Origin: Epsilonproteobacteria bacterium tcs-49
Lineage (GTDB): Bacteria; Campylobacterota; Campylobacteria; Campylobacterales; Sulfurovaceae
Reading direction: 5' to 3'
Assembly: GCA_002049495.1 (NCBI GenBank)
Contig: LLYS01000009.1
Span: forward strand, 1-64,000
DNA length: 64,000 nucleotides
Shown: in pieces, positions 1 through 64,000 of the stretch
Layout: each line of letters begins with the position of its first letter
How positions within the stretch are numbered: the first letter of the stretch is position 1
Notes under the pieces: generated by a model
What the model was told of the DNA's origin: nothing
Databases searched by the model: none
What the model saw: only the letters and a program-made list of their open reading frames with translations
Program-made: the position numbers and the translations under genes

Positions 1-180
1 AAAAGCCGTTTTTTCGAGCTGCTGCGGCCTTTGAAAAAGGAGTATGTGTTGATCGATACGAAACGGATACTGCGCAGTGAACTTGAAAAAGGGGTGAAGG
101 ATCTGTACTATCCCGACGATACCCACTGGAGTTACAAAGCCAGCGAAGCGATCGTCAAGGAGTTGGATTTTGAACGCTAA
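1..180 (+). CDS. SGNH/AlgX-like surface polysaccharide protein, C-terminal fragment (5' end outside window)
   Basis: An open frame runs from base 1 to a TAA at 178-180 and gives the last 59 residues of a protein whose start lies outside the window. The end is closely related to the C-terminus of the next gene: both share KSRFFELLRPLKK, the DTKR/DTKK region, KGVKDLYYP and the block D-DTHWSYKAS. The DTHW motif carries the Asp-x-His pair of SGNH-fold hydrolases and acyltransferases of the AlgX/AlgJ type. The two genes are therefore a tandem paralogous pair, and this one probably also acts on exported or lipid-linked polysaccharide. The substrate cannot be read from the sequence. Confidence 0.75.
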   Translation, partial: KSRFFELLRPLKKEYVLIDTKRILRSELEKGVKDLYYPDDTHWSYKASEAIVKELDFER

Positions 181-1252
181 AAGATATGTGTACGGGATGC
201 TGTTTTGTGTTGTCCTGTTTTTGGGGTTTCACTGGATGACATGGACCCTGTGGAGCAAGCATGTTTTATTGTTGGATGATATGACCTATAAAGGGGATCT
301 GGCGCGTCTGACCTATAAAAAAGACAGCATCCTTGAACGCCCCTCCTATCTGAACCCCGCTGCGTTGACGCTGCCTCGGCGCCACTTGCAGTATAAGGAG
401 CTCCAACCCGGCGAAGGGGTGGACGTGGTTACGCTGGGCGATTCCTTTTCCAACGCGGCGACCCAGGGAAAAAACCCCTTTTATCAGGATTATATCGCCA
501 CCTATAACGATATGAAAGTACTCAACGTGATCCCTTTTCGCAGCACGCTGCGCTTTATCGAACCGATCGTGCAGATGTATAATAGCGGTTTGCTGCAAGA
601 ACTCTCCCCCAAGGCGGTTTTGATCCAAAGCGTGGAGCGGTTTGCCGCTATCCGTTTCGCGAGAAAGATCGACTTTACCCAAACCGCTCCCCTGAAACAG
701 TTGCGCCAAACGCTGCGCAAGCAGAAAAATATCTACGTGGGCAAAGATGAAAATATCAAATTTATCAATAACCGCAATATGGATGCGTTCATATACAATA
801 TGACCGCTTTGTTCAATCCCTATTCAAACTCACTGGCATGCTACGTACGCCCCATGGAGAAGGATTTTTTTACTACCGAAGATCCCAACAGCCTGCTGTA
901 TCACAAGGATGATATTTTGCATCTGCCCAAGGCGACGCCCGCAAGCGTGAAAAAGTTGAACGAAAATTTTAATACCTTAGCCGATATGCTTGCTCAAGAG
1001 GGGATAGAGCTGTACTTTATGCCGGTGGTGGACAAGTATGACCTCTATGCGCCCTATATTATCGGCAACACCCATCCCAAAAGCCGTTTTTTCGAACTCT
1101 TGCGCCCGCTGAAGAAACGTTACCGTTTGATCGATACGAAAAAGATGCTGCGCAAAGAGTTGGAAAAAGGGGTAAAAGATCTCTACTATCCCGGAGATAC
1201 CCACTGGAGCTATAAAGCCAGTAAAACAATTTTTAAAAAGGTGCGATTTTGA
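170..1252 (+). CDS. Membrane-anchored SGNH/AlgX-like protein, putative polysaccharide O-acyltransferase or esterase
   Basis: This 360-residue protein starts at a TTG (170) placed seven bases after AAGGAG at 157-162 and overlaps the previous gene by 11 bases. A single membrane segment lies near residues 7-25, so most of the protein is outside the cytoplasm. The SGNH nucleophile block appears as TLGDSFS near residue 90, and the Asp/His block as GDTHWSYKAS close to the C-terminus. This is the classical SGNH order. AlgJ/AlgX family members O-acetylate exopolysaccharides, and several cell-surface SGNH proteins trim or decorate glycans; context supports a similar role here. It is a tandem duplicate of the preceding gene and the start of a tightly overlapping polysaccharide operon. 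Confidence 0.75.
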   Translation: MNAKRYVYGMLFCVVLFLGFHWMTWTLWSKHVLLLDDMTYKGDLARLTYKKDSILERPSYLNPAALTLPRRHLQYKELQPGEGVDVVTLGDSFSNAATQGKNPFYQDYIATYNDMKVLNVIPFRSTLRFIEPIVQMYNSGLLQELSPKAVLIQSVERFAAIRFARKIDFTQTAPLKQLRQTLRKQKNIYVGKDENIKFINNRNMDAFIYNMTALFNPYSNSLACYVRPMEKDFFTTEDPNSLLYHKDDILHLPKATPASVKKLNENFNTLADMLAQEGIELYFMPVVDKYDLYAPYIIGNTHPKSRFFELLRPLKKRYRLIDTKKMLRKELEKGVKDLYYPGDTHWSYKASKTIFKKVRF

Positions 1253-2130
1253 AAAAAACAAAGATTTTAATCACCGGCGCAAACGGCCAGGTCGGATCGG
1301 AACTGCGGGAGTTGGCTCCGCGGTATGAAAACTTCGAGTGCTATTTTTACGACGCAAAAGCGTTGGATATCACCCGGGAAGAAAGCGTCATGAATATCCT
1401 CGGCAGCGTAGATGCCGACGTTATCGTCAACTGCGCGGCGTACACGGCGGTGGACAAAGCCGAAGAGGAGGAGGAGAAAGCTGCGGCGGTCAACGGGCAC
1501 GGCGTGGGCAATTTGGCGAAAGCGGCCAAGATCTATGGGTGCAAACTGATCCATATCTCCACCGATTATGTATTTGACGGGACGCACTACAAACCCTATA
1601 AAGAGGATGATCCCGTATGTCCCGCCTCGGCATACGGCAGGGGCAAACTTGCCGGGGAGAAGGCGCTTTTATCGCAAAATCTCCCCAATTCGGCGATTCT
1701 TCGTACCTCCTGGGTGTATTCGGCATACGGTAACAACTTTGTCAAAACCATGCTCAAACTCAGCCAAAAGATGGATGCGCTCAAAGTGATCTTTGACCAG
1801 GTGGGAACCCCGACCCACGCTGCGGATCTGGCCGAAGCGATCTTTGCGATCATCCCCGGGCTCGAAAATGCAAAAACGGAGATATACAACTATTCCAACG
1901 AAGGGGTGACGAGCTGGTATGATTTTGCCCTGGAGATTTTTGAACAAAGCGGCATAGCAATGGAGGTGGCCCCCATCGAGAGTTTTGAGTATCCCACTCC
2001 GGCAAAACGCCCCCATTACAGCGTTTTGAACAAATCAAAGATCAAAAAAGATTTCGCTATAATAATACCACACTGGAAGGAAGGCTTGCAGCGCTGCTTA
2101 AGGAAGATGAAAGAGATGAGCGATGATTGA
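1249..2130 (+). CDS. rfbD: dTDP-4-dehydrorhamnose reductase
   Basis: RfbD reduces dTDP-4-dehydro-L-rhamnose to dTDP-L-rhamnose in the cytoplasm with NAD(P)H. The 293-residue protein has the short-chain dehydrogenase signature: the nucleotide-binding GANGQVG near residue 10, the catalytic Tyr-x3-Lys as SAYGRGKLAGE near residue 130, and the family motif STDYVFDG just before it. Length is normal. The start is a TTG at 1249 that overlaps the upstream TGA by four bases. The RfbA and RfbC partners needed for the full rhamnose pathway are not in the window; RfbB is encoded two genes downstream. Rhamnose is therefore a likely, but not proven, component of the surface glycan. Confidence 0.93.
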   Translation: MKKTKILITGANGQVGSELRELAPRYENFECYFYDAKALDITREESVMNILGSVDADVIVNCAAYTAVDKAEEEEEKAAAVNGHGVGNLAKAAKIYGCKLIHISTDYVFDGTHYKPYKEDDPVCPASAYGRGKLAGEKALLSQNLPNSAILRTSWVYSAYGNNFVKTMLKLSQKMDALKVIFDQVGTPTHAADLAEAIFAIIPGLENAKTEIYNYSNEGVTSWYDFALEIFEQSGIAMEVAPIESFEYPTPAKRPHYSVLNKSKIKKDFAIIIPHWKEGLQRCLRKMKEMSDD

Positions 2131-2917
2131 ACCCGTAGAGATCGATAGTATCAACGATGAGAAACTGTTTTCTATCTGCTGCCTGGCAAGCAGACGCGAT
2201 GAGTTGGACGCGATGGTCGCTTCCGCCCAAAAAGCGGGATTTAGCGATTCCCACTGCGAATATCTTTTTATCGATAATATCCAGGAAAACAAGTATGACG
2301 CGTATGAGGGAACCAACCGGTTTTTAAACAAGGCTACGGGAAAATATATTCTGCTGGTGCATCAGGATATTTTGTTTGAGTTTGACACTATGGATCGCCT
2401 GCTCGCTCGCATCGAAGAGGTCAACCGTCTCGATCCCGACTGGGCCGTGCTGGGCAACGTGGGGTACCGTGCCGAGGATATCAATACCCAGTACGTTAAG
2501 ATTTCCGATCCCTTCATGGACAACCAGACAAAGGGCCCTTTTCCCGTGAAAGTCACCTCCCTGGATGAAAACTTTCTGGTTGTCAAAAACAGCGCCAATC
2601 TGGCCCTTTCAAACGATATCGGACATTTTCATCTCTACGCAACGGAGCTGTGCCTGCAGGCGCAGCAGCTGGGGTATAGCGCATACGTGATCGATTTTCA
2701 TCTGCGCCACAAAAGCGGCGGTTATGTCAACCAAAGCTTTTTAGAAACCAAAAAACGTTTTATCAAAAGTTATGAAAAGAAGCTCAAAACCAAATTTTTG
2801 CGAACGCCCTGTACGGTGATGTTTCTCTCCGGCAGCGCGATGTTAAACAGGCTGTGCAATACGAAAGCGCTCTACAGTCTGAGAAAACGGTTTGACGCAA
2901 TACGAAAAGAAGGATAG
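2123..2917 (+). CDS. GT-A type glycosyltransferase-like protein
   Basis: A 264-residue protein with no signal peptide or membrane segment. The fold-defining stretch is ICCLASRRDELDAMVASA at the N-terminus, a YLFIDN strand, and KYILLVHQDILF near residues 73-84. The HQD motif takes the place of the Asp-x-Asp metal/nucleotide-sugar site in a small family of GT-A like proteins (Glyco_tranf_2_5 type) found in polysaccharide loci. It overlaps rfbD by eight bases and precedes rfbB by six, so it is translated as part of the same message. It most likely adds one sugar to the surface glycan; donor and acceptor cannot be told. Confidence 0.65.
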   Translation: MIEPVEIDSINDEKLFSICCLASRRDELDAMVASAQKAGFSDSHCEYLFIDNIQENKYDAYEGTNRFLNKATGKYILLVHQDILFEFDTMDRLLARIEEVNRLDPDWAVLGNVGYRAEDINTQYVKISDPFMDNQTKGPFPVKVTSLDENFLVVKNSANLALSNDIGHFHLYATELCLQAQQLGYSAYVIDFHLRHKSGGYVNQSFLETKKRFIKSYEKKLKTKFLRTPCTVMFLSGSAMLNRLCNTKALYSLRKRFDAIRKEG

Positions 2918-2923
2918 TAAACA

Positions 2924-3937
2924 ATGACGAATATTTTAGTAACGGGATGTGCGGGCTTTATCGGCAGCAACTTCGTTCCCTATTTTTTGGATAAATATCG
3001 AAATTACCGCCTGATCAATCTGGATCTTTTGACCTATGCGGGGGATTTGGAGAACTTGAAAGAGGTGGAGAACAGCGAGCGCTACAAGTTTGTCAAAGGC
3101 GACATTTGCAACCGTGAACTGGTGGAGTTTCTCTTTAGCGAGTACGACATCAAAGGGGTGATCCACTTTGCGGCGGAAAGCCACGTGGACAACTCCATCA
3201 AAAATCCAGGAGTCTTTATCCAAACCAACGTCAACGGTACCCATACCCTGATAGACGTGGCGCAAAAGCACTGGATGGAAAAGCCCTTCGTGTACAAAAA
3301 CGGGTATGAACGGTGCCGTTTTCACCACATCAGTACCGACGAAGTGTACGGCACGCTGGGGGAGAGCGGGCTGTTTACAGAAACTACGCCCTATGCGCCC
3401 AATTCGCCCTACAGCGCATCCAAAGCCGGAAGCGACATGATCGTACGCAGCTACCGCGAAACGTTCGGGATGAATACCGTCGTGACCAACTGCTCCAACA
3501 ACTACGGTCCCAAGCAGCATGACGAAAAGTTGATTCCTACTATCATCCGAAACGCCATCAAGGGCAACCCCATCCCCATCTACGGAGACGGGAAAAATAT
3601 CCGCGACTGGCTGTACGTGCTTGATCACTGCAAGGGGATCGATCTGGTGTATCACGAGGGTAAAGCGGGCGAAACGTACAATATCGGCGGCAGAAACGAA
3701 AGGGATAATCTCTATATCGTCAACAAAGTGTGCGAACTGCTCGATAAGATGCGGCCGCGCGAGGGCAGCTACAAAGAGTTGATCACCTTCGTAGAAGATA
3801 GGGCGGGGCACGATCGCCGCTACGCCATCGACGCCACGAAGATCGAAAACGAACTGGGATGGAGCGCCGATGAAAACTTTGAGACGGGGATCGTCAAAAC
3901 CGTCGAATGGTACGTAAAGAGGTACGATGACCGCTAA
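2924..3937 (+). CDS. rfbB: dTDP-glucose 4,6-dehydratase
   Basis: RfbB converts dTDP-glucose to dTDP-4-dehydro-6-deoxyglucose, the branch-point for rhamnose and for 3-amino-3,6-dideoxy sugars. The 337-residue protein shows the NAD motif GCAGFIGSN at the N-terminus, HFAAESHVD near residue 82, the HHISTDEVYG strand near residue 135, and the catalytic Tyr-x3-Lys in SPYSASKAGSD near residue 160. GDGKNIRDWLYV is the substrate-binding loop of this enzyme class. Length is typical. Its product can feed both RfbD (after RfbC) and the ketoisomerase that starts inside its 3' end. Confidence 0.95.
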   Translation: MTNILVTGCAGFIGSNFVPYFLDKYRNYRLINLDLLTYAGDLENLKEVENSERYKFVKGDICNRELVEFLFSEYDIKGVIHFAAESHVDNSIKNPGVFIQTNVNGTHTLIDVAQKHWMEKPFVYKNGYERCRFHHISTDEVYGTLGESGLFTETTPYAPNSPYSASKAGSDMIVRSYRETFGMNTVVTNCSNNYGPKQHDEKLIPTIIRNAIKGNPIPIYGDGKNIRDWLYVLDHCKGIDLVYHEGKAGETYNIGGRNERDNLYIVNKVCELLDKMRPREGSYKELITFVEDRAGHDRRYAIDATKIENELGWSADENFETGIVKTVEWYVKRYDDR

Positions 3938-4328
3938 GGTGATCGATTTTGACGTCAAGGGTGACGACCGCGGCTCTTTGATCGCTTTGGAGCGGGGATA
4001 CAACGTTCCTTTCGACGTTAAGCGGGTCTATTATATCTTTGATACCAAAGAGGGGGTGCGCCGGGGTGCCCACGCGCACAGAAACCTCAAGCAGCTGGCC
4101 GTCTGCGTCAAGGGCAGCTGCAGGTTTTTGCTTGATGACGGTGAGCAAAAGCGCCGCGTCGCACTGGACAGCCCCGATAAGGGGTTATACCTTGAGGGCT
4201 TGATTTGGCGGGAGATGTATGATTTCAGTCCCGATTGCGTTTTGATGGTCTTAGCCGATGCTTTTTACGATGAAAAGGATTATATTCGCGAATATGACCT
4301 TTTTTTACAAACCGTCAAAAAAGCGTGA
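3927..4328 (+). CDS. dTDP-6-deoxyhexose 3,4-ketoisomerase (FdtA/QdtA type cupin)
   Basis: A 133-residue single-domain cupin that overlaps rfbB by 11 bases. Family enzymes move the keto group of dTDP-4-dehydro-6-deoxyglucose from C4 to C3. Visible hallmarks are DDRGSLIALERGYNVPF near residue 13, the His cluster RRGAHAHRNLKQ near residue 48, and the strand motif GLIWREMYDFSPD near the C-terminus. FdtA (galacto product) and QdtA (gluco product) differ at only a few active-site residues, so I cannot say which stereochemistry results. The presence of an aminotransferase and acyltransferase downstream supports synthesis of dTDP-Fuc3NAc or dTDP-Qui3NAc. Confidence 0.85.
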   Translation: MTAKVIDFDVKGDDRGSLIALERGYNVPFDVKRVYYIFDTKEGVRRGAHAHRNLKQLAVCVKGSCRFLLDDGEQKRRVALDSPDKGLYLEGLIWREMYDFSPDCVLMVLADAFYDEKDYIREYDLFLQTVKKA

Positions 4329-5374
4329 AGTTTTCCCAACCCGTAAAGATGCGCAAAATTCACTGGGTTCGAAGATGGCTGGGCGCTGTTCTTTTCATCC
4401 TGCTTGTAACGGCGGGTATCAACTACGCTATCGATCCCCTCTGGACCTTTTCGAATAAAAATACGTTCAATATGCTGCAGCCGGGTTTTAACGAGCGGCA
4501 GCAAAAAACCAACCGCGCTCTTTTCGGCGGTTTGCAGGAGTATGACTACCTGCTTTTGGGAAGCAGCCGCAGCACCTACATCAACCAAAACGATTTTGCG
4601 CCGTGGCGGGTGTATAACTACGCTTCTGCGGATATGCACCCCTACGAATATAAAGGCTGGATCGAAATCGCCCAAAAACTCAAAGGCGACAGCTTTAAAG
4701 GGATCATCATCGGTGTTGATTTCTGGGCGACGAACGGGCGGCGTCTTAAGCGTTTGGAAAAGGGCAACAAAGACCCCGAACACTACTTTTTGATGGCAAC
4801 AAAACCGATGTACCGTGTCAAAAACCTTTTTTCCTTCGAGAGTTTGAAAAAATCCCTTGAAGCTTTGCAACACCGTTTTTTGCAACCCGGGACTATCGAT
4901 TACGACAGGGGAAACGTGAAACATACGATCAGGGTAGGGGCACAGAGAAAACAGAGGGTGTCGCAGATGCAGAAGATGATCTATGCACAAGATATCTATG
5001 GTCCGAAGTACCGCTACGACGATTCGCTGCAGCGGCGGTTTGAAGCCCTGCGCCAACGGTATGACCACAGTACGTTTTATATATTTACCACCCCCGTTTC
5101 TAAGGAGTTGTTTAGGCTGTTGCAAAAGCAAAATATGATAAAATACTATAAAAGATGGCTTCACGAGTTGGTGGGTGTATTTGGAAAAGTGTATCACTTC
5201 ATGGAGATCAACGGCGTTACGGCAGATCCCCGCAACTATCCCGATCTGCACCACTTTTATCCGGAAGTGGGAAGCATGATCGCCGAGACGGTGGTTACGG
5301 GAAAACCGAAGAAGGGTTTCGGGGTTGTTTTGACGCCAGAGAATATAGACAACTATTTGAAAAATCGGTATTAA
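4325..5374 (+). CDS. Membrane-anchored SGNH-like protein of the polysaccharide locus
   Basis: A 349-residue protein starting at GTG 4325, overlapping the upstream stop by four bases. One membrane segment lies near residues 20-37, giving a short cytoplasmic tail and a large external domain. [11 protein letters not shown] near residue 78 resembles the SGNH block I with Ser as nucleophile; a His-containing C-terminal block, [10 protein letters not shown], could supply the third catalytic residue but lacks a clear Asp-x-x-His. It is shorter on similarity to the pair at the start of the window than those are to each other. I infer a glycan-modifying role from its place between sugar-nucleotide genes; enzymatic activity is not certain. 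Confidence 0.55.
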
Positions 5375-5382
5375 AGGCACAA

Positions 5383-5910
5383 ATGATTCACAAATTAGCG
5401 GACGTACAGAGTACGAAGATAGGAACCGGCACCCGAATATGGCAGTTTTGCGTCGTTCTCCCCGAAGCGCGAATCGGCAGCAATTGCAACATCAACGCAA
5501 ACGTTTTGATCGAAAACGACGTCCTCCTCGGCGATAACGTGACGGTGAAAAGCGGGGTGCAGCTGTGGGACGGAGTACGGGTCGAAGATGATGTCTTTAT
5601 CGGACCAAACGCCACCTTCGCCAACGATGCTTCCCCCAGAAGCAAGCGCTATCCGGAGCGGTTTTTACAAACACGTCTTCTGCGCGGCGCCTCCATCGGA
5701 GCAAACGCTACGGTTATCGGCGGTATTACCGTGGGCAGATACGCCATGATCGGTGCGGGGAGCCTGCTGAACAAAGATGTGGGGGATTACGAACTGTGGT
5801 ACGGCTCGCCCGCCGCGTTTCAAGGCTATGTGTGCGAATGCGGCACCAGGCTCGATGAACGGCTGTATTGCAAAGCGTGTAAAAAAGTACAAAAGGGTAT
5901 ACAAAGATAA
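5383..5910 (+). CDS. Left-handed beta-helix sugar N-acyltransferase (FdtC/WbpD-like)
   Basis: The frame is open further upstream, but ATG 5383 sits five bases after AAAGG and lies just past the previous stop, so I start there (175 residues). Hexapeptide repeats of the left-handed beta-helix type fill most of the protein: [78 protein letters not shown]. Relatives acetylate the 3-amino group of dTDP-3-amino-3,6-dideoxyhexoses or related UDP-sugars using acetyl-CoA. The C-terminus adds a four-Cys zinc-ribbon-like tail (CECG ... CKAC), an unusual but known extension. It is followed directly by the aminotransferase that would make its substrate. Confidence 0.87.
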
Positions 5911-7022
5911 TGGTTCCGTTTTTAAATTTACAAGAGGTCAACGGGCAGTACCGCCGGCAGCTGCTGCAAGCGTGTGAGCGCGTTATCGACAGCGGCTGGT
6001 ATATCAAAGGACAGGAGTGCGAAGCCTTTGAACGGGAATTTGCCGCTTTTTGCGGCACGTCTTACGCCGTCGGCGTTGCCAACGGGTTGGAAGCGCTTTC
6101 ATTGATCCTTAAAGCCTATATTCAGATGGGAATGATGCAGCAAGGCGATGAGGTTATCGTCCCCGCAAACACCTATATCGCTTCGGTTTTAGCTATCTCC
6201 GATAACGGGTTGATCCCCGTTTTTATCGAACCCGATCCCGGTGACCACCTTATGGACCCGGCACGGATCGAAGAGGCAATCACGCCAAAAACCAAAGCGG
6301 TTTTACCGGTGCATCTGTACGGGCAGGTGTGCGATATGGACGCGATAAACGCCGTGGCAAAAAGGTACGGTTTGAAAGTGATCGAAGATTCGGCCCAGTC
6401 CCACGGAGCGTATTTTGGACAAAAGCGCAGCGGCGCCCTGGGGGATGCCAGCGGTTTTAGCTTCTATCCGGGAAAGAATCTGGGCGCTTTGGGAGACGGC
6501 GGAGCCGTTACCACCGACGATGCGGAGTTGGCACAAACCATACGGGCACTGGGCAATTACGGCAGTGAAAAAAAGTATGAGCACCTTTACAAAGGGAGCA
6601 ACAGCCGCCTTGACGAGCTGCAAGCGGCGATGCTTCGCATCAAGCTCAAGGATCTGGATGAGCAGATCCGCCTGCGCAGGGAGGTGGCGTCATCCTATTT
6701 GAACGATATCCGTAGCGATTATGTGAACCTTCCCCAAATCCAAGCAAAAGAGGGTCACGTTTGGCACCTTTTCGTCATTACCACCCCCTATAGGGAAGAC
6801 CTTGCCGCCCATCTGGAACGACAGGGCGTACAGACGCTAAGCCACTATCCGATTCCGCCTCATAAGCAGCGGGCGTACGCGGAGTATGCGAATCTGTGCT
6901 ACCCGATCACCGAGCGCTTGGCAAAAGAGGTGCTCAGTCTCCCCGTCAGTCCCGTACAAACGCCGCAACAGACCCGCCGGGTCATCGAAGCGGTGAACAC
7001 TTTTGCGCCGCGGGACGCGTGA
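5910..7022 (+). CDS. DegT/DnrJ/EryC1-type sugar aminotransferase (FdtB-like)
   Basis: A 370-residue PLP-dependent aminotransferase of the sugar nucleotide family. The N-terminus VPFLNLQ, the substrate loop DSGWYIKGQ, the PLP ring-stacking region [11 protein letters not shown] and the Schiff-base Lys in [15 protein letters not shown] (near residue 190) are clear. [13 protein letters not shown] is the conserved helix before the small domain. Together with the ketoisomerase and the acyltransferase it would convert dTDP-3-dehydro-6-deoxyhexose to the 3-amino sugar, normally with glutamate as donor. The ATG overlaps the acyltransferase stop by one base and the gene ends one base into the next, so translation is coupled. 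Confidence 0.9.
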
Positions 7023-8539
7023 TGGACGCTATGTTTGAAACGAATAAAGATATCTACAAGCGTCTCGAAGGGCTTCTCTTTGCCGCATGCCGGCAGGGAA
7101 GGAGAGAAGACGCGCTGAATCTGGCGATCCTGCTTGCCCGCTTCGCCGTGACCTTTTACAGCGGGGCGCTGCGCAGTCAAAGGGCGGAGGAGTGTCTCAA
7201 CGCGATCTCTGCAGGGATCGAACCGGTACAAAGCGGACCGGAGATAGCGGGGACAAAGCGCAAGGTGCTGCATCTGTTTTCCCAAACCTACCACGCGGGC
7301 GGTCATACCAAACTGGCGTACAGCTGGATAAAAAACGATTCCGACACTATCCACTGGGTCGGCCTTGCCGATCAGCGTACCGGGGAGATCCCCCGCTGGC
7401 TTGCCGACGCCGCGCATGAAAGCGGCGGGGAGGTTTTTGACCTGGACGGGCGTCAAGGGAAGCTGGAACAAGCGGCTTTTCTCAAAGGGGTCGTGGACCG
7501 TTTCGATGTTGTGGTGCTGCATCTGCACATGTACGATCCGCTGGCCAATCTGATTTTTGGCGACGGCAGGCGCAAAGCCGCGGCTATCTATCTGAACCAC
7601 TCCGACCATCTGTTCTGGCTGGGAAGCGACGCGGTAAATATGATCGCCGAAATCCGCCCCTCGGGTCGCGATATCTCCAAACTCAAGCGCCGCAGTACGA
7701 ACTCCTTTGTGCTCGATATCCCCCTGGCCAAACCCAGAAAGTTCCCGCTGACCAAGGCACAAGCCAGAACGGAGCTGGGAATTCCCCAGGATGAGACTCT
7801 GTATCTCTCCATCGCCGCGGCGTACAAGTATGAACCCAGCGAAAGTTGCGATTTTTTCGCGATGCTCGAGCAGCTGCACCGCACCTTGCCCAAGGCCCGC
7901 GTGGTCGTCGTGGGACCATCCAGAGGGGACGGTCGTTGGCAGCGGCTTTATGAACAAAGCGGCGGCAGGATCGAAGCGGTGGGGATCGTGACGCAGGGGT
8001 TGGAGCTGTACCATTTGGCGTGTGATATCTACCTGGACAGTTTTCCCATGAATTCGCTCACCTCTTTTTTAGAACCCGCCCTGCGCAAAAAGGCGGTGAT
8101 CTGTTTTGACAGCGAGCTTTTAAGCAGTGTCGCAAGCGTGCAAAACACCCCCTCCCTGGCAAAAACGCAGCGGCAATACCTCAACAAAGCGATCGACGCG
8201 GCGAGTAATCCTGACAAGTATCTCATCTACGATCGGGTCGTAAGCAACCACTGCATGCCCGCCTGGGGGGAGAAACTGCAGCGGTTGTACGGGGTCAAAG
8301 AGCAACCCTACCGCGACGACGATACCTCTTCGGTGGATCCGGAGTTGGAAAAGGAGTTTGAGCGCTACTTTATCAAGCGTCTTCCGCGGCTGAAGAAAAG
8401 TTACTCTATGCTGCTTCGCGGCGAGTTTAAACAATTGTCGCTACAATACAGATTTAAAATACTGTTTTCTTTCGCGCCTCTTATCATCGCATCGGCGCTG
8501 AAGAAAAGTTTGGGCAGAGAAAAAGGAGAAAAGGTTTGA
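7022..8539 (+). CDS. GT-B fold glycosyltransferase
   Basis: A 505-residue cytoplasmic protein; the start ATG 7022 overlaps the previous TGA. An alpha-helical N-terminal part (about 85 residues) precedes a GT-B pair of Rossmann domains. The first begins at KVLHLFSQTYHAGGHTKLAY, with a Gly-rich loop; the second contains the block DIYLDSFPMNSLTSFLEPAL near residue 340, whose Glu corresponds to the nucleotide-ribose contact of retaining and SPINDLY/OGT-like GT-B enzymes. That block makes this closer to the OGT-like or HMW1C-like arrangement than to a standard GT4. It sits among polysaccharide genes, but a protein glycosyltransferase role cannot be excluded. Confidence 0.6.
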   Translation: MDAMFETNKDIYKRLEGLLFAACRQGRREDALNLAILLARFAVTFYSGALRSQRAEECLNAISAGIEPVQSGPEIAGTKRKVLHLFSQTYHAGGHTKLAYSWIKNDSDTIHWVGLADQRTGEIPRWLADAAHESGGEVFDLDGRQGKLEQAAFLKGVVDRFDVVVLHLHMYDPLANLIFGDGRRKAAAIYLNHSDHLFWLGSDAVNMIAEIRPSGRDISKLKRRSTNSFVLDIPLAKPRKFPLTKAQARTELGIPQDETLYLSIAAAYKYEPSESCDFFAMLEQLHRTLPKARVVVVGPSRGDGRWQRLYEQSGGRIEAVGIVTQGLELYHLACDIYLDSFPMNSLTSFLEPALRKKAVICFDSELLSSVASVQNTPSLAKTQRQYLNKAIDAASNPDKYLIYDRVVSNHCMPAWGEKLQRLYGVKEQPYRDDDTSSVDPELEKEFERYFIKRLPRLKKSYSMLLRGEFKQLSLQYRFKILFSFAPLIIASALKKSLGREKGEKV

Positions 8540-9507
8540 CGCATTCGCCTCTCGTATCCGTTGCCATGTGCACCTACAACGGAGAAAAATATATCAAAGA
8601 GCAGCTTGATTCGATCCTGGGACAAAGCTATGGGAACCTTGAAATCATTATCACCGACGACGGTTCCCGGGATGCGACCGTTTCGATTATTCAACGCTAC
8701 CGGGAAAAGGATGATCGGATAAAGCTGTATGAAAATGAACAGAATCTGGGGTTTGTGAAAAACTTTGAAAAAGCGATCGGTCTGTGCGGCGGCGAGTATA
8801 TCGCTTTGGCGGATCAGGACGATATCTGGAAAAAGGATAAGATCAAAACCTTTGTCAACGGGATCGGCGAAAACGTTTTGATCTACTCCGACGCGATTTT
8901 GATCGACGGCGCATCCAACCCTATCGGCAAGGAGTTGATCCGTCCGACGAACAACCTGGTCAAGGGAGCGTGCAACAAAGCGTTTTTACTGGCAAACTGC
9001 ATGTCGGGCAATACGCTGATGTTTAAAAAGGAGTTGGTGGCGCATATCCTGCCCATCCCCCAAACGATCAGCTTTCACGATATCTGGATCGCTTTTGTAG
9101 CTTCCACCTACGCAACGATCACTTTTACCGAAGAGGCGCAGACCTACTACCGCCGCTACGACGAGCAGGTAACGAAAGCCAGGGAGAAAGATTACAAAAA
9201 CTTCATCGACCGTTTCAATCAAAAAAAGCAGATCCGCATAGAGGATGCCAAAGTGCTGCACCGGGACTTGGAAACCTTTTTGACGTTAGATCTGCTCAAA
9301 GACAAGGAGACGATACGGATCATCAAAGCACTCAGCGACCACTACAGAAATTACGCCAAGATCACCTACAACAAACCTCTTGCGAAGTTGCTCAAGCGCT
9401 ATAAAGATGAAATCTTTGCCATACGCAAACCCCAAAAGCGCGCCAAGCGGATCTTTCGTACCGCTATAGGGCTGAAGTTTCACCTTTATACGCTGTTTGT
9501 GGTTTGA
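8536..9507 (+). CDS. Family 2 glycosyltransferase
   Basis: A 323-residue inverting GT2 enzyme. It starts at TTG 8536, eight bases after AAGGAG, overlapping the upstream stop by four bases. The nucleotide-binding strand VSVAMCTYNGEKYIKEQL opens the protein, TDDGSRDAT follows near residue 40, and ALADQDDIWKKDK near residue 92 carries the metal-binding Asp cluster. This pattern is typical of rhamnosyl- and related transferases that build O-antigen on the cytoplasmic side. Its 3' end overlaps the convergent ligase-like gene by 44 bases, so the two messages are antisense at their ends. Confidence 0.88.
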   Translation: MTHSPLVSVAMCTYNGEKYIKEQLDSILGQSYGNLEIIITDDGSRDATVSIIQRYREKDDRIKLYENEQNLGFVKNFEKAIGLCGGEYIALADQDDIWKKDKIKTFVNGIGENVLIYSDAILIDGASNPIGKELIRPTNNLVKGACNKAFLLANCMSGNTLMFKKELVAHILPIPQTISFHDIWIAFVASTYATITFTEEAQTYYRRYDEQVTKAREKDYKNFIDRFNQKKQIRIEDAKVLHRDLETFLTLDLLKDKETIRIIKALSDHYRNYAKITYNKPLAKLLKRYKDEIFAIRKPQKRAKRIFRTAIGLKFHLYTLFVV

Positions 9508-10771
9508 CGCCGCCTCTCTCCCCGTAATACCAGGCGAGGGAGAGACCGAGGAAAAACCCAAAGAGCAGCTTGATACTGAAAAAGAAAAAGATATCCCCCG
9601 AGAAACCGGCGAAAAATACCACAAGCATGGAAGCGGCCGTGACAAAGCGCAGCTGCATATCCAGAAGCCGCTGTCGTAACAGGCTGTAAAAAAGTCCCAG
9701 ATACAAAAGCAGTCCGACCGCCCCGTTTGCCACAAGCATTTCGATATAAGCGTTGTGCAGCCTTCCGTGTTTGCGAAAGTTTTTTACCTTGTAGGGAAAC
9801 TCGTGAAGGGCCGTTTTTTTAACGTAGCGCTCCTTGTCGCCTATCCCCGTACCGAAAAGAAGGTTGTCCGGATTGATTAGGTAGGGGGCGATGTAGTACG
9901 CGGCGATCCTCGTCCCGACGCTGCTTTGAAAGTTTTTCTCCGTGACCACTTTCGCGACATCTTTGTAAAGCAGGTTGACCCTTTTCTCAAAGGTCGCGTT
10001 CAGCCCGTACGCGGCTAAAAAAACCACCGCTACGCTCCCCAGGGCGATGAAAAGGTAGCGGAGGTAGTGGCGCAGGAAAAGAACGCTCAACAGTGCGGAG
10101 CTGCCAAGCAGAGCCGCCTGTCCCGTCCGTCCGCTTGTGCTGAAAAGCAGGATCGTCAAGGCGCTAAAAGCCAAAAAAGCCATAACGCGCAAAGGGAGCT
10201 TTTTCTGCGTAAAGGTATAGTAGGCACCGAGTAAAACGCCCAGGGCGAGAAAGGTGCTGTAGGGGATATGGGAACTTTGAAAGGGGATCGGGTTTTGCGG
10301 AGAGCTTTTGGGGCTTACGGGGCTGTGGACGCTCCACCATTCAAACATGATACCGTACGAGATCGCCGCGTTGACCGCCATGGAGAGTAGAAAAAGCACG
10401 ATAGCGGGTTTGACGTAGCGTTTTTCCAAGGCGGTTGCGATGATCAAAGCGGGGAGAAGAAAGTAGTAAAGGTAGTTTTTGATATAAAAGCCGCTCTCTC
10501 CGTAAAAGTTGCCGGGGTAGGGATCGCTCCACAGATAGGAAAGAAAGATCAAAGTGCTGAGCGCGCATAGAATCTGAAAGGGCCGGCTGCTTTTAAGAAG
10601 GAAAACGGCGCGTTTATAATCCAGTGAAAGCACCCACAAAAACAGCATCAGCGTTACGACCTTTTTATTGTGCATATAGCTAAAGGGCAGGGAAAATGCA
10701 AAGTATAAAATGACGAAGTTAAGTGAAATTCGCGCGTAACGCTGTATAATTAAAAATCTTTCTTGTAGCAT
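9464..10771 (-). CDS. O-antigen ligase/polymerase-like (WaaL/Wzy) membrane protein
   Basis: A 435-residue polytopic protein with about ten to twelve hydrophobic segments and a large external loop near residues 255-330. The loop ends in the family signature FGTGIGDKERYV ... RLHNAYIEMLVANGAVGLLLYLGLFY; the His in RLHNAYIE is the hallmark of the Wzy_C (O-antigen ligase) domain. Such proteins join undecaprenyl-linked glycan to lipid A core, to another repeat unit, or to a protein acceptor. It is the only gene of the polysaccharide block on the minus strand and would be transcribed from its own promoter in the gap shared with rdgB. Ligase and polymerase cannot be distinguished by eye. Confidence 0.85.
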   Translation of the reverse strand: MLQERFLIIQRYARISLNFVILYFAFSLPFSYMHNKKVVTLMLFLWVLSLDYKRAVFLLKSSRPFQILCALSTLIFLSYLWSDPYPGNFYGESGFYIKNYLYYFLLPALIIATALEKRYVKPAIVLFLLSMAVNAAISYGIMFEWWSVHSPVSPKSSPQNPIPFQSSHIPYSTFLALGVLLGAYYTFTQKKLPLRVMAFLAFSALTILLFSTSGRTGQAALLGSSALLSVLFLRHYLRYLFIALGSVAVVFLAAYGLNATFEKRVNLLYKDVAKVVTEKNFQSSVGTRIAAYYIAPYLINPDNLLFGTGIGDKERYVKKTALHEFPYKVKNFRKHGRLHNAYIEMLVANGAVGLLLYLGLFYSLLRQRLLDMQLRFVTAASMLVVFFAGFSGDIFFFFSIKLLFGFFLGLSLAWYYGERGGVKPQTAYKGETSAL

Positions 10772-10798
10772 ATGGTTTCCGTCCTTTCAGGATGAAAA

Positions 10799-10804
10799 AT
10801 TATA
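10799..10804 (-). promoter_or_regulatory. Candidate -10 box for the ligase-like gene
   Basis: On the minus strand the sequence reads GCTATAATTT, a perfect TATAAT 28 bases upstream of the gene's ATG. No clear -35 is present, as is usual in Campylobacterota. The 79-base gap to rdgB is divergent. Confidence 0.5.
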
Positions 10805-10850
10805 GCTAAGTAAATATATAAATCCAGTTAAAGATAAAGGAAACAGCCCC

Positions 10851-11441
10851 ATGAAGATCGTACTTGCCACTTCCAACAAGGGAAAGGTCAGAGAGTTAAA
10901 GGCGATGTTTGGCGACCGGGAAGTCGTAGCCTACAGCGACCTAATCGAACCTTTTGAAATCGTTGAGGACGGTACCACGTTTCAGCAAAACGCACTCATA
11001 AAAGCCCGCGCGGTAGCCGATGCCCTGGACGATCCCGAAGCGATTGTCCTTGCCGACGACAGCGGGATCAGCGTCCCGGCGTTGGGAAACGAACCGGGGA
11101 TCTACAGCGCCCGCTACGCGGGAAAAGGCGCCGATGACAAACAGAACCTGCAAGCGCTTATCGACAAGTTGAAAAGCCGCGCTCTTACGCAGACGCCGGC
11201 GTATTACACAGCAGCGATCGCTCTGGTGGCCGGTTCGCAGGAACATACCGTCCATGGGTGGATGCACGGGGAGGTGATCGACCAGGCCCGGGGAGACAAC
11301 GGGTTTGGGTATGATCCCATGTTTATTCCCGAAGGTTTCGACAAGACTTTGGGGGAGTTGAAGGAGGAAGTAAAAGAGGGACTCTCCCACCGCCACAAAG
11401 CCATAGCGCTGATCAAACCGATAATAGGACTTTATCTATGA
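10851..11441 (+). CDS. rdgB: XTP/dITP diphosphatase (Ham1/RdgB)
   Basis: RdgB hydrolyses dITP, dXTP and ITP to monophosphates and so keeps deaminated purines out of DNA and RNA. The 196-residue protein begins with the family signature [14 protein letters not shown] and continues with [24 protein letters not shown] near residue 67, which contains the catalytic Asp, and [14 protein letters not shown] near residue 145. The C-terminal SHRHKA block closes the active site. Length and motifs are standard. The start ATG follows AAAGGAAACAGCCCC. Its stop overlaps the next gene by four bases. Confidence 0.95.
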
Positions 11442-13237
11442 AAGAGCAGTTTTTACAGGATTTGCAAGGGGTCTACGACCGGATAACGGAGGTTAACGAA
11501 AGTTACCATGAGTGGTTCAAACTCCTCGAAAACCCCGAACATGAAGCCGGAAAGGTCATCGAACCGCTTTTGGAAAAGATCAATCTTCCCCTGAGCAAAG
11601 AGAACAAGATGGCGATGCTAACGCGCGTGATCAACCTGCGTGACGACAGTCTGGATCAAGTGATGAAAAAGCAGGGGTTCAGCCGGGAAAAGATGGTGGA
11701 GAAAAAGGAGTTGATCTACAACGAAGTCAGCAAACTGCATATGCAAAAGCATCGACAACTGCTGGAGTGGATCGATGAACAAAAGCTGCTGACCCCCTTT
11801 TACCGTACCTTGCTGCACGGGGTCCACAGCGTAGGCGTGGCGATGTCCAATTGGCAAAGCAGCTGGACCGCGGCGATTATCAACGGCGTGAACAAGGAGC
11901 TGTTGGAACTGTTTAACGGCGATGAGCAAAAGGTGCATGAGCTGCTGCACGAACAGGATCTTTTTGATTATTGCGACGGAGAGAGGGCCGATCGCTGCTA
12001 CTCCATTTTAGAGGGCAAAGACGGCAGTTACCGTAAGGTCGCTTACGCCAAAGCCTTTGAGCGGGAAGTGACGCAGTCGGTGATGGCGCTGGAAAGTACG
12101 CTTGAAAATCTTGAACTTCTTGAAGATGAAGTATTCGGTCAAAAGCGGCAGTGGCTGGAATACTTAAGGGCGATAAAAACCGCCCTGGAACATACCGAAC
12201 CCGATGAATTGGTGGATTACTGGGCGGAAGTCGACAGAAAATGGATGGCGATCACCACTCCGCTGCAGATAGGCCACCCCCTGGAATACTACGAAGACCA
12301 TTTCAGAAAAGCGGTGGCGCTGGAGTGGGATCTGCGTATTCTCAACCCCGCTTTGCAAAACGACGATACGCTGCAAAACCGGATCAAAAAGATGGCACTG
12401 GAGATGGTTGACAATGACACGGTGCGGCGAAACTGTGCCCAGATCGATCGGGTGCAGCTTTATATCGGTCAGCCCGCCCTCTACTACGGGGCGGAGTTTA
12501 ACGGTCTTTTTTCCGCGCAGGTCGTTCCCAACGATGAACGGGTTTCCCAAGAGTACGGCAAAAAGATTTTCGCTTTTGCGGATTTTGTGCTGCAGGCGCA
12601 GCGGGCCAAGCCAACGCTGAAAATCACCTATGAGCTGCTCGGTCAAGGGTTTATCGACCGTAAAAACGATCTTTTGCACAACAAGCCGCAGCTGTGGCAC
12701 GAGATCTACAATATCACTACCATAGGCCATGAATACGGTCACGTTCTGTGGCTTGATAGCGATACCGAATCCAAAATGAACGCAAGCGGACAGTTTAAAA
12801 ATATCGAAGAGTTTAAAGCCACCTGCGGCGGGATCGTCACCTTCTTTGCCAATGAAAAGGAGGAGCTCAAAGAGCGCATTATCGACGATACGGTCGGACG
12901 GGCAGTCGGGTTGATGGCGTGGAGAGAGGTGGATGAGGTGCGTCCCTATTACTGCGAAGGCTTGATCCACCTGCAGCTGCTGTTTGAATCCAAGGTGCTG
13001 CGCTTTGACGGTGAAAAGCTCGTGATCGATTATGAAAAGTATGAACAGATGAAGATGTCTTATCTCCAGACGTACCGCATGCTTGCCGAACACTACTTGG
13101 CAAAACGGGATGCGGGAGAGTTTTTGAAAGGGTATGTGGATTTTAAGGGGGGACATACGCCCGTAAATAAGGAAGTTTCCTCCTTTGTGGATTACCATTG
13201 GCAGCGTTACCTTGAATGCGGTCAGCAAACCCTGTAA
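11438..13237 (+). CDS. ciaB: CiaB-family protein with HEXXH zinc-metallopeptidase motif
   Basis: A 599-residue soluble, mainly helical protein without a signal peptide. I recognise it as the Campylobacterota family annotated as invasion protein CiaB on length, lineage and sequence style; this rests on memory. Residues near 430 read [11 protein letters not shown], a HEXXH zinc site, followed about 25 residues later by [11 protein letters not shown], which looks like the third-ligand/Glu helix of gluzincin peptidases (dipeptidyl-peptidase III uses a related pair). This supports a cytosolic peptidase rather than a dedicated effector. It overlaps rdgB by four bases, a housekeeping context. The C. 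jejuni protein is described as secreted through the flagellar export apparatus; nothing here tests that. Confidence 0.72.
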
Positions 13238-13276
13238 AGAATGTGAAATTTATGTGAAATCTAACGGGAATTAGGT

Positions 13277-13282
13277 TACAAT
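13277..13282 (+). promoter_or_regulatory. Candidate -10 box for the chemoreceptor gene
   Basis: TACAAT lies 34 bases before the GTG start, in the 78-base gap after the ciaB-like gene, within GGTTACAATAGC. It is a sigma-70 type match without an obvious -35. Confidence 0.4.
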
Positions 13283-13315
13283 AGCGTAAAGGCAGCATTA
13301 CAAGAAGGAGAAGAA

Positions 13316-15268
13316 GTGGCTTTTAAAGATTGGTCTCTAATGAAAAAGTTTATCTCCATAACCGCGTTTATCTCGGTTGTGGGATTGTTGGTATCGTTTC
13401 TATATCTGGACAGGGAAGCGGAAAGTATCCAAAAGGATGTGGTCAAAGAGGAGGAGATCGCGCTTAATACGCTGATGGAGGAGAGTCTGGACAGTAAAAA
13501 AAATATCGGGCTCACCAATGCTTTGAGTATCGCGAGTTCGGGCAAGATCAAAGAGGCGTTGCGCCAAAACGACAGATCTATCGTGATCGAACAGCTTCAA
13601 ACCATCGCGAAAACCTTTAAGGATAATACCCAGTTTCAAAACGTCAAGATCCACGTGCACACGGCGGATGTGAAATCCTTCGTACGCGGATGGAAACTGG
13701 ACAAATACGGCGACGACCTGTCGGGATTCCGCAATACGATTTTGAAAGTCAAACAATCAAAAGAACCCGTAACGGCGTTTGAAGTAGGGCGTGCAGGGTT
13801 GACGTTGCGGGCGATTGCTCCCATTATGGACGGTGACGAGTACCTGGGGTCGGTTGAATTTATTCAGGGGCTAAACTCCGTGGCAAAGCTTTTTACACGC
13901 TCCAAAAAAGAGTTTTTGTTCTTTATCGACAATGAGTATATGGATATCAGCGCCACCGACAGTGCCCTGAAAGCCCACAACTATACCCTGTCGCTCAAAA
14001 CATACGACAAACCCTTTTTCAACTATTTCAAAACGATCGATATCAAACCCCTATTGTCGCAAAAACATTTGGAAACCGACGAGTACCTGATGACGGCGAT
14101 GCCGATCAAAGATGTGACCGGAAGCGTCGTCGGACTTGCCGTAGCGGCGGAAAAAACGTCGCAGGTGGAAAAAGCGGTGCGCCACTCCAAGGAGTTGATC
14201 GTCGGGATTATGATCCTTTTTGTTGTTCTTATCATAGCGCTGCTTGTGGCGAATATGCTGATCAACAACTACTTCGTCATCCGTCCGGTGAAAAAACTTG
14301 AAGCGATGGCGGAGGACCTTTCCAGCGGCGACGGGGATTTGACCAAGCGGCTGCACTTTAAATCAAAAGATGAGATCGGTCGGGTCAGTGAATCGATCAA
14401 TACGTTTATCGAAAAGATCCAGCTGCTTATCAGTGAAGCAAAGGTTTCCTCTTCGGAAAACGCATCCATCTCCAGCGAACTCTCCTCTACAACCGTCAGT
14501 ATCGGCAGAGATACCCAGAATCAAGCTAAAATCGTTTCTGAAACCACCAGTGAAGGGGAGCGGCTCAAGTCGGAGTCTGAACGCTCCGTAGAGGAAGCCA
14601 AGCGCAGTGTCGAAGATACCGTCAATGCCAATAACACCCTAGAAGACGCAAAAACCCAGATCACGTCGCTTTCCACGTCGGTGCAAGACAGCGCACACGT
14701 GGAAACGGAGTTGGCGGACAAGCTAAACCAGCTCAGCCACGACGTAGAACAGGTCAAGGATGTTCTTACCATCATCGGTGATATCGCCGATCAGACCAAT
14801 CTGCTCGCACTCAACGCCGCCATCGAAGCGGCCCGTGCGGGAGAACACGGCAGAGGCTTTGCCGTCGTTGCCGACGAGGTACGAAAACTTGCGGAGCGAA
14901 CGCAAAAGTCCTTGACCGAGATTAACGCAACGATCAACGTGGTCGTACAATCGGTTATCGACGCCAGCGGCCAGATGAACCAAAACTCCGAATCCATCCA
15001 AAAGCTCAGCGACGTGGCACTGGAGGTAGAAAGCAAGATCGAAGACACCTCTTTGGTGATGCAAAAGGCGACGGACTTGGCAAACAACAGCGTCAAAGAG
15101 TATCTGGAAAACGCCAAAAAAGTGGATATGATCGTTCACAAAATAGAAGAGATCAACAAGCACTCCAAATCCAGTCAAAAGCGTGTGGAAGAGATCTCCG
15201 AAGCCAGCCGGCACCTGGACAAACATACCGAAGATCTGGATACGCAGCTTAACCAATTTAGAACCTAA
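13316..15268 (+). CDS. Methyl-accepting chemotaxis protein with dCache_3-type sensor
   Basis: A 650-residue transmembrane chemoreceptor. GTG 13316 follows AGAAGGAG with good spacing and is preferred over the in-frame ATG at 13340. A first membrane helix (about residues 11-31) leads to a periplasmic sensor of some 255 residues. Its [18 protein letters not shown] stretch is typical of double-Cache type 3 domains. A second helix near residues 295-318 is followed by HAMP and a cytoplasmic coiled coil. The signalling tip [19 protein letters not shown] near residue 490 is fully conserved and contacts CheA and CheW. There is no C-terminal CheR/CheB tether. The ligand is unknown; no neighbouring gene suggests one. 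Confidence 0.92.
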
Positions 15269-15275
15269 AACAGGG

Positions 15276-15303
15276 AGCCCGGGCATCTGTCTCGGGCTTT
15301 AAT
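15276..15303 (+). terminator. Rho-independent terminator after the chemoreceptor
   Basis: AGCCCG at 15276-15281 pairs with CGGGCT at 15293-15298 around an 11-base loop and is followed by TTTAA. It lies eight bases after the chemoreceptor stop codon. Confidence 0.7.
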
Positions 15304-15314
15304 GCAACTTTTGA

Positions 15315-15320
15315 TATAAT
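15315..15320 (+). promoter_or_regulatory. Candidate -10 box for the aminotransferase-purA operon
   Basis: TTGATATAATAAAAG contains a perfect TATAAT 29 bases upstream of the aminotransferase ATG and directly after the terminator above. Confidence 0.6.
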
Positions 15321-15349
15321 AAAAGCAAAAAGTAATCATAAGGACTTAT

Positions 15350-16458
15350 ATGCTTTTATTTACCCCCGGTCCCACTCCGGTTTTGGAAGATGTCCGCTTG
15401 GCGATGGCGGAACCCACCCTTCACCACAGAACCCCGGAATTTGAAGCAATTTTCAAACAAACACGCGAGAGACTTTTCAAACTGTTTAATATGGAGGAAG
15501 TCCTCATGCTTGCCAGCAGCGGTACGGGTGCCATGGAAGCGGCCGTGATCAATCTGTGCAGACAAAAAGCGCTGGTTATCAACGCCGGCAAGTTCGGCGC
15601 GCGTTTCGGTCAAATCGCCAAAGCCCACGGCAAAGAGTTGGTGGAACTTGGCTATGAGTGGAACACCCCCGCGGACGTAGAACAGGTCAAAGCGGTACTG
15701 GAAGAACACGGCGATATCGACGCGATCTTTATGCAGGTGTGCGAAAGCGCGGGCGGACTGCGCCACCCCGTAGAGGAGATAGCCGCACTGGCCAAAGCCC
15801 ACAACCGTGAAATCTCCATGGTTGCTGACGGTATCACCGCCGTGGGAGTGGAAAAGATCGATACAAAAGATATAGACTGTCTGATTACGGGAAGCCAAAA
15901 AGCGCTCATGCTGCCCCCCGGGCTTGCGATGATGGGGCTAAGCAGCGCAGCCGTAGAAAAGATCGGCGAGGGTGCGGGATACTATTTCAACCTCGCTTCA
16001 GAGATTAAAAAGCAGCAAAAAAACACCACCGCGTATACGGCGGCGACGACGCTTATTATCGGTTTGAACAAGATGCTGGAAAAGGTCGAAGCGATGGGGT
16101 ATGACAAGCTGTATGAGGAAACGGCGCTACGCGGGCGCGCCGTCGGGGAGGCGCTAAAGGCGATAGGATTAAAAATCTATCCGCAAAACCCCGCACCGGC
16201 GATGACGACGATCATCACCGACCACGCCGAAGCGGTACGGAAACTGCTCAAGACAAAATACGGCGTAAATATCGCCGGCGGGCAGGATCACCTCAAAGGC
16301 AAAATTTTTCGTATCAATCAGATGGGGCTGATTGCGCAAAACGAGTTGGCGTGGGTCGTCGACAGTATCGAAAAAGCGCTGGACGAGCTGGGGGTACGCA
16401 GCTACGACGGCAGTGCCAACGCCGCTTTTAACACAACCTTTTTTCAGTTAGGACGCGC

Positions 16459-16462
<4 letters not shown>
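15350..16462 (+). CDS. Class V aminotransferase (alanine-glyoxylate / serine-pyruvate type)
   Basis: A 370-residue PLP enzyme of the small class V aminotransferase group. LLFTPGPTPVLEDVR opens the protein, HHRTPEFEAIF and SSGTGAMEAAVINL bind substrate and phosphate, and the PLP lysine is in ITGSQKALMLPPGL near residue 187. VADGITAVG near residue 160 is the strand ending in the PLP-contacting Asp. Relatives use alanine, serine or aspartate with glyoxylate, pyruvate or phosphohydroxypyruvate. The neighbouring genes are involved in histidine-like and purine functions and do not fix the substrate. Its stop overlaps the next start. Confidence 0.85.
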
Positions 16463-18571
<2,109 letters not shown>

Positions 18572-18580
18572 GGAGCGGGA

Positions 18581-19006
18581 ATGAAATGGATTGAAACGCT
18601 GGTAAAGATCCGCAAAGAGAGCGTAGATTCTTTAGAGCGGGAAGTGGCGCTGCATAACGCGCGGCTTTCCCGGGCGCAATCCGTTTTATCCACTCTTCGG
18701 GAGGATTACCGCCATATTCAGATCCCCCAAAGCAGCAACGGAGCGATGCTCGGTCAGGTTTCTTTGCAGCGCAAATTCGCGCAAAACGCGATCAAAGAGC
18801 AGGAACAAAAACTTTTTGCCCTGCAGCAAAAGCTTGCCCATGCGAAGGAGGCGCTGCAAGAAGCCAACAAGGAGTTGGAACAGGCGAAATTTATCGAAGC
18901 GGATCACGTCAAGAAGGAGCTGCAGCAGCAAAAGCGCCGGGAGCAGCGCTTTTTGGACGAGATCTCTTCACAGCGATTTTATATCAATCAAAGGGAAGAC
19001 GGGTGA
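18581..19006 (+). CDS. FliJ-like coiled-coil protein
   Basis: A 141-residue, almost entirely helical, Gln- and Lys-rich protein with heptad patterns from residue 10 to the end. ATG 18581 follows AAGGAG with ideal spacing, ten bases after purA. Length, the N-terminal WIETLVKIRKESVDSLER and lack of signal peptide fit the FliJ group, a soluble stalk-like subunit of the flagellar type III ATPase complex that escorts chaperones. The gene after it is motE, which supports a flagellar role. Coiled-coil proteins give weak family matches, so FliJ is a best estimate. Confidence 0.6.
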   Translation: MKWIETLVKIRKESVDSLEREVALHNARLSRAQSVLSTLREDYRHIQIPQSSNGAMLGQVSLQRKFAQNAIKEQEQKLFALQQKLAHAKEALQEANKELEQAKFIEADHVKKELQQQKRREQRFLDEISSQRFYINQREDG

Positions 19007-19494
19007 GAAAGATCTATTTTTTAGCGGCGGTTCCCGCCCTGGTGTTCGGGCAGGTTGATTGCAACAAAGTATTTGAACAAAGAAAGGCGGAGTTGCAGTA
19101 TGAGCTTGAACGCATCGACGAACAGAAACAATCCCTTGAAGCACTCCGCAGCGCGACCCAGTCGATCCTGGATAAGAAGGAGCAAAAGCTCAAGCAGCAG
19201 CAAGCCGATCTCAATGCGACGAAATCGCAGATTGAAAAGGAGAAAAAGCAGATCGAGGAGCTTGTGAAAAAAAACGAGCAACTCCTTGAGAGTATTGAAA
19301 AGGCGAAGATGGACAAGGTGTCGCAAACCTACGCCAAAATGAAAGCCAAATCCGCCGCGGAGATTTTGAACAATATGGATACGGAGGAGGTGGTGGCGAT
19401 CCTGAAAACCCTCAAACCCAAAACGGTGGGAAAAATCTTTTCGAAGATGGAACCGCAAAAGGCCAGCGAAGTCACCAAAGCGCTGAGCGAATAG
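19003..19494 (+). CDS. motE: MotE-family periplasmic flagellar accessory protein
   Basis: A 163-residue exported protein from GTG 19003, overlapping the FliJ-like gene by four bases. The first 16-17 residues (KIYFLAAVPALVFGQV) act as a signal. A long coiled coil follows (about residues 25-105), and the C-terminus from AKSAAEILNNMDTEEVVAIL matches the MgtE N-terminal-like helical repeat that defines MotE (MotC chaperone-like) proteins. In C. jejuni the equivalent gene beside purA (Cj1496c, as I recall) encodes a glycoprotein affecting invasion and colonisation. A role in stator assembly or periplasmic scaffolding is likely. Confidence 0.75.
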   Translation: MRKIYFLAAVPALVFGQVDCNKVFEQRKAELQYELERIDEQKQSLEALRSATQSILDKKEQKLKQQQADLNATKSQIEKEKKQIEELVKKNEQLLESIEKAKMDKVSQTYAKMKAKSAAEILNNMDTEEVVAILKTLKPKTVGKIFSKMEPQKASEVTKALSE

Positions 19495-19555
19495 GGTTTT
19501 TACGGAGACGAAACATCTTAGAGGTGCCCTTATTTAGTATTAATTAATAGTTAGA

Positions 19556-19561
19556 TACAAT
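19556..19561 (+). promoter_or_regulatory. Candidate -10 box for DUF507-carA-upp
   Basis: AGATACAATAC gives TACAAT 27 bases before the DUF507 ATG in an AT-rich 94-base gap after motE. No terminator hairpin is obvious in the gap, so read-through from purA is possible. Confidence 0.4.
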
Positions 19562-19588
19562 ACAGAAAAATATATTTAAAGGTTGTGT

Positions 19589-20143
19589 ATGAGACTTCAT
19601 ATGCCACATGCACCGTATGTTGCAAATAAGATTTCAATAGATTTAGCAAACACTCCCTACGTGGCGCTGACCAAGGGACGGGATCCGGTTCGTGAAATTG
19701 CGCAGGGATTGATAGAGGAAAATATCAAAAAGGAGCGTGCTTTAGAGGAGCGTGTGGAAGAGTTACTCGAAGAAAATATCGACGAGATCGAGTTTGTCAA
19801 CGCGGATGAGCGGCAACTGTTTTGGATGATAAAGAAAAAGATGGCCGACGAGTTTGGCGTAATTTTAAATTATGAAGATCGTTACAACGATTTGGCGCAC
19901 ACCATTTTAGACAGTATCTACGACCAATACCTTATCGAGTTCGATACCAACGAAAACAAGGTGAAAAACGTCATCTACAGATCCATCGAAGGGTATATCA
20001 AAAGTTTTGAACAGATCGAGGATACGGTTTTGGAGAAGATGAGCCACTATAAGCGTGAACTTATCCCCGGGACCGAAGAGTATAACCTGATCTTTGAAAA
20101 ACTCTATGAAGAGGAGTTGACAAGACGCGGCTTCTTGTCATAA
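19589..20143 (+). CDS. DUF507 family protein
   Basis: A 184-residue soluble protein. ATG 19589 lies six bases after AAAGG and gives the family-like N-terminus MRLHMPHAPYVANKI; an in-frame TTG six bases earlier is less likely. The protein has two similar helical halves, each ending in a region with DLAHTILDSIYDQYLIEFD or LIFEKLYEEELTRRGFLS character. DUF507 proteins are conserved in several phyla and have no established function; some species split the two halves into separate genes. Its place just before carA is shared with C. jejuni (Cj1495c-carA, from memory), so cotranscription with pyrimidine/arginine synthesis is ancestral. Confidence 0.85.
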   Translation: MRLHMPHAPYVANKISIDLANTPYVALTKGRDPVREIAQGLIEENIKKERALEERVEELLEENIDEIEFVNADERQLFWMIKKKMADEFGVILNYEDRYNDLAHTILDSIYDQYLIEFDTNENKVKNVIYRSIEGYIKSFEQIEDTVLEKMSHYKRELIPGTEEYNLIFEKLYEEELTRRGFLS

Positions 20144-20173
20144 AGCGTGTATGCAGTAAAAGGAGAAAAGTCA

Positions 20174-21307
20174 GTGAAAAAAGTACACCTTTATTTTGAA
20201 AACGGAACATATCTTACCGCCAACGCCTTTGGCAGCAGCGGAACGAGCGTCGGGGAGGTGGTGTTTAATACTTCCATGACAGGTTATCAGGAGATCGCGA
20301 CCGATCCCAGCTACGCGGGGCAGTTTGTCACCTTTACCATGCCCGAGATCGGCAACGTGGGAGCAAACCCCCAGGATAACGAAAGCCCTTCGGCACACTG
20401 CAAGGGCGTGATCGTACGCGCCTATCAGGACCGTCCCTCAAACTTCCGCTCCCAGGAGAGTTTTGACGAACTGCTTAAGCGCCACGGCGTGATCGGAATC
20501 AAAGATATCGATACGAGGTTCATTACCAAAATGCTTCGCAGGGAGGGGGCTATGATGATGGTCGCTTCTACCGAAATCAGCGATAAGGAGGAGTTGCGAA
20601 AGATTCTTCAAAGCAGCCCCAGAATCGAAGAGATCGATTATATCAAAGATCTCAGTACCAAAACGGTCTATACCCACGCCCACGGGACCTATGATGCGAA
20701 AGTATTTGAGTACAAGCAGCCAAAGGAGGATCGGAAAAAGATCGTCGCGATCGATTTCGGCGTCAAGCGAAACATCCTTAACGAGTTGACCGAAGCGGGC
20801 TTTGAAGTGGAAGTCGTGCCCTTTGATACCCAAGCGCAATCGCTGATCAAACGCTTTGAGAACAGTGAGATCGAGGGGGTGTTTTTAAGTAACGGCCCCG
20901 GTGATCCCCTGATTTTGAAAGATGTGCACGCTTTGATCAAGGAGCTCATCGCCGCTAAAATCCCGATGTTTGGTATCTGCCTGGGACATCAGCTGCTTAG
21001 CATCTCCCACGGACGTGATACCTACAAACTCAAATTCGGTCACCACGGCGGGAACCATCCGGTCAAAAACCAGGAAACCGGACGGGTAGAGATCACGGCT
21101 CAGAATCACAACTACAACGTTCCCGAGTCGATCACCGAGATAGCGACGGTGACGCATAAAAACCTCTTTGACGGCACCATCGAAGGGGTGCGCTACAACG
21201 ACGCGCCCATCATGTCGGTACAGCACCACCCCGAAAGCTCCCCGGGACCTTTGGAAAGCAAATATATCTTCCGCGCTTTCGCAAAGATGATCGACGCACG
21301 GAAGTGA
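20174..21307 (+). CDS. carA: Carbamoyl-phosphate synthase small subunit
   Basis: CarA is the glutaminase subunit that delivers ammonia to CarB for carbamoyl phosphate synthesis. GTG 20174 follows AGGAG by eight bases and gives the normal N-terminus (377 residues). The N-terminal domain contains VGEVVFNTSMTGYQEIATDPSYAGQ; the class I amidotransferase half has the oxyanion strand LSNGPGDP, the nucleophile Cys in MFGICLGHQLL near residue 263, and the His/Glu pair in VQHHPESSPGP near residue 350. All catalytic residues are present. carB is not in the window, consistent with the unlinked carA and carB common in this phylum. Confidence 0.96.
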   Translation: MKKVHLYFENGTYLTANAFGSSGTSVGEVVFNTSMTGYQEIATDPSYAGQFVTFTMPEIGNVGANPQDNESPSAHCKGVIVRAYQDRPSNFRSQESFDELLKRHGVIGIKDIDTRFITKMLRREGAMMMVASTEISDKEELRKILQSSPRIEEIDYIKDLSTKTVYTHAHGTYDAKVFEYKQPKEDRKKIVAIDFGVKRNILNELTEAGFEVEVVPFDTQAQSLIKRFENSEIEGVFLSNGPGDPLILKDVHALIKELIAAKIPMFGICLGHQLLSISHGRDTYKLKFGHHGGNHPVKNQETGRVEITAQNHNYNVPESITEIATVTHKNLFDGTIEGVRYNDAPIMSVQHHPESSPGPLESKYIFRAFAKMIDARK

Positions 21308-21936
21308 TGCAAAACCTCCACAATCCGAGCCACCCCTGCTTACGGGATATGGTGGCGCGGCTGCGCGATATGGAGCAAAACGCTTCTCAATTTAGCGCCA
21401 CTGTCGCGGCGATCGCTCTTTATCTTTTCTATGAAGCCAACGACTCAACGGCACTTACGGCCAAGACCGTGCGCACGTGGCAGGGGGATGCCGGGTTTGA
21501 TTATCTTCCCCAGGAGGAGATTGCCTTTATCCCGATTCTGCGCGCTGCGATGCCGATGCTTTCGCGCCTGAACGAGTTTTACCCCGAAGCGGTGACGGGG
21601 TTTTTGGCCATGAAGCGCGATGAAACCTCTTTGCAGCCGCAGCTGCTTTATGACCGCGTGCCCGATCTGGAGGGAAAGAGGGCGTATATTCTTGATCCTA
21701 TGGTGGCAACGGGAGGTTCGCTGGATGATGCGATCGGGTTTGTCAAAACAAAAAACCCAAAAAAGATCATATGCCTCAATATCATCGCATACGATAAAAA
21801 CTACGCAAAATTGTCGCAAAAACACCCCGAGGTAGAGTTCTTCGCGGCGCAGCTTGACGAAAAGTTGAACGAAAACGGATTTATCCTGCCCGGCATAGGG
21901 GATGCGGGGGATCGGGCGTATAACACGCCCTGGTAA
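21307..21936 (+). CDS. upp: Uracil phosphoribosyltransferase
   Basis: Upp salvages uracil to UMP with PRPP. The 209-residue protein starts at ATG 21307, sharing one base with the carA stop (a GTG at 21304 is also in frame). Key motifs are EIAFIPILRAAMPML near residue 77, the PRPP loop ILDPMVATGGSLDDAI near residue 126, and the uracil-binding C-terminus LPGIGDAGDRAYNT. Length is typical. It closes the carA unit, pairing de novo pyrimidine synthesis with salvage. Confidence 0.94.
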   Translation: MQNLHNPSHPCLRDMVARLRDMEQNASQFSATVAAIALYLFYEANDSTALTAKTVRTWQGDAGFDYLPQEEIAFIPILRAAMPMLSRLNEFYPEAVTGFLAMKRDETSLQPQLLYDRVPDLEGKRAYILDPMVATGGSLDDAIGFVKTKNPKKIICLNIIAYDKNYAKLSQKHPEVEFFAAQLDEKLNENGFILPGIGDAGDRAYNTPW

Positions 21937-21958
21937 AAGCCGCGCTTTAGGCGGCTTT
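21936..21958. terminator. Bidirectional terminator between upp and flgG
   Basis: AAAGCCGC at 21936-21943 pairs with GCGGCTTT at 21951-21958 around GCTTTAG. It overlaps the last base of the upp stop and sits eight bases from the flgG stop, so it can serve both convergent genes. Confidence 0.7.
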
Positions 21959-21965
21959 AGAGGGA

Positions 21966-22754
21966 TTACCTTTTAAGCTGGTTGACCGTTTTGAGCATTT
22001 CGTCGCTGGTGGTGATCGCTTTGGAGTTGGCTTCGTACGCACGCTGCCCCGTGATCAGGTCGGTCATCTCATCCACAAGCTGTACGTTACTCATCTCCAC
22101 AAACCCCTGTTTGGTCTGTCCCAAGCCGCCTTCGCCGGGAAGTGCGACGATAGCGTCGCCTGAAGAGGTGGTGTTCATATAAAGGTTGTCGCCCATGGAG
22201 TGCAAGCCGGCGGGATTGATGAAGTTTGCCAGCTGGATCTGACCGATCTCGTTAGCCTGCGTTTGCCCCGCCTGCAGCACCGTTACCGTACCGTCGGAAC
22301 CGATGGAGATGTTGGTGGTATCTTCGGGGATAACGGTTTCGGGGATAAGCGGGTAGCCGTCGCTGTTGACGACCGTCCCGTCCTGATCGATTTTGAAACT
22401 GCCGTTACGGGTATAGGCGGTGTTGCCGTTTGGCAGTTGGATTTGAAAAAAACCGTTGCCCGCGATCGCCATATCGAGATTATTGCCCGTTTCTTTGAAG
22501 TTCCCCTGGCTAAACATCTTCGCCACGGCCGTGGGGCGAACACCGAGACCCACCTGGATACCCGTGGGCGACTGGGTCGTGTTGCTCGTCGCCGTTCCGG
22601 CGTATTCCATGGTTTGATACATCAAGTCCGCAAACTCCGCACGCTGCTTTTTATAGCCGATGGTGTTGACGTTTGCGATATTGTTTGTGGTCGTATCGAT
22701 CTGTGTTTGCTGGGCGATCATCCCCGTTGCTGCGGAATATAGAGATCTAATCAT
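21966..22754 (-). CDS. flgG: Flagellar distal rod protein FlgG
   Basis: FlgG forms the distal rod of the flagellar basal body. The 262-residue protein has the canonical N-terminus IRSLYSAATGMIAQQTQIDTTTNNIANVNTIGYKK, the Gln-rich middle TTQSPTGIQVGLGVRP that distinguishes FlgG, and the C-terminal axial helix EEMSNVQ-type VEMSNVQLVDEMTDLITGQRAYEANSKAI. Both ends form the axial coiled coil (D0). Length is exactly typical. It follows flgF by three bases and ends at a terminator shared with upp. Confidence 0.95.
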   Translation of the reverse strand: MIRSLYSAATGMIAQQTQIDTTTNNIANVNTIGYKKQRAEFADLMYQTMEYAGTATSNTTQSPTGIQVGLGVRPTAVAKMFSQGNFKETGNNLDMAIAGNGFFQIQLPNGNTAYTRNGSFKIDQDGTVVNSDGYPLIPETVIPEDTTNISIGSDGTVTVLQAGQTQANEIGQIQLANFINPAGLHSMGDNLYMNTTSSGDAIVALPGEGGLGQTKQGFVEMSNVQLVDEMTDLITGQRAYEANSKAITTSDEMLKTVNQLKR

Positions 22755-22757
22755 TCA

Positions 22758-23582
22758 TTAAGCCTTTATGGTCGCTAATTTTGTAATAGCTTCTTTATTG
22801 ATTTCATTCATGTGCGTATCCATCACCTTTTGATACATCGATACCAGGCGGCTGGTTTCGATCAAACCCGTCATCTCCCGAACGGCGTTGACGTTGCTTT
22901 TTTCGATCATACCCTGCATCACGGCACCGGAGTTTTGGTTGAGCTGCATCTTGTCTTCGTCAAATTTATAGAGGTTGTTTCCCTCTCTTTCAAGCAGCTT
23001 TTGCGTCTCGTACGATACGACCATCAAACTGCCGACCTGTTCATTTTCCGCGGTGACGTCATCGACGTCGCGGGTATAGATGACGCCGTCTTTATCCACG
23101 CTCATATGCTGGTCGTTTTGAAAGCTGATAAGCTGCTGGTTTTGAAAGTAGTTGGCGGGCAGTACCGGGTGTCCGGACTTGTTTACAAGCGTTCCGTCAT
23201 CGCGCAGGGTAAAAGAGCCGTCGCGGGTCAGGCGGATACCGTTTGGCGTTTGGACCGCAAAGTACAGATCCTCTCTCCCCAGGGCAAAATCCAGGGGGTT
23301 GTCGGTATTTTTCATAGCACCCAGCCCCTCGGTACGGTAACTCTCTACGACGTGGGGTACCCGATCGACGGTACGGTTGTAAAATTTGGCCGCATCCTTG
23401 GTATGGTTTTCCAAAGGGAGTTCGTCTCTTTTTTCCTTATAGATACGCAAAAAATCACCGATGACCACATCCTCCTTTTTGTAGCCGTTGGTGTTGACGT
23501 TGGCAAGGTTGTTGGAGATGGTGTCAAGCCGATTAAACTGTGCGACCATTCCCCCGGTATTTTGATAATACGCGCTTTGCAT
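22758..23582 (-). CDS. flgF: Flagellar proximal rod protein FlgF (FlgG2-like)
   Basis: A 274-residue rod protein of the FlgE/F/G family. The N-terminus YYQNTGGMVAQFNRLDTISNNLANVNTNGYKKEDV and the C-terminus EKSNVNAVREMTGLIETSRLVSMYQKVMDTHMNEINK are the axial segments; the central region has the LDFALGREDLYFAVQTPNG stretch of FlgF. In this phylum the gene is often called flgG2. It forms a two-gene unit with flgG. I looked for a sigma-54 site in its 86-base upstream gap and found only an incomplete one. Confidence 0.87.
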   Translation of the reverse strand: MQSAYYQNTGGMVAQFNRLDTISNNLANVNTNGYKKEDVVIGDFLRIYKEKRDELPLENHTKDAAKFYNRTVDRVPHVVESYRTEGLGAMKNTDNPLDFALGREDLYFAVQTPNGIRLTRDGSFTLRDDGTLVNKSGHPVLPANYFQNQQLISFQNDQHMSVDKDGVIYTRDVDDVTAENEQVGSLMVVSYETQKLLEREGNNLYKFDEDKMQLNQNSGAVMQGMIEKSNVNAVREMTGLIETSRLVSMYQKVMDTHMNEINKEAITKLATIKA

Positions 23583-23668
23583 AGTGCCTCTTTCAATCCA
23601 TTGAATTTTGACATGCCAAGCTTTTAAGCTGTCAATCTATTCCCGGTAAAGCAAGAGGCGTTCCAAAA

Positions 23669-24175
23669 TTATTCGATGATGACGTCAAATCCGTCGGGGA
23701 TTAAACAGCGGACAGGAGCGGGAGGAGCGTCGTATCTGGTTTGAAAAAAGGTGATCTCCGAGCGGTTGTGCAGCGCATCGGTAAAGCTGAGGGTTTTGAT
23801 CTTTCCCTGCTGCAGCGTAAAGGTGTAGGTATTTCCCGCAAATTCGGTCTCATAGCGTTGCCGGCCCGTTTTGACGGCGTTTTGAAAAACCCGTTTGATA
23901 TCGATGTGATCGCCGCTTTTATAAACGGTAGCCTGCTCTAAATCGTTTTCGATGATGACGATACTGTTTTTGCTGCTGCAGACGCTTTTGGGAGAGGGAA
24001 AGGTGTAGTCCCAGCGGGTTTTGTCCGGGGCGATAAAGGACATCTTCCCTTTGTAGGTCAGTGTTTGATTGTGCTCATTGGTGACCTTCTGTTCAAAATC
24101 AGCCGTAATGGCAGGGGGAAGCTGCAGGGCAAAGAGTTGGAGTGTCAGGAGCGTTAGCAGGGGCAGAATGCGCAT
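23669..24175 (-). CDS. lolA: Outer-membrane lipoprotein carrier LolA
   Basis: LolA is the periplasmic chaperone that carries lipoproteins from the inner-membrane LolCDE complex to the outer membrane. The start is the ATG at 24175, preceded by AAAAAGGATACAG, giving 168 residues with a signal peptide [17 protein letters not shown]. The mature part shows the family pattern [36 protein letters not shown], in which the RW-DY pair lines the lipid pocket. The promoter gap is shared with secA. A LolC/E-like permease is encoded just beyond secA, so lipoprotein transport parts are clustered. Confidence 0.87.
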
Positions 24176-24205
24176 CTGTATCCTTTTTGTGGTGTTTAAA
24201 CCTAC

Positions 24206-24228
24206 ATTATACAAAAAAAAGATATAAT
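24206..24228. promoter_or_regulatory. Divergent -10 boxes for lolA and secA
   Basis: The minus strand reads TTTGTATAATGTAGG with TATAAT at 24211-24206, directed to lolA. The plus strand has TATAAT at 24223-24228 within AGATATAATGAA, directed to secA. The two starts would be about 30-35 bases apart and diverge. Confidence 0.6.
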
Positions 24229-24279
24229 GAATATTTTAAAATTCATGTAAAATTTACGTTGAAAAAGGTTGCCCACACA

Positions 24280-26892
24280 ATGATACAGTCACTTTTTGGA
24301 AAAATTTTCGGAACGCGAAACGATAGAGTAGTCAAGAAATATTTTAAACGGATCAGATCGATCAATGCCTTGGAAGAGCAGTACGAAGCGATGAGTGACG
24401 AGGAGTTGAAAGGTGCGTTCACGGCTCTCAAAGAGGCGGTGCAAAGTGAAAAGAAGACCCTTGATGAAGTCTTGGACGACTCCTTCGCCATCACCCGGGA
24501 AGTCAGTAAACGGGTACTGAAGATGCGCCACTTTGACGTGCAGCTTATCGGGGGTATGGTACTGCATGAAAATATGATCGCGGAGATGAAAACCGGGGAA
24601 GGGAAAACCCTCGTGGCAACCCTGCCGGTCGTTTTAAACGCGATGACCGGACGCGGCGTACACGTGGTGACGGTCAACGATTACCTTGCCAAGCGTGATG
24701 CGACGGATATGGGCGAACTGTATAAGTTTCTGGGTTACAGCGTGGGCTGCATCTCCGGCGATATCGACGATGAGGCGCAGAGAAAAGCGCAGTATGACTG
24801 CGATATCACCTACGGGACCAACAATGAGTTCGGGTTTGATTATTTAAGAGACAATATGAAATACGCCAAAGAGGAGATGGTGCAAAGGGAGTACTACTAC
24901 GCCATCGTGGACGAGGTGGATTCTATCTTGATCGATGAAGCCAGAACGCCTTTGATCATCTCCGGTCCGGTCAATAGAAAGCTGGAGAATTATAAAACGG
25001 CCAACGAAGTGGCGCTCAAGCTGGAAAAGGGGGAGCAAAAACCCACAAAACCCGGCGAACCCGAAGAGTATACCGGGGATTTTATCGTTGACGAGAAAAA
25101 CGGCGTGGTGCTGTTGACCGAAGAGGGAACGGTCAAAGCCCAGGAGCTTTTTGGGGTGGAAAACCTTTACGATTTGGAAAACGCCGCGCTGGCACACCAC
25201 CTGGACCAAGCGTTGAAGGCAAACTTTCTTTTTACCAAAGATAAGGATTACGTGGTCAAAGACAGTGAAGTGGTGATCGTTGATGAGTTTACGGGGCGTT
25301 TGAGCGAAGGGCGTCGCTTCAGCGAAGGCTTGCACCAGGCGATTGAGGCCAAAGAGGGCGTGGAGATCAAGCAGGAATCCCAAACCCTGGCCGATATTAC
25401 GTTCCAAAACTATTTCAGAATGTATGACAAGCTGGCGGGGATGACCGGGACGGCGCAGACCGAAGCCACGGAGTTTGCGCAGATTTACGAATTGGACGTG
25501 GTTTCCATCCCCACAAACGTTCCCATCGCCAGAGACGACAGAAACGACCTGATCTATAAGACGGAGGCGGAAAAGTTTGACGCTATCATCGAACGGGTCC
25601 AGAAACTGCACGAAAAGGGGCAGCCGATCCTTATCGGGACCGCTTCTATCGAAAAGAGTGAAACCATCCACGCCCTGCTCAAGCGCGCCAAGATCGCGCA
25701 CAACGTGCTGAATGCGAAAAACCACGAAAAAGAGGCGCAGATCATTGAAAAAGCGGGGGATAAAGGTGCCATCACCGTCGCTACCAATATGGCCGGTCGC
25801 GGGGTCGATATCAAGATCAACGAGGAGGTCAAAGAGCTTGGCGGCTTGTGCATTATCGGTACGGAACGGCACGAAAGCCGCCGTATTGACAACCAGCTGC
25901 GCGGCCGTGCCGGGCGTCAGGGTGATCCGGGGGTCACGCAGTTTTACCTGAGTCTTGAAGACAATCTGCTGCGCATCTTCGGCAGCGACAAGATCAGGGT
26001 GATTATGGAGCGCCTGGGCGTAGAGAAGGGGGAACATATCGAATCGCGTATGGTCACCCGTGCGGTGGAAAATGCCCAGAAAAAAGTGGAAAATATGCAC
26101 TTTGAAAGCCGGAAACATCTCCTTGAGTATGACGACGTGGCCAACGAGCAGCGAAAAACGATCTACAAATTTAGAAAAGGGTTGATCGAAAAGCAGTTTA
26201 ATATCACCGATAAAATTTATGAAAACTTCGAGGAGTATATCGCTCATGTGCTGCAGGATTCCGGCATTATCGAAGGGGGCGCCAAGGAGGATTTCGATAC
26301 CCAGAAGGTGCGCTTGAAGATCAAAGAGGATATGAACCTTGAGGTGAGTGATCTTAGCGGGATGGAGTATGAGGAGCTGATCTCGACGATAAAAGAAGCG
26401 ATCAAGGAAAACTACGAAGCCAAGATGAGCCAGATCGATGAAGCCCAGCGCGAGGAGATCGAACGCACCATCTATCTGCAAACCCTGGATCGCGAGTGGA
26501 GAGAACACCTTTATCAGATGGATACGCTCAAAGAGGGGATCAGGCTTAGAGGCTATAACCAAAAAGACCCCCTCGTGGAGTACAAAAAAGAGAGTTTCAA
26601 CCTCTTTTTGGAATTGGTGGAATCGATCAAATATGAAGCGGTGAAAACGCTGATGCTCGTTCAGTTTAAATTTGAGTATGAAGATCAGGAACAAGAGGCG
26701 CTTAATCACTTGAAACAGGAGATGGATGAGAGTCTGGAAAACCTGGAGATGGGTGATAGCATCAAAGAACCCACCGCTCCCATCAGCGGCGGGAAAAAAC
26801 CCAGACGAAACGAACCGTGCCCCTGCGGCAGCGGCAAAAAGTATAAGCACTGCTGCGGCAAAAGCGGTCCCAAAAAAGGGATGTTAGCCTAG
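24280..26892 (+). CDS. secA: Preprotein translocase ATPase SecA
   Basis: SecA drives export of unfolded preproteins through SecYEG. ATG 24280 gives 870 residues beginning [18 protein letters not shown], the usual N-terminus; the frame is open upstream but nothing there resembles SecA. The Walker A loop MKTGEGKTL lies near residue 103, the DEAD-type Walker B VDEVDSIL near 209, and [11 protein letters not shown] with [11 protein letters not shown] in the second motor domain. The C-terminus keeps the zinc-binding [14 protein letters not shown] that binds SecB and phospholipid. All parts are intact. Confidence 0.97.
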
Positions 26893-26895
26893 TCG

Positions 26896-28113
26896 ATGCA
26901 AGAAACCGTCCACAGTAAAAGGTTCATCTCCAAGATAGTGCGCTACTATCTGAAGTATGATAAACAAAACCCCTTTATCTTTCTTTCCGCGGTTCTCGCT
27001 TTTTTGGGGATCTGCGTGGGGGTGATGGTGCTGATTATCTCCATGTCGATCATGCAGGGGATGCAAAAGCAGTTTGAAGAGAAGTTGACGGTGATGAACT
27101 ACCCCTTGACCCTGATCCCCCGCTACGGTACCCGTTTTGACGACGATACGCTGCAAAAGCTGGAAAAACACTTTCCCGAAATGATCTTCAGCCCCTATAA
27201 CAGTGCCCAGGTGATCGCCCGGGATAAAAGCGGCATCAGCGGCGGCTTGCTGTTTGGGGTGGATTTTGACAGGGAGGAGAAGGTCAACAGCGTCTTTGCC
27301 GACGCGCTGCCACGGCAAGAGGCGAAGACGAAATACAGAATTATCGTCGGCGCCAAACTTGCCGATGAACTGTTTTTGAGTACGGGACGGAAGCTGAATC
27401 TGCTTTTTTCCAAGCAGCGGGCGGTAGGTTTTACGACGCTTCCGGTGCAAAAGCGTTTTGTGATCGAGGGGGTGTTCCGCTCGGGACTCAACGCTTACGA
27501 CAAGACCTACATGTATACGACTCTGGAGAGTTTGGAAACCCTGCTTGATCTGCCCGAAAACACGTACCAGGGGATCCACGTCCAGACAAAAAACGCTATG
27601 GAGATGGTCCAACCGCTGCAAAAGCTTTTGCCCAATTCCAGGGTTATAGGCTGGTGGGAGCAAAACGGCAACTTCTTTGCGGCGATGCAGATGGAGAAGC
27701 GCGCGCTGTTTATCGTATTGATGCTGATCATTCTCGTCGCCGCACTCAATATTATCAGTTCGCTTTTAATGACGGTGATGAGCCGCCGGGACGAGATCGC
27801 TTTGATGATGACGCTGGGGGCGACGAAAAGGGAGATTTATAAAATCTTTTTCAAACTGGGTTCTATCATCGGTGCGGGCGGTATGGTCTTTGGCGTACTG
27901 CTTGGGCTGCTGGGGCTTTGGGTTATCGATACCTTTGAAATCATCTCCGTCCCCAGCGACGTGTACGGTGTAAGCAAGTTGCCCATCGATCTTGATCCGC
28001 TCGATCTTGTGTTGATCATCGCGGGAACGGCGGCTATCGTGCTGCTTTCTTCGCTTTATCCTGCCAAGAAAGCAGCTTCAACCGATCCTTTGGAAGTTTT
28101 ACGAAATGAGTAA
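26896..28113 (+). CDS. LolC/LolE-family lipoprotein-releasing ABC permease
   Basis: A 405-residue inner-membrane protein starting three bases after secA. One membrane helix near residues 30-52 is followed by a periplasmic domain of about 220 residues and three C-terminal helices, the MacB/FtsX architecture. The region SRRDEIALMMTLGATKREIYKIFF near residue 295 is the coupling segment that touches the ATPase. In Gram-negatives this family releases outer-membrane lipoproteins to LolA. No LolD ATPase is next to it, so it must work with a subunit encoded elsewhere. Confidence 0.82.
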   Translation: MQETVHSKRFISKIVRYYLKYDKQNPFIFLSAVLAFLGICVGVMVLIISMSIMQGMQKQFEEKLTVMNYPLTLIPRYGTRFDDDTLQKLEKHFPEMIFSPYNSAQVIARDKSGISGGLLFGVDFDREEKVNSVFADALPRQEAKTKYRIIVGAKLADELFLSTGRKLNLLFSKQRAVGFTTLPVQKRFVIEGVFRSGLNAYDKTYMYTTLESLETLLDLPENTYQGIHVQTKNAMEMVQPLQKLLPNSRVIGWWEQNGNFFAAMQMEKRALFIVLMLIILVAALNIISSLLMTVMSRRDEIALMMTLGATKREIYKIFFKLGSIIGAGGMVFGVLLGLLGLWVIDTFEIISVPSDVYGVSKLPIDLDPLDLVLIIAGTAAIVLLSSLYPAKKAASTDPLEVLRNE

Positions 28114-28621
28114 CAGTATGAGAAAATATATGAAAATGATAATGCGGGCCCTGTGTATATCGGGTGCTATTGTACTTCTTGGGGGCTGCAGTCAAAAAGA
28201 GGAGTTTCGCAACCTGCTCAACCGTGACAGCGTCTATACCAACTCCATCGTCTATACCAAGAAGATGCAGCTTAAAGATGAGCATAATCTGACCGTCGCC
28301 GTCGCGACGGCAACCTACCTCAACCCCCTCTATCCGGAGCGCTTCAACGACGGGGAGTACTTTTTTGTGGGATTGTTTATGCAGGAGGGGCCAAACCGAC
28401 TGCAAGAGGGCGGGGTTGAACTGCTGCTTGGGAATAGGAGCGCTGTATCTATGGAGGAGGCTCAGGAGGAGCTTCTCAAGCGTCTGCCGCTGGTTAATGG
28501 ATGGAGCAGTTATTACGTGATCGGGTTTGCGCCCGTGGAATCAAACACGGTAAAGCTTCGTTTCGGGAGTGAGTCGCTTGGGTATGAGAGTGTCGATATT
28601 CGTAAAAGCAGGCAGCGATAA
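28106..28621 (+). CDS. Hypothetical outer-membrane or inner-membrane lipoprotein
   Basis: A 171-residue protein overlapping the permease gene by eight bases. The N-terminus ends in a clear lipobox, VLLGGC, with the modified Cys at residue 28. The mature part begins SQKEEFRNLLNRDSVYTNSIVYTKKMQLK and contains mixed beta/helix sequence without motifs I recognise. It is probably a substrate of the lipoprotein pathway encoded beside it. No function can be assigned; its conserved company (secA, LolC/E-like) suggests an envelope role. Confidence 0.65.
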   Translation: MSNSMRKYMKMIMRALCISGAIVLLGGCSQKEEFRNLLNRDSVYTNSIVYTKKMQLKDEHNLTVAVATATYLNPLYPERFNDGEYFFVGLFMQEGPNRLQEGGVELLLGNRSAVSMEEAQEELLKRLPLVNGWSSYYVIGFAPVESNTVKLRFGSESLGYESVDIRKSRQR

Positions 28622-28633
28622 CCCGCTTTTACG
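28601..28633. terminator. Terminator between lipoprotein and cytochrome genes
   Basis: CGTAAAAGC at 28601-28609 is perfectly complementary to GCTTTTACG at 28625-28633 with a 15-base loop. The left arm is inside the lipoprotein coding end and the structure separates two convergent genes. Confidence 0.55.
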
Positions 28634-28642
28634 AAGCAGAGA

Positions 28643-29029
28643 CTACTTGTCTCTAATGGCGATGTGACAGGTGATACAGTCTTTTACGACGGTGCTGTAC
28701 GCATTTGCCGCTTCCCCGTATCTTTCGGCTTTTACCGCTTTGGAAAGTTCGTGGATATGCTCATCCATGCTTTTTGTAATATTTTTAACCGCAGGGATAC
28801 TCGTACCTTTTGGCAGTGCCGCTTGCATCTCTTCGTGTGTCAGGGCGTCCCGGCCTTTTACGAGGTTGTCGACACCTTTTTCAATCATCGCGGGTGCGTT
28901 GTATAAAAAGCCCTTTTGAATATTGTTCATTCCCTGCTCAAGCAGCCCCATGTTGGAATACAGTGTTGACGCGGAAGCGGAAGTAATCCCCAGTGCAAGA
29001 CAGATTGAAGCAACGGTTGCTTTTTTCAT
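28643..29029 (-). CDS. Periplasmic monoheme cytochrome c (c'/c556-like)
   Basis: A 128-residue exported protein. The signal peptide KKATVASICLALGITSASA is followed by a four-helix-like stretch and a single heme attachment site CITCH only eight residues from the C-terminus (CITCHIAIRDK). A heme site at the extreme C-terminus of a helical domain is the layout of cytochrome c' and c556. These bind NO or pass electrons in the periplasm; which applies here cannot be told. It stands alone, with SD-like GGAGAAAAAT before the ATG. Confidence 0.75.
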   Translation of the reverse strand: MKKATVASICLALGITSASASTLYSNMGLLEQGMNNIQKGFLYNAPAMIEKGVDNLVKGRDALTHEEMQAALPKGTSIPAVKNITKSMDEHIHELSKAVKAERYGEAANAYSTVVKDCITCHIAIRDK

Positions 29030-29088
29030 ATTTTTCTCCTGTGTTAATAAAATTCAATGCCTTGATTGTAGCATTATTTTTGAAAAAT

Positions 29089-30707
29089 TCACTTAGAACG
29101 GTACCGGTCCGTGGCCGATTTATCGGTCAGTGTAGCGATAAGTTGCTTTACGTCGATCTCATTATTTAAAATCTTTGAATAGATGATATAGTTGGCCAAA
29201 ACCTTTTTGCCGTAGCGGCGCGATTCGGTGTAGGGGATCATCTCCATACTCAGCCAGGGTTCATACTTGCGCTTTTCAAACATGTTTTGCTCCAGGACCC
29301 TGCGTTTGGTAAAGCCGATACCGCCGTTGTAGCCGTAGGCGATCAGCAGCGGGTGGTAGAGTGATTTTTCCAAAAAACGCAGCTGGTGCAATCCGTAGCG
29401 GATACTTTTTTGCGGATCAAACATCTGCGTCAACTCCACCTTTTCCTTTTTCTCCTTGGCGATCGCTTTGATCAAAAAGGGCATGATCTGGGTTTGCCCC
29501 AGGGCAAAGGAGGTGGAGATGGAAGCGGGGATAAAGCGGCTTTCCTGACGGGTTATGGCATACAGCAGCGCCAGCTTGTTGCTGCCGTAAGTGCGGCGCA
29601 GCTGCTTTAAAAAGGGGGTGGGGAAGAAGTGTTTTTTATACCCGTGGTAACGCTCCAGGATAAACGCCTGTATCCCGATCGTAGCGTCGCTTTGAAAAGT
29701 TTTTGCGTAGCTTTGCAGCTGCTCTTTGGGCATCGTTTCGATCTTTTTGAGGGTTTCGTTCCAGGCAAAAGGGTCGGTGTAGTTAAAATCCACCTCCGCT
29801 TCGGGATTGGAGGGCAGGTGGGTATAGTTGCGCAGCTTTTTACCCAGCAGATTGTGGGCATAGATAGTGTAGATATTTACATCACTGCTTTGCGTAAGCC
29901 GGTTTAGATAGGTTTTGTCCTCGGTGGCCAGATACCCCCAAAAAAGTGCTTTGTCCTTGTCGAATCGGTAGTAGTACTTCTCCTGCGCGCGGTCGAAAAA
30001 GTTTGCGGCGACCAGCGGTTTTTGCCGCTTGAGTGCATTGATCCCCAGATAAAACTGCGCTTTTGCGTCCAGGGCGGAGCTGTCAAAGGAAAAGGCCAGT
30101 GCTTTTTGCAATCGGTTGAGCCGGGGATCGAAAACGATCTTGATCACCGAGTCGGAAAAGCACTTGTCCCGTGCCAGGGCGGCGATATCTTCAGGGGAGA
30201 CGCTTCGGTTGAAATGCCGTTGGCGGAAGCGGTTGCCCGATTCATTGAAGATGGGGTAGAAAAACTCCTTTTCGCGCAGCAGGTTGGCAAAAAGATCTCC
30301 GATGAGCAGAAACTGGGTGATATTTCGTATATTTTCCGATTCGCTTTTGTTATAAAGTTGCAGCAAGGCGGTGCGATCGGCCCGTGCGGCTTTATAGACG
30401 CTAAAGCCTTCGTTGATACACTCCTGGGAGTTTTTACTCAATTGCGCGATCTCCATCTTTTGGCAGCGGGACCGCTTTTTGAGTTCGGGGTCGCCACCTT
30501 TTGCAGGTACGCTTTTTTCAGTTTGGCGCGCTGCTTGTTCTGGGCTTGGGCATAAGCCTTTTTCGCTTCTTCCTGACTGATGTCTTGCTGCAGATAAAGC
30601 CAGATATAGAAATCTTTTGCCAGGGAACCCGGCATCGATTCGAGCTGCTGGAGTGAAAGGTTCGCCCACAATAGCAAAGGCAGAACCAAAGCGGCGAAAA
30701 ATTTCAT
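29089..30707 (-). pseudogene. Soluble lytic murein transglycosylase, apparent frameshift
   Basis: Two frames together make one lytic transglycosylase. The N-terminal frame (from ATG 30707) has a signal peptide FFAALVLPLLLWANL and runs to about 30490. The rest continues in the next frame from PELKKRSRCQKMEIAQ to the stop at 29089 and holds the catalytic domain: ITRQESRF with the catalytic Glu, GQTQIMP, and AYGYNGGIGFTKR. Adding one C to the CCCC run (30490-30487 on the minus strand) would join them with natural-looking sequence. Either this is a real inactivating indel, a sequencing error, or a slip site. If intact, the enzyme would cleave peptidoglycan with 1,6-anhydro product formation. It follows yggT by five bases. 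Confidence 0.75.
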
Positions 30708-30712
30708 CTTAG

Positions 30713-30979
30713 CTACATTCCCCGGGAGAGGTTAAAAAGCAGTTTCTCCGCGAAGATCAGAGCAAGAATCACGATAATGGGAGCCAGATCGATTCCGCCT
30801 ACGTTGGTGGGAATATAGCGGCGGACAAAGGCAAAAACCGGTTCGGTCAAACGGTGCAGCACCTGTACGATCGGGTTGTAGGGGTCGGGGTTGACCCAGG
30901 TAATCAGTGCGGCGATGATCACCACCCAGGAATAGAGGTTGAGTACTAAAATGATCGTATCGATTAACGCTAAAAGCAT
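30713..30979 (-). CDS. YggT family membrane protein
   Basis: An 88-residue protein starting at ATG 30979 after AAGGAAG. Two hydrophobic segments flank the signature WVNPDPYNPIVQVLHRLTEPVFAFVRRYIP, which defines the YggT group. These small membrane proteins are linked to osmotic tolerance, cell division or photosystem and secretion complexes in different bacteria, with no fixed biochemical role. It leads a two-gene unit with the transglycosylase and shares a divergent promoter region with efp. Confidence 0.87.
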   Translation of the reverse strand: MLLALIDTIILVLNLYSWVVIIAALITWVNPDPYNPIVQVLHRLTEPVFAFVRRYIPTNVGGIDLAPIIVILALIFAEKLLFNLSRGM

Positions 30980-31003
30980 AAAACTTCCTTTTCTATCTTT
31001 TGG

Positions 31004-31013
31004 TATAATTATA
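31004..31013. promoter_or_regulatory. Overlapping divergent -10 boxes for yggT and efp
   Basis: The palindrome TATAATTATA at 31004-31013 contains a TATAAT in each direction: 31004-31009 on the plus strand towards efp (with TGG just before it) and 31013-31008 on the minus strand towards yggT. Use of one should block the other. Confidence 0.55.
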
Positions 31014-31091
31014 GCAAAACTGACCTTGTTCACCATATGAACAAACCCCGTATGGCGACTAAGATCAGTGAAAAACAACAGGAGTAACAAT

Positions 31092-31655
31092 TTGGCAACA
31101 TATTCAATGAGTGATTTAAAAAAAGGCTTGCGGATCGAACTTGACGGCGTTCCCTTCAGAATCAGCGAGTACCAGCACGTAAAACCGGGAAAAGGTGCGG
31201 CGTTTGTACGTACGAAGATGAAATCTTTGCTTGACGGCAGGGTGCTTGATAAAACGTTTCACAAAGGTGACAAAGCCGACATCCCCCAGTTGGAACAAAG
31301 AACGATGCAGTATCTTTACGACGACGGTGAGATGATGCAGTTTATGGATAACGAAACCTACGATCAGATCGGTTTGACCTATGATCAGGTGGGGGACCAG
31401 AAGCAGTATATGAAAGACGGTTCCATGGTGGAGGTACTTTTCCACAACGATAAACCCATCACCGTCGAGATCGCTCCGGTGGTCGAACTTGAGATCGTGG
31501 AAACGCCGCCCAATTTCAAAGGCGATTCGCAGGGGGGCAAAAAGCCCGCGACACTGGAAACGGGAGCGGTGGTACAGATCCCGTTTCACCTGCTAGAAGG
31601 CGATAAGATCAAAGTGGATACCGTCGAGGGGAAATACCTGGAAAAAGTAAAGTAA
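31092..31655 (+). CDS. efp: Translation elongation factor P
   Basis: EF-P enters the ribosomal E site and relieves stalling at proline runs. The start is TTG 31092, seven bases after AGGAG, giving 187 residues with the correct N-terminus [18 protein letters not shown]. The modified-lysine loop reads [14 protein letters not shown] near residue 33, the sequence type that receives beta-lysine from EpmA in many proteobacteria. The three beta-barrel domains are complete, ending in [23 protein letters not shown]. No epmA or epmB is in the window. Confidence 0.95.
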
Positions 31656-31679
31656 ATTTGCAAACAGAACTTGATCTGT

Positions 31680-31839
31680 TATAATTGAGTGCATGAGTGC
31701 ACATGAGTGCAAGTGCAAACGAAGCGAAGAGTGAGCTTTGCTTACTCGAAGCGGAGCTGAGCCAAAGGCGAAGCTTCAGAGAGAGGAATTTTTGCGGACT
31801 TTGTTCGTAAAAAAAAGACTTGATAAAAAGGAGAGTAAG
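31680..31839 (+). promoter_or_regulatory. Extended -10 promoter and structured leader of the DJ-1 family gene
   Basis: TGTTATAAT gives an extended -10 at 31680-31685. The predicted leader of about 150 bases holds three copies of GAGTGCA between 31687 and 31711 and a hairpin with arms GAGTGAGC (31729-31736) and GCTTACTC (31740-31747, one G-T pair). Purine-rich GAAGC units follow. The ribosome site AAAAAGGAGAG at the end serves the DJ-1 gene. A leader this long is unusual in this compact window, so regulation by RNA structure or a small peptide is possible. Confidence 0.4.
31703..31810 (+). CDS. Possible small ORF in the DJ-1 leader
   Basis: ATG 31703 opens a 35-codon frame ending TAA at 31810, with a peptide rich in Ser, Glu and Arg and three Cys, ending NFCGLCS. 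A second overlapping frame of 13 codons starts at ATG 31693. Neither has a Shine-Dalgarno sequence, so translation is doubtful. The frame may only reflect the GAAGC-rich repeat character of the leader. Confidence 0.15.
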   Translation: MSASANEAKSELCLLEAELSQRRSFRERNFCGLCS

Positions 31840-32397
31840 ATGGCACAGAAAGTTGTAGTACCTTTAGCCCACGGTTTCGAAGAGACCGAAGCGGTAGCGA
31901 TGATCGACGTGATGCGCAGAGCCGGGCTCGAAGTGATCACCGCCGGCGTAAATGATACCCTGCTCAAAGGCGCCAACGGTATCAGTATCCAAAGCGATAC
32001 CAAGATCGATACGATCCTTGCCGATGATTTTGATATGGTCGTGCTTCCCGGAGGCTGGGGCGGTACGGAGATTTTAGCCGAAGATGAGCGGGTGCAGAAT
32101 CTGATAAAAGCGATGCATACCAGGCAAAAGCTCATCGGTGCCATCTGCGCCGCTCCCTATGCCCTGCATAAAGCCGGAGTGCTAGAGGGCAAGCGCTACA
32201 CCTGCTATCCCGGTGCGGAGGAGAAGATCGGAAAGAAAAACTTTACCGATGAACACAAGGTGGTCGTCAGCGAAAACGTGATGACTTCCAGAGGCCCCGG
32301 AACGGCGATCTGCTTCGGTTTGGAGATCGCGAAGAAACTGGCGGGGGTAGAAACCTATACGCAGCTCAAGGAGGGCTTGCTGGCTACATACTGCTAA
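31840..32397 (+). CDS. DJ-1/PfpI (ThiJ/YajL) family protein
   Basis: A 185-residue single-domain protein from ATG 31840, nine bases after AAGGAG. It shows the family triad region: the pocket Glu in AHGFEETEAVAMID near residue 16, the reactive Cys at the nucleophile elbow in LIGAICAAPYALHKAG near residue 104, and SRGPGTAICFGLEI near the C-terminus. This is the DJ-1/YajL branch rather than the PfpI protease branch. Relatives act in oxidative-stress defence, as chaperones, or as debated deglycases. It is monocistronic with its own long leader. Confidence 0.9.
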   Translation: MAQKVVVPLAHGFEETEAVAMIDVMRRAGLEVITAGVNDTLLKGANGISIQSDTKIDTILADDFDMVVLPGGWGGTEILAEDERVQNLIKAMHTRQKLIGAICAAPYALHKAGVLEGKRYTCYPGAEEKIGKKNFTDEHKVVVSENVMTSRGPGTAICFGLEIAKKLAGVETYTQLKEGLLATYC

Positions 32398-32398
32398 C

Positions 32399-34783
32399 TC
32401 AGTGTGCCGAGGGTTTGGGTTTGGAGATCAGATACCCCTGGGTGTAATCGATCCCCATCTCCTTGACCCTTTGCTGTACCTCTTCACTATCTACAAACTC
32501 CGCGATCGTTTTGATGCCCAGCCTCTTGGCGAAGGTAGCGATCGCTTCGACGATGGTTTCGGAGTTTTTATCGATGAGGATATTTTGTATCAGCGAACCG
32601 TCGATCTTGAGATAATCCACATTAAGCTGCGATACGTGCTGGAAGTTTGAAAAGCCGGCCCCGAAATCATCGATGGCGATCTTGGCTCCGTGGGATTTGA
32701 CGTTGCATATGAATTCCGAGACCATCTTGTAATCCTCGATATTTTCCGTTTCCACGATTTCAAACACCACCTTGGGACCGATGTCGTAACTTTGTAGCTT
32801 CTCCATGATCATGGTATTGATGGAGAAATCCGCCAGGTCGCTTTCTGAAAGGTTGATGCTGAATTCGCAGGATCTGTTTTCAAAATGGGCAAACGCTTTA
32901 TCGATCATCGTTTCGGTCAGCTGCAGATACTGGTGGGATTTTTTCGCCACGTCCAGGAAGAAAAAGGGCGCTACGGCGTTGCCCTGTTCATCGATGAGGC
33001 GCACGAGGCATTCATATTTGTCTACCGTTTCGGTGGCGTTGTTGAAAATGGGTTGGAAATAGGGAACGATGCGATCTTCCTTAAAAGCCTGTTTTAAACG
33101 GTTGGCCCATTGGATGTTGGAGGCGAATTCGCTTTCGGTTTCCTGGGAGTCGCGGTAAGTGGTAAAGCTGAGCTTTTTCTTCTTCGCTGTTTTTAGCGCG
33201 ATATCGGCCTTGACGACGATGGTGCTGCTTTCCAGGTTGATCGCCGCCCCCGCCGTAGCGGTGAGGTTGATCTTTCTGGTTTGGGAAGTGTCGTAAAAGT
33301 CGATCCCTTTCATGGTAGCGATCAGGTTGGTCGCAAAGGTGATCACCGCTTCACGGGGGAAGTGTTCGGTAGTATAAAGCGCGTATTCGTCCCCCGAGAG
33401 TTTGAAAACGTCGTAACTGCTTTGCTTGGTCTGGCTGAGGAGCTGCTTGCCGTATTCACGCAGCAGCTTGTCCCCGGTGGCGGTTCCGTAAAAGTCGTTT
33501 ACCTCTTTAAAATCGTTGATATTGATAATGATCAAGGAAGCCAGGTGGTTTTCCAGCATCTTCTCCGTCAGGCTCAAACGGTTGGGCAACCCGGTAAGCT
33601 CATCGGTATGCAGCTGCTTATTCAGCCGCTCTTTGTAGCGCTCCAACGCGGTGATATCGGTAAGGTTTAAAACATACTCCCCCTTTTTGTCCCCGATGGT
33701 GTTTGCCGAAATATTGAAGATATAGCCCTGGGAGTGTTTCAGCATCAAAACTTTATAGATGCGATCGCCCTTAAGGATCTTTTCCACCCAGTTGGTGTCG
33801 CGCTGGGGGTAGATAAAGTCCTCTTGCTCCACCGACTCGAAAAAGTCGCATATACAATCATGTTTTTTTTGGAACGCTTCGAGGTTTTCATACTGTTCGA
33901 AAAATTCAAAAAACGCTCCGTTGGCGTAGATAATGGAGGTGCCGCTGCTGACGATGACGATGGAGCTTTGGGAGTTGAGGATATCCTCGTTTTTCTGTTT
34001 CTGGGCGCGGAGCTGTTTTTCGCGGTTGAAAATCGCTTTGCTCATACCGTTGATATGCGCGCTTAAGAGTTTGATCTCCTTTGAACTGCGCAGCTGCAGG
34101 GGGCGGACGGTTTTGTTGCGTTTGATCGTTTGCAGGTGCTCAAACACACGGCGGAAAGGACGGTGGATATTGGTATGAACGATCAAAAACAAAATCCCGA
34201 TGATCGCGGCGACCAGGAGGGCGATGGTGGCGAAGATGAGGTTTTTATTCTCTTCGATGATCGAGTGAAAGCCGGCGGTGTCTTTTACGATGATCAACTC
34301 CCACTCCCAGGGGATAAAACGTTTTTTCAGCACAAAGTAGTTATCGATGAGCATGACCTTGTCATCGACCGCGCGTGCATGCAGCTGCAAACGCCCATCC
34401 TTTTGCTCCCGGGCGTTTTCAAAAGCGGTCAGGGGGATCACGTCGTGGGTGGGCAGCAGGATATACACGTTGTAGGGGGTTTCTTTGAGCATTTCGCTGA
34501 GGGTGTTGATCGTCTCCTTCTGCGCCGCGGCCTGGGCGTTTTTAAAAAGCTCCCTGTTTTTTCCGAATTCGTAAAAAAGGGTTTTATAATCGGATTTGAG
34601 GATATAGTAGAGTTTATTGGAAAAGTTTTTAATCTCCTCTTTTTGCGAAGAAAAGATCTGCTTGTTCAGCGCTTTTTCGATGATATCGGTTCCCACGGCG
34701 ACCCCGATGATCGAAACCACTAAAATAGGGATGATCAGCTTGGTTTGAATGGTGCGCCGCTCATTGAAATGTTTCCACGTCAT
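32399..34783 (-). CDS. Membrane sensor with PAS-like, degenerate GGDEF and EAL domains
   Basis: A 794-residue inner-membrane signalling protein. Two helices (about residues 15-35 and 182-204) enclose a periplasmic sensor; a HAMP-like linker and a PAS-like domain (SSIVIVSSGTSIIYANGAFFEFFE) follow. The GGDEF site near residue 463 reads LSGDEYAL, altered at two positions. The EAL domain has YECLVRL near 591, INLSESDL, VFEIVETE, IDDFGAGFSNF, LKIDGSLI and TQGYLIS, so metal and c-di-GMP contacts seem present (with Ala of EAL replaced by Cys). I infer an active phosphodiesterase with a weak or regulatory GGDEF. It overlaps the PhnD-like gene by four bases, which suggests that protein supplies its input. 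Confidence 0.87.
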   Translation of the reverse strand: MTWKHFNERRTIQTKLIIPILVVSIIGVAVGTDIIEKALNKQIFSSQKEEIKNFSNKLYYILKSDYKTLFYEFGKNRELFKNAQAAAQKETINTLSEMLKETPYNVYILLPTHDVIPLTAFENAREQKDGRLQLHARAVDDKVMLIDNYFVLKKRFIPWEWELIIVKDTAGFHSIIEENKNLIFATIALLVAAIIGILFLIVHTNIHRPFRRVFEHLQTIKRNKTVRPLQLRSSKEIKLLSAHINGMSKAIFNREKQLRAQKQKNEDILNSQSSIVIVSSGTSIIYANGAFFEFFEQYENLEAFQKKHDCICDFFESVEQEDFIYPQRDTNWVEKILKGDRIYKVLMLKHSQGYIFNISANTIGDKKGEYVLNLTDITALERYKERLNKQLHTDELTGLPNRLSLTEKMLENHLASLIIININDFKEVNDFYGTATGDKLLREYGKQLLSQTKQSSYDVFKLSGDEYALYTTEHFPREAVITFATNLIATMKGIDFYDTSQTRKINLTATAGAAINLESSTIVVKADIALKTAKKKKLSFTTYRDSQETESEFASNIQWANRLKQAFKEDRIVPYFQPIFNNATETVDKYECLVRLIDEQGNAVAPFFFLDVAKKSHQYLQLTETMIDKAFAHFENRSCEFSINLSESDLADFSINTMIMEKLQSYDIGPKVVFEIVETENIEDYKMVSEFICNVKSHGAKIAIDDFGAGFSNFQHVSQLNVDYLKIDGSLIQNILIDKNSETIVEAIATFAKRLGIKTIAEFVDSEEVQQRVKEMGIDYTQGYLISKPKPSAH

Positions 34784-35616
34784 CGTGCCAACTCCGGAAT
34801 AGTGATATCTTCAAGCATCTTTGCGATGATTTCGTAGTTTTTCTTTTCCGCCTTGATGGCTCCGTGTTTGATGTTGCTGCCCCATTCTTGAACGACTCGG
34901 GCATCTTGTTCGTTATGCAGCGGATCGAGGGAAAGCAGCGCCCGGCGGATACTGTCGACCTTTCTGTCCGAAACGTTTGCCGAGGCGACCCATAAAAAAC
35001 CGGGGAATTCGTGGGTTCTGCCCAGTTCCTGCAGACCCAGATGCTCATAACCGTAATATACCGATGTTTTTACCCCGCCGGTTTTGGCATCCCCCAGCAC
35101 CACGTCCAGCACCGCCTGGGAGTGGGTGCCGCTGTAGCGGTAATGCATCTTTTCCAGCTTGCGGCCGTGCTTTTGCAAAATACTCGCGACGCTTAAAAAG
35201 CCGCAGGTGGAAAGGGGTTGGGTCAAAGCAACCGGTTCGAGGCTCTGTTTTTTAAAGATATCCTGGTAGCGTTTGAGGGTAAAGTAGCTGCAGGTGTAGC
35301 GGCTTTCTCCCCTGGCGTTGAGAAATTGAACGATCGGTTTGGTCCCTTCGGTGCGCATGAGCAGCTTGGCGTAGGGCAGGGGGCCGAGGTGGGCGATATC
35401 CACCTGTCCGTTTTCGATCCCCTCCAGCAGTTTGTCGTAGTTGGCAAAATAGACCATCTCAAACTCGATCCCCGTTTTTTCGTGCAGGTAGTGCAGGGCG
35501 TTTTCATACTGTCTGATGGTCAGTTCGGATTTGAGCATGGGCAAAGGGGCAAAACGGAGGGTTTGTGAAAAAAGCACCAAAGGGATAACCAGCAGCAGAA
35601 ACAGTGATCTTTTCAT
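34780..35616 (-). CDS. PhnD-like periplasmic binding protein
   Basis: A 278-residue exported protein with signal peptide RSLFLLLVIPLVLFSQT. The two-lobe PhnD fold is indicated by YLHEKTGIEFEMVYFANYDKLLEGIENGQVDIAHLGPLPY in the first lobe and SCGF/SVASIL-like STCGFLSVASILQKHG with GDAKTGGVKTSVYYGYE in the second. PhnD proteins bind phosphonate, phosphite or phosphate analogues, usually for an ABC importer, but no permease or ATPase is present. Instead it is fused in one transcript to a c-di-GMP signalling gene, so it probably works as a sensory subunit. The ligand is not predictable by eye. Confidence 0.83.
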   Translation of the reverse strand: MKRSLFLLLVIPLVLFSQTLRFAPLPMLKSELTIRQYENALHYLHEKTGIEFEMVYFANYDKLLEGIENGQVDIAHLGPLPYAKLLMRTEGTKPIVQFLNARGESRYTCSYFTLKRYQDIFKKQSLEPVALTQPLSTCGFLSVASILQKHGRKLEKMHYRYSGTHSQAVLDVVLGDAKTGGVKTSVYYGYEHLGLQELGRTHEFPGFLWVASANVSDRKVDSIRRALLSLDPLHNEQDARVVQEWGSNIKHGAIKAEKKNYEIIAKMLEDITIPELAR

Positions 35617-35624
35617 GACGCCTC

Positions 35625-35656
35625 CTATAATGAAAATATGTCAATTTCCATTATAG
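35625..35656. promoter_or_regulatory. Promoter and inverted repeat upstream of the PhnD-like gene
   Basis: CTATAATG at 35625-35632 and CATTATAG at 35649-35656 are perfect inverted arms 16 bases apart. On the minus strand the distal arm contains the -10 hexamer TATAAT (35655-35650), and the proximal arm abuts the AGGAGG ribosome site. The layout would suit a dimeric regulator covering the promoter. Confidence 0.4.
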
Positions 35657-35673
35657 CCCCATTTATTTGAAAA

Positions 35674-36729
35674 TTACATTAATTCTACATTTTTGATCAT
35701 TTCGATCACCACCGTGGCATAGCAGCCTTTGGGCAGGTTCAAGGAGAGTTCAAAATGTTCGCTCTCCTCTTTATAGGTATAATCCTCTATTTCGGGAAAG
35801 ATCCATGCGTGGCGCCGGGCCCCGTTTGCGGGGACGGGGGTTTCAAAAAGCTTTTCAAACTCCCGTGCATCTTTGCAGGCCAAAGTGACTTTTTTGCCAA
35901 AAAGCGCTCCCGTCGGCGAGGTGTCGCGCTCCAAAAAGCGCTGCAGGGAATCAAGTTCGAAAACTTTGCCGTAGGGGTAGTGCATCATCACGTCCCCCTC
36001 CAAAAGGGTGAAAAACTGCGATTGTTGTTGATAGCTTTGCAGCTGCGCTCTGGAAAAGGGGGTGTGCCGCGTCAAATACTCCAGGGGCATCGCATGGAGC
36101 AGTTTTGAAAATTCGATCCGCTTGGCCAGCCAATCGTTAAAGAGTTTGCTTTGGTAGGCGTTGAGCAAAAAGGTACGTTCGCGTTTGTCGCGCAGGCGCA
36201 GCTTGCCGTCGATAAGCGCTTTTGCTTTATCGATATTTTGATCGCTAAAGCGCTGGTGGCCGAAGTAGTTGGGGCTGCCGTTTTCTTTGATCCATTTTAC
36301 AACCTCTTTGATCTTTTTCGCTTCCAGGGGCGTCACCTTTTTAAAACGGATGAAAAAGCTGTTGCCCTTGAGGTGGCCGATTTTGAGCTTATTGTCGTGG
36401 CGCGTTTTTGACAGGATCTTGATATTGGGGTGGGCAAATCCTTCCAGCTGCTTTTCATACTTGGCAAAAAGAGAGATATACTGGTATGTCAGGGCGTGTT
36501 TATCCTTCAGTCCCGCATAACCCAGCTCCTTTTTGTTGATTTTGAGGTATTTGGCAAAGGCGTTGAGCATCTCCCAGGTGGTCATATTCTTTTTGCGCAC
36601 ATACAAAATCAGATGCTCCCCCTCGCCGCTGAAGGGGTAGAGATTGTGCTCCTTAACCACGAAGTCATCGGGGGATTGTTTGAAATAAAAGTTCATGGGC
36701 GCATGGCTGAGGGGGTAGATTCTTTGCAA
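35674..36729 (-). CDS. truD: tRNA pseudouridine(13) synthase TruD
   Basis: TruD converts U13 of tRNA(Glu) to pseudouridine. I place the start at TTG 36729, seven bases after AAAGG and ten bases past the thiL stop, giving 351 residues that begin QRIYPLSHAP; the later ATG (about 13 codons on) would cut off this conserved-looking lead. The catalytic Asp is in ELGYAGLKDKHALTYQYIS near residue 80. The TruD insertion domain follows NYFGHQRFSD near residue 150. The C-terminus (PKGCYATVVIEMI) is complete. Confidence 0.92.
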   Translation of the reverse strand: MQRIYPLSHAPMNFYFKQSPDDFVVKEHNLYPFSGEGEHLILYVRKKNMTTWEMLNAFAKYLKINKKELGYAGLKDKHALTYQYISLFAKYEKQLEGFAHPNIKILSKTRHDNKLKIGHLKGNSFFIRFKKVTPLEAKKIKEVVKWIKENGSPNYFGHQRFSDQNIDKAKALIDGKLRLRDKRERTFLLNAYQSKLFNDWLAKRIEFSKLLHAMPLEYLTRHTPFSRAQLQSYQQQSQFFTLLEGDVMMHYPYGKVFELDSLQRFLERDTSPTGALFGKKVTLACKDAREFEKLFETPVPANGARRHAWIFPEIEDYTYKEESEHFELSLNLPKGCYATVVIEMIKNVELM

Positions 36730-36739
36730 AAGGGGGCCT

Positions 36740-37558
36740 TTAAAAATGGTGTGACCGGTAGTGAAGCCGGGGTTTTTCTTTCGTAATTGTACCAAAGATC
36801 GTCAAAGGCGTGCGGGTTTTTTGCGCCGTCTGTTCCAAAGCGGCTCTGTTTTTGGGATCAAAGGCGACAAGCATCTCATACTCCTCCCCGCTCAAACCGA
36901 TGCGGGGGGGAATGAAACGGCTCCAGGAAAACCCTTTGGCGTTGGCTTGCAGCAGCTTGTCCAGATCGCTGTAGAGTCCGTCGCTGATATCCATGCCGCA
37001 GCGCAGATATTTTCGGGAGCGGAAGATAAACCCGCTGCGCAGCGTGGGTTTGATAAAGCGGCTGCTTGCCCGCAGCGATCCGCCCCGCAGCAGTTTCTTT
37101 AGCCCCTTGGCACTCTCTCCCAAACAGCCCGTAAAAGCCAGCATATCCCCCTCTTTAAGCCCGTAGCGCGTCAGGGGCGCATCGCTTTGGGAGATGATAG
37201 TGATACTGATATGGAGCTTATCGCCTTTGATCGTATCGCCGCCGATGATTTCGCAGCCGTACGCCGCCGCCGTTTCCTCAAAACCCCGGGCCAATTCGCG
37301 CATTTCGTGCATAGAGATATCTTTGGGCAGGGCAACGGCCAGCAGGGCGTACCTGGGGTGTGCGGCCATCGCGATAGCGTCGGAGAGGTTGACAAGCATC
37401 GCCTTTTGCGCGATCCGGTAGGGGGGCATCCAGGTGCGTTTAAAATGCGTCCCTTCGAAAAAAGCGTCCTTCGAGTAGAAGTGATCCCCTACGCCCGCGG
37501 CGTCATCTCCGATACGGTTGTTACGAAACTGTTGTATGAAAAATTTTTCTTTATCCAT
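36740..37558 (-). CDS. thiL: Thiamine-monophosphate kinase
   Basis: ThiL phosphorylates thiamine monophosphate to thiamine diphosphate. The 272-residue protein (start ATG 37558 assumed; two in-frame ATGs lie just upstream and none has a strong ribosome site) carries RIGDDAAGV, the metal-binding KAMLVNLSDAIAMAAHPRYALLAVALP block near residue 55, EIIGGDTIKGD near residue 105, and CGMDISDGLYSDLDKL near residue 190. It is shorter than many ThiL proteins, as is usual in this phylum. It is divergent from the hypothetical-pdxJ-pdxA operon, so B1 and B6 functions lie back to back. Confidence 0.9.
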   Translation of the reverse strand: MDKEKFFIQQFRNNRIGDDAAGVGDHFYSKDAFFEGTHFKRTWMPPYRIAQKAMLVNLSDAIAMAAHPRYALLAVALPKDISMHEMRELARGFEETAAAYGCEIIGGDTIKGDKLHISITIISQSDAPLTRYGLKEGDMLAFTGCLGESAKGLKKLLRGGSLRASSRFIKPTLRSGFIFRSRKYLRCGMDISDGLYSDLDKLLQANAKGFSWSRFIPPRIGLSGEEYEMLVAFDPKNRAALEQTAQKTRTPLTIFGTITKEKPRLHYRSHHF

Positions 37559-37631
37559 CTTGACCCACATCATCTTTTTTTAATTATCTTTACAGTAATA
37601 TTAAATCCATTACATTTGTAAAGGTTCTTGT

Positions 37632-38510
37632 ATGAAGTATGAACTTTCTATTTTTCGATTTAACTATAAAACCGATTATCTACCCTATTATAAAAGATAT
37701 ACCTTAAAACAAGAGGGGGGAACGTTGGCGCAGTTGATCCAAGCAGCCGACAGCGAGATCGTCCTCGGCGAGTATGCGGTGGTCAACGATAAGTATATGA
37801 CCCTCGATACGCCCGTGGAGACGCTCTATGAACATTTCGGCCAGGAGCTTGAGATCGAGCCCGTCAGCCAGGTGCGCGTAATGCACGATCTGCGTATCAA
37901 CGACGCGGACTTTTATGAAAAGATCGCCCCTTTCGAGCGTTTTATGGATGAGGCGCTGCATGAAAAGTACGAAGCCCATAAGCTTACCTATTACGCTTCT
38001 GTGAGTTTGAAATACAACCGCGACTTTCTCGGCGACGCACTGCTGGCGATCTCTAAAGAGCTGCTGCAGAAAAACCGCGCCCAGGAGCGGGAGATTTTGG
38101 AGATGATGTTTGACGAGTTTTACGGATTGCAGTACCATGTCAACTCCGAAAACCGCTTTTTGGAGTATGATTACGAACTGGAGGAAAATTACCGCTATCT
38201 CAAGGAGCGCGCCGTCGCCCTTGGTATCATCAAAGATAAAGCGGTTGATTTTAAAACCAAGCATACCCCAAGCAGTAGAGAGATCAAGTTCAAACGCGGC
38301 CTCTCCCAGCCCATGGCGATCGAAGCGTATAAATATGACAAAAACTTTACCTACAAGATTGCGGGGGAAGTGCTCCTTGAAGCGATGGATAACAACGTCG
38401 ACGCGATCATCGTCGAGGATGCGGACAGCTTCAATCTGCTGCGCCACCACCAGAAAAAGATCGCCAAAGTGGTCGGCAGAGAGATCGATATCGAAGTGGT
38501 TGCAACCTGA
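37632..38510 (+). CDS. Campylobacterota conserved hypothetical protein, possible cysteine-less SdhB/CCG relative
   Basis: A 292-residue soluble protein from ATG 37632 (AAAGG seven bases upstream). I recognise no characterised family. The N-terminus LSIFRFNYKTDYLPYYKRYTL resembles the beta-grasp start of succinate dehydrogenase/fumarate reductase iron-sulfur subunits, but there are no Cys ligands. The C-terminus NVDAIIVEDADSFNLLRHHQ followed by KVVGREIDI resembles the end of the CCG-domain subunits of methylmenaquinol:fumarate reductases. No Cys is present in the whole protein. I infer a former iron-sulfur/CCG protein turned structural. It is translationally coupled to pdxJ (one-base overlap). 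Confidence 0.55.
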   Translation: MKYELSIFRFNYKTDYLPYYKRYTLKQEGGTLAQLIQAADSEIVLGEYAVVNDKYMTLDTPVETLYEHFGQELEIEPVSQVRVMHDLRINDADFYEKIAPFERFMDEALHEKYEAHKLTYYASVSLKYNRDFLGDALLAISKELLQKNRAQEREILEMMFDEFYGLQYHVNSENRFLEYDYELEENYRYLKERAVALGIIKDKAVDFKTKHTPSSREIKFKRGLSQPMAIEAYKYDKNFTYKIAGEVLLEAMDNNVDAIIVEDADSFNLLRHHQKKIAKVVGREIDIEVVAT

Positions 38511-39289
38511 TGCTGCTGGGCGTCAATATCGATCATATCGCCGTGCTGCGCGAAGCGCGGCTGGTCAACGACCCCGACCCGCTGGATGCGCTGGGCATCG
38601 TCAAGCGCGCGGGGGCGGATCAGATCACGATCCACCTGCGTGAAGATCGCCGCCACATCAACGACACCGATACGCAAAATATCATCAACCTTTCCCATCT
38701 TCCGGTGAATCTGGAATGCTCCATCGACCCCGCCATCATCGAAATCGTCATCGCTAACAAACCCGCGCGCGCCACGATTGTGCCCGAAAAACGCGAAGAG
38801 GTGACCACAGAGGGCGGCCTGGATCTCAAAAAGCATTTTGATACGCTGCAAGAGACGGTTAAGCGGCTTCGTGATGCGGGGATCGAAGTTTCACTCTTTA
38901 TCGATCCCACCACCGAAGCGGTGGAACTCTCCGAACGCCTGGGCGTGGAGTGGATCGAACTGCACACGGGACACTACTCCAATCTTTACCAGATGCTGCA
39001 TTCCAATCTTTCCCGCACGCCCCACAGCGTTGCAAAGCTGGAAGTGTCCAAAGCGCAGCTGGAGTCGATGCTCTTTGCGGAGTCGGAGAAGCTGCAATAC
39101 AGCGCGCAGTTTGCCAAAAGCCTGTCGCTCAAAGTCGCCGCGGGACACGGGTTGAATTATCAAAACGTCAAAAATATTTTGAAAATCAAGCAGATCGAGG
39201 AGCTCAATATCGGGCAAAGTATCATCGCAAGAAGCGTATTTACGGGGCTGGAAGAAGCCGTGCGGGAGATGAAAGAGTTGGTGCGATGA
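38510..39289 (+). CDS. pdxJ: Pyridoxine 5'-phosphate synthase
   Basis: PdxJ condenses 3-amino-1-hydroxyacetone phosphate with deoxyxylulose 5-phosphate to form pyridoxine 5'-phosphate. The 259-residue TIM barrel begins LLGVNIDHIAVLREAR, contains ITIHLREDRRHINDTD near residue 45, VNLECS-type LPVNLECSIDP with the catalytic Glu, and ends with AGHGLNYQNVKNI and ELNIGQSIIARSVF, the phosphate-binding strands. Length is typical for the phylum. It overlaps pdxA by four bases, so the two enzymes of the same step are made together. Confidence 0.96.
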   Translation: MLLGVNIDHIAVLREARLVNDPDPLDALGIVKRAGADQITIHLREDRRHINDTDTQNIINLSHLPVNLECSIDPAIIEIVIANKPARATIVPEKREEVTTEGGLDLKKHFDTLQETVKRLRDAGIEVSLFIDPTTEAVELSERLGVEWIELHTGHYSNLYQMLHSNLSRTPHSVAKLEVSKAQLESMLFAESEKLQYSAQFAKSLSLKVAAGHGLNYQNVKNILKIKQIEELNIGQSIIARSVFTGLEEAVREMKELVR

Positions 39290-40227
39290 AAAAGCTGGCC
39301 ATCAGCGTAGGGGATCTCAACGGCATCGGGATCGAGATCGCGCTGAAAGCGCACGAAGAGATAAAACAGTGGTGCGAACCCATCTACTGTATCAACGAAA
39401 AGCTGCTGGATCAGGCCGCTAAAAGGTTGGAGATACAAATCCCCGAGGATTTCCACTGCTACGGTACGAAGGGGAGCTTTTCCATTAAACCCGCCAAAAT
39501 CTCCGCGAAATCGGGGAAATACTCCTACAAATCCTTCCTGGATGCGATCAACCTGGCTAAAGGTAAAAAGGTCGAGGGGATCGTCACGCTGCCCATTCAC
39601 AAGCAGGCGTGGGCAAAGGCCGGGGTGAGTTACAAGGGCCACACCGACTTACTTCGTACCATCTTCAAAGAAAATGCGATCATGATGCTGGGGTGTGAAG
39701 AGCTGTTTGTAGCGCTGTATACGGAGCATATCCCCCTAAAGCAGGTACCAAAGGCGATCAAGATCGGCAAACTCGGTAGCTTTTTGAAAGATTTTTACAA
39801 AGAGGTACAGCCCGAAAAGGTGGCGGTGCTTGGTTTAAACCCCCACGCGGGAGACGGCGGCGTATTGGGCGAGGAGGAGAACAAGATCATCAAAGCGATC
39901 CAAAAGACCAATAAAAAGCTCGGATGCGATATCTTTGACGGACCCTTTATCCCGGACGTGGCTTTTACCCCTTCGGTCAGGGAGAAATACAGCTACTACG
40001 TAGCGATGTATCACGATCAGGGACTGGGACCTTTGAAAGCGCTCTATTTTGACGAAAGCATCAACGTTTCGCTGAATCTGCCCATCGTCCGCACCTCCGT
40101 AGACCACGGGACCGCTTTTGATATCGCTTATAAAGGCAAGGCGCGCGTGGAGAGTTACCGCAACGCGGTCAAAGAAGCGGTAAAACTATGCGATCTTTCG
40201 CTTGAAAAAGAGCATCGCGACCGCTAA
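39286..40227 (+). CDS. pdxA: 4-hydroxythreonine-4-phosphate dehydrogenase
   Basis: PdxA oxidises 4-phosphohydroxy-L-threonine to the unstable ketone used by PdxJ. ATG 39286 gives 313 residues starting KKLAISVGDLNGIGIEI, the family N-terminus; the frame is open upstream only as a shadow of pdxJ. Metal ligands lie in SYKGHTDLLR (first His), AVLGLNPHAGDGG near residue 185 and VAMYHDQGLGPLKAL near residue 245. TSVDHGTAFDIAYKG closes the active site. Its last 42 bases overlap the convergent ABC permease gene. Confidence 0.96.
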   Translation: MKKLAISVGDLNGIGIEIALKAHEEIKQWCEPIYCINEKLLDQAAKRLEIQIPEDFHCYGTKGSFSIKPAKISAKSGKYSYKSFLDAINLAKGKKVEGIVTLPIHKQAWAKAGVSYKGHTDLLRTIFKENAIMMLGCEELFVALYTEHIPLKQVPKAIKIGKLGSFLKDFYKEVQPEKVAVLGLNPHAGDGGVLGEEENKIIKAIQKTNKKLGCDIFDGPFIPDVAFTPSVREKYSYYVAMYHDQGLGPLKALYFDESINVSLNLPIVRTSVDHGTAFDIAYKGKARVESYRNAVKEAVKLCDLSLEKEHRDR

Positions 40228-41286
40228 AAAGATCAGACCCAACGCAAACATCGGTACCATCTGTGTCAGGGCAAACTCCAAAGAGATATCTTTTAAAAAC
40301 ACCCCTTTAATCAAAACCAGATGGTATTTCAGCGGTATAAGGTAGGAAAAGGGCTGCAGCCACTGGGGCATATTTTCCACCGGGGTGGCAAAGCCCGACA
40401 GTAAAAACGAGGGCAGCAAAAATACAAAAGAACCCAAAATCGCCTGCTGCTGCGTTGCGGAGATGGCGGAGATGGCGGAGATAAACAGGCCGATCCCCGA
40501 AATGGAGAAAAGAAATACGGCTACTCCCAGATACAGCAGCCACACCGAACCGTTGAGGGGTACGCCGAAAAACTCCAGCGCCACAAAAAGGATAACCGTC
40601 GATTCAAACAAGCTGATAAGCAGGGCGGGCAGCAGTTTGCCCAGTAGGATTTCAAAGGGGCGCAAAGGGGAGACGAGGATTTGATCAAAAGTACCCAGCT
40701 CCCTTTCTCTGGCGATGGAGAGGGAGGTCAGCAAGATCGCGACGACCATCGTAATGGAACCGAAAAGGTGCGGTACGATCCACCAGAAGTTATTGAGGTT
40801 GGGATTGTAAAAGTTGGTGGCAAATATCTCCACTGGAGTATGCGAACCGCTGTGGTTTTGGAAGTTCAAAAGAATTTGCGTGAGATAACCCTGAGCGATC
40901 TGGGCGGTGTTGGAGCGCCTGCCGTCTAAAACCACCTCCACCTTCGCGTCGCCGGCGTTGAGCTTTTTCTCAAACTCCGAGGGAATGATCATATACGCCA
41001 AAACCCGTTGGGTATCAAGCAGTTTTTTGGCTTCTTCGAGGCTGTGTACCGTTTGTAAAGAGCGGATATACGCCGATCCTTTAAAGCCGTGCAGCAGTTG
41101 CCGGCTTTTTTCTCCGCCGCTTCTGTCCAGAACCGCCAAGTCGATATTTTTCACTTCAAGCGTTGCGGCAAAGGAGAAAAGAACCACCTGTATCAGCGGG
41201 GGAATAATAACGACGACAAGGCTTTTTTTATCATTTTTTATAGCAAGAAACTCCTTTTTAATCAGTGAAAACAGCCGCCCGATCAT
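40186..41286 (-). CDS. ABC-2 type exporter permease (YhhJ-like), second copy
   Basis: A 366-residue membrane protein; ATG 41286 overlaps the upstream permease stop by four bases. One N-terminal helix, a periplasmic domain of about 150 residues and five C-terminal helices form the ABC-2/DrrB layout. ARERELGTFDQILVSPLRPFEILLGKL near residue 200 is the conserved coupling region. With the other permease, the double ATPase and the HlyD subunit it forms a YhiI-RbbA-YhhJ-like export system. The substrate is unknown; drug or lipid-like compounds are usual for this group. Confidence 0.87.
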   Translation of the reverse strand: MIGRLFSLIKKEFLAIKNDKKSLVVVIIPPLIQVVLFSFAATLEVKNIDLAVLDRSGGEKSRQLLHGFKGSAYIRSLQTVHSLEEAKKLLDTQRVLAYMIIPSEFEKKLNAGDAKVEVVLDGRRSNTAQIAQGYLTQILLNFQNHSGSHTPVEIFATNFYNPNLNNFWWIVPHLFGSITMVVAILLTSLSIARERELGTFDQILVSPLRPFEILLGKLLPALLISLFESTVILFVALEFFGVPLNGSVWLLYLGVAVFLFSISGIGLFISAISAISATQQQAILGSFVFLLPSFLLSGFATPVENMPQWLQPFSYLIPLKYHLVLIKGVFLKDISLEFALTQMVPMFALGLIFLAVAMLFFKRKIA

Positions 41287-42374
41287 TCCAACCCCTTTTT
41301 TGATTTTTTGAGAACGAGGATAAAAAAGAGAGATCCGATAAGCAGCATGCCCGCCATGTTGGTCCAAAAGATTTGGTAAATGTCTCCTGCGAGAAAAAGG
41401 GTTTGCAGCGATTCGACGAAGTAGCGCGCGGGAACGAGGTAGGTAAGCGTTTGCAGCCACGGGGGCATATTCTCGATTTCAAAAAGAAATCCCGAAAGTA
41501 AAAAAGCGGGCAGAAAGCCGGTGATGATCGCCGCCTGCGCGGCGACGAACTGGTTTTTCGCCAGGGTCGAGATCAAAAGACCGATACTCAAAGCGGGGAA
41601 GAGATAGAGTGCGCTTAACAGAAGAAGCATTGAAAAACTTCCCTCAAAGGGGATTTTATACCAAAAGTACGCCACGGCAAAACACAGCAGCATCGAACCC
41701 ATCCCCAGGATAAAATAGGGGATCAACTTGCCGATAACGATCTCTACCATCGACGCGGGAGTAGCCATGAGCGCTTCCATGGTTCCGCGTTCCCACTCCC
41801 TGGCGATCACCAGCGCCGTCAGCAGCGTACCGATAAGCGTCATCACCACCGCGATGGATCCGGGCAGCAGAAAGTATCGGCTGGAAAGGGGAGGGTTGTA
41901 GCGATAGCGCGGGATACTTTGCAGTGCCCTTTGCGAATCGATGCCCAGAGAATGTGCCCATTGCGAAACGACGCCTCGGGCGTAGTTTTGTACCAAGCCT
42001 GCCGTATTGGGTTCGGTGCCGTCGGTAAGGATCTGTATCTTAAAGCGGCCGTTTTTGCCGAAATCCTCCCCCAAAGCGATGACCGCACGCAGGGATCCTC
42101 GCTGTATCTGCCCTATCAGCGCGCGCTTGTCCTTGGAGCGGGTGACGCTGAAAAAGGGGGAACCCTCAAAGGAGGAGAGCAGCATCTGTGAAGATTGGTT
42201 CTGTGCAGCAGAAACGATTCCCACGGGAAGCTTTTTCGCATCCAGCGAAACGGCGTAGCCCATGAGAAAAAGCAGCAGCAGCGGTAGAATAAAAGCGATC
42301 AAAATGGCGCTGGGGTCGCGGATGATCTGCAGCATCTCCTTGCGCAGCAGCGCTTTGAGCCGGTTAATGTTCAT
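41283..42374 (-). CDS. ABC-2 type exporter permease, first copy
   Basis: A 363-residue paralogue of the permease that follows. The N-terminal segment ALLRKEMLQIIRDPSAILIAFILPLLLLFLMGY gives the first helix, and AREWERGTMEALMATPASMVEIVIGKLIPY the coupling region. The soluble external domain occupies residues 50-170. It overlaps the ATPase gene by 11 bases. The two permeases are clearly homologous, so a heterodimeric channel is likely. Confidence 0.87.
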   Translation of the reverse strand: MNINRLKALLRKEMLQIIRDPSAILIAFILPLLLLFLMGYAVSLDAKKLPVGIVSAAQNQSSQMLLSSFEGSPFFSVTRSKDKRALIGQIQRGSLRAVIALGEDFGKNGRFKIQILTDGTEPNTAGLVQNYARGVVSQWAHSLGIDSQRALQSIPRYRYNPPLSSRYFLLPGSIAVVMTLIGTLLTALVIAREWERGTMEALMATPASMVEIVIGKLIPYFILGMGSMLLCFAVAYFWYKIPFEGSFSMLLLLSALYLFPALSIGLLISTLAKNQFVAAQAAIITGFLPAFLLSGFLFEIENMPPWLQTLTYLVPARYFVESLQTLFLAGDIYQIFWTNMAGMLLIGSLFFILVLKKSKKGLE

Positions 42375-44076
42375 GGGAGTGTTCCCTGTCGTAATCTTTG
42401 ATAAGATCGATAAACGCCTCCTCCATCGAAGTAGCGTTTTTTGCCTGTTTCTTCAACCTTTCGGGGCTGCCCGTAGCGATCGCTTTGCCTTTGTAGATGA
42501 GCATGATCTTATCGCAATATTCAGCCTCTTCCATAAAGTGGGTCGTAACCATAATCGAGATCCCCTTTTTGACCATGGCGTTGATATGGGTCCAAAACTC
42601 TTTGCGCGTCAGGGGGTCGACTCCGGAGGTGGGCTCATCCAAAAACAGTACCTTGGGTTCGTGCATCACCGAACACGCCAGCGCCAATCGCTGCTTCAAC
42701 CCCAGCGGCAGGGTCTCCGCAGGCGAGTGGAGATATTCTTGCAACTCGAAGGTTTCTACCATCTGCTCGATACGTTGTTTACGCCGCTTGCCTTTTAGCC
42801 CGTATACACCGGAGAAAAACTCCAGATTGTCCCGGACGCTGAGGTTGCCGTAGAGGGAGAACTTTTGCGCCATATAGCCGATATTGCCGCGTACCTGTGC
42901 CCCCGAAGAGTAGAGGTCTTCGCCCAAAACACGCGCACTGCCCTTCGTCGGTACCAGCAGTCCGCACAGCATCTTGAAAGTGGTGGATTTTCCCGCGCCG
43001 TTGGGGCCTAAAAAGCCGAAGATTTCCCCCTGGGAGATATGAAAATCCACCTTGTCGGTAGCGGTAAAATCCCCGAAGCGCTTGGTCAGTCCCCGCGCGC
43101 TGATCACTTCCGTGTCGATGGGGCTTTGCGGGGTGATCAAATCGCTCAAGACGGAGCGGGGAGGGGGCTTTTTATCCAAAATATTCATAAACGCATCTTC
43201 AAACTCCGGTTTTGTGCCGTGGCAGGAGATGTTGCCGCCAAGTTCGGGCAGCAACTTTTTGGGGAGGGTTTTTCCCGGGCGCAGCAAAAGCCGCAACTGC
43301 TCCCCCCGAAGCGTCGCATCGAGCATAGCTTCCTGTGCAAGTACCTTTTCCAACGCATCGCGCCTGTTGTCAAAATCGCCGCTTAGGGTGTAAACGCGCT
43401 CCTCAAGGTTGGCTTTTGCTTTTTGGGGAGATCCCCGGTAGAGGGCTTTGCCCCCGCTGAGCAAAAGCACCTCCTGGCACCTATCCGCTTCCTCCAGGTA
43501 GGAGGTGCTCCATACAACGGCCACCTGCTCATCCACCAGCGCTTCGACCATTTTCCACAACTCTTTTCTGGAGATGGGATCGACTCCGACTCCCGGTTCG
43601 TCCAGTAGCAGCAATTTGGGTTTTTTGATCAGGGCGCAGGCCAAACCGAGCTTTTGTTTCATCCCCCCGGAAAGGGCTTTTGCCGTCCTGTCCTGAAAGG
43701 GGTCCAGGGAGGTAAAGTGCAGTAGGCGCTCTATGCGCTCCCCGGGGGTGTCGACGCTTTGCAAACGGGCATAAAGCGTCAAGTTTTCCAAAACGCTGAG
43801 ATCTTCGTACAGACCGAACTTTTGGGGCATATAACCGATATTTTGCAACAGTTCACTGCTATTGTCGGGCATGGGGCGGCCAAGGACTTCCAATACTCCG
43901 CCGCTGGGGCGCAGCAACCCCGCCATCAGGCGCAAAAGGGTGGTCTTGCCCGCCCCGTCGGGTCCCAAAAGTCCGGTGATAGCTCCGCTTTGAACCGAAA
44001 AGTTCAACGCATCGACGGCATCGTGTTTTGCCCCCTTGAAGCGCTTACTCAGATCGGTGGCTTTAACCGCGGGCAT
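42364..44076 (-). CDS. ABC exporter ATPase with two fused nucleotide-binding domains
   Basis: A 570-residue cytoplasmic protein with two complete ABC ATPase domains in tandem. Domain one (about residues 1-230) has Walker A LGPDGAGKTTLLRL, signature ALSGGMKQKLGLA and Walker B LLLLDEPGVGVDP. Domain two (about 320-560) has LGPNGAGKSTTFKM, the altered signature TLPLGLKQRLALAC (LPLGL instead of LSGGQ) and VLFLDEPTSGVDP. The Asp in LGPDGAGK and the altered second signature imply asymmetric ATP sites. It is like the ATPase part of RbbA without its membrane part, here supplied by the two separate permeases. Confidence 0.92.
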   Translation of the reverse strand: MPAVKATDLSKRFKGAKHDAVDALNFSVQSGAITGLLGPDGAGKTTLLRLMAGLLRPSGGVLEVLGRPMPDNSSELLQNIGYMPQKFGLYEDLSVLENLTLYARLQSVDTPGERIERLLHFTSLDPFQDRTAKALSGGMKQKLGLACALIKKPKLLLLDEPGVGVDPISRKELWKMVEALVDEQVAVVWSTSYLEEADRCQEVLLLSGGKALYRGSPQKAKANLEERVYTLSGDFDNRRDALEKVLAQEAMLDATLRGEQLRLLLRPGKTLPKKLLPELGGNISCHGTKPEFEDAFMNILDKKPPPRSVLSDLITPQSPIDTEVISARGLTKRFGDFTATDKVDFHISQGEIFGFLGPNGAGKSTTFKMLCGLLVPTKGSARVLGEDLYSSGAQVRGNIGYMAQKFSLYGNLSVRDNLEFFSGVYGLKGKRRKQRIEQMVETFELQEYLHSPAETLPLGLKQRLALACSVMHEPKVLFLDEPTSGVDPLTRKEFWTHINAMVKKGISIMVTTHFMEEAEYCDKIMLIYKGKAIATGSPERLKKQAKNATSMEEAFIDLIKDYDREHSHEH

Positions 44077-44079
44077 CTT

Positions 44080-45057
44080 TTAAGGACTTTTCGGGGTGAC
44101 GGTGACGGGCATCCCCTGTCGGAGGTGTTCGTCCGGGTCCCGGACAAGCAGGCGGAAACGAAAGACCAGATCGGTGCGCAGCTGTCTGGTTTCGATATTT
44201 TTGGGGGTGAACTCCGCGACGGGGGAGATAAAACCCACCGTACCGTGGTATGGGGCTTGCCTGCCGTCGGTGTGGATAAGCATCTCCATCCCCGGCTTGA
44301 TACTTCCCAGGTCCCTCTCATCCACGTACGCCCGTATCCAAAACTCATCCTCTTTGGCAATTTCCAAAACGCTTTCCCCCGGGTTGGCCACGGAACCGGG
44401 TTCCTTGTAGCGCGAAAGGATGACCCCCGCTACCGGAGAGGTAAGCACCCTGTCTTCAATATCTTGCAAAAGCTGTTTTCTTTGCGCTTGCAGTGCGGCG
44501 AGGTTGGCTTTTTCCATACGGATATCTTCGGTGCGGTAACCCTTTTTTTGCAATCGGTAAAGCGCTTGGGCTTTGGCTTTGAGCGCTTTGGCACGCTGCA
44601 GCTCGAGCTTGGCGTTGGTAAAGCGCTGTTCGGAGGTAGCATCCGTTTGGTATAGGGCCCGCTGCCGCCGGTACTCATCCTCCGCTTTTGCGGCCTGGGC
44701 GGCGGCTTCCTGCCACGAAGCTTCGGCCTGAGCTATCTCTTCGTCCCGAAAGCCGTTTGTCAACTTCGATACATAACTTTTCTGCGCTTCTATGCGGGCG
44801 TCAAGCTCTTCCAGGGCCGCGATGAGTTTCTTGTGCTCCATAAAAACGAGTTCTTCCCCCGCTTTGACCCGCTCTCCCTCATCTTTTGTTATACGTTCAA
44901 GTTTACCCATGGTTTGAAACCCCAGGGTGAGGGTGCGGGTATCGACGTTGCCGTGGTAAGTGACGGTGCCGTTGCTTTTTGTCTGTGTGTCGTAGAGTTT
45001 CCAGCCGCCCAGCGCAGCGGCGACAAGGAGAAAAAGAGGTAGGAGTTTGGATTTCAT
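44080..45057 (-). CDS. HlyD/YhiI-family membrane fusion protein
   Basis: A 325-residue periplasmic adaptor anchored by a single N-terminal helix (residues 5-20). The barrel-sandwich halves are GTVTYHGNVDTRTLTLGF near residue 32 and LTSPVAGVILSRYKEPGSVANPGESVLEIA near residue 215, separated by a long Ala- and Gln-rich coiled-coil hairpin. EFWIRAYVDERDLGSIKPGMEM is the beta-barrel. Such adaptors connect ABC exporters to an outer-membrane TolC duct, which is not in this window. It is the first gene of the exporter operon, three bases before the ATPase. Confidence 0.87.
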   Translation of the reverse strand: MKSKLLPLFLLVAAALGGWKLYDTQTKSNGTVTYHGNVDTRTLTLGFQTMGKLERITKDEGERVKAGEELVFMEHKKLIAALEELDARIEAQKSYVSKLTNGFRDEEIAQAEASWQEAAAQAAKAEDEYRRQRALYQTDATSEQRFTNAKLELQRAKALKAKAQALYRLQKKGYRTEDIRMEKANLAALQAQRKQLLQDIEDRVLTSPVAGVILSRYKEPGSVANPGESVLEIAKEDEFWIRAYVDERDLGSIKPGMEMLIHTDGRQAPYHGTVGFISPVAEFTPKNIETRQLRTDLVFRFRLLVRDPDEHLRQGMPVTVTPKSP

Positions 45058-45122
45058 ACACGCCCTTTTTAACGCTTTTTCCTTATCATACCATACTTCA
45101 TATAAACGCTGTGTTTAAAGGA

Positions 45123-45142
45123 GCGACGGCGTTGTCTGTCGC
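45123..45142 (-). terminator. Possible terminator after metF
   Basis: GCGAC at 45142-45138 and GTCGC at 45127-45123 (minus strand) form a stem seven bases past the metF stop, followed by TCCTTTAAA. The stem is short, so support is moderate. It lies in the 92-base gap before the exporter operon. Confidence 0.4.
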
Positions 45143-45149
45143 CGGGGAG

Positions 45150-46040
45150 TTAGGTGAGGATATCCCTGGCCAAAGCGAAGTTGTTTGCCGCCATGAGGTG
45201 CGCTTTGCCGTGGCTTCGCATCACGGTATCAAAGATCTCTTTGCTCAGTTCAAAGCCCGTTTGGTACTCGTCGCTGCTGTTTTCGAGCCTTTGAAGCCAG
45301 AACTCGGGAATGTTTGCCCCGGGGACCCTCTTATCAAGAAAGTTCGCCGTTTTGAATTTGACGACGGGGAAGGTGCCGATGACCAGCTGGGCGTCTTTGT
45401 TCTCCGTCTGGGCTTTGGCTTCTTCAAAGATTGCTTGCAGCGGGGCGATCTGCGCCGCGTCGAAGATGGGCTGGGTGACGATAGCGACGGTGCCGCCTTT
45501 TAACTTCTTGACCATCTTTTTACGCAGGGCGTCGGGCTTGTCTACGTTGGAACCGCTGACGGTAAAGGGATAGATCGGTTTGGGCGCGACCTTAAGCTGC
45601 TTTTGCGCCAGGTCGGTACCGCTGTTGAGATAGCGGATGATTTCAAGCAGCTTTGTCGAATCCCCCTCCAAAACCGCTTTGGGGTTTGGCTGGTCGCTGA
45701 TCTTGACGCTGTCGCCCGTGATCGCCAAAATGGCGCGCACGTCAAACTCATTGGCCCCGAGCAGATCCGATTGCAGCGCGATGATGTTGCGGTCGCGCAT
45801 GGTCATGGTGGCGATGGCGGGTTTGGCAAAGTGCTGCTGCAGCCTGATTGCGGCCATGATGGAGTTAAGCTTCATCTTTGAAAGGGGACTGTCGGTGGTG
45901 GTAAAGCCGTCGACGAGTTTGTCAAGGCCCAGGTTTTTGACGTTTTCGATGATATCGCCGCACGTGGCGGAGTGTCCGGGAGTGGTTTCTAGCGTGATAA
46001 AGGTATCGTTTTGAAGTTTGTTTATAAATTGCGTAAACAT
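45150..46040 (-). CDS. metF: Methylenetetrahydrofolate reductase
   Basis: MetF reduces 5,10-methylene-THF to 5-methyl-THF for methionine synthesis, using FAD. ATG 46040 follows GCAGGAATTTC and gives 296 residues. The TIM-barrel protein keeps the catalytic Glu region (TFITLETTPGHS), the strand IATMTMRDRNIIALQSDLLGANEFDVRAILAITGD, and GGTVAIVTQPIFDA, which contains the substrate-binding Gln. MetF family assignment is firm; this is the shorter, more divergent form seen in Campylobacterota. Its message is predicted to start with the 77-nt structured element described separately. Confidence 0.86.
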   Translation of the reverse strand: MFTQFINKLQNDTFITLETTPGHSATCGDIIENVKNLGLDKLVDGFTTTDSPLSKMKLNSIMAAIRLQQHFAKPAIATMTMRDRNIIALQSDLLGANEFDVRAILAITGDSVKISDQPNPKAVLEGDSTKLLEIIRYLNSGTDLAQKQLKVAPKPIYPFTVSGSNVDKPDALRKKMVKKLKGGTVAIVTQPIFDAAQIAPLQAIFEEAKAQTENKDAQLVIGTFPVVKFKTANFLDKRVPGANIPEFWLQRLENSSDEYQTGFELSKEIFDTVMRSHGKAHLMAANNFALARDILT

Positions 46041-46069
46041 GAAATTCCTGCATCTGTATTTATGGTTAT

Positions 46070-46146
46070 AGTTTTTGATAAACTCTGTTGTGAGGCTCAG
46101 ACCGTAAGGGAGGATTTGCCCTCTAAAATAGAGCTTATCAAAAACT
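46070..46146 (-). promoter_or_regulatory. Structured 5' leader of metF bounded by 17-base inverted arms
   Basis: The arms 46146-46130 and 46086-46070 pair over 17 positions with a single A-C mismatch (core TTTTTGATAA / TTATCAAAAA). Between them lie 43 bases with GAGG that can pair with either of two downstream CCUC runs (in AUCCUCCC or GAGCCUCA), a layout open to two alternative folds. A perfect TATAAT at 46169-46164 would place the transcript start a few bases before the first arm, so the whole element would be at the 5' end of the metF mRNA, ending 29 bases before the ATG. It matches no riboswitch I know. A miniature transposon is the alternative. Confidence 0.5.
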
Positions 46147-46163
46147 CTTGATATAGTCATATA

Positions 46164-46169
46164 ATTATA
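46164..46169 (-). promoter_or_regulatory. -10 box of metF
   Basis: The minus strand reads CGGTATAATTATATG with a perfect TATAAT 124 bases upstream of the metF ATG, just before the inverted-repeat leader. Confidence 0.5.
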
Positions 46170-46232
46170 CCGTATAGTAGCAAAAAAACAGCGCCATCTT
46201 TTTTACAGCCGCCCCCATAAAGCATTTTTTGG

Positions 46233-46238
46233 TATCAT
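46233..46238 (+). promoter_or_regulatory. Candidate extended -10 for serB
   Basis: TTTTGGTATCATTACG contains TATCAT preceded by TGG, 24 bases before the serB ATG; GGAGAGT supplies the ribosome site. Confidence 0.4.
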
Positions 46239-46262
46239 TACGCAAAAAAATATGGAGAGTAT

Positions 46263-46895
46263 ATGGCACGGAAACTGGCTGTTTTTGATTTTGATTCGAC
46301 GTTGATGGATGGGGAAACTATCGATTATCTCGCCGATTCACTGGGGTTGAAAAAGCAGGTGGCGCAAATCACCGAGCGCGCTATGGAAGGGGAGATCGAT
46401 TTTTTCGAAAGCCTGCAGGAGCGCGTAGGGTTTTTAAAGGGGCTTGAAGCGAAAAAGGTGGACAGTATCTGCCAAAATCTGCCCTATATGCCCGGAGCAA
46501 AAGAAACGATCGAAGAGTTAAAAACCGCCGGCTATACGGTGGTATGCTTTAGCGGCGGGTTTAGAAACGCTACGGGCCACGCCAAAAAAATTCTGGGCTT
46601 TGACAGCGACTTTTCCAATATCCTGCACGCCAAAGAGGGCGTGCTGACCGGTCTTGTGGGCGGGGATATGATGTTTGATTTCAGCAAGGGCGATATGCTG
46701 CTGCGGCTGCAGGCGCTGCTGGGGATCGACAGGGAGCGTACCATGGTCGTCGGCGACGGAGCCAACGACAAAAGTATGTTTGCCCACGCTAAGACGCGGG
46801 TGGCGTTTTGCGCCAAACCGGTGCTCAAAGAGGCGGCGAACATCATCGTCGACAGCAAAGATTTGACCCAGGTGCTGGAAAAAATTGACCTGTAA
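46263..46895 (+). CDS. serB: Phosphoserine phosphatase
   Basis: SerB hydrolyses phosphoserine to serine, the last step of the phosphorylated pathway. The 210-residue HAD enzyme begins ARKLAVFDFDSTLMDGE with the nucleophile Asp and the acid/base Asp; CFSGGFRNAT near residue 95 is motif II; and MVVGDGANDKSMFAHA near residue 160 supplies the metal-binding Asp pair. The cap domain QITERAMEGEIDFFESLQERV is the SerB type. Length matches the family without the N-terminal ACT domain. The next gene overlaps its end by 11 bases. Confidence 0.94.
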   Translation: MARKLAVFDFDSTLMDGETIDYLADSLGLKKQVAQITERAMEGEIDFFESLQERVGFLKGLEAKKVDSICQNLPYMPGAKETIEELKTAGYTVVCFSGGFRNATGHAKKILGFDSDFSNILHAKEGVLTGLVGGDMMFDFSKGDMLLRLQALLGIDRERTMVVGDGANDKSMFAHAKTRVAFCAKPVLKEAANIIVDSKDLTQVLEKIDL

Positions 46896-48600
46896 ACTCA
46901 AACATATCCTCTCGGAGCTCAAATGCTATAAAAAAAGGTTGGTAACGGGCAACCTCGTCGCCGTTTTGGCGGTGGTGATCAGCGTACCCATCCCCCTTTT
47001 GGTTCCCGTATTGGTTGATGAGGTGCTGCTAAACAAAGAAAAAAAACTCACCGCTTTTATCGACCACTTCGTCTCGGTCGATATCGTGGGGTATGTTTTT
47101 ATCATTTTGTTTCTGGCGGTGTTTTTGCGGGGACTGAACTTTGCGCTGAACTCCTTGCAGACCAAAATCTTTACCGAAATCTCCAAAGATATCACCTATA
47201 AACTGCGCTTAAAAGCGATCGCGCATCTTAAAACGCTTTCTATCAAAGAGTATGAGTTGAGCAAAAGCGGGGCGATGGTGTCCAAACTCGTAGTCGATAT
47301 CGATACCATCGACGAATTTATCAGCTCCTCGGTGAGCAAATTCATCATCTCGGCGCTGACGATTGTGGGTATCGGGATCGTTTTAGTCTGGATCCACTGG
47401 CAGCTGGCGCTGTTTATCATGTTTTTAAATCCGGCGGTGATCTACTTTACCAGGCGTCTGGCGCGCAACGTGGCCAAGCTCAAAGCCAAAGAGAACAAAG
47501 CCACGGAGGTTTTTCAAGCCTCGCTGGGCGAAACGCTGGATCTGTTTATCCAGATAAAAGCGTCCAACAAGGAAAACTTCTTTTTTAAAAACGTCAATGA
47601 AGACGCCAAACGCATCAAGCAAAACGCCGTGAAATTTGGCTACAAAAGCGATCTGGCCGAGCGCTTTTCCCAGCTGCTTTTTCTCTCGGGTTATGAACTT
47701 TTCCGCGCGGTAAGTATCCTGGCCGTGGCCTATTCGGACCTGAGCGTGGGGCTGATGCTGGCGATCTTTGGCTACCTGTGGTTTATGATGCCGCCCATTC
47801 AAAATATCCTCTCCATCCAGTACGCTTACCACAACGCAAAAGCCGCCTGCGACCGGGTCAACGAACTTTTTGCCATGCAGCGCGAACCCCACTACACCCC
47901 GCGCAACGATCCCTTTGCCGATCCAAAGGGGGTGGCCGTAGAGACGAAGGGACTTGATTTTAGCTACCTGCCGGGTAAAAAGAGTTTAGACGGGGTGGAT
48001 TTTAGCGTCAAAGCCAAAGAGAAAGTGGCGATCATCGGCGCCAGCGGCAGCGGCAAGACCACGCTCGCAAGCATTCTCGTAGGATTTTATCCCACGCCCG
48101 CCGGCAGACTGTTTTACAACGGGGTCGATATCCACGAAATCGGATATGAAAGGGTGCGGGAGCATGTACATATGGTGCTGCAAAGTCCAAAACTCTTTAA
48201 CGATACGATCCGCTTTAACATCACCCTGGGCAAAGAGGTAAGCGAGCAAAAACTTTACGAAGCGCTGGAGATCGCGCAGATCAAAGAGGTGGTGTCGAAT
48301 CTGGAAAAGGGGCTTGATACCCTCGTGGGCAAAGACGGCATCAAGCTCAGCGGCGGCCAGCGCCAGCGCATCGCTATCGCGCGCATGGTGCTCAGCGATC
48401 CCAAAGTGGTGATTTTGGATGAATCCACCTCCGCGCTGGATATCCACACCGAATACCGGCTTTATCACAGCCTTGAAGAGTTTTTGAAAGACAAAACGGT
48501 GATCGTCATCGCCCACCGCCTCTCAACGGTAGAAAAAGTGGATAAGGTGTACCTTCTGGAGGAGGGAAAATTGTTGATTTCGGTAACGCACGGGAAATAA
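46885..48600 (+). CDS. ABC half-transporter (exporter type I)
   Basis: A 571-residue protein with six membrane helices (about residues 20-320) fused to one ATPase domain. It starts at TTG 46885 inside the serB end; no ATG or GTG is available nearby in frame. The ATPase part has Walker A IGASGSGKTTLASI near residue 388, signature IKLSGGQRQRIAIARM near 490 and Walker B VVILDESTSALD near 510, with the switch His in IAHRLSTVEK. It should work as a homodimer. Substrate (lipid, peptide or drug) cannot be read; translational overlap with serB is probably not functional evidence. Confidence 0.9.
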   Translation: MTCKLKHILSELKCYKKRLVTGNLVAVLAVVISVPIPLLVPVLVDEVLLNKEKKLTAFIDHFVSVDIVGYVFIILFLAVFLRGLNFALNSLQTKIFTEISKDITYKLRLKAIAHLKTLSIKEYELSKSGAMVSKLVVDIDTIDEFISSSVSKFIISALTIVGIGIVLVWIHWQLALFIMFLNPAVIYFTRRLARNVAKLKAKENKATEVFQASLGETLDLFIQIKASNKENFFFKNVNEDAKRIKQNAVKFGYKSDLAERFSQLLFLSGYELFRAVSILAVAYSDLSVGLMLAIFGYLWFMMPPIQNILSIQYAYHNAKAACDRVNELFAMQREPHYTPRNDPFADPKGVAVETKGLDFSYLPGKKSLDGVDFSVKAKEKVAIIGASGSGKTTLASILVGFYPTPAGRLFYNGVDIHEIGYERVREHVHMVLQSPKLFNDTIRFNITLGKEVSEQKLYEALEIAQIKEVVSNLEKGLDTLVGKDGIKLSGGQRQRIAIARMVLSDPKVVILDESTSALDIHTEYRLYHSLEEFLKDKTVIVIAHRLSTVEKVDKVYLLEEGKLLISVTHGK

Positions 48601-48646
48601 TTTCAAAATACGAATCTAATTAAGAGTAATTTTATCTTAAATAGTT

Positions 48647-48652
48647 TACAAT
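48647..48652 (+). promoter_or_regulatory. Candidate -10 box for tpx
   Basis: TTTACAATGG contains TACAAT 41 bases before the tpx ATG, in an AT-rich 93-base gap with no other obvious signal. Confidence 0.4.
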
Positions 48653-48693
48653 GGTGATGTTCATGAAGAAAACACAATATCAAGGATATAAAA

Positions 48694-49215
48694 ATGGCAA
48701 CAGTTACTCTCAAAGGTAATGAAGTAAACTTGGCAGGAAACGAAGTAAACGTCGGAGATAAAGCTCCTGAAGTAACGGTAGTAAACAGCGAAGGACTTGC
48801 GGACAAAGTCGTCGGCGGTGCGCAGGACAAAACGCAGCTTATCGTTGTGGTTCCTTCACTTGACACGCCCGTATGTGCGGCCGAGACAAGAAAGTTCAAC
48901 GAAGAAGCGGCTTCCATCGAGGGTGTGGATACTACGGTCGTATCTATGGACCTTCCCTTCGCGGCAAGCAGATTCTGTAGCGCGGAAGGCATCGAAAACC
49001 TAACCGTAGCAAGTGATTTTAGAAACAAAGATTTCGCAAACGCATACGGCGTATTGGTAGCTGACGGGGCATTGGCAGGTGTTACCTGTAGAGCTATCTT
49101 CGTGGTAGATACATGCGGAAAAGTAACATATAAGCAGCTCGTTCCCGAAATCACGGCGGAGCCTGATTACGAGGAAGCACTTGAAGCTGCAAAAGCGGCG
49201 AAAAAGAGCTGCTAA
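48694..49215 (+). CDS. tpx: Thiol peroxidase
   Basis: Tpx is an atypical two-Cys peroxiredoxin that reduces hydrogen peroxide and alkyl hydroperoxides with thioredoxin. The 173-residue protein starts ATVTLKGNEVNLAGNEVNVG, has the peroxidatic Cys in PSLDTPVCAAETRKFNEEA near residue 59 and the resolving Cys in ASRFCSAEGIENL near residue 93. Two more Cys occur in AGVTCRAIFVVDTCGKV, and a Cys ends the protein, which is not typical of E. coli Tpx. The codon use (aacgaagtaaacg) is a little AT-richer than its neighbours, as in a highly expressed gene. Own terminator downstream. Confidence 0.95.
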   Translation: MATVTLKGNEVNLAGNEVNVGDKAPEVTVVNSEGLADKVVGGAQDKTQLIVVVPSLDTPVCAAETRKFNEEAASIEGVDTTVVSMDLPFAASRFCSAEGIENLTVASDFRNKDFANAYGVLVADGALAGVTCRAIFVVDTCGKVTYKQLVPEITAEPDYEEALEAAKAAKKSC

Positions 49216-49254
49216 GCACTTTTACATTCTCTCCTTACAATGAAATTATAAAGC

Positions 49255-49278
49255 GGATCGAAGATACCCCTTCGATCC
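49255..49278 (+). terminator. Rho-independent terminator after tpx
   Basis: GGATCGAAG (49255-49263) and CTTCGATCC (49270-49278) form a perfect nine-base stem with a six-base loop, 40 bases past the tpx stop. A run of T follows somewhat later (from 49301). Confidence 0.7.
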
Positions 49279-49321
49279 CGCACATTTTCCCTTCAACACT
49301 TTTTTTTTATAACATTTATAC

Positions 49322-49327
49322 TATAAT
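49322..49327 (+). promoter_or_regulatory. -10 box for uppP
   Basis: TTTATACTATAATCG has a perfect TATAAT 28 bases before the uppP ATG and just after the T-rich tail of the tpx terminator. Confidence 0.55.
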
Positions 49328-49355
49328 CGTTTCATCTAAGAAGATATGGATATCT

Positions 49356-50150
49356 ATGGACATTTTGCAAATTTTTGTACTTTCCATCATACAGGGATTG
49401 ACGGAGTTTCTGCCCATCTCCTCCTCGGGGCATCTGGTACTGGTGCCGGTAGTTTTTGGTTGGAAGGATCAGGGACTGGTTTACGACGTGGCGGTACACG
49501 TGGGGACGCTGCTGGCGGTAATATGGTACTTTAAAGCCGAGTTGGCGGTGATTTTGAAAGATTTTTTCGCCTCGTTGCACCATCGTAGATTGATCGGCGA
49601 GAGCAACATCGCCTGGGCGGTGGGCTTTGCCACGATTCCCGCGGGATTGGTCGGCTTACTGCTGGGGGATTGGATCGAGCAGCATCTGCGTTCGACCTTT
49701 GTTATCGCCACGACGACGGTGGTCTTTGGTATCCTGCTGTGGCACGCAGATCGCTCCCCCGGGGTACGCGATGAGAAAAAGATCACCATCAAGCAAGCAC
49801 TACTTATCGGTATGGCGCAGGCACTGGCACTGATCCCGGGGACGTCGCGTTCGGGGATCACCATCACCGCCGCGCTTTTGCTTGGTTACAGCCGCACCGC
49901 CGCGGCGCGCTTTTCGTTTTTGATGAGTATCCCCGTGATCTTTTTAGCCGGCGGTCTTAAAACCGTGGAGCTTGCCCAAAGCGGCGGCAGTGTGGAGTGG
50001 GGCGGTTTGCTGCTGGCGGTGGCTTTTTCCTTTATGAGCGCCTATGCGTGCATCTATCTGTTTTTAAAGATGCTGCAGCGCTTTAGTATGATGCCTTTTG
50101 TCCTGTATCGCTTGCTTTTGGGAGCGGTTTTGTTTAGTCTTTATGTGTAG
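49356..50150 (+). CDS. uppP: Undecaprenyl-diphosphate phosphatase
   Basis: UppP (BacA) recycles undecaprenyl pyrophosphate to the monophosphate carrier used for peptidoglycan and the O-antigen made at the left of this window. The 264-residue protein has about eight membrane helices. The active-site motifs are IQGLTEFLPISSSGHLVL near residue 10 (with the Glu-rich face and the re-entrant Ser loop) and PGTSRSGITITAALLLGYSR near residue 160. A ten-base earlier ATG (49346) is out of frame. The gene is monocistronic. Confidence 0.95.
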   Translation: MDILQIFVLSIIQGLTEFLPISSSGHLVLVPVVFGWKDQGLVYDVAVHVGTLLAVIWYFKAELAVILKDFFASLHHRRLIGESNIAWAVGFATIPAGLVGLLLGDWIEQHLRSTFVIATTTVVFGILLWHADRSPGVRDEKKITIKQALLIGMAQALALIPGTSRSGITITAALLLGYSRTAAARFSFLMSIPVIFLAGGLKTVELAQSGGSVEWGGLLLAVAFSFMSAYACIYLFLKMLQRFSMMPFVLYRLLLGAVLFSLYV

Positions 50151-50221
50151 CAAATAGTTACAGTGTGAAAAATAGTATGTTTCGCAACGTTACAATTCTT
50201 TCTTATAAGCTGCATATTTGC

Positions 50222-50227
50222 TAAAAT
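50222..50227 (+). promoter_or_regulatory. Extended -10 box for acnB
   Basis: TTTGCTAAAATAAT provides TAAAAT with a TG one base upstream, 35 bases before the acnB ATG; AAAGGAAAGTG is the ribosome site. Confidence 0.5.
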
Positions 50228-50262
50228 AATAAAAAATATAAAACAACTTACAAAGGAAAGTG

Positions 50263-52833
50263 ATGAGTTTAGTAACAGAATATAGAGCACACACGGAAGA
50301 GCGGGCGAAGCTCGGCGTACCGCCGTTGGCGTTGAGCGCTGAGCAGACAGCCGAGTTGGTAGAGCTACTCAAAGAGGAGTCTCCAAAAGAAAGTGAATAC
50401 CTGATGGAGCTTTTTACCAATCACGTCAGCCCGGGAGTGGATGACGCTGCGTACGTAAAAGCGGCTTTTTTGAACGATCTGATCCAGGGGAAAACCTCTT
50501 CACCTTTGATCAGTAAGGAAAAAGCGATCGAAATCCTCGGAACGATGCTTGGGGGATACAATGTCGATCCTTTGGTTCAGGCGCTGAAGGTGGACGAAGT
50601 GGCCGACGCCGCTGCGAAGCAGTTGAAGAATACGCTGCTTGTGTATGACAGCTTCAACGACGTAAAAGAGTTGATGGATCAAGGCAACGCAAAAGCCAAA
50701 GAGGTGATCGAATCCTGGGCGAATGCCGAGTGGTTTACCTCCAAGCCCGAACTTGAGGAGGAGTTGACGCTAACGGTATTTAAAGTTCCCGGCGAAACCA
50801 ATACCGACGATCTCTCTCCCGCGAGTGAAGCGTTTACCAGAAGCGATATCCCTTTGCACGCAAACTCTATGCTGCAATCAAAGATGGACGATCCTTTGGG
50901 AACCATCGCAAAGCTCAAAGAGAAAGGACACAATATCGCCTTCGTCGGTGACGTCGTGGGGACGGGAAGTTCAAGAAAATCCGGTATCAACTCCGTACAG
51001 TGGCATATCGGTAGAGAGATCCCCGGGGTTCCCAATAAAAAAACCGGCGGGGTTGTGATCGGGTCTACGATCGCTCCGATCTTTTTCAACACTTCCGAAG
51101 ACAGCGGCGCGCTTCCGATCCAGGCACCCGTAGACGAGCTTGAGACCGGAGATGTGATCACCGTAAAACCCAAAGCGGGCGTGATTGAAAAAGAGGGCAA
51201 AGTTGTCAGCGAATTTGACCTTGAGCCAAATACGCTTCCCGACGAGGTTCGAGCGGGCGGAAGAATCCCTCTTATTATCGGTAGAAACTTGACGACCAAA
51301 GCGCGTGAAGCCCTTGGGATGAGTACCGAAGAGGATATCTTCGCCAAACCTATCCAGCCGGAAGATACGGGTAAAGGCTACACCCTTGCGCAGAAAATGG
51401 TCGGTAAAGCGTGCGGTATGGAGGGTGTTCGCCCGGGTATGTACTGCGAACCCGTCACGACGACGGTCGGATCGCAAGATACCACCGGTCCCATGACAAG
51501 AGATGAGATCAAAGAGTTGGCCGCTCTGAGCTTCGGCGCTGATATGACACTGCAATCCTTTTGTCACACGGCGGCGTATCCCAAACCTGCGGATATCAAG
51601 CTGCAGCACACGCTTCCGGATTTCTGGACAAAGAGAAACGGCGTTATCCTTCGACCGGGGGACGGGGTTATCCACTCCTGGCTAAACAGAATGTGCCTTC
51701 CCGACACCGTCGGTACCGGTGCGGATTCGCACACGAGATTCCCTATCGGGATCTCTTTCCCCGCAGGATCGGGTCTGGTAGCGTTCGCGGCGGTTGCGGG
51801 ATCGATGCCTTTGAATATGCCCGAGTCGGTAAAAGTGAAGTTCAAAGGTGAGTTGCAACCGGGGATCACGCTGCGTGACCTTGTGAATGCGATCCCTTAT
51901 CAGGCGATCAAAGATGGCTTGTTGACCGTGGAGAAGAAGAACAAGAAAAATATCTTCGCCGGTAAAATCATCGAGATAGAAGGGCTTGAGGATCTTAAGT
52001 GCGAGCAGGCGTTTGAACTCAGCGATGCGAGTGCGGAAAGAAGTGCCGCCGCGTGTACGGTGAAGCTGGACAAAGAGCCGATCAAAGAGTATCTTAGCTC
52101 CAACATCAAACTGATCGATCAAATGATCGAAGAGGGGTATGAGGATGCGAGAACCCTTGAGCGAAGAAAGCAAAAGATGCAGGAGTGGCTGGACAACCCC
52201 GAATTGATGGAAGCGGACAAAGACGCGGAGTACGCAGCCGAGATCGAGATCGATCTGAACACCATCACCGAGCCGATTGTCGCGTGCCCCAACGACCCAG
52301 ACGACGTTGCGACGCTGAGCGAAGTGCTCAACGACGACAGCAGACCCCACAACATCGACGAAGTGTTCGTCGGAAGCTGTATGACAAATATCGGTCTGTT
52401 CAGAGCGCTTGGGGAAGTGCTTGAGGGTGAAGGCCAGGTGCCTACGAAGCTGTGGGTCGTACCGCCTACGAAGATGGATGAGAAGCAGCTGATCGAAGAG
52501 GGGTACTACTCACTCTTTGGCAAAGCGGGGGCGAGAACGGAAGTGCCCGGATGTAGTTTGTGTATGGGGAACCAGGCACAGGTTGCGGAAAACGCGATTG
52601 TATTTAGTACCAGTACCAGAAACTTTGACAACCGTCTTGGCAAAGGTTCACAGGTTTACCTCGGTTCCGCGGAGCTTGCGGCCGTTACGGCGATGCTAGG
52701 ACGATTGCCCAGCAAGCAGGAATATATGGACATCGTGCCGAAAAAGATCACGAAAGAGAAGGAAGCGAAGGTATACCAATACCTCAACTTCCACCTGCTC
52801 AGCGACGAAGAGCGGCAATACCTCGTGCACTAG
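50263..52833 (+). CDS. acnB: Bifunctional aconitate hydratase 2 / 2-methylisocitrate dehydratase
   Basis: AcnB isomerises citrate to isocitrate in the (reductive or oxidative) TCA cycle. ATG 50263 gives 856 residues. The N-terminal HEAT-like domain ([20 protein letters not shown] onward) is specific to the B type. The [4Fe-4S] ligands are in [11 protein letters not shown] and [11 protein letters not shown] in the C-terminal part, and substrate residues in [23 protein letters not shown]. Length and motifs are complete. It lies tail to tail with the bd-like oxidase operon across a palindromic terminator. Confidence 0.96.
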
Positions 52834-52843
52834 GTTGTACTCT

Positions 52844-52863
52844 CTTTCCCCCGCGGGGGAAAG
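52844..52863. terminator. 20-bp palindromic terminator between acnB and the oxidase operon
   Basis: CTTTCCCCCGCGGGGGAAAG is a perfect 20-base palindrome located between two convergent genes, ten bases past the acnB stop. It lacks a clean T run on either side, so termination may be partly factor-dependent. Confidence 0.6.
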
Positions 52864-52867
52864 GGGC

Positions 52868-54061
52868 TTAGAGTATATTTTTAAACAGAATACTCATCCC
52901 CCAGCCAAAATATACGGCCATCCACACCACCATGATAGCGATGGTGTAATTTCCCAGTTTTGTAACAGCTGCATCTTTGCTGCCGTCAAAAACACCTTTG
53001 TTTTTTCCCACTTTCCAGGCAAGCGTGAGCAGATAGGCAACTCCCACCCCACCCATGATCAAAAAAGTCAGCACAAACATCGTGATGGAGGGAATCTCAA
53101 AATTGACCGGATAATCGTAGATATTGTATCCCAAATCCGTCATGATATCGTAGCGGATCAGTTCCCGTACTCCCGAAACAAGCAGTGCGACGAGGACCAG
53201 AACCCCGGTAGTGATATAACTGTTTCTGTTTTGACGGGCCATATAAAGCAGTCCGAGAACCCCCGCAATCGTCACGACTATAACCGGGTGTGTTAAATAG
53301 CCGATCTGTGCCATCCAACCGATAAAAGCGGTAGCACTGAGAAGCAGTCCGACCGTTGCCAGCTTTGTCCCCAGAGCTGCGGTGTACTCGACGAACTCCC
53401 GGTCAAAATCGCTTCGGGTACTGACAAATCGGCTGTAGTTTTGCAAAAAGATTCCCACGACGGGTATGGAGAGACTGACCATGAAAAACAGGCGGATCAG
53501 ATCCATATTAAAGGTCCAGCCGCTGTGATCGACCACCCCGTTTGGCGCATACATATTCATCCACTCCGTGGGCATGATGGAGGTGACGGCGAAGTTGTGC
53601 ATCAAAACACCCGCAAACACCAAAATAGCAAAGGAGACGATCCCGATCAGTCTGCCTCCGCCCCTTTTTGATCTGTTGGCGTAGTAGTACCAGTAGTAGA
53701 GAGTATAGCCGACAACCAAAGCGTAGATAAAGATAAAGACCCACATCCCCGAAAGCGTATTGGCCGTATACCAGTTGGGATCATAGATCACTTGCGTAAA
53801 GAGCAGCGGCGCCACACCCAAAACGATCAGCAGTGATACGCTGATCTTCCCCGTCTGTATAAGATGGGGTGTCAAAACCTGCCAATGAGGGTCGCTTTTT
53901 TGTCTGAGCGTCCCATAAAGAGAAAGCCCCATAGCCCCCAGTGATAAAAGTACGAAAGCTGCGTGCAGCGCCCACGTCAAGATATAAAGTCCCTGAAACA
54001 CCACGGGATAAAAGGGTATCCCGGCGGGGTCCCGTAAAGCTAATAGTACAGATGCGTCCAT
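52868..54061 (-). CDS. Second membrane subunit of a cytochrome bd-like oxidase
   Basis: A 397-residue polytopic protein with about nine or ten helices, starting at ATG 54061 after AGGAGG. It follows the heme c-fused subunit by nine bases. Its first helix, YILTWALHAAFVLLSLGAMGLSLYG, mirrors the first helix of that subunit with a His at the equivalent place, and WMAQIGYLTHPVIVV contains another His. It therefore looks like a paralogous partner (CydA-prime-like) rather than an ordinary CydB. It would anchor and stabilise the complex and may carry a heme of its own. I assign it on context and helix pattern only. Confidence 0.55.
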   Translation of the reverse strand: MDASVLLALRDPAGIPFYPVVFQGLYILTWALHAAFVLLSLGAMGLSLYGTLRQKSDPHWQVLTPHLIQTGKISVSLLIVLGVAPLLFTQVIYDPNWYTANTLSGMWVFIFIYALVVGYTLYYWYYYANRSKRGGGRLIGIVSFAILVFAGVLMHNFAVTSIMPTEWMNMYAPNGVVDHSGWTFNMDLIRLFFMVSLSIPVVGIFLQNYSRFVSTRSDFDREFVEYTAALGTKLATVGLLLSATAFIGWMAQIGYLTHPVIVVTIAGVLGLLYMARQNRNSYITTGVLVLVALLVSGVRELIRYDIMTDLGYNIYDYPVNFEIPSITMFVLTFLIMGGVGVAYLLTLAWKVGKNKGVFDGSKDAAVTKLGNYTIAIMVVWMAVYFGWGMSILFKNIL

Positions 54062-54070
54062 AAATCCTCC

Positions 54071-55408
54071 TTAATAGTTTTGTGACGCGAGGTATGCAGC
54101 CATTGCGTCATATTCATGTTCGGGCAGTTGCAGCTTGGGCATATAGGGGAACGCTCCCTGTCCCATAGCGTACAAAATCCCCTTGATAGCGCTTTTATCC
54201 ATCCCTTTTAATCTCTCTTTCATCGGTCTGAAAACACCCGTGGGTTCCAGTGAGTGGCAGTTTGAGCAGGATATTTTGGTCAAAAGCTCCCCCGCTTGTA
54301 ATCTGTTTTTCTCCGTGACCGTTTTTAAGTTTTCGGGAACAAAGGGATTGAGCTGCAGTAAGCCTTTCTGGGCTATGGCGGGCAGTTCGCTTTTGATCCC
54401 CTTGCCCTCCACGTCACGGCTGATGATCTGGTTGGAGTAGATATACTGCCCGGCAACGTAGGGTTTTCTCATGGATTCACGTAGCTTTTCTCCGGGCCAA
54501 AGACCGGCAAGCAGGATGACCGCAATCATTGCCGAGGCCAAGGTGGTATTGATAAAGCGCGGTTTTATAATGGCTAGCAGAAAGTAAAGTGAGAAAACGG
54601 CGGCAAGAATGATGCGGTTTTGAATGATGGAATCTTTCGATATGTTAAATACCGCATGGGCATTGTCCGGAAGTGTTCCCATATACCACATGAAAAAAAA
54701 CATCGTTAAAAAGCCACCGAGCAGACTGATGTAGCCCATCTTTTTTGTCAATTCGGCGGAAAGTTCGGGATTTTCCCTTTTCATGGCACTTGAGATCACC
54801 AGTCCGATCACCCCGGACATCATGATCATAAAGCCGATACGCAAAAACATATGTGGAAAGGTGTTGACCCCGAAAAAGGCGTCGCTGGCACTACCGGTCG
54901 TGTAATACGCTTCAGTACCCGGCCACATCATGAAGCTGATGATCCCGATGATCAAAGCCAGGGTCCCCACCGAGGCCAGGGCAAAGGTGTAGGTCAGCTT
55001 CAGGTGGGTTTTTTTGTCGATTTTGTCGATGAAGTAGACAAGTACGAAAACCCCGATAACCTCATAAACGAAAAAGACCCACTCGGTCGCCCAGACCCAT
55101 ACGAAGTTATGTATCAGTGCGCTGATCCCCCTTGGACTTGCCGCTGTGGCGGTGTACCAGATTCCCGGGCCGGTGATGGAACCGATCACATAGGAAAAGA
55201 TCAGTAAAAACATCCCGTACTTTTTCATATAGGGATACAGATCTGTCCGGTCCTCTTTATACGCTTTGTAAGCCAAAAATGCGAAAAGCATTGCGGCACC
55301 GACGGAAGTGTGCGAAGCCAGGATATGTATGGTACCCGTAATACCCATCATCCAGGCACTTCCGTACTCCGGAAAATAAAACAACGGAAATTGTCCTATT
55401 ACCTCCAT
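54071..55408 (-). CDS. Cytochrome bd-superfamily oxygen reductase subunit I with C-terminal heme c
   Basis: A 445-residue membrane protein starting at ATG 55408 after AAGGAG. The first eight or nine helices show the pattern of CydA: a His in GITGTIHILASHTSVGAAMLFAF for the high-spin heme, TGPGIWYTA..., and ATEWVFFVYEVIG, whose two Glu match the proton-channel pair of bd oxidases. The Q-loop of canonical CydA is missing. A final domain of about 85 residues has one CSNCH site near residue 381 and a possible Met ligand in AMGQGAFPYMPKLQ, so electrons may come from a cytochrome or through the fused heme. I infer an oxygen (or NO) reductase of the short, c-fused branch; the electron donor is open. 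Confidence 0.65.
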   Translation of the reverse strand: MEVIGQFPLFYFPEYGSAWMMGITGTIHILASHTSVGAAMLFAFLAYKAYKEDRTDLYPYMKKYGMFLLIFSYVIGSITGPGIWYTATAASPRGISALIHNFVWVWATEWVFFVYEVIGVFVLVYFIDKIDKKTHLKLTYTFALASVGTLALIIGIISFMMWPGTEAYYTTGSASDAFFGVNTFPHMFLRIGFMIMMSGVIGLVISSAMKRENPELSAELTKKMGYISLLGGFLTMFFFMWYMGTLPDNAHAVFNISKDSIIQNRIILAAVFSLYFLLAIIKPRFINTTLASAMIAVILLAGLWPGEKLRESMRKPYVAGQYIYSNQIISRDVEGKGIKSELPAIAQKGLLQLNPFVPENLKTVTEKNRLQAGELLTKISCSNCHSLEPTGVFRPMKERLKGMDKSAIKGILYAMGQGAFPYMPKLQLPEHEYDAMAAYLASQNY

Positions 55409-55437
55409 GAATTCTCCTTTTTGTAAGATACGGTACT

Positions 55438-55443
55438 ATTATA
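55438..55443 (-). promoter_or_regulatory. -10 box of the bd-like oxidase operon
   Basis: The minus strand reads CCTCCTATAATAGTACC, a perfect TATAAT 30 bases upstream of the subunit I ATG. The -35 region is poor, which fits an activator-dependent promoter. Confidence 0.55.
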
Positions 55444-55487
55444 GGAGGGGAGTGTTAATTATGCGTTAGTCTTATATTTATTATTAA

Positions 55488-55518
55488 AAAAGCTAAAATT
55501 AAATGGAGGAAAAGCTAA
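55488..55518. repeat. Direct repeat AAAAGCTAA with 22-bp period, candidate regulator site
   Basis: AAAAGCTAA occurs at 55488-55496 and again at 55510-55518, exactly two helical turns apart and about 45-75 bases upstream of the oxidase -10 box. The upstream neighbour encodes an OmpR-type regulator, a class that binds such direct repeats. The rest of the 202-base gap is AT-rich without another gene. Confidence 0.4.
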
Positions 55519-55610
55519 CAAAAACTTAACATTACAATAGTAGAATTTTGAGACAGGCGATACCGCGGTTTCCGCCGCATATCTGCTATAAAGTTTTTAA
55601 TCGGGCAAAA

Positions 55611-56282
55611 TCACCCCTGCGCGGGGTGGTTGATCTTGTAGCCCCGCGTTCTGCATGAGATGATGATATCATCCCCTAAAGTTTTTCGTATATGCCACAC
55701 ATGATAGCGTACCGCACCCCCTTTGTAAGAGTTTTCCGATCGGTATATTTTGGCTTCCAACTCTTCCGTCGAGACAAAACGATTGCTGTTTTTAAGCAGA
55801 TAATCAAGAAGCAGCAAAGAGTGTTCACCCAGAGATTTTTCATGAGCTCCCCGAAGGCGTTTTGAAAATATATTGAAAGTATCTTTAGCGGTAAGCGCAA
55901 TTTCATCTTTGGGCGGATTATATTGCCGGCGTATCAAAGCGCGGATGCGCAGCAATATCTCATAGCAGTCGCAACTTTTCGAGATATGATCGTCACAGCC
56001 GCACTTAAAAGAGTTTAAAGCGCTATTTGGCATGGAGGTCAGTATCATGGTGATCGTTTTATTTCGGTATTGTCGGAGGAGTTTCAGGAGTTCAAGACCG
56101 TCTATCTTCGGAACATTGATATCGATAAGATAAAGGTCATAGGAGTTTTCAAAAATCTTATCGAGAAACTCCTCACCGTTGAAAGAGCAATCAACCAAAA
56201 GACCGCTTTGGGTTAAAAACTCAGAAACCGATTCGCGATAAAGTATATCGTCTTCTAAAAACAGTATTTTTGCACCGGCCAA
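55611..56282 (-). CDS. OmpR/PhoB-type response regulator (orphan)
   Basis: The preferred start is TTG 56282, six bases after AAAGGA (223 residues); an ATG at 56315 without a ribosome site is also in frame. The receiver domain has ILFLEDDILYRESV, the phospho-acceptor Asp in YLIDINVPKIDGLELLK near residue 50, and the conserved Lys in CDDHISKSCD, where the usual Lys-Pro is Lys-Ser. A winged-helix output domain ends SYKGGAVRYHVWHIRKTLGDDIIISCRTRGYKIN. No histidine kinase is adjacent. It lies directly upstream of the bd-like oxidase operon in the same direction and is the obvious candidate regulator. Confidence 0.88.
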   Translation of the reverse strand: MAGAKILFLEDDILYRESVSEFLTQSGLLVDCSFNGEEFLDKIFENSYDLYLIDINVPKIDGLELLKLLRQYRNKTITMILTSMPNSALNSFKCGCDDHISKSCDCYEILLRIRALIRRQYNPPKDEIALTAKDTFNIFSKRLRGAHEKSLGEHSLLLLDYLLKNSNRFVSTEELEAKIYRSENSYKGGAVRYHVWHIRKTLGDDIIISCRTRGYKINHPAQG

Positions 56283-56422
56283 AAATATTCCTTTTAGTGT
56301 GATTTGACTTTTCATTATAGTTTTTTATCGTTAAGTGAGTGTTAGTCAAAGCTACGGGCAGGGAAATGGCAATGCAAGTTGTTTTGAGATACAATAACTT
56401 TAAATTTATACGAGGAACTACT

Positions 56423-56962
56423 TTGGAACAGTTAATTCACGATTGGGGATATATCATTTTATTTCTTTACTCTTTCGGGGGCGGGTTTTTAGCCCTAGCC
56501 GTAGCGTCGGTGCTCTCCTATACCGGAGAACTCAACATCTATATTACGCTTGTTGTAGCGGGGGTATCCAACTTCATAGGCGATCAGTTTCTTTTCTATC
56601 TGGCACGGACCAATAAGCATATGGCCAAGGATATTTTGGCAAAACACCGTAGAAAAGTGGCGTGGGCGCATTTGATCATGAAGCGTCGGGGCGACGCGGC
56701 GATCTTTTTGCAAAAATATATCTACGGTATTAAGACGATGATCCCTTTGGCGATCGGCTTGACAAAGTATGACGGGAAGCGTTTTATGGTGCTCAACGCC
56801 GCTGCGGCCGCGGTATGGGCCGTAATAGTGGGGAGTCTTTCCTACTCGCTGGGGCGCGTAGTGATCAACTTTGCCGAGGATTTCAAAACCTACGGCATCG
56901 TTTTAGCCATCGGGATCGTCGCGGGGATTGCGTATATGTTCAAGCGTATCGAGCGTAAGTAA
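56423..56962 (+). CDS. DedA/SNARE-associated family membrane protein
   Basis: A 179-residue protein with four or five hydrophobic segments. TTG 56423 follows CGAGGAACTACT with good spacing and gives the usual N-terminus EQLIHDWGYIILFLYSFGGGFLAL; 28 further codons upstream have no such support. The DedA core shows FIGDQFLFYLART near residue 60 and the RRGDAAIFLQKYIYGIKTMIPLAIGLTKY loop with the conserved basic residue pair. DedA proteins flip or transport lipid carriers such as undecaprenyl phosphate or support envelope integrity. Confidence 0.82.
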   Translation: MEQLIHDWGYIILFLYSFGGGFLALAVASVLSYTGELNIYITLVVAGVSNFIGDQFLFYLARTNKHMAKDILAKHRRKVAWAHLIMKRRGDAAIFLQKYIYGIKTMIPLAIGLTKYDGKRFMVLNAAAAAVWAVIVGSLSYSLGRVVINFAEDFKTYGIVLAIGIVAGIAYMFKRIERK

Positions 56963-56965
56963 CGC

Positions 56966-57463
56966 TTAGTTCTCATCCTTGGCGAGTTCGTCAAGGATAT
57001 ACATCTGCATCTCCTGTTTGGGCACCTTTTTATTCAGCGCTTCTTGGAAGATACGCGCTACCTTGTCGTGGTAGTGTTTGTACTCAAAGTGGGGAAAGTG
57101 CAATTTCCACGCTTCGCGGATGATCTGTTTGGCGATACTTTCAAACAGCCACTCCTTATAGATCGTAAAGGAAGCGAAAAAGATCCCGGTAAAAGCGATG
57201 GCTAAGATGATGGACATGTGGCAATCTACAGAAGCCAAAAAGTCGTGTAAAATCCCTACGACGGGGATGATAAACAGGTGTGCCAGGATGATAAAGCTGA
57301 GATAACTTCTGCCCAGGCGCAGCCGGTAATTGAGCAGCCTCTCTGAGGGGATGATCCCCTCATGGATGATCAGATTGGCTTTGAGCAGATCGTCAAACAG
57401 TACGGGCTGTTTGGATCGGATAAATAAAAAGTGTAAAAATTTTTTCTTGAGTTCGTATAGCAA
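56966..57463 (-). CDS. Hypothetical membrane protein
   Basis: A 165-residue protein with two hydrophobic segments in the middle (about residues 55-72 and 84-105) flanked by basic cytoplasmic ends. It begins LYELKKKFLHFLFIRSKQPVLFDDLL and ends in an amphipathic helical region rich in Lys and Gln. I recognise no family. It is the last gene of the leuD-cca operon, nine bases after cca, and is convergent with dedA three bases away. No function is proposed. Confidence 0.6.
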   Translation of the reverse strand: MLYELKKKFLHFLFIRSKQPVLFDDLLKANLIIHEGIIPSERLLNYRLRLGRSYLSFIILAHLFIIPVVGILHDFLASVDCHMSIILAIAFTGIFFASFTIYKEWLFESIAKQIIREAWKLHFPHFEYKHYHDKVARIFQEALNKKVPKQEMQMYILDELAKDEN

Positions 57464-57472
57464 AACGGTCTC

Positions 57473-58582
57473 CTACAAATCTATCTTTCGTAAAGCGTGT
57501 AAATTCTCTTTTCGCAGCTGTTTTCCGATCGCTTTGCCCCTAAAGCCCCGGGCGATCAGTTTGCGGGGCGTAACGGCGGCAAAGGTGCTATCCATCAGCT
57601 GCAACTCTTTAGCATATTGTATCACTTTTTTACTGTAGTTGCCTAAAAACTCCCGTATGGGGATTTTTGTCGCCACCGCCGCGACGTAGCGTCTGGTGAC
57701 GTTTTTGGGCAGCAGCGGCTGGTCATAACAGATACGGTAGTGTTTGGGCAAAGTTTTTAAACGGCGAAAATCCAGATCCCTGCGCAGCAGGTAAGCAAAG
57801 ATATAGGGATAATGCATCGGTGCAAAGTCGCGCGAAAGCGCTTTGGCGTAAGATAAAAACTTTTTTCGCGTCAGAGTCTGTCCCAGCACCTTTTGCGCGA
57901 TCTTTAGATGCAGCAGATAGTACAGCCCGTAGTGCAGGTTTGTGGCGTAAAACATCTTTTCAAACTCATTGAAGATACGCTGATCGCTCAGATCGCTCAG
58001 ATCCATTTTGCGCATCAAAGCGCTGCTGTGGGGATCGATCCTGAATCCCAGGCGCGCGCTAAATTGCATGGCGCGCAGCACCCGCAAAGAATCGTCGGCA
58101 AAGGTGGAGGGATCGACGATGCGCAGCCGCTTTGCCCTGAGATCTTCCAAACCGCCGAAATAGTCGATGACCTGCTCGGTTTGCATATCATACAGCAGCG
58201 CATTGACCGTAAAGTCGCGGCGGCTGCACGCCGTTTTGGCGTCGCGTGCGAGTTTGACGTCAAAGCCGCGGTGACCTTTGGCTATCTTGGATTCGGTACG
58301 GGGCAAAGCGATGTCGACCCCCTCGTACTTATACACGAAAAAGCTTTTGCCCACCCCTTTGGCCCCGAGTTTTTCCATCACTGTTTCAAAGGTGCGCTCG
58401 TCGCACTCATGCACTTCGATGTCGTAATCGTTGCAGGGGGTATCTAAAAGGCGATCGCGGACGGCGCCGCCGACAATATAGGGATAGAGACCGTGGTTTA
58501 AAAGGTGTGTGTGGATCTTTTGGATGGTTGCAAGAGTATCTTTGGGGGTATAGCGGAAAAAATCCTCTACTCTTTTCTTAAT
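57473..58582 (-). CDS. cca: tRNA nucleotidyltransferase (CCA-adding) / PcnB family, non-canonical ATT start
   Basis: The class II nucleotidyltransferase adds or repairs the tRNA CCA end. The catalytic head is IVGGAVRDRLLD followed by NDYDIEV (metal Asp pair), with CSRRDFTVNALLYD and RVLRAMQFSARLGF further on. This head lies upstream of the first usable GTG (58414), so that start would remove the active site. Between an in-frame TGA-TGA (58600-58595) and the GG motif there is no ATG, GTG, TTG or CTG. An ATT at 58582-58580 lies eight bases after AAAGG (58595-58591), giving 369 residues. E. coli pcnB, in the same superfamily, is known to start at AUU. It overlaps the ciaD-like gene by 16 bases. 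Confidence 0.82.
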   Translation of the reverse strand: MKKRVEDFFRYTPKDTLATIQKIHTHLLNHGLYPYIVGGAVRDRLLDTPCNDYDIEVHECDERTFETVMEKLGAKGVGKSFFVYKYEGVDIALPRTESKIAKGHRGFDVKLARDAKTACSRRDFTVNALLYDMQTEQVIDYFGGLEDLRAKRLRIVDPSTFADDSLRVLRAMQFSARLGFRIDPHSSALMRKMDLSDLSDQRIFNEFEKMFYATNLHYGLYYLLHLKIAQKVLGQTLTRKKFLSYAKALSRDFAPMHYPYIFAYLLRRDLDFRRLKTLPKHYRICYDQPLLPKNVTRRYVAAVATKIPIREFLGNYSKKVIQYAKELQLMDSTFAAVTPRKLIARGFRGKAIGKQLRKENLHALRKIDL

Positions 58583-59037
58583 TTGTCCAACCTTTCATCA
58601 AGCGTGGAGAGGAAGTACTCTAAAAAGTTGATGGTCAAATCCAGCTTTGCCTCAAGCTTTTTATTGTTGGGGGATTGGAACCCCTCAAAGAGTACGAGAA
58701 CTTTTTCCCGAACCGTTTCGAGATATTTGATCTCATCTTTATGCAGAGGTTCCCTTTCGGTTTGCTGCTTAGAATGCGGCGTAGAGGAGGAGGGGGAAGT
58801 TTGCTTTTGTTCCTTCTGGGGTTGAGCCTCTTGCAGGGATTGCTCCTGGCGTAAAAAGGGGGGAAGGTCAAGCTCGTCTTCGCTGCCCTCGGCCGCCATG
58901 GCTTCATCGGGGGAAAGGGGTGTTTTAGCTGCGTTTTCTTTATAGTTTTTGATATGTTCTTTGAGATCGACGTTATCTTCCTTGCTATCCTTTTCGATCT
59001 CGTCCAGCGTCGAGAGTATCACATCCTTTAGTTCCAA
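58567..59037 (-). CDS. Small acidic protein at the ciaD position next to cca
   Basis: The start is best placed at TTG 59037, eight bases after AAAGG (156 residues); GTG 59046 directly touches that site. The protein has a charged N-terminal helix (ELKDVILSTLDEIEKDSKED), a disordered middle rich in Gln, Ser and Pro, and a predicted coiled coil at the C-terminus from YLETVREKVLVLFEGF to TLDERLDKLRKE. In C. jejuni the gene beside cca is Cj0788, known as ciaD (recalled, not checked). If orthologous, the ancestral function is not invasion, since this organism looks environmental. No motif gives a biochemical role. Confidence 0.6.
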   Translation of the reverse strand: MELKDVILSTLDEIEKDSKEDNVDLKEHIKNYKENAAKTPLSPDEAMAAEGSEDELDLPPFLRQEQSLQEAQPQKEQKQTSPSSSTPHSKQQTEREPLHKDEIKYLETVREKVLVLFEGFQSPNNKKLEAKLDLTINFLEYFLSTLDERLDKLRKE

Positions 59038-59270
59038 AGCAGCCACCTTTCAAATTCTAAAAACTCTATATCATCTTCCATATTGATAAAAAACTCTTTC
59101 ATCTCCTCATCCACCCCGTTGAACTTTTTGCGGATTCCCGAAAGCCGTTTGATCGCTACCCTCGCATCTTTATTGTTGGGATCCTTTTTTAAGATATCCC
59201 GGTAAATTTTCAGCGCTTCATCCTTGAGCCCCTGAAGCTCGTAGATCGACGCGAGGGTTACGGTGCTCAC
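59028..59270 (-). CDS. Small TPR-like protein
   Basis: An 80-residue protein from GTG 59270, seven bases after leuB. Residues 3-45 (LASIYELQGLKDEALKIYRDILKKDPNNKDARVAIKRL) form one clear tetratricopeptide unit plus a capping helix; the C-terminus is acidic and aromatic, ending EFLEFERWLLWN. A single TPR is likely to bind a partner protein, perhaps the following gene product, with which it overlaps by ten bases. C. jejuni has a small gene in the same place (Cj0787), as far as I recall. Confidence 0.65.
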   Translation of the reverse strand: MSTVTLASIYELQGLKDEALKIYRDILKKDPNNKDARVAIKRLSGIRKKFNGVDEEMKEFFINMEDDIEFLEFERWLLWN

Positions 59271-59276
59271 GGGTGT

Positions 59277-60342
<1,066 letters not shown>

Positions 60343-60350
<8 letters not shown>

Positions 60351-60831
60351 TGATCACCTTTTTGGCATAGTTTATCAAGCCGCCGCAGTCTATGAGCTCT
60401 TGCATGAACTCCGGAATCGGCGTAAATTTGTACGTTTCATCTTTGGTTTTATTGATCACGACACCCTTTTCCATGTCCACTTCTACCGTATCGCCCTCGT
60501 CGATTCTATCGGCTTCCTTGACCTCAAAGATGGGAAGTCCCATGTTAAAGGCGTTTCTGTAAAAGATACGTGCGAAGGTTTTGGCGATGACGGCGGATAC
60601 GCCGGCTGCTTTGAGCGCGATGGGGGCGTGCTCGCGGCTGGAACCGCAGCCAAAATTCTCCCCCGCGACCACAAGGTCGCCGCTTTGCATTTTGGAGACG
60701 AACTCCGGGTCCGCATCCTCCATCACGTGCTTTGCCAACTCCTGCGGGTCGGAGTTGTTCAGATACCGCGCCGCGATGATAAGATCGGTGTCGATATTGT
60801 CTCCAAACTTCCAAACTTTTCCCGAAATCAT
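60343..60831 (-). CDS. leuD: 3-isopropylmalate dehydratase small subunit
   Basis: LeuD is the swivelling small subunit of isopropylmalate isomerase. ATG 60831 follows GGAG with eight bases spacing and gives 162 residues; the frame extends 11 codons further without support. [22 protein letters not shown] and the [39 protein letters not shown] block are the family signatures. The short form, of archaeal type, pairs with a separate LeuC that is not in the window. It opens a six-gene minus-strand operon ending in the hypothetical membrane protein. Confidence 0.95.
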
Positions 60832-60958
60832 AAAATTATCTCCATCTGTTACAAATTGTTTCACTTAAATGTGATGATTATATCCAAATATTACTTAAGG
60901 CCATCTCTAAAAGGTATTGCACCTTTAATGGTGATGTTTTTTAATGATGATAAAATGA

Positions 60959-60964
60959 TATAAT
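60959..60964 (+). promoter_or_regulatory. -10 box for the Uma2 gene
   Basis: AAATGATATAATTGATGC has a perfect TATAAT 31 bases before the ATG. The gap to leuD (163 bases) is AT-rich. Confidence 0.5.
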
Positions 60965-60994
60965 TGATGCAAGAAAAGATACAAGGAGTTCAAA

Positions 60995-61543
60995 ATGGGA
61001 GCTTTAAAACTGGAAGATCTGAACTATACGTATGATGATTACAAACTGTGGGAAGGCGACTGGGAGTTGATAGGAGGGGTGCCCCTTGCTATGAGTCCCG
61101 CACCTGTGCGAAAGCATCAGGGCATTGCCAGTGAGATAATCTATAACTTTAGGATGCAGCTGGAGAATTGTACTACGTGTGAAGTGTTGGGTGAAGTTGA
61201 TTATAAAATAGGCGAAGATACGGTTTTGCGACCCGATATTGTACTTACTTGCAATGAAACCAATGAAAACTATTTGACAAAAGCTCCTGAGATAATAGTG
61301 GAGATCATCAGTAAAAGCAGTGCCAAAAGAGATGAAGTGTATAAATTTGACATATATCAAGCTGAGAAAGTGGGCTACTATGTCATAGTATATCCAGATG
61401 ACTTAAGAGCTAAAGTGTATAAACTTGATGGCAAAGAGTATGATAAGCAGGGGGATTTTGCGATGGAGAGTTATGATTTTGAACAGACAAGCTGCAAAGT
61501 GAGTTTAGATTTTGCAAAAGTATTTAAGCGGTTTAGAAAGTAG
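60995..61543 (+). CDS. Uma2 (DUF820) family PD-(D/E)XK nuclease-like protein
   Basis: A 182-residue protein from ATG 60995 after ACAAGGAG. The Uma2 pattern is complete: WELIGGVPLAMSPAPVRKHQ near residue 23, the catalytic-like Asp in LRPDIVLTC near residue 87, and the Glu-x-Ile pair PEIIVEIISKSSAKRDEVYK near residue 102. Uma2 proteins are restriction-endonuclease-fold proteins, numerous in cyanobacteria and some mat or vent bacteria, with no firm function; mobile or stress-related DNA processing has been suggested. Base composition is visibly AT-richer than that of the leu operon next to it, which suggests transfer. Confidence 0.87.
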   Translation: MGALKLEDLNYTYDDYKLWEGDWELIGGVPLAMSPAPVRKHQGIASEIIYNFRMQLENCTTCEVLGEVDYKIGEDTVLRPDIVLTCNETNENYLTKAPEIIVEIISKSSAKRDEVYKFDIYQAEKVGYYVIVYPDDLRAKVYKLDGKEYDKQGDFAMESYDFEQTSCKVSLDFAKVFKRFRK

Positions 61544-61594
61544 CACGTAATAGATGATATAAGGACACTTTTTACGTTTGACGTAATCTTACGA

Positions 61595-61600
61595 TATAAT
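61595..61600 (+). promoter_or_regulatory. Promoter for the large secreted protein gene
   Basis: TTTACG at 61571-61576 and TATAAT at 61595-61600 are spaced by 18 bases, one of the few full sigma-70 matches in the window. The ATG follows 33 bases later. Confidence 0.5.
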
Positions 61601-61632
61601 AGTTCAATTGATGTTAAATTTTGGTGGGTGTA

Positions 61633-64000
61633 ATGAAAAAAACAGTTTTAACTTTTTTGATATTGTCATTTTCTTACATACAAGCTGCAACACTTGTTGT
61701 AGATGCAAATCCTGAATCTTTGTTTTTTGGTGATCGTAGTTGTGAGGCAGGCTTTATGCCAGATGATCCGTACTCCTCAATCCAAGATGCCATTGATGAT
61801 GCAAGTGACGGTGACACCATATCCATTTGTGATGCAACTTATAATGAAAGTTTAGTTGTTGATAGCTGGAAAAACAACTTAACTATCAAAAAAAGTGATG
61901 ATGCCAGCGGGGATGTTCTCGTGCAAACATCTAATACCGCATTAGAAATTGATAGGATAGACAATATCACTATTGACGGATTGGGCTTAAATAGTACTAA
62001 TCAAGAGGGTGTTTATATAAATGGTTGGTCAACGGGAATCGTTTTAAATAACTTGCAGATAACAGCTGCAAATAAAGAGGGGATATCAATAAAAAAGGAT
62101 ATTGGCACTTTAGAAATAAAAAACAGCTCTATTACAGCAAAAGAGGGTTTAAAAGCTGATGATGCAATTAACGGTATAAAGTTATCTAACGTAGTGATTG
62201 AAGCTACTGATACGGGAATAGAGTTTAAAAAAGATTTGAATAACGACGTAGAGTTTAGTGATGTAGAGATAACTGCTAATAACGGTGACGGTATTACTTT
62301 CGATGCCGTTATTAATAACGGCATAACCATAGATTCTTTAGAAATAACGGCATCAAAAAAAGGGCTGAATTTTAAAAAAGATGTTTATAACAACTTTTCT
62401 ATTGCTAATACCACAATCAATTCGGTTGAAGAGGGCATAATCATTGAGGGAAAACAAACGAATCCGGTTATAACAAATTCTTCAATAACAAGCAGTGAAA
62501 AAGATGCGGTTTTGACTAAAGCAAAAAACTGGACAAATTTTACGTTAAAAAATAGCTGTTTGACTGCAAATAAAAGTGGAAGTTATGCATTACAAATCGA
62601 TATCAATAAATTAAATTCCGATTCAGAGGTTTCAAGTAACTGTTTTTATGCTTCATCTTCTCAATATCTTGCAAAAGTCAAGGGAGATACCGCAGGTGAA
62701 AAATTTGACGGCAACTACTGGGACGGGATCAGCGGAGATTATACGCAAAACAATATCAACGATACCGCTACCCTTGAGAGCTGCCCCGCAATATGCAAAA
62801 GTGCGCTCGATCCCCAAACCCCCGTATCGGAGTTTCGATTTGACGCCTGTCGAAAAAGCGACCCCGGGTTCAGTATCGACAGTATCAGAGGGGTTTCGGG
62901 AGAAGCGATCGGCGGCGTGGATGCGACTTTGAACGCACAGTTGTGTAACGGGATGCAAACCTATGATGAGGGGGATATCGAAGCGTGGAATGCTTTTGAT
63001 ACCAATTTAAACGTGAGCGCATACCCAAGGGGAAGCATCGCCTTTTGGTTTAACAGTTTTAGCGATTGGAACGACGGTCCTGGCAGAATTCTCGTGGACG
63101 CGACCAAAGGCAATAAATACTTTTTCATCGGCTTGACACAGTATGGAAAAATAAAATTTTACTACGAAGATGAGAGGGACCGCGATTACCAATCCTACAG
63201 TGACGGAACCTTCCATTTTGATAAAAACAGATGGCACCATATCGCCGTTGCCTGGGATTCCTATGCGGGGAAAGCGGAGGTTTACCTCGACGGCAGCCGC
63301 ATCACGATGAACGTCACCCAAAACACCCTCGGGGGCAACGGTTTCGACGGAGCTTACGGCGATCTCGTGATTGGGGATGTAAGAGAAGAATATACCCAAA
63401 ACAGCAGCGTTTTCGATGGGTTGAAAAACTCTTCATACGGCGTTTTCGATGAGGTGAAAATCTATGACAGTATGCTAAGCGATGCTTTGGTCAAGCAGCT
63501 TTACGATTATGAGCTTCAAAAGCTTTCCTGGGACGGGAGCAGCCGTAGTTGTATCGACTGTATCGATCAGCTGCCCGTTTGTTTCGTCGACACCTTTGAA
63601 CGGGATACGCTGCATCAAAAGTACGGCGGGGAGGGGTGGCTTATCCTACAAGACGACAACTTTACCCCGCAGCTTGTCAACGGACGGCTTCGGTTGACGG
63701 ATTCTACGGAGAATGTGGCGACTGCGGCAAACCTAAAGCCGGATATTATTTCAAAAAACAATGTTTTTACCATTGAGTTTAACCATTTCGCCTATGACGA
63801 TTCCGACGATTGCAGCGGAGACGGGGTGACTCTCACCCTCTCCGATGCGTCGGTAACCCCCGATACCGGAGGGTACGGCGGATCGCTCGGTTATGCGCAG
63901 CGCAACAATGCCCAAGGATTTGCCGGGGGCTGGCTTGGGATCGGTCTGGATGAATACGGCAACTATTCCAACCCCACCGAGGGCCGTGAAGGGGGTACGG
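61633..64000 (+). CDS. Large secreted mosaic protein: beta-helix, LamG and MshQ-like lectin domain (3' end outside window)
   Basis: An unbroken frame from ATG 61633 runs off the window (at least 789 residues). A signal peptide KKTVLTFLILSFSYIQA precedes a right-handed beta-helix (about residues 20-345): first SSIQDAIDDASDGDTISICDATYNES, then repeats of the type SITA-EGLK. A LamG/concanavalin domain follows (about 400-625, containing NRWHHIAVAWDSYAGKAEVYLDG). The last part, from CFVDTFERDTLHQKYG to WLGIGLDEYGNYSNPTEGR, closely resembles the lectin-like domain of MshQ in MSHA pilus loci. The protein is likely a cell-surface adhesin or pilus-associated factor. Base composition changes near 62,690: AT-rich before, typical after. 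It may lead a pilus locus beyond the window. Confidence 0.8.
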   Translation, partial: MKKTVLTFLILSFSYIQAATLVVDANPESLFFGDRSCEAGFMPDDPYSSIQDAIDDASDGDTISICDATYNESLVVDSWKNNLTIKKSDDASGDVLVQTSNTALEIDRIDNITIDGLGLNSTNQEGVYINGWSTGIVLNNLQITAANKEGISIKKDIGTLEIKNSSITAKEGLKADDAINGIKLSNVVIEATDTGIEFKKDLNNDVEFSDVEITANNGDGITFDAVINNGITIDSLEITASKKGLNFKKDVYNNFSIANTTINSVEEGIIIEGKQTNPVITNSSITSSEKDAVLTKAKNWTNFTLKNSCLTANKSGSYALQIDINKLNSDSEVSSNCFYASSSQYLAKVKGDTAGEKFDGNYWDGISGDYTQNNINDTATLESCPAICKSALDPQTPVSEFRFDACRKSDPGFSIDSIRGVSGEAIGGVDATLNAQLCNGMQTYDEGDIEAWNAFDTNLNVSAYPRGSIAFWFNSFSDWNDGPGRILVDATKGNKYFFIGLTQYGKIKFYYEDERDRDYQSYSDGTFHFDKNRWHHIAVAWDSYAGKAEVYLDGSRITMNVTQNTLGGNGFDGAYGDLVIGDVREEYTQNSSVFDGLKNSSYGVFDEVKIYDSMLSDALVKQLYDYELQKLSWDGSSRSCIDCIDQLPVCFVDTFERDTLHQKYGGEGWLILQDDNFTPQLVNGRLRLTDSTENVATAANLKPDIISKNNVFTIEFNHFAYDDSDDCSGDGVTLTLSDASVTPDTGGYGGSLGYAQRNNAQGFAGGWLGIGLDEYGNYSNPTEGREGGT
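61960..62610 (+). repeat. Degenerate protein repeats of the beta-helix
   Basis: Within the preceding gene, units of roughly 22-26 residues recur with the pattern ITI-(x)n-ITA-(x)n-GI-F/I-KKD, for example GITIDSLEITASKKGLNFKKD. At DNA level only short words such as AAAAAAGAT recur, so duplication is old or codons have drifted. The repeats define the coils of the parallel beta-helix. Confidence 0.55.

Follow-up and report, generated by a model that had tools for sequence, protein, structure and literature searches.

The window, the whole stretch of 64,000 nucleotides analyzed here (Epsilonproteobacteria bacterium tcs-49, contig LLYS01000009.1, positions 1 to 64,000), contains a gene for elongation factor P (EF-P) followed on the same strand by a gene of the DJ-1/PfpI family (PF01965). 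The stop codon of EF-P, ending at 31655, and the ATG of the DJ-1 gene at 31840 are separated by 184 bases. A preliminary description of this gap had listed an extended -10 promoter, GAGTGCA three times, an eight-base hairpin, GAAGC words and a 35-codon frame whose peptide has three Cys, and all of these were recovered (Table 1). The extended -10 lies at 31680 with a weak -35 upstream, and a consensus scan found two overlapping promoter-like sites, compared with 0.2 expected from shuffles of the region. The three GAGTGCA words lie at 31687-31711, directly 3' of the -10; the single word is not enriched in the window (5 found versus 5.8 expected), and two such words at most 6 bases apart occur only here in a search of the whole genome. 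The small frame starts at ATG 31703 (the ORF list counts 37 codons, from GTG 31697), and inspection of the sequence showed no visible Shine-Dalgarno motif before this ATG. The leader, 31686-31839, is predicted to fold at -48.7 kcal/mol, compared with a shuffle mean of -35.0 kcal/mol (z -4.05; none of 200 shuffles folded as well).

Table 1. Features of the EF-P/DJ-1 interval and of the element that it contains.
Feature	Position	Strand	Basis
Elongation factor P (EF-P) gene; start within frame provisional	31068..31655	+	Pfam EFP_N, EFP, Elong-fact-P_C
Promoter-like site, weak -35 and extended -10 TGTTATAAT, 5' of the element	31657..31685	+	Consensus scan
Local triple TGAGTGCA, outside the element	31686..31711	+	Word count, pair search
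35-codon frame, peptide with three Cys; judged not to be a gene	31703..31810	+	ORF list; own-copy comparison
Whole structured element, three-hairpin form of this genome	31720..31818	+	Model R1, 105 bits; aligned with 12 other own copies
Hairpin 1, 8 pairs, GAGTGAGC-TTT-GCTTACTC	31729..31747	+	Fold; both-side changes at 4/8 pairs among own copies
Core common across Campylobacterota: hairpin 2, linker, hairpin 3, degenerate AAGGAGA end	31743..31818	+	Model R2, 58.6 bits, E 4.6e-10, only match in window
Hairpin 2, GA/GA internal loop	31753..31777	+	Fold, covariation
Conserved linker, consensus AAGCUUUAGUGAGAGGAAUU, window copy AAGCTTCAGAGAGAGGAATT	31771..31790	+	Alignments
Hairpin 3, UUUUUGCGGAC-UUU-GUUCGUAAAAA	31789..31813	+	Fold; both-side changes at 10/12 pairs, 112 distinct copies
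Shine-Dalgarno GGAG native to the DJ-1 gene; not part of the window copy of the element	31830..31833	+	Sequence
DJ-1/PfpI family gene, 3' of the element	31840..32397	+	PF01965, E 2.2e-46

A search of the gap against its own genome returned 19 matches at E<=10. Eleven of them (E<0.005, besides the window itself) cover part of 31717-31842, and none reaches the promoter-like site or the GAGTGCA triple, placing both outside the repeated segment; a twelfth covers only the native Shine-Dalgarno stretch. Two models were used to collect further copies. R1 is a covariance model built from the genome's own copies, so it favours them; R2 describes the core, with heavy weight on the linker and the ends, and was trained for the most part on copies selected by an exact 20-mer. 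By the rough E-values of these models, R1 found 22 matches in the genome at E<=0.01 and 27 at E<=10, and R2 found 19 at E<=1, 12 of them below 1e-6. Scanning 15 of the downstream proteins assigned 14 different Pfam families, DJ-1 included; one protein had no match above its cut-off. Hence the segment, searched in its own genome and in relatives, is scattered before unrelated genes. The preliminary description had preferred a sensor of oxidants and kept a dispersed intergenic repeat as its fallback; the fallback was right, while the scatter of the segment between unrelated genes is what had been named as speaking against the sensor.

Thirteen own copies align as three hairpins in which 11 of 28 pairs change on both sides, with 94.1% of cells paired versus 40-55% when partners are slid. 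Hairpin 1 does not belong to the core shared with relatives. This core, ~78 nt long, has the same order across the phylum: hairpin 2, the linker AAGCUUUAGUGAGAGGAAUU, hairpin 3 (12 pairs, with the pairing kept although the sequence varies) and AAGGAGA. The linker shares bases with the 3' arm of hairpin 2 and with the foot of hairpin 3, and the window copy ends in AAAAAGA instead of AAGGAGA. In a model alignment (A4; 96 loci as input, 114 copies, 112 distinct) that was fitted to the structure, and so favours it, 15 of 17 pairs change on both sides, 90.7% of cells pair (78.8% in hairpin 2, 95.6% in hairpin 3), and the covariation score for the 112 distinct copies is 0.734, as against 0.07-0.17 in slid controls. 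An unfitted alignment of the 13 own copies agrees with the fitted one on pairing. Collectively, the alignments indicate that the hairpins covary strongly; either selection or template-switch repair of palindromes may have produced the paired changes. We also considered a candidate pseudoknot between GCRAAGC and the hairpin-3 loop GCUUUGC, which was drawn from the consensus and left out of these counts. Two further observations concern variation in form. Between the unit of L124 and one unit of L148, Sulfurovum-like records with the same gene downstream, a five-pair block of hairpin 3 has been exchanged whole. Four loci (L165, L168, L296 and L301) carry longer variants, with extra, partly hairpin-like sequence between the linker's GCTTT and AGTGAG; these are perhaps nested insertions.

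R1 matches occur in 27 of 60 genomes of the window's family and R2 matches in 43 of 298 Campylobacterota genomes, or 15 of 59 genera, the window's own genome included in both. Nine own copies score 92-119 bits with R1 and the best relative 63, a difference that is partly bias because R1 was built from own copies. At most 15 candidates were scored per genome in the phylum survey, so its copy counts are lower bounds. Genome G219 has 48 copies at E<=0.001 (40 of them read) and G118 has 14 (11 read); one stretch of G118 (L305, G118:C1:526760-527059) holds four head-to-tail units, three of them identical. Selection by an exact 20-mer gave a pattern set of at least 126 occurrences, and the 80 record titles listed, out of 118, are all of Campylobacterota (Sulfurovum, Sulfurimonas, Sulfurospirillum, Hydrogenimonas, Nitratifractor and others), save one titled 'bacterium'. 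One 78-nt copy had no match among plasmids and phages, the exact 20-mer none among viral contigs, and searches of open-licence PMC text turned up nothing on this element. Rfam gave no match to the window at the gathering threshold. For 18 element loci at E<=5 it reported RNase P, TPP and four weak matches below gathering scores, two overlapping or adjoining element regions, and no family that matches the element as a known motif; a known Rfam motif was rejected on this ground.

Placement relative to genes was assessed in three sets: 112 pattern copies (14 of the 126 lay near record ends and were dropped), 51 copies from G219 and G118, and 22 own copies. We asked for an open reading frame of at least 50 codons starting at most 90 nt from the AAGGAGA end, and used the other side of the element, on the opposite strand, as control. 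Such a frame follows 102/112, 44/51 and 18/22 copies, respectively, versus 37/112, 7/51 and 6/22 on the control side. A start codon 4-11 nt after the AAGGAGA end was found for 50/112, 31/51 and 5/22 copies, versus 2, 2 and 0 on the other side. The GGAG of this end is predicted to be unpaired with a mean of 0.62, compared with 0.49 when the upstream sequence is shuffled (n = 84 with exact AAGGAGA among 120). Ten copies of the pattern set and seven of the G219 and G118 set failed the frame test. Among them are what we take, from their sequence, to be two 16S rRNA records in the former set and a 16S and a 23S rRNA gene in the latter; L184 and L302 are the same place. The other failures trace to further units in tandem upstream, to genes below the length that the test asks for, to element ends that the script had placed too far, to a stretch present in duplicate (L181) and, at L105, to a locus with no visible start.

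Antisense copies occur beside tRNA genes: in L161 and L068 the element lies between tRNA-Ser and tRNA-Cys, in L131 it is near tRNA-Gly. In L122 it precedes tRNA-Ser in sense. In genome G027 it sits inside RNase P RNA (L066, 1260-1670), within a variable hairpin with ends ACCAUA and UAUGGU, presumably P12. The same locus has a TPP riboswitch on the other strand (976-1092), near the RNase P RNA gene. The element was also found inside a native hairpin in the leader of a gene that we take to be rpsU-like (L178 and L186, compared with L345). Many such leaders (L341-L370) have this hairpin, with ends like TTATC/GATAA, just 5' of a strong GGGGGTG Shine-Dalgarno motif; it is possibly a ribosomal leader structure of its own. 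As judged from these placements, the copies are mostly in sense and point at start codons, the antisense copies near tRNA genes being exceptions. The sense orientation may stem from selection or from the mechanism of insertion.

DJ-1 orthologues were matched in 54 of the 60 family genomes, and among the 30 loci listed the element is found only at the window's (one of the 30, L324, shows only 67 upstream bases). In ten relatives EF-P lies within 300 nt upstream of the DJ-1 gene; the gap is ~8-44 nt in seven of them and ~254-273 nt in three, all three without the element. A long gap alone thus does not mark an insertion. At rpsU, none of the 30 orthologue loci listed, out of 66 genomes with a match, carries the element, and eight loci selected for the element have it.

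Of 144 sites that show no obvious tandem unit, 17 have exact flanking repeats of at least 11 nt, versus 0.4 expected when flanks were re-paired between loci; these 17 sites are not independent, seven being one gene's leader in several records and two one tandem array that had passed the filter. The clearest junction is that of L116, from another species, where a 90-nt insert lies between two copies of a 24-nt sequence. At the orthologous junction L255 the site is empty and the 24-nt sequence single, with two differences. Exact duplications also flank the element at gene junctions in L175 (14 nt), L182 (19 nt), L129 (26 nt) and L243 (51 nt), and a duplication of ~57 nt with one mismatch, judged by eye, was seen in L241. 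The inserts between measured duplications are 80-115 nt long. L129, L241 and L243 are the same gene junction in three genomes, with duplications of different ends, and each duplication matches that genome's own upstream gene. In our reading the element was inserted here more than once, at a junction that it favours; an old duplication reshaped by gene conversion is a possible alternative. Seven loci (L083, L092, L096, L137, L142, L160 and L181) have the element in the leader of one small conserved gene, whose protein begins M-N/K-W-G-K-V-F-Y-I-F-F; in some genomes their flanking repeats are identical, and in others they have diverged. No convincing duplication flanks the window copy: the only pair, ACTTGAT, is 7 nt long and was dropped as a target duplication because 7-nt matches are common in the control. 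On the evidence of these junctions the element is mobile.

Two kinds of gene that might mobilize the element were counted, with element, RVT_1 and Y1 counts taken as on the same 298 genomes. RVT_1 genes are present in 12 of 43 element-positive and 47 of 255 element-negative genomes. Five element-rich genomes, G219 with its 48 copies, G118, G297, G248 and G020, had no RVT_1 match, and on that basis we rejected the idea that the element needs a chromosomal RVT_1 reverse transcriptase as helper. Y1 transposase genes are present in 28 of 43 element-positive and 48 of 255 element-negative genomes. The window's family has five element-negative genomes in the sample, and every one of them has a Y1 gene; no Y1 match was found in G297 (at least 12 copies) or G020 (at least 9 copies). 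The association appears to follow families, and a Y1 transposase remains a candidate for the helper.

We conclude that 31720-31818 of the window is very probably one copy of a mobile element of Campylobacterota that is small and non-autonomous. Comparison of the copies shows dispersal, conserved structure, mostly sense orientation, target duplications elsewhere and one empty site in a relative. In the window's lineage, the element sits between the promoter-like site and the native Shine-Dalgarno motif of the DJ-1 gene. When transcribed, hairpin 3 would end at AAGGAGA and, by prediction, leave GGAG fairly open, such that a copy would either supply a usable ribosome binding site or leave the native one intact. 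In compact operons, long target duplications would leave both neighbours undamaged, the upstream gene at its end and the downstream gene in its start region. We infer that copies survive just upstream of start codons because of this open GGAG or intact native site. On the DJ-1 gene, the effect of the element is most likely only to lengthen and structure the leader.

A bolder proposal, which we hold tentatively and consider rather unlikely, is a mobile 'leader cassette': the element would carry to start codons a structured 5' leader with a Shine-Dalgarno motif at its end, by a mechanism, maybe RNA-templated or guided by folded nucleic acid, that leaves target duplications of great and variable length. 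If true, the cargo of this mobile element would be a translation start region, and genes would gain a new ribosome-binding leader. We also doubt, somewhat strongly, that the element is a DNA-level, REP-like repeat acting in DNA structure, replication or recombination, with hairpins that matter only as DNA. Palindromes would covary in that case too, and Y1 genes are commoner in element-positive genomes; against it stand the sense orientation, the start-codon spacing and the flanking duplications, along with the way Y1 follows families and is missing from G297 and G020.

That the element is a widespread cis-regulatory RNA, riboswitch-like or a protein-bound leader, which controls a regulon and was copied to new genes with mobility secondary, is improbable. 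Such an RNA would fit the strong conservation of the unpaired linker and the two hairpins, and the sense orientation with Shine-Dalgarno spacing. Moreover, in some cases several species have the element at the same gene position, a pattern that vertical inheritance and function could explain; examples are genes that, going by their translations, we take to be purH-like, purE-like, rpsU-like and metK-like. Against this, the downstream genes are unrelated, copies also lie before 16S and 23S rRNA genes, inside RNase P RNA and antisense beside tRNA genes, the element is absent from 29 of 30 DJ-1 and most rpsU loci listed, and Rfam has no match. An RNA or regulated leader specific to DJ-1 was rejected since, among the loci listed, only the window's own has the element. 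Lastly, the reading in which a Cys-containing leader peptide (31703-31810) senses oxidants for DJ-1 is scarcely credible. The frame exists and has its three Cys; its ATG, as noted, has no visible Shine-Dalgarno motif, and neither the frame nor the Cys are conserved. We tried 12 own copies, of which 11 are readable in the same frame: three Cys occur only in the window copy, and six of the ten others have no start codon before the anchor. The nearest peptide, in L031, is a similar 37-residue frame with two Cys. A leader peptide with conserved frame, start and ribosome site was rejected on these counts, and the DJ-1 leaders of relatives that were listed lack it. The proposal in the preliminary description that a Cys peptide or structured RNA senses oxidants for DJ-1 thus found no support in these comparisons, with the element missing from the 29 other DJ-1 loci and the Cys not conserved; the window element is unlikely to be a purpose-built sensor for this gene.

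Among known small repeats, the mobile element favoured here comes closest in its described behaviour to YPAL/RU-2 of Yersinia. Passages of PMC2229807 describe YPAL/RU-2 as having internal inverted repeats, target duplications of 3-26 bp, empty and filled sites, and targets at or near dyad symmetry. Our element likewise has internal hairpins (2 and 3), target duplications of variable size and empty and filled sites. The sites in the RNase P hairpin and the rpsU leader hairpin may be targets with dyad symmetry. Unlike YPAL/RU-2 (~168 bp), it belongs to another phylum, has shorter inserts (80-115 nt) and duplications of up to ~57 nt, and is placed before start codons with an AAGGAGA end. We did not file it as YPAL because length, phylum and placement differ.

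The same passages (PMC2229807) depict bacterial MITEs such as Correia/NEMIS, RUP and ERIC as small, many in copy, free of protein and transcribed into folded RNA, with target duplications. Our element resembles them in being small, protein-free, multicopy and folded, with target duplications; unlike a classical MITE, the inserts of L116, L129, L175 and L182, whose ends were read by eye, have no terminal inverted repeats. The pneumococcal BOX, RUP and SPRITE are over-represented between convergent genes, according to part of PMC3049150, whereas this element lies mostly directly before start codons. It shares hairpins and many intergenic copies with REP/BIME, but differs in its flanking duplications and in the lack of a Y1 match in the element-rich G297 and G020. 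REP/BIME elements themselves, with their hairpins and many intergenic copies, are linked to Y1 (RAYT) transposases. Rickettsia palindromic elements are small palindromic repeats that enter RNA genes and are known for insertion inside protein genes; by description, our element is similarly small and palindromic and enters RNA genes, but its copies lie before genes, not inside protein genes. The usual view of small mobile repeats is that they last at sites where they have little effect. This element instead lies mostly in sense before housekeeping start codons, and also in RNase P RNA and before rRNA genes, and it is a warning against leader-peptide and riboswitch calls in these genomes.

Follow-up and report, generated by a model that had tools for sequence, protein, structure and literature searches.

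The window, by which we mean the whole stretch of 64,000 nucleotides that was analysed, carries a metF gene, a divergent gene that we take, from knowledge of such sequences, to encode a serB-like phosphatase, and a hairpin element between the two (Table 1). The metF start codon is the ATG at 46040, located 29 nt from the hairpin arm, and the encoded protein (45150-46040) shares about 40-55% identity with the metF proteins recovered from the rest of the order, with a maximum of about 55% over the full length. The inverted repeat at 46070-46146 is built exactly as the original prediction described it, with two 17-base arms (46070-46086, agtttttgataaactct; 46130-46146, agagcttatcaaaaact) that are reverse complements bar one mismatch, with 43 bases between them. 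No other inverted repeat in the window has 17-bp arms, no more than one mismatch and a spacer below 60, and shuffling the window left none. On either strand the hairpin folds more stably than its dinucleotide-shuffled versions do (z about -3.2), and the two strands of the window copy do not differ in DNA energies. Hereafter we call the metF strand A and the opposite strand B.

Table 1. Features of the metF leader region, in window coordinates.
Feature	Position	Strand	Remark
metF	45150..46040	-	named by similarity to metF of the order
Divergent gene	46263..46895	+	on the other side of the hairpin from metF
TATAAT, possible metF -10 box	46164..46169	-	17 bp outside the arm
Whole hairpin element	46070..46146	+	+ strand (opposite metF) is the strand with the family-conserved fold
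5' arm of folding strand	46070..46095	+	variable, covarying; GAGG at its end
Conserved tip	46096..46119	+	between the 5' and 3' arms of the folding strand
Tip pairing	CTC 46096-46098 with GAG 46110-46112	+	
Tip bulges	AGA 46099-46101; GATTTGC 46113-46119	+	
Tip loop in window copy		+	GTAA, flanked by CC/GG
3' arm of folding strand	46120..46146	+	CCTC at its start

The element had been predicted to lie at the very 5' end of the metF transcript as a structured leader of no known class, possibly a methionine-related riboswitch. The TATAAT is indeed present on the metF strand (46169-46164), and with a start near 46157 the metF mRNA would open with the hairpin, but a promoter scan gave no matching -35, leaving TATAAT as the sole promoter sign at metF and the start putative. 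That the leader is structured and of no known class is borne out by the better-than-shuffled fold and by a search of Rfam 15, which returned no match to the element above a gathering threshold. The link to metF itself did not survive comparison with relatives: of the metF loci compared within the order, that of the window is the only one with a copy, and the 29 others, among them that of a relative with 15 copies elsewhere in its genome (G039), have none. The proposed alternative pairing of GAGG with either of two CCUC runs can be drawn in the window copy but does not extend to the family, where the inner CCTC is fixed. When the closing pairs vary (e.g. L062, L066, L068), this CCTC stays constant and only the outer partner follows, and we rejected the GAGG/CCUC switch because the inner run does not track the closing pairs.

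A BLAST search of the same genome recovered about 14 clear copies, from which we built a covariance model (R1). Searching the genome (2.22 Mb) with R1 yielded 17 copies at E<1e-4 and one weak match, so that the copy-number check suggested in the original prediction gave 17-18 copies, dispersed and beside unrelated genes. We take the neighbours, from their translated sequences, to be fdx, msrA, aroQ, dnaE, tyrS, folP, nnrE/purM, bcp and mscS; genes were called throughout by simple longest-ORF rules and individual contexts may be wrong. No gene theme was found among the neighbours, which across genomes also include glmM, tkt, fdh and others. Spacer-like arms were considered as well, but those of the window copy have no long second match in their own genome. 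Among 41 genomes (this one and 40 relatives), clear copies were present in four, with just one copy in one of these, and a further genome gave one weak match; copies were present in 25 of the 60 species of the genus of G039 (1-19 each) and in 7 of 249 genomes across the phylum, the numbers of copy-free genomes being upper bounds since the training copies of R1 all came from this genome and strict filters were applied in the large searches. About 190 distinct copies were collected in total, with Campylobacterota as their source in every case save one Oscillibacter pattern match. A scan of 84,980 species with the tip pattern gave at least 116 stretches, and the matches listed were all from Campylobacterota bar one in Oscillibacter that had no pairing arms. 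Carriage by viruses was also considered and set aside, with no exact tip match in viral contigs.

On strand A, the tip reads (R)CAAATCCTC-NN-NNN-NN-TCTGAG, and on strand B CTC-AGA-CC-RNM-GG-GAG-GATTTGY, in which CTC pairs with GAG and CC with GG, with two conserved bulges; RNAalifold gave an alternative tip pairing of CAGACC with GGxUUUG. The inner tip pair occurs as covarying GC/GC and AC/GT variants. Beyond the tip come four closing pairs and then the stem, interrupted by a short internal loop in roughly every second copy; the arms measure about 25 bp and the stem stops sharply near 26 bp. The B-strand foot is often TAG, in many copies though not in all. When copies were gathered by the tip alone, which gives the unbiased figure, the arms paired in 144 of 150. 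Across 49 dissimilar copies, preselected for paired arms, all 25 of the 25 arm pairs covary, with a covariation score of 0.83, compared with 0.18 for shuffled and no more than 0.23 for slid controls; cells altered on both sides numbered 490, against 151. The arm sequence is almost arbitrary provided that the arms pair, and the tip is fixed.

Several further features of this layout were seen. The outer stem, in the window copy (46070-46146) as in the family, is T-rich on its 5' side and A-rich on its 3' side (TTTTT...AAAAA). A second tip type, which on strand A reads ACAAATCCTCyCTtGGCTCACGAGCCTC in place of ...NNNGGTCTGAGCCTC, sits on the same kind of arms in L270, L259 and L261, as well as near 1964878 in G193:C1. 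In L107 (7180-7400) and L120 (reverse, 1-180), a full element is followed in tandem by another tip, with the same 3' arm repeated and its own 5' arm unpaired. Elements also recur as inverted pairs separated by about 100-250 bp (L104, L144, L176, L256-L261) in a BIME-like manner, each with two unrelated, often perfect, arm pairs.

Orthologous copies were identified at many sites, such as SDR|fdh, rpsT|glmM, aldolase|xylB and ispA|tkt and a moaB-like gene, a given site being common to up to nine species. From one species to another, the arms at a given site are strongly diverged, yet their pairing is kept. Over 18 comparisons of orthologues, some of which have a member in common, we counted 26 double changes (22 preserving Watson-Crick pairing, 4 not), where about 6 of any kind were expected, and changes amounted to 27/414 in the tip and 109/936 in the arms. 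These substitutions show selection both on pairing and on the tip.

Presence mapped on the SDR protein tree was clustered (4 changes, against 10 when shuffled). No near-identical arms were found among dispersed copies, all pairs above 0.82 arm identity sharing flanks and being orthologues. Between two species that are about 94% identical at one locus (G189 and G170), several sites are empty in one of them, and for three of these (L325, L330, L332) the arms have orthologues in a third species, which indicates loss. The whole leader often differs at empty sites, hence no exact insertion boundary can be read; at L336/L326, L344/L332 and L350/L323, the leaders beside the start codon are wholly different and the flanks about 90-97% identical. 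At the SDR|fdh site of one species (L292), apparent arm remnants are found with no tip. We also considered that the arms might be copied from the target flank at insertion, which was not supported, such a sequence being absent at four of the five empty sites; at the fifth (L343), the 5' arm alone is kept, in what looks like a partial loss. These comparisons show copies that are inherited vertically within a clade and lost patchily, and since losses are frequent even among close species, no single copy can be essential.

Copies are located in leaders and in short gaps between operon genes. Strand A is the sense strand of the next gene in about 75% of copies, the distance to the downstream start codon being commonly about 20-45 nt, and in operons the element often begins within 25 nt of the upstream stop. 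A TANAAT was present within 60 nt upstream on the sense strand in 34 of the 48 copies in divergent contexts. A small-RNA promoter driving the folding strand was considered and dropped, as no clear promoter signal for that strand was found, including in operon contexts. In G193, most recovered copies are co-oriented with replication, and so are the neighbouring genes, so that the two effects are not separable.

The mismatches within the stem are strongly polarised by strand. At stem pairs 8-26, we counted 153 G.U on B, 27 G.U on A and 81 other mismatches; 91 copies had an excess of B-type wobble and 8 of A-type (p about 6e-19 on the assumption of independent copies, which does not hold for orthologues). 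The same direction was seen in (+,+), (-,+) and (-,-) gene contexts, and the ratio of B-type to A-type wobble in operon spacers was 65 to 6. Single changes between Watson-Crick and wobble pairs in orthologue pairs gave a B-strand wobble in 24 cases and an A-strand wobble in 6. RNA folding energy was better on B in 130 of 140 copies, a figure that restates the wobble bias. We take these counts as evidence that the B strand, opposite metF, is probably the folded and selected form, and not the metF-mRNA strand that had been supposed to fold, the better-conserved fold sitting on the opposite strand. The polarity could in part be due to some mutational bias.

That a family of hairpins with a fixed bulged tip and a stem free in sequence as long as it pairs is dispersed in Campylobacterota is shown by the sequences; we lean, without great confidence, towards an old family recognised by a putative reader acting in trans. 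From the invariant bulged tip together with the clustering of copies in some clades, we infer a trans-acting factor, which would be lineage-restricted and read the tip, the arms merely holding the tip in hairpin form. As the polarity holds regardless of gene direction, the functional form would more probably be a hairpin of single-stranded DNA, or else RNA from the strand opposite metF, than an aptamer in the metF mRNA. Under this reading, an influence on metF would be a local one without specificity for methionine. A more ambitious version, in which such a factor would read single-stranded DNA hairpins or opposite-strand RNAs at as many as 19 leaders and operon spacers in one genome as a genome-wide system, is possible but tentative. 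If it is true, the stem would be structurally selected and sequence-free, and the element, rather than the gene, would determine which strand functions.

The sense bias of the copies, about 75% with the element near the start codon, suits a role in mRNA and is unexplained by a B-strand fold, which keeps alive a reading in which the element acts as sense-strand RNA. It would then be a stability, processing or translation element of mRNA leaders and operon spacers, recognised by its tip independently of any metabolite. That copies end near the ribosome-binding site of the gene to which they are sense, that TANAAT so often precedes those in divergent contexts and that the element fills two-gene spacers all agree with this, but on the sense strand the same mismatches read as A.C far more than G.U (153 to 27), the opposite of what is seen in an RNA helix, and the polarity persists in operon spacers, so that we find this reading doubtful. 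A riboswitch controlling metF with SAM, SAH, methionine or folate as its ligand would suit a structured leader at a methionine gene outside known classes, but we rejected it as very improbable given its absence at the 29 other metF loci and the unrelated genes beside other copies, to which can be added that copies occur in both orientations and that the GAGG switch is not conserved.

The original prediction had itself raised a miniature transposon as the alternative, and the multicopy, intergenic nature of the element agrees with it, but we found no target-site duplication, no recent copy-paste pairs and compensatory evolution in place. Flank repeats were close to those of shuffled flanks, the element boundaries being uncertain, and a recent MITE is not supported in the lack of both a duplication signal and near-identical dispersed copies. 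The remaining version, in which an ancient mobile repeat of MITE- or REP-like type survives as a decaying relic and template switching between the arms keeps them alike, would account for copies in both orientations, for the inverted pairs and for the patchy distribution among genera. We consider it unlikely, however, as it predicts no strand polarity and sits poorly with an orthologue tip more conserved than the arms, and no candidate mobility enzyme tracks the copies. Y1 transposases were present in 7 of the 25 genomes with copies and in 12 of the 35 without, and in none of the genomes of the genus of G039 that have the most copies (G039, G193, G210, G176, G189), so that a RAYT/REP relationship is not supported; reverse transcriptases were found in 1 of the 25 copy-bearing genomes, and this linkage was dropped.

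The open-access literature yielded no description of this hairpin family, which is apparently undescribed; a 2025 survey of REP sequences has a passage that includes Sulfurimonas gotlandica among other genomes, giving counts only (PMC12306157). The family would add a structured element to those of vent and sulfide Campylobacterota. Bacterial repeats do not usually combine a fixed tip with freely covarying arms, or have their fold opposite most downstream genes, and the tip of about 23 nt would offer a precise handle with which to fish for a candidate reader protein.

The family resembles dispersed intergenic palindromes yet lacks defining features of MITEs and of REPs. The active form of a REP is a single-stranded hairpin of one particular strand, and REPs and BIMEs are likewise dispersed intergenic palindromes found singly or in inverted pairs, but REP stems are conserved in sequence whereas the present family conserves its tip and leaves the stem free, no foot tetranucleotide is present in all copies, and the Y1 (RAYT) transposase is absent from the genomes richest in copies in the genus of G039. 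Correia/NEMIS MITEs are short intergenic elements with inverted arms of about 26 bp, transcribed as hairpins near genes. Our element is similarly short, intergenic and armed near genes, but MITE arms are conserved within a family and MITE insertions duplicate their target, neither of which is seen here. With the riboswitches and cis-regulatory RNAs of Rfam it has in common a conserved tip, covarying helices and a location mostly upstream of genes, and it differs from them in having no Rfam match, no gene theme, both orientations and a polarity on the non-sense strand. In the bottom strand of integron attC sites and in the template-strand promoters of phage N4, the folded strand is recognised via bulges or small purine loops. 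No integron core sites or cassette arrays were seen here and the stem is far longer than in the N4 promoter hairpin, but, as in these two systems, one folded strand with a bulged tip is the candidate recognition form.
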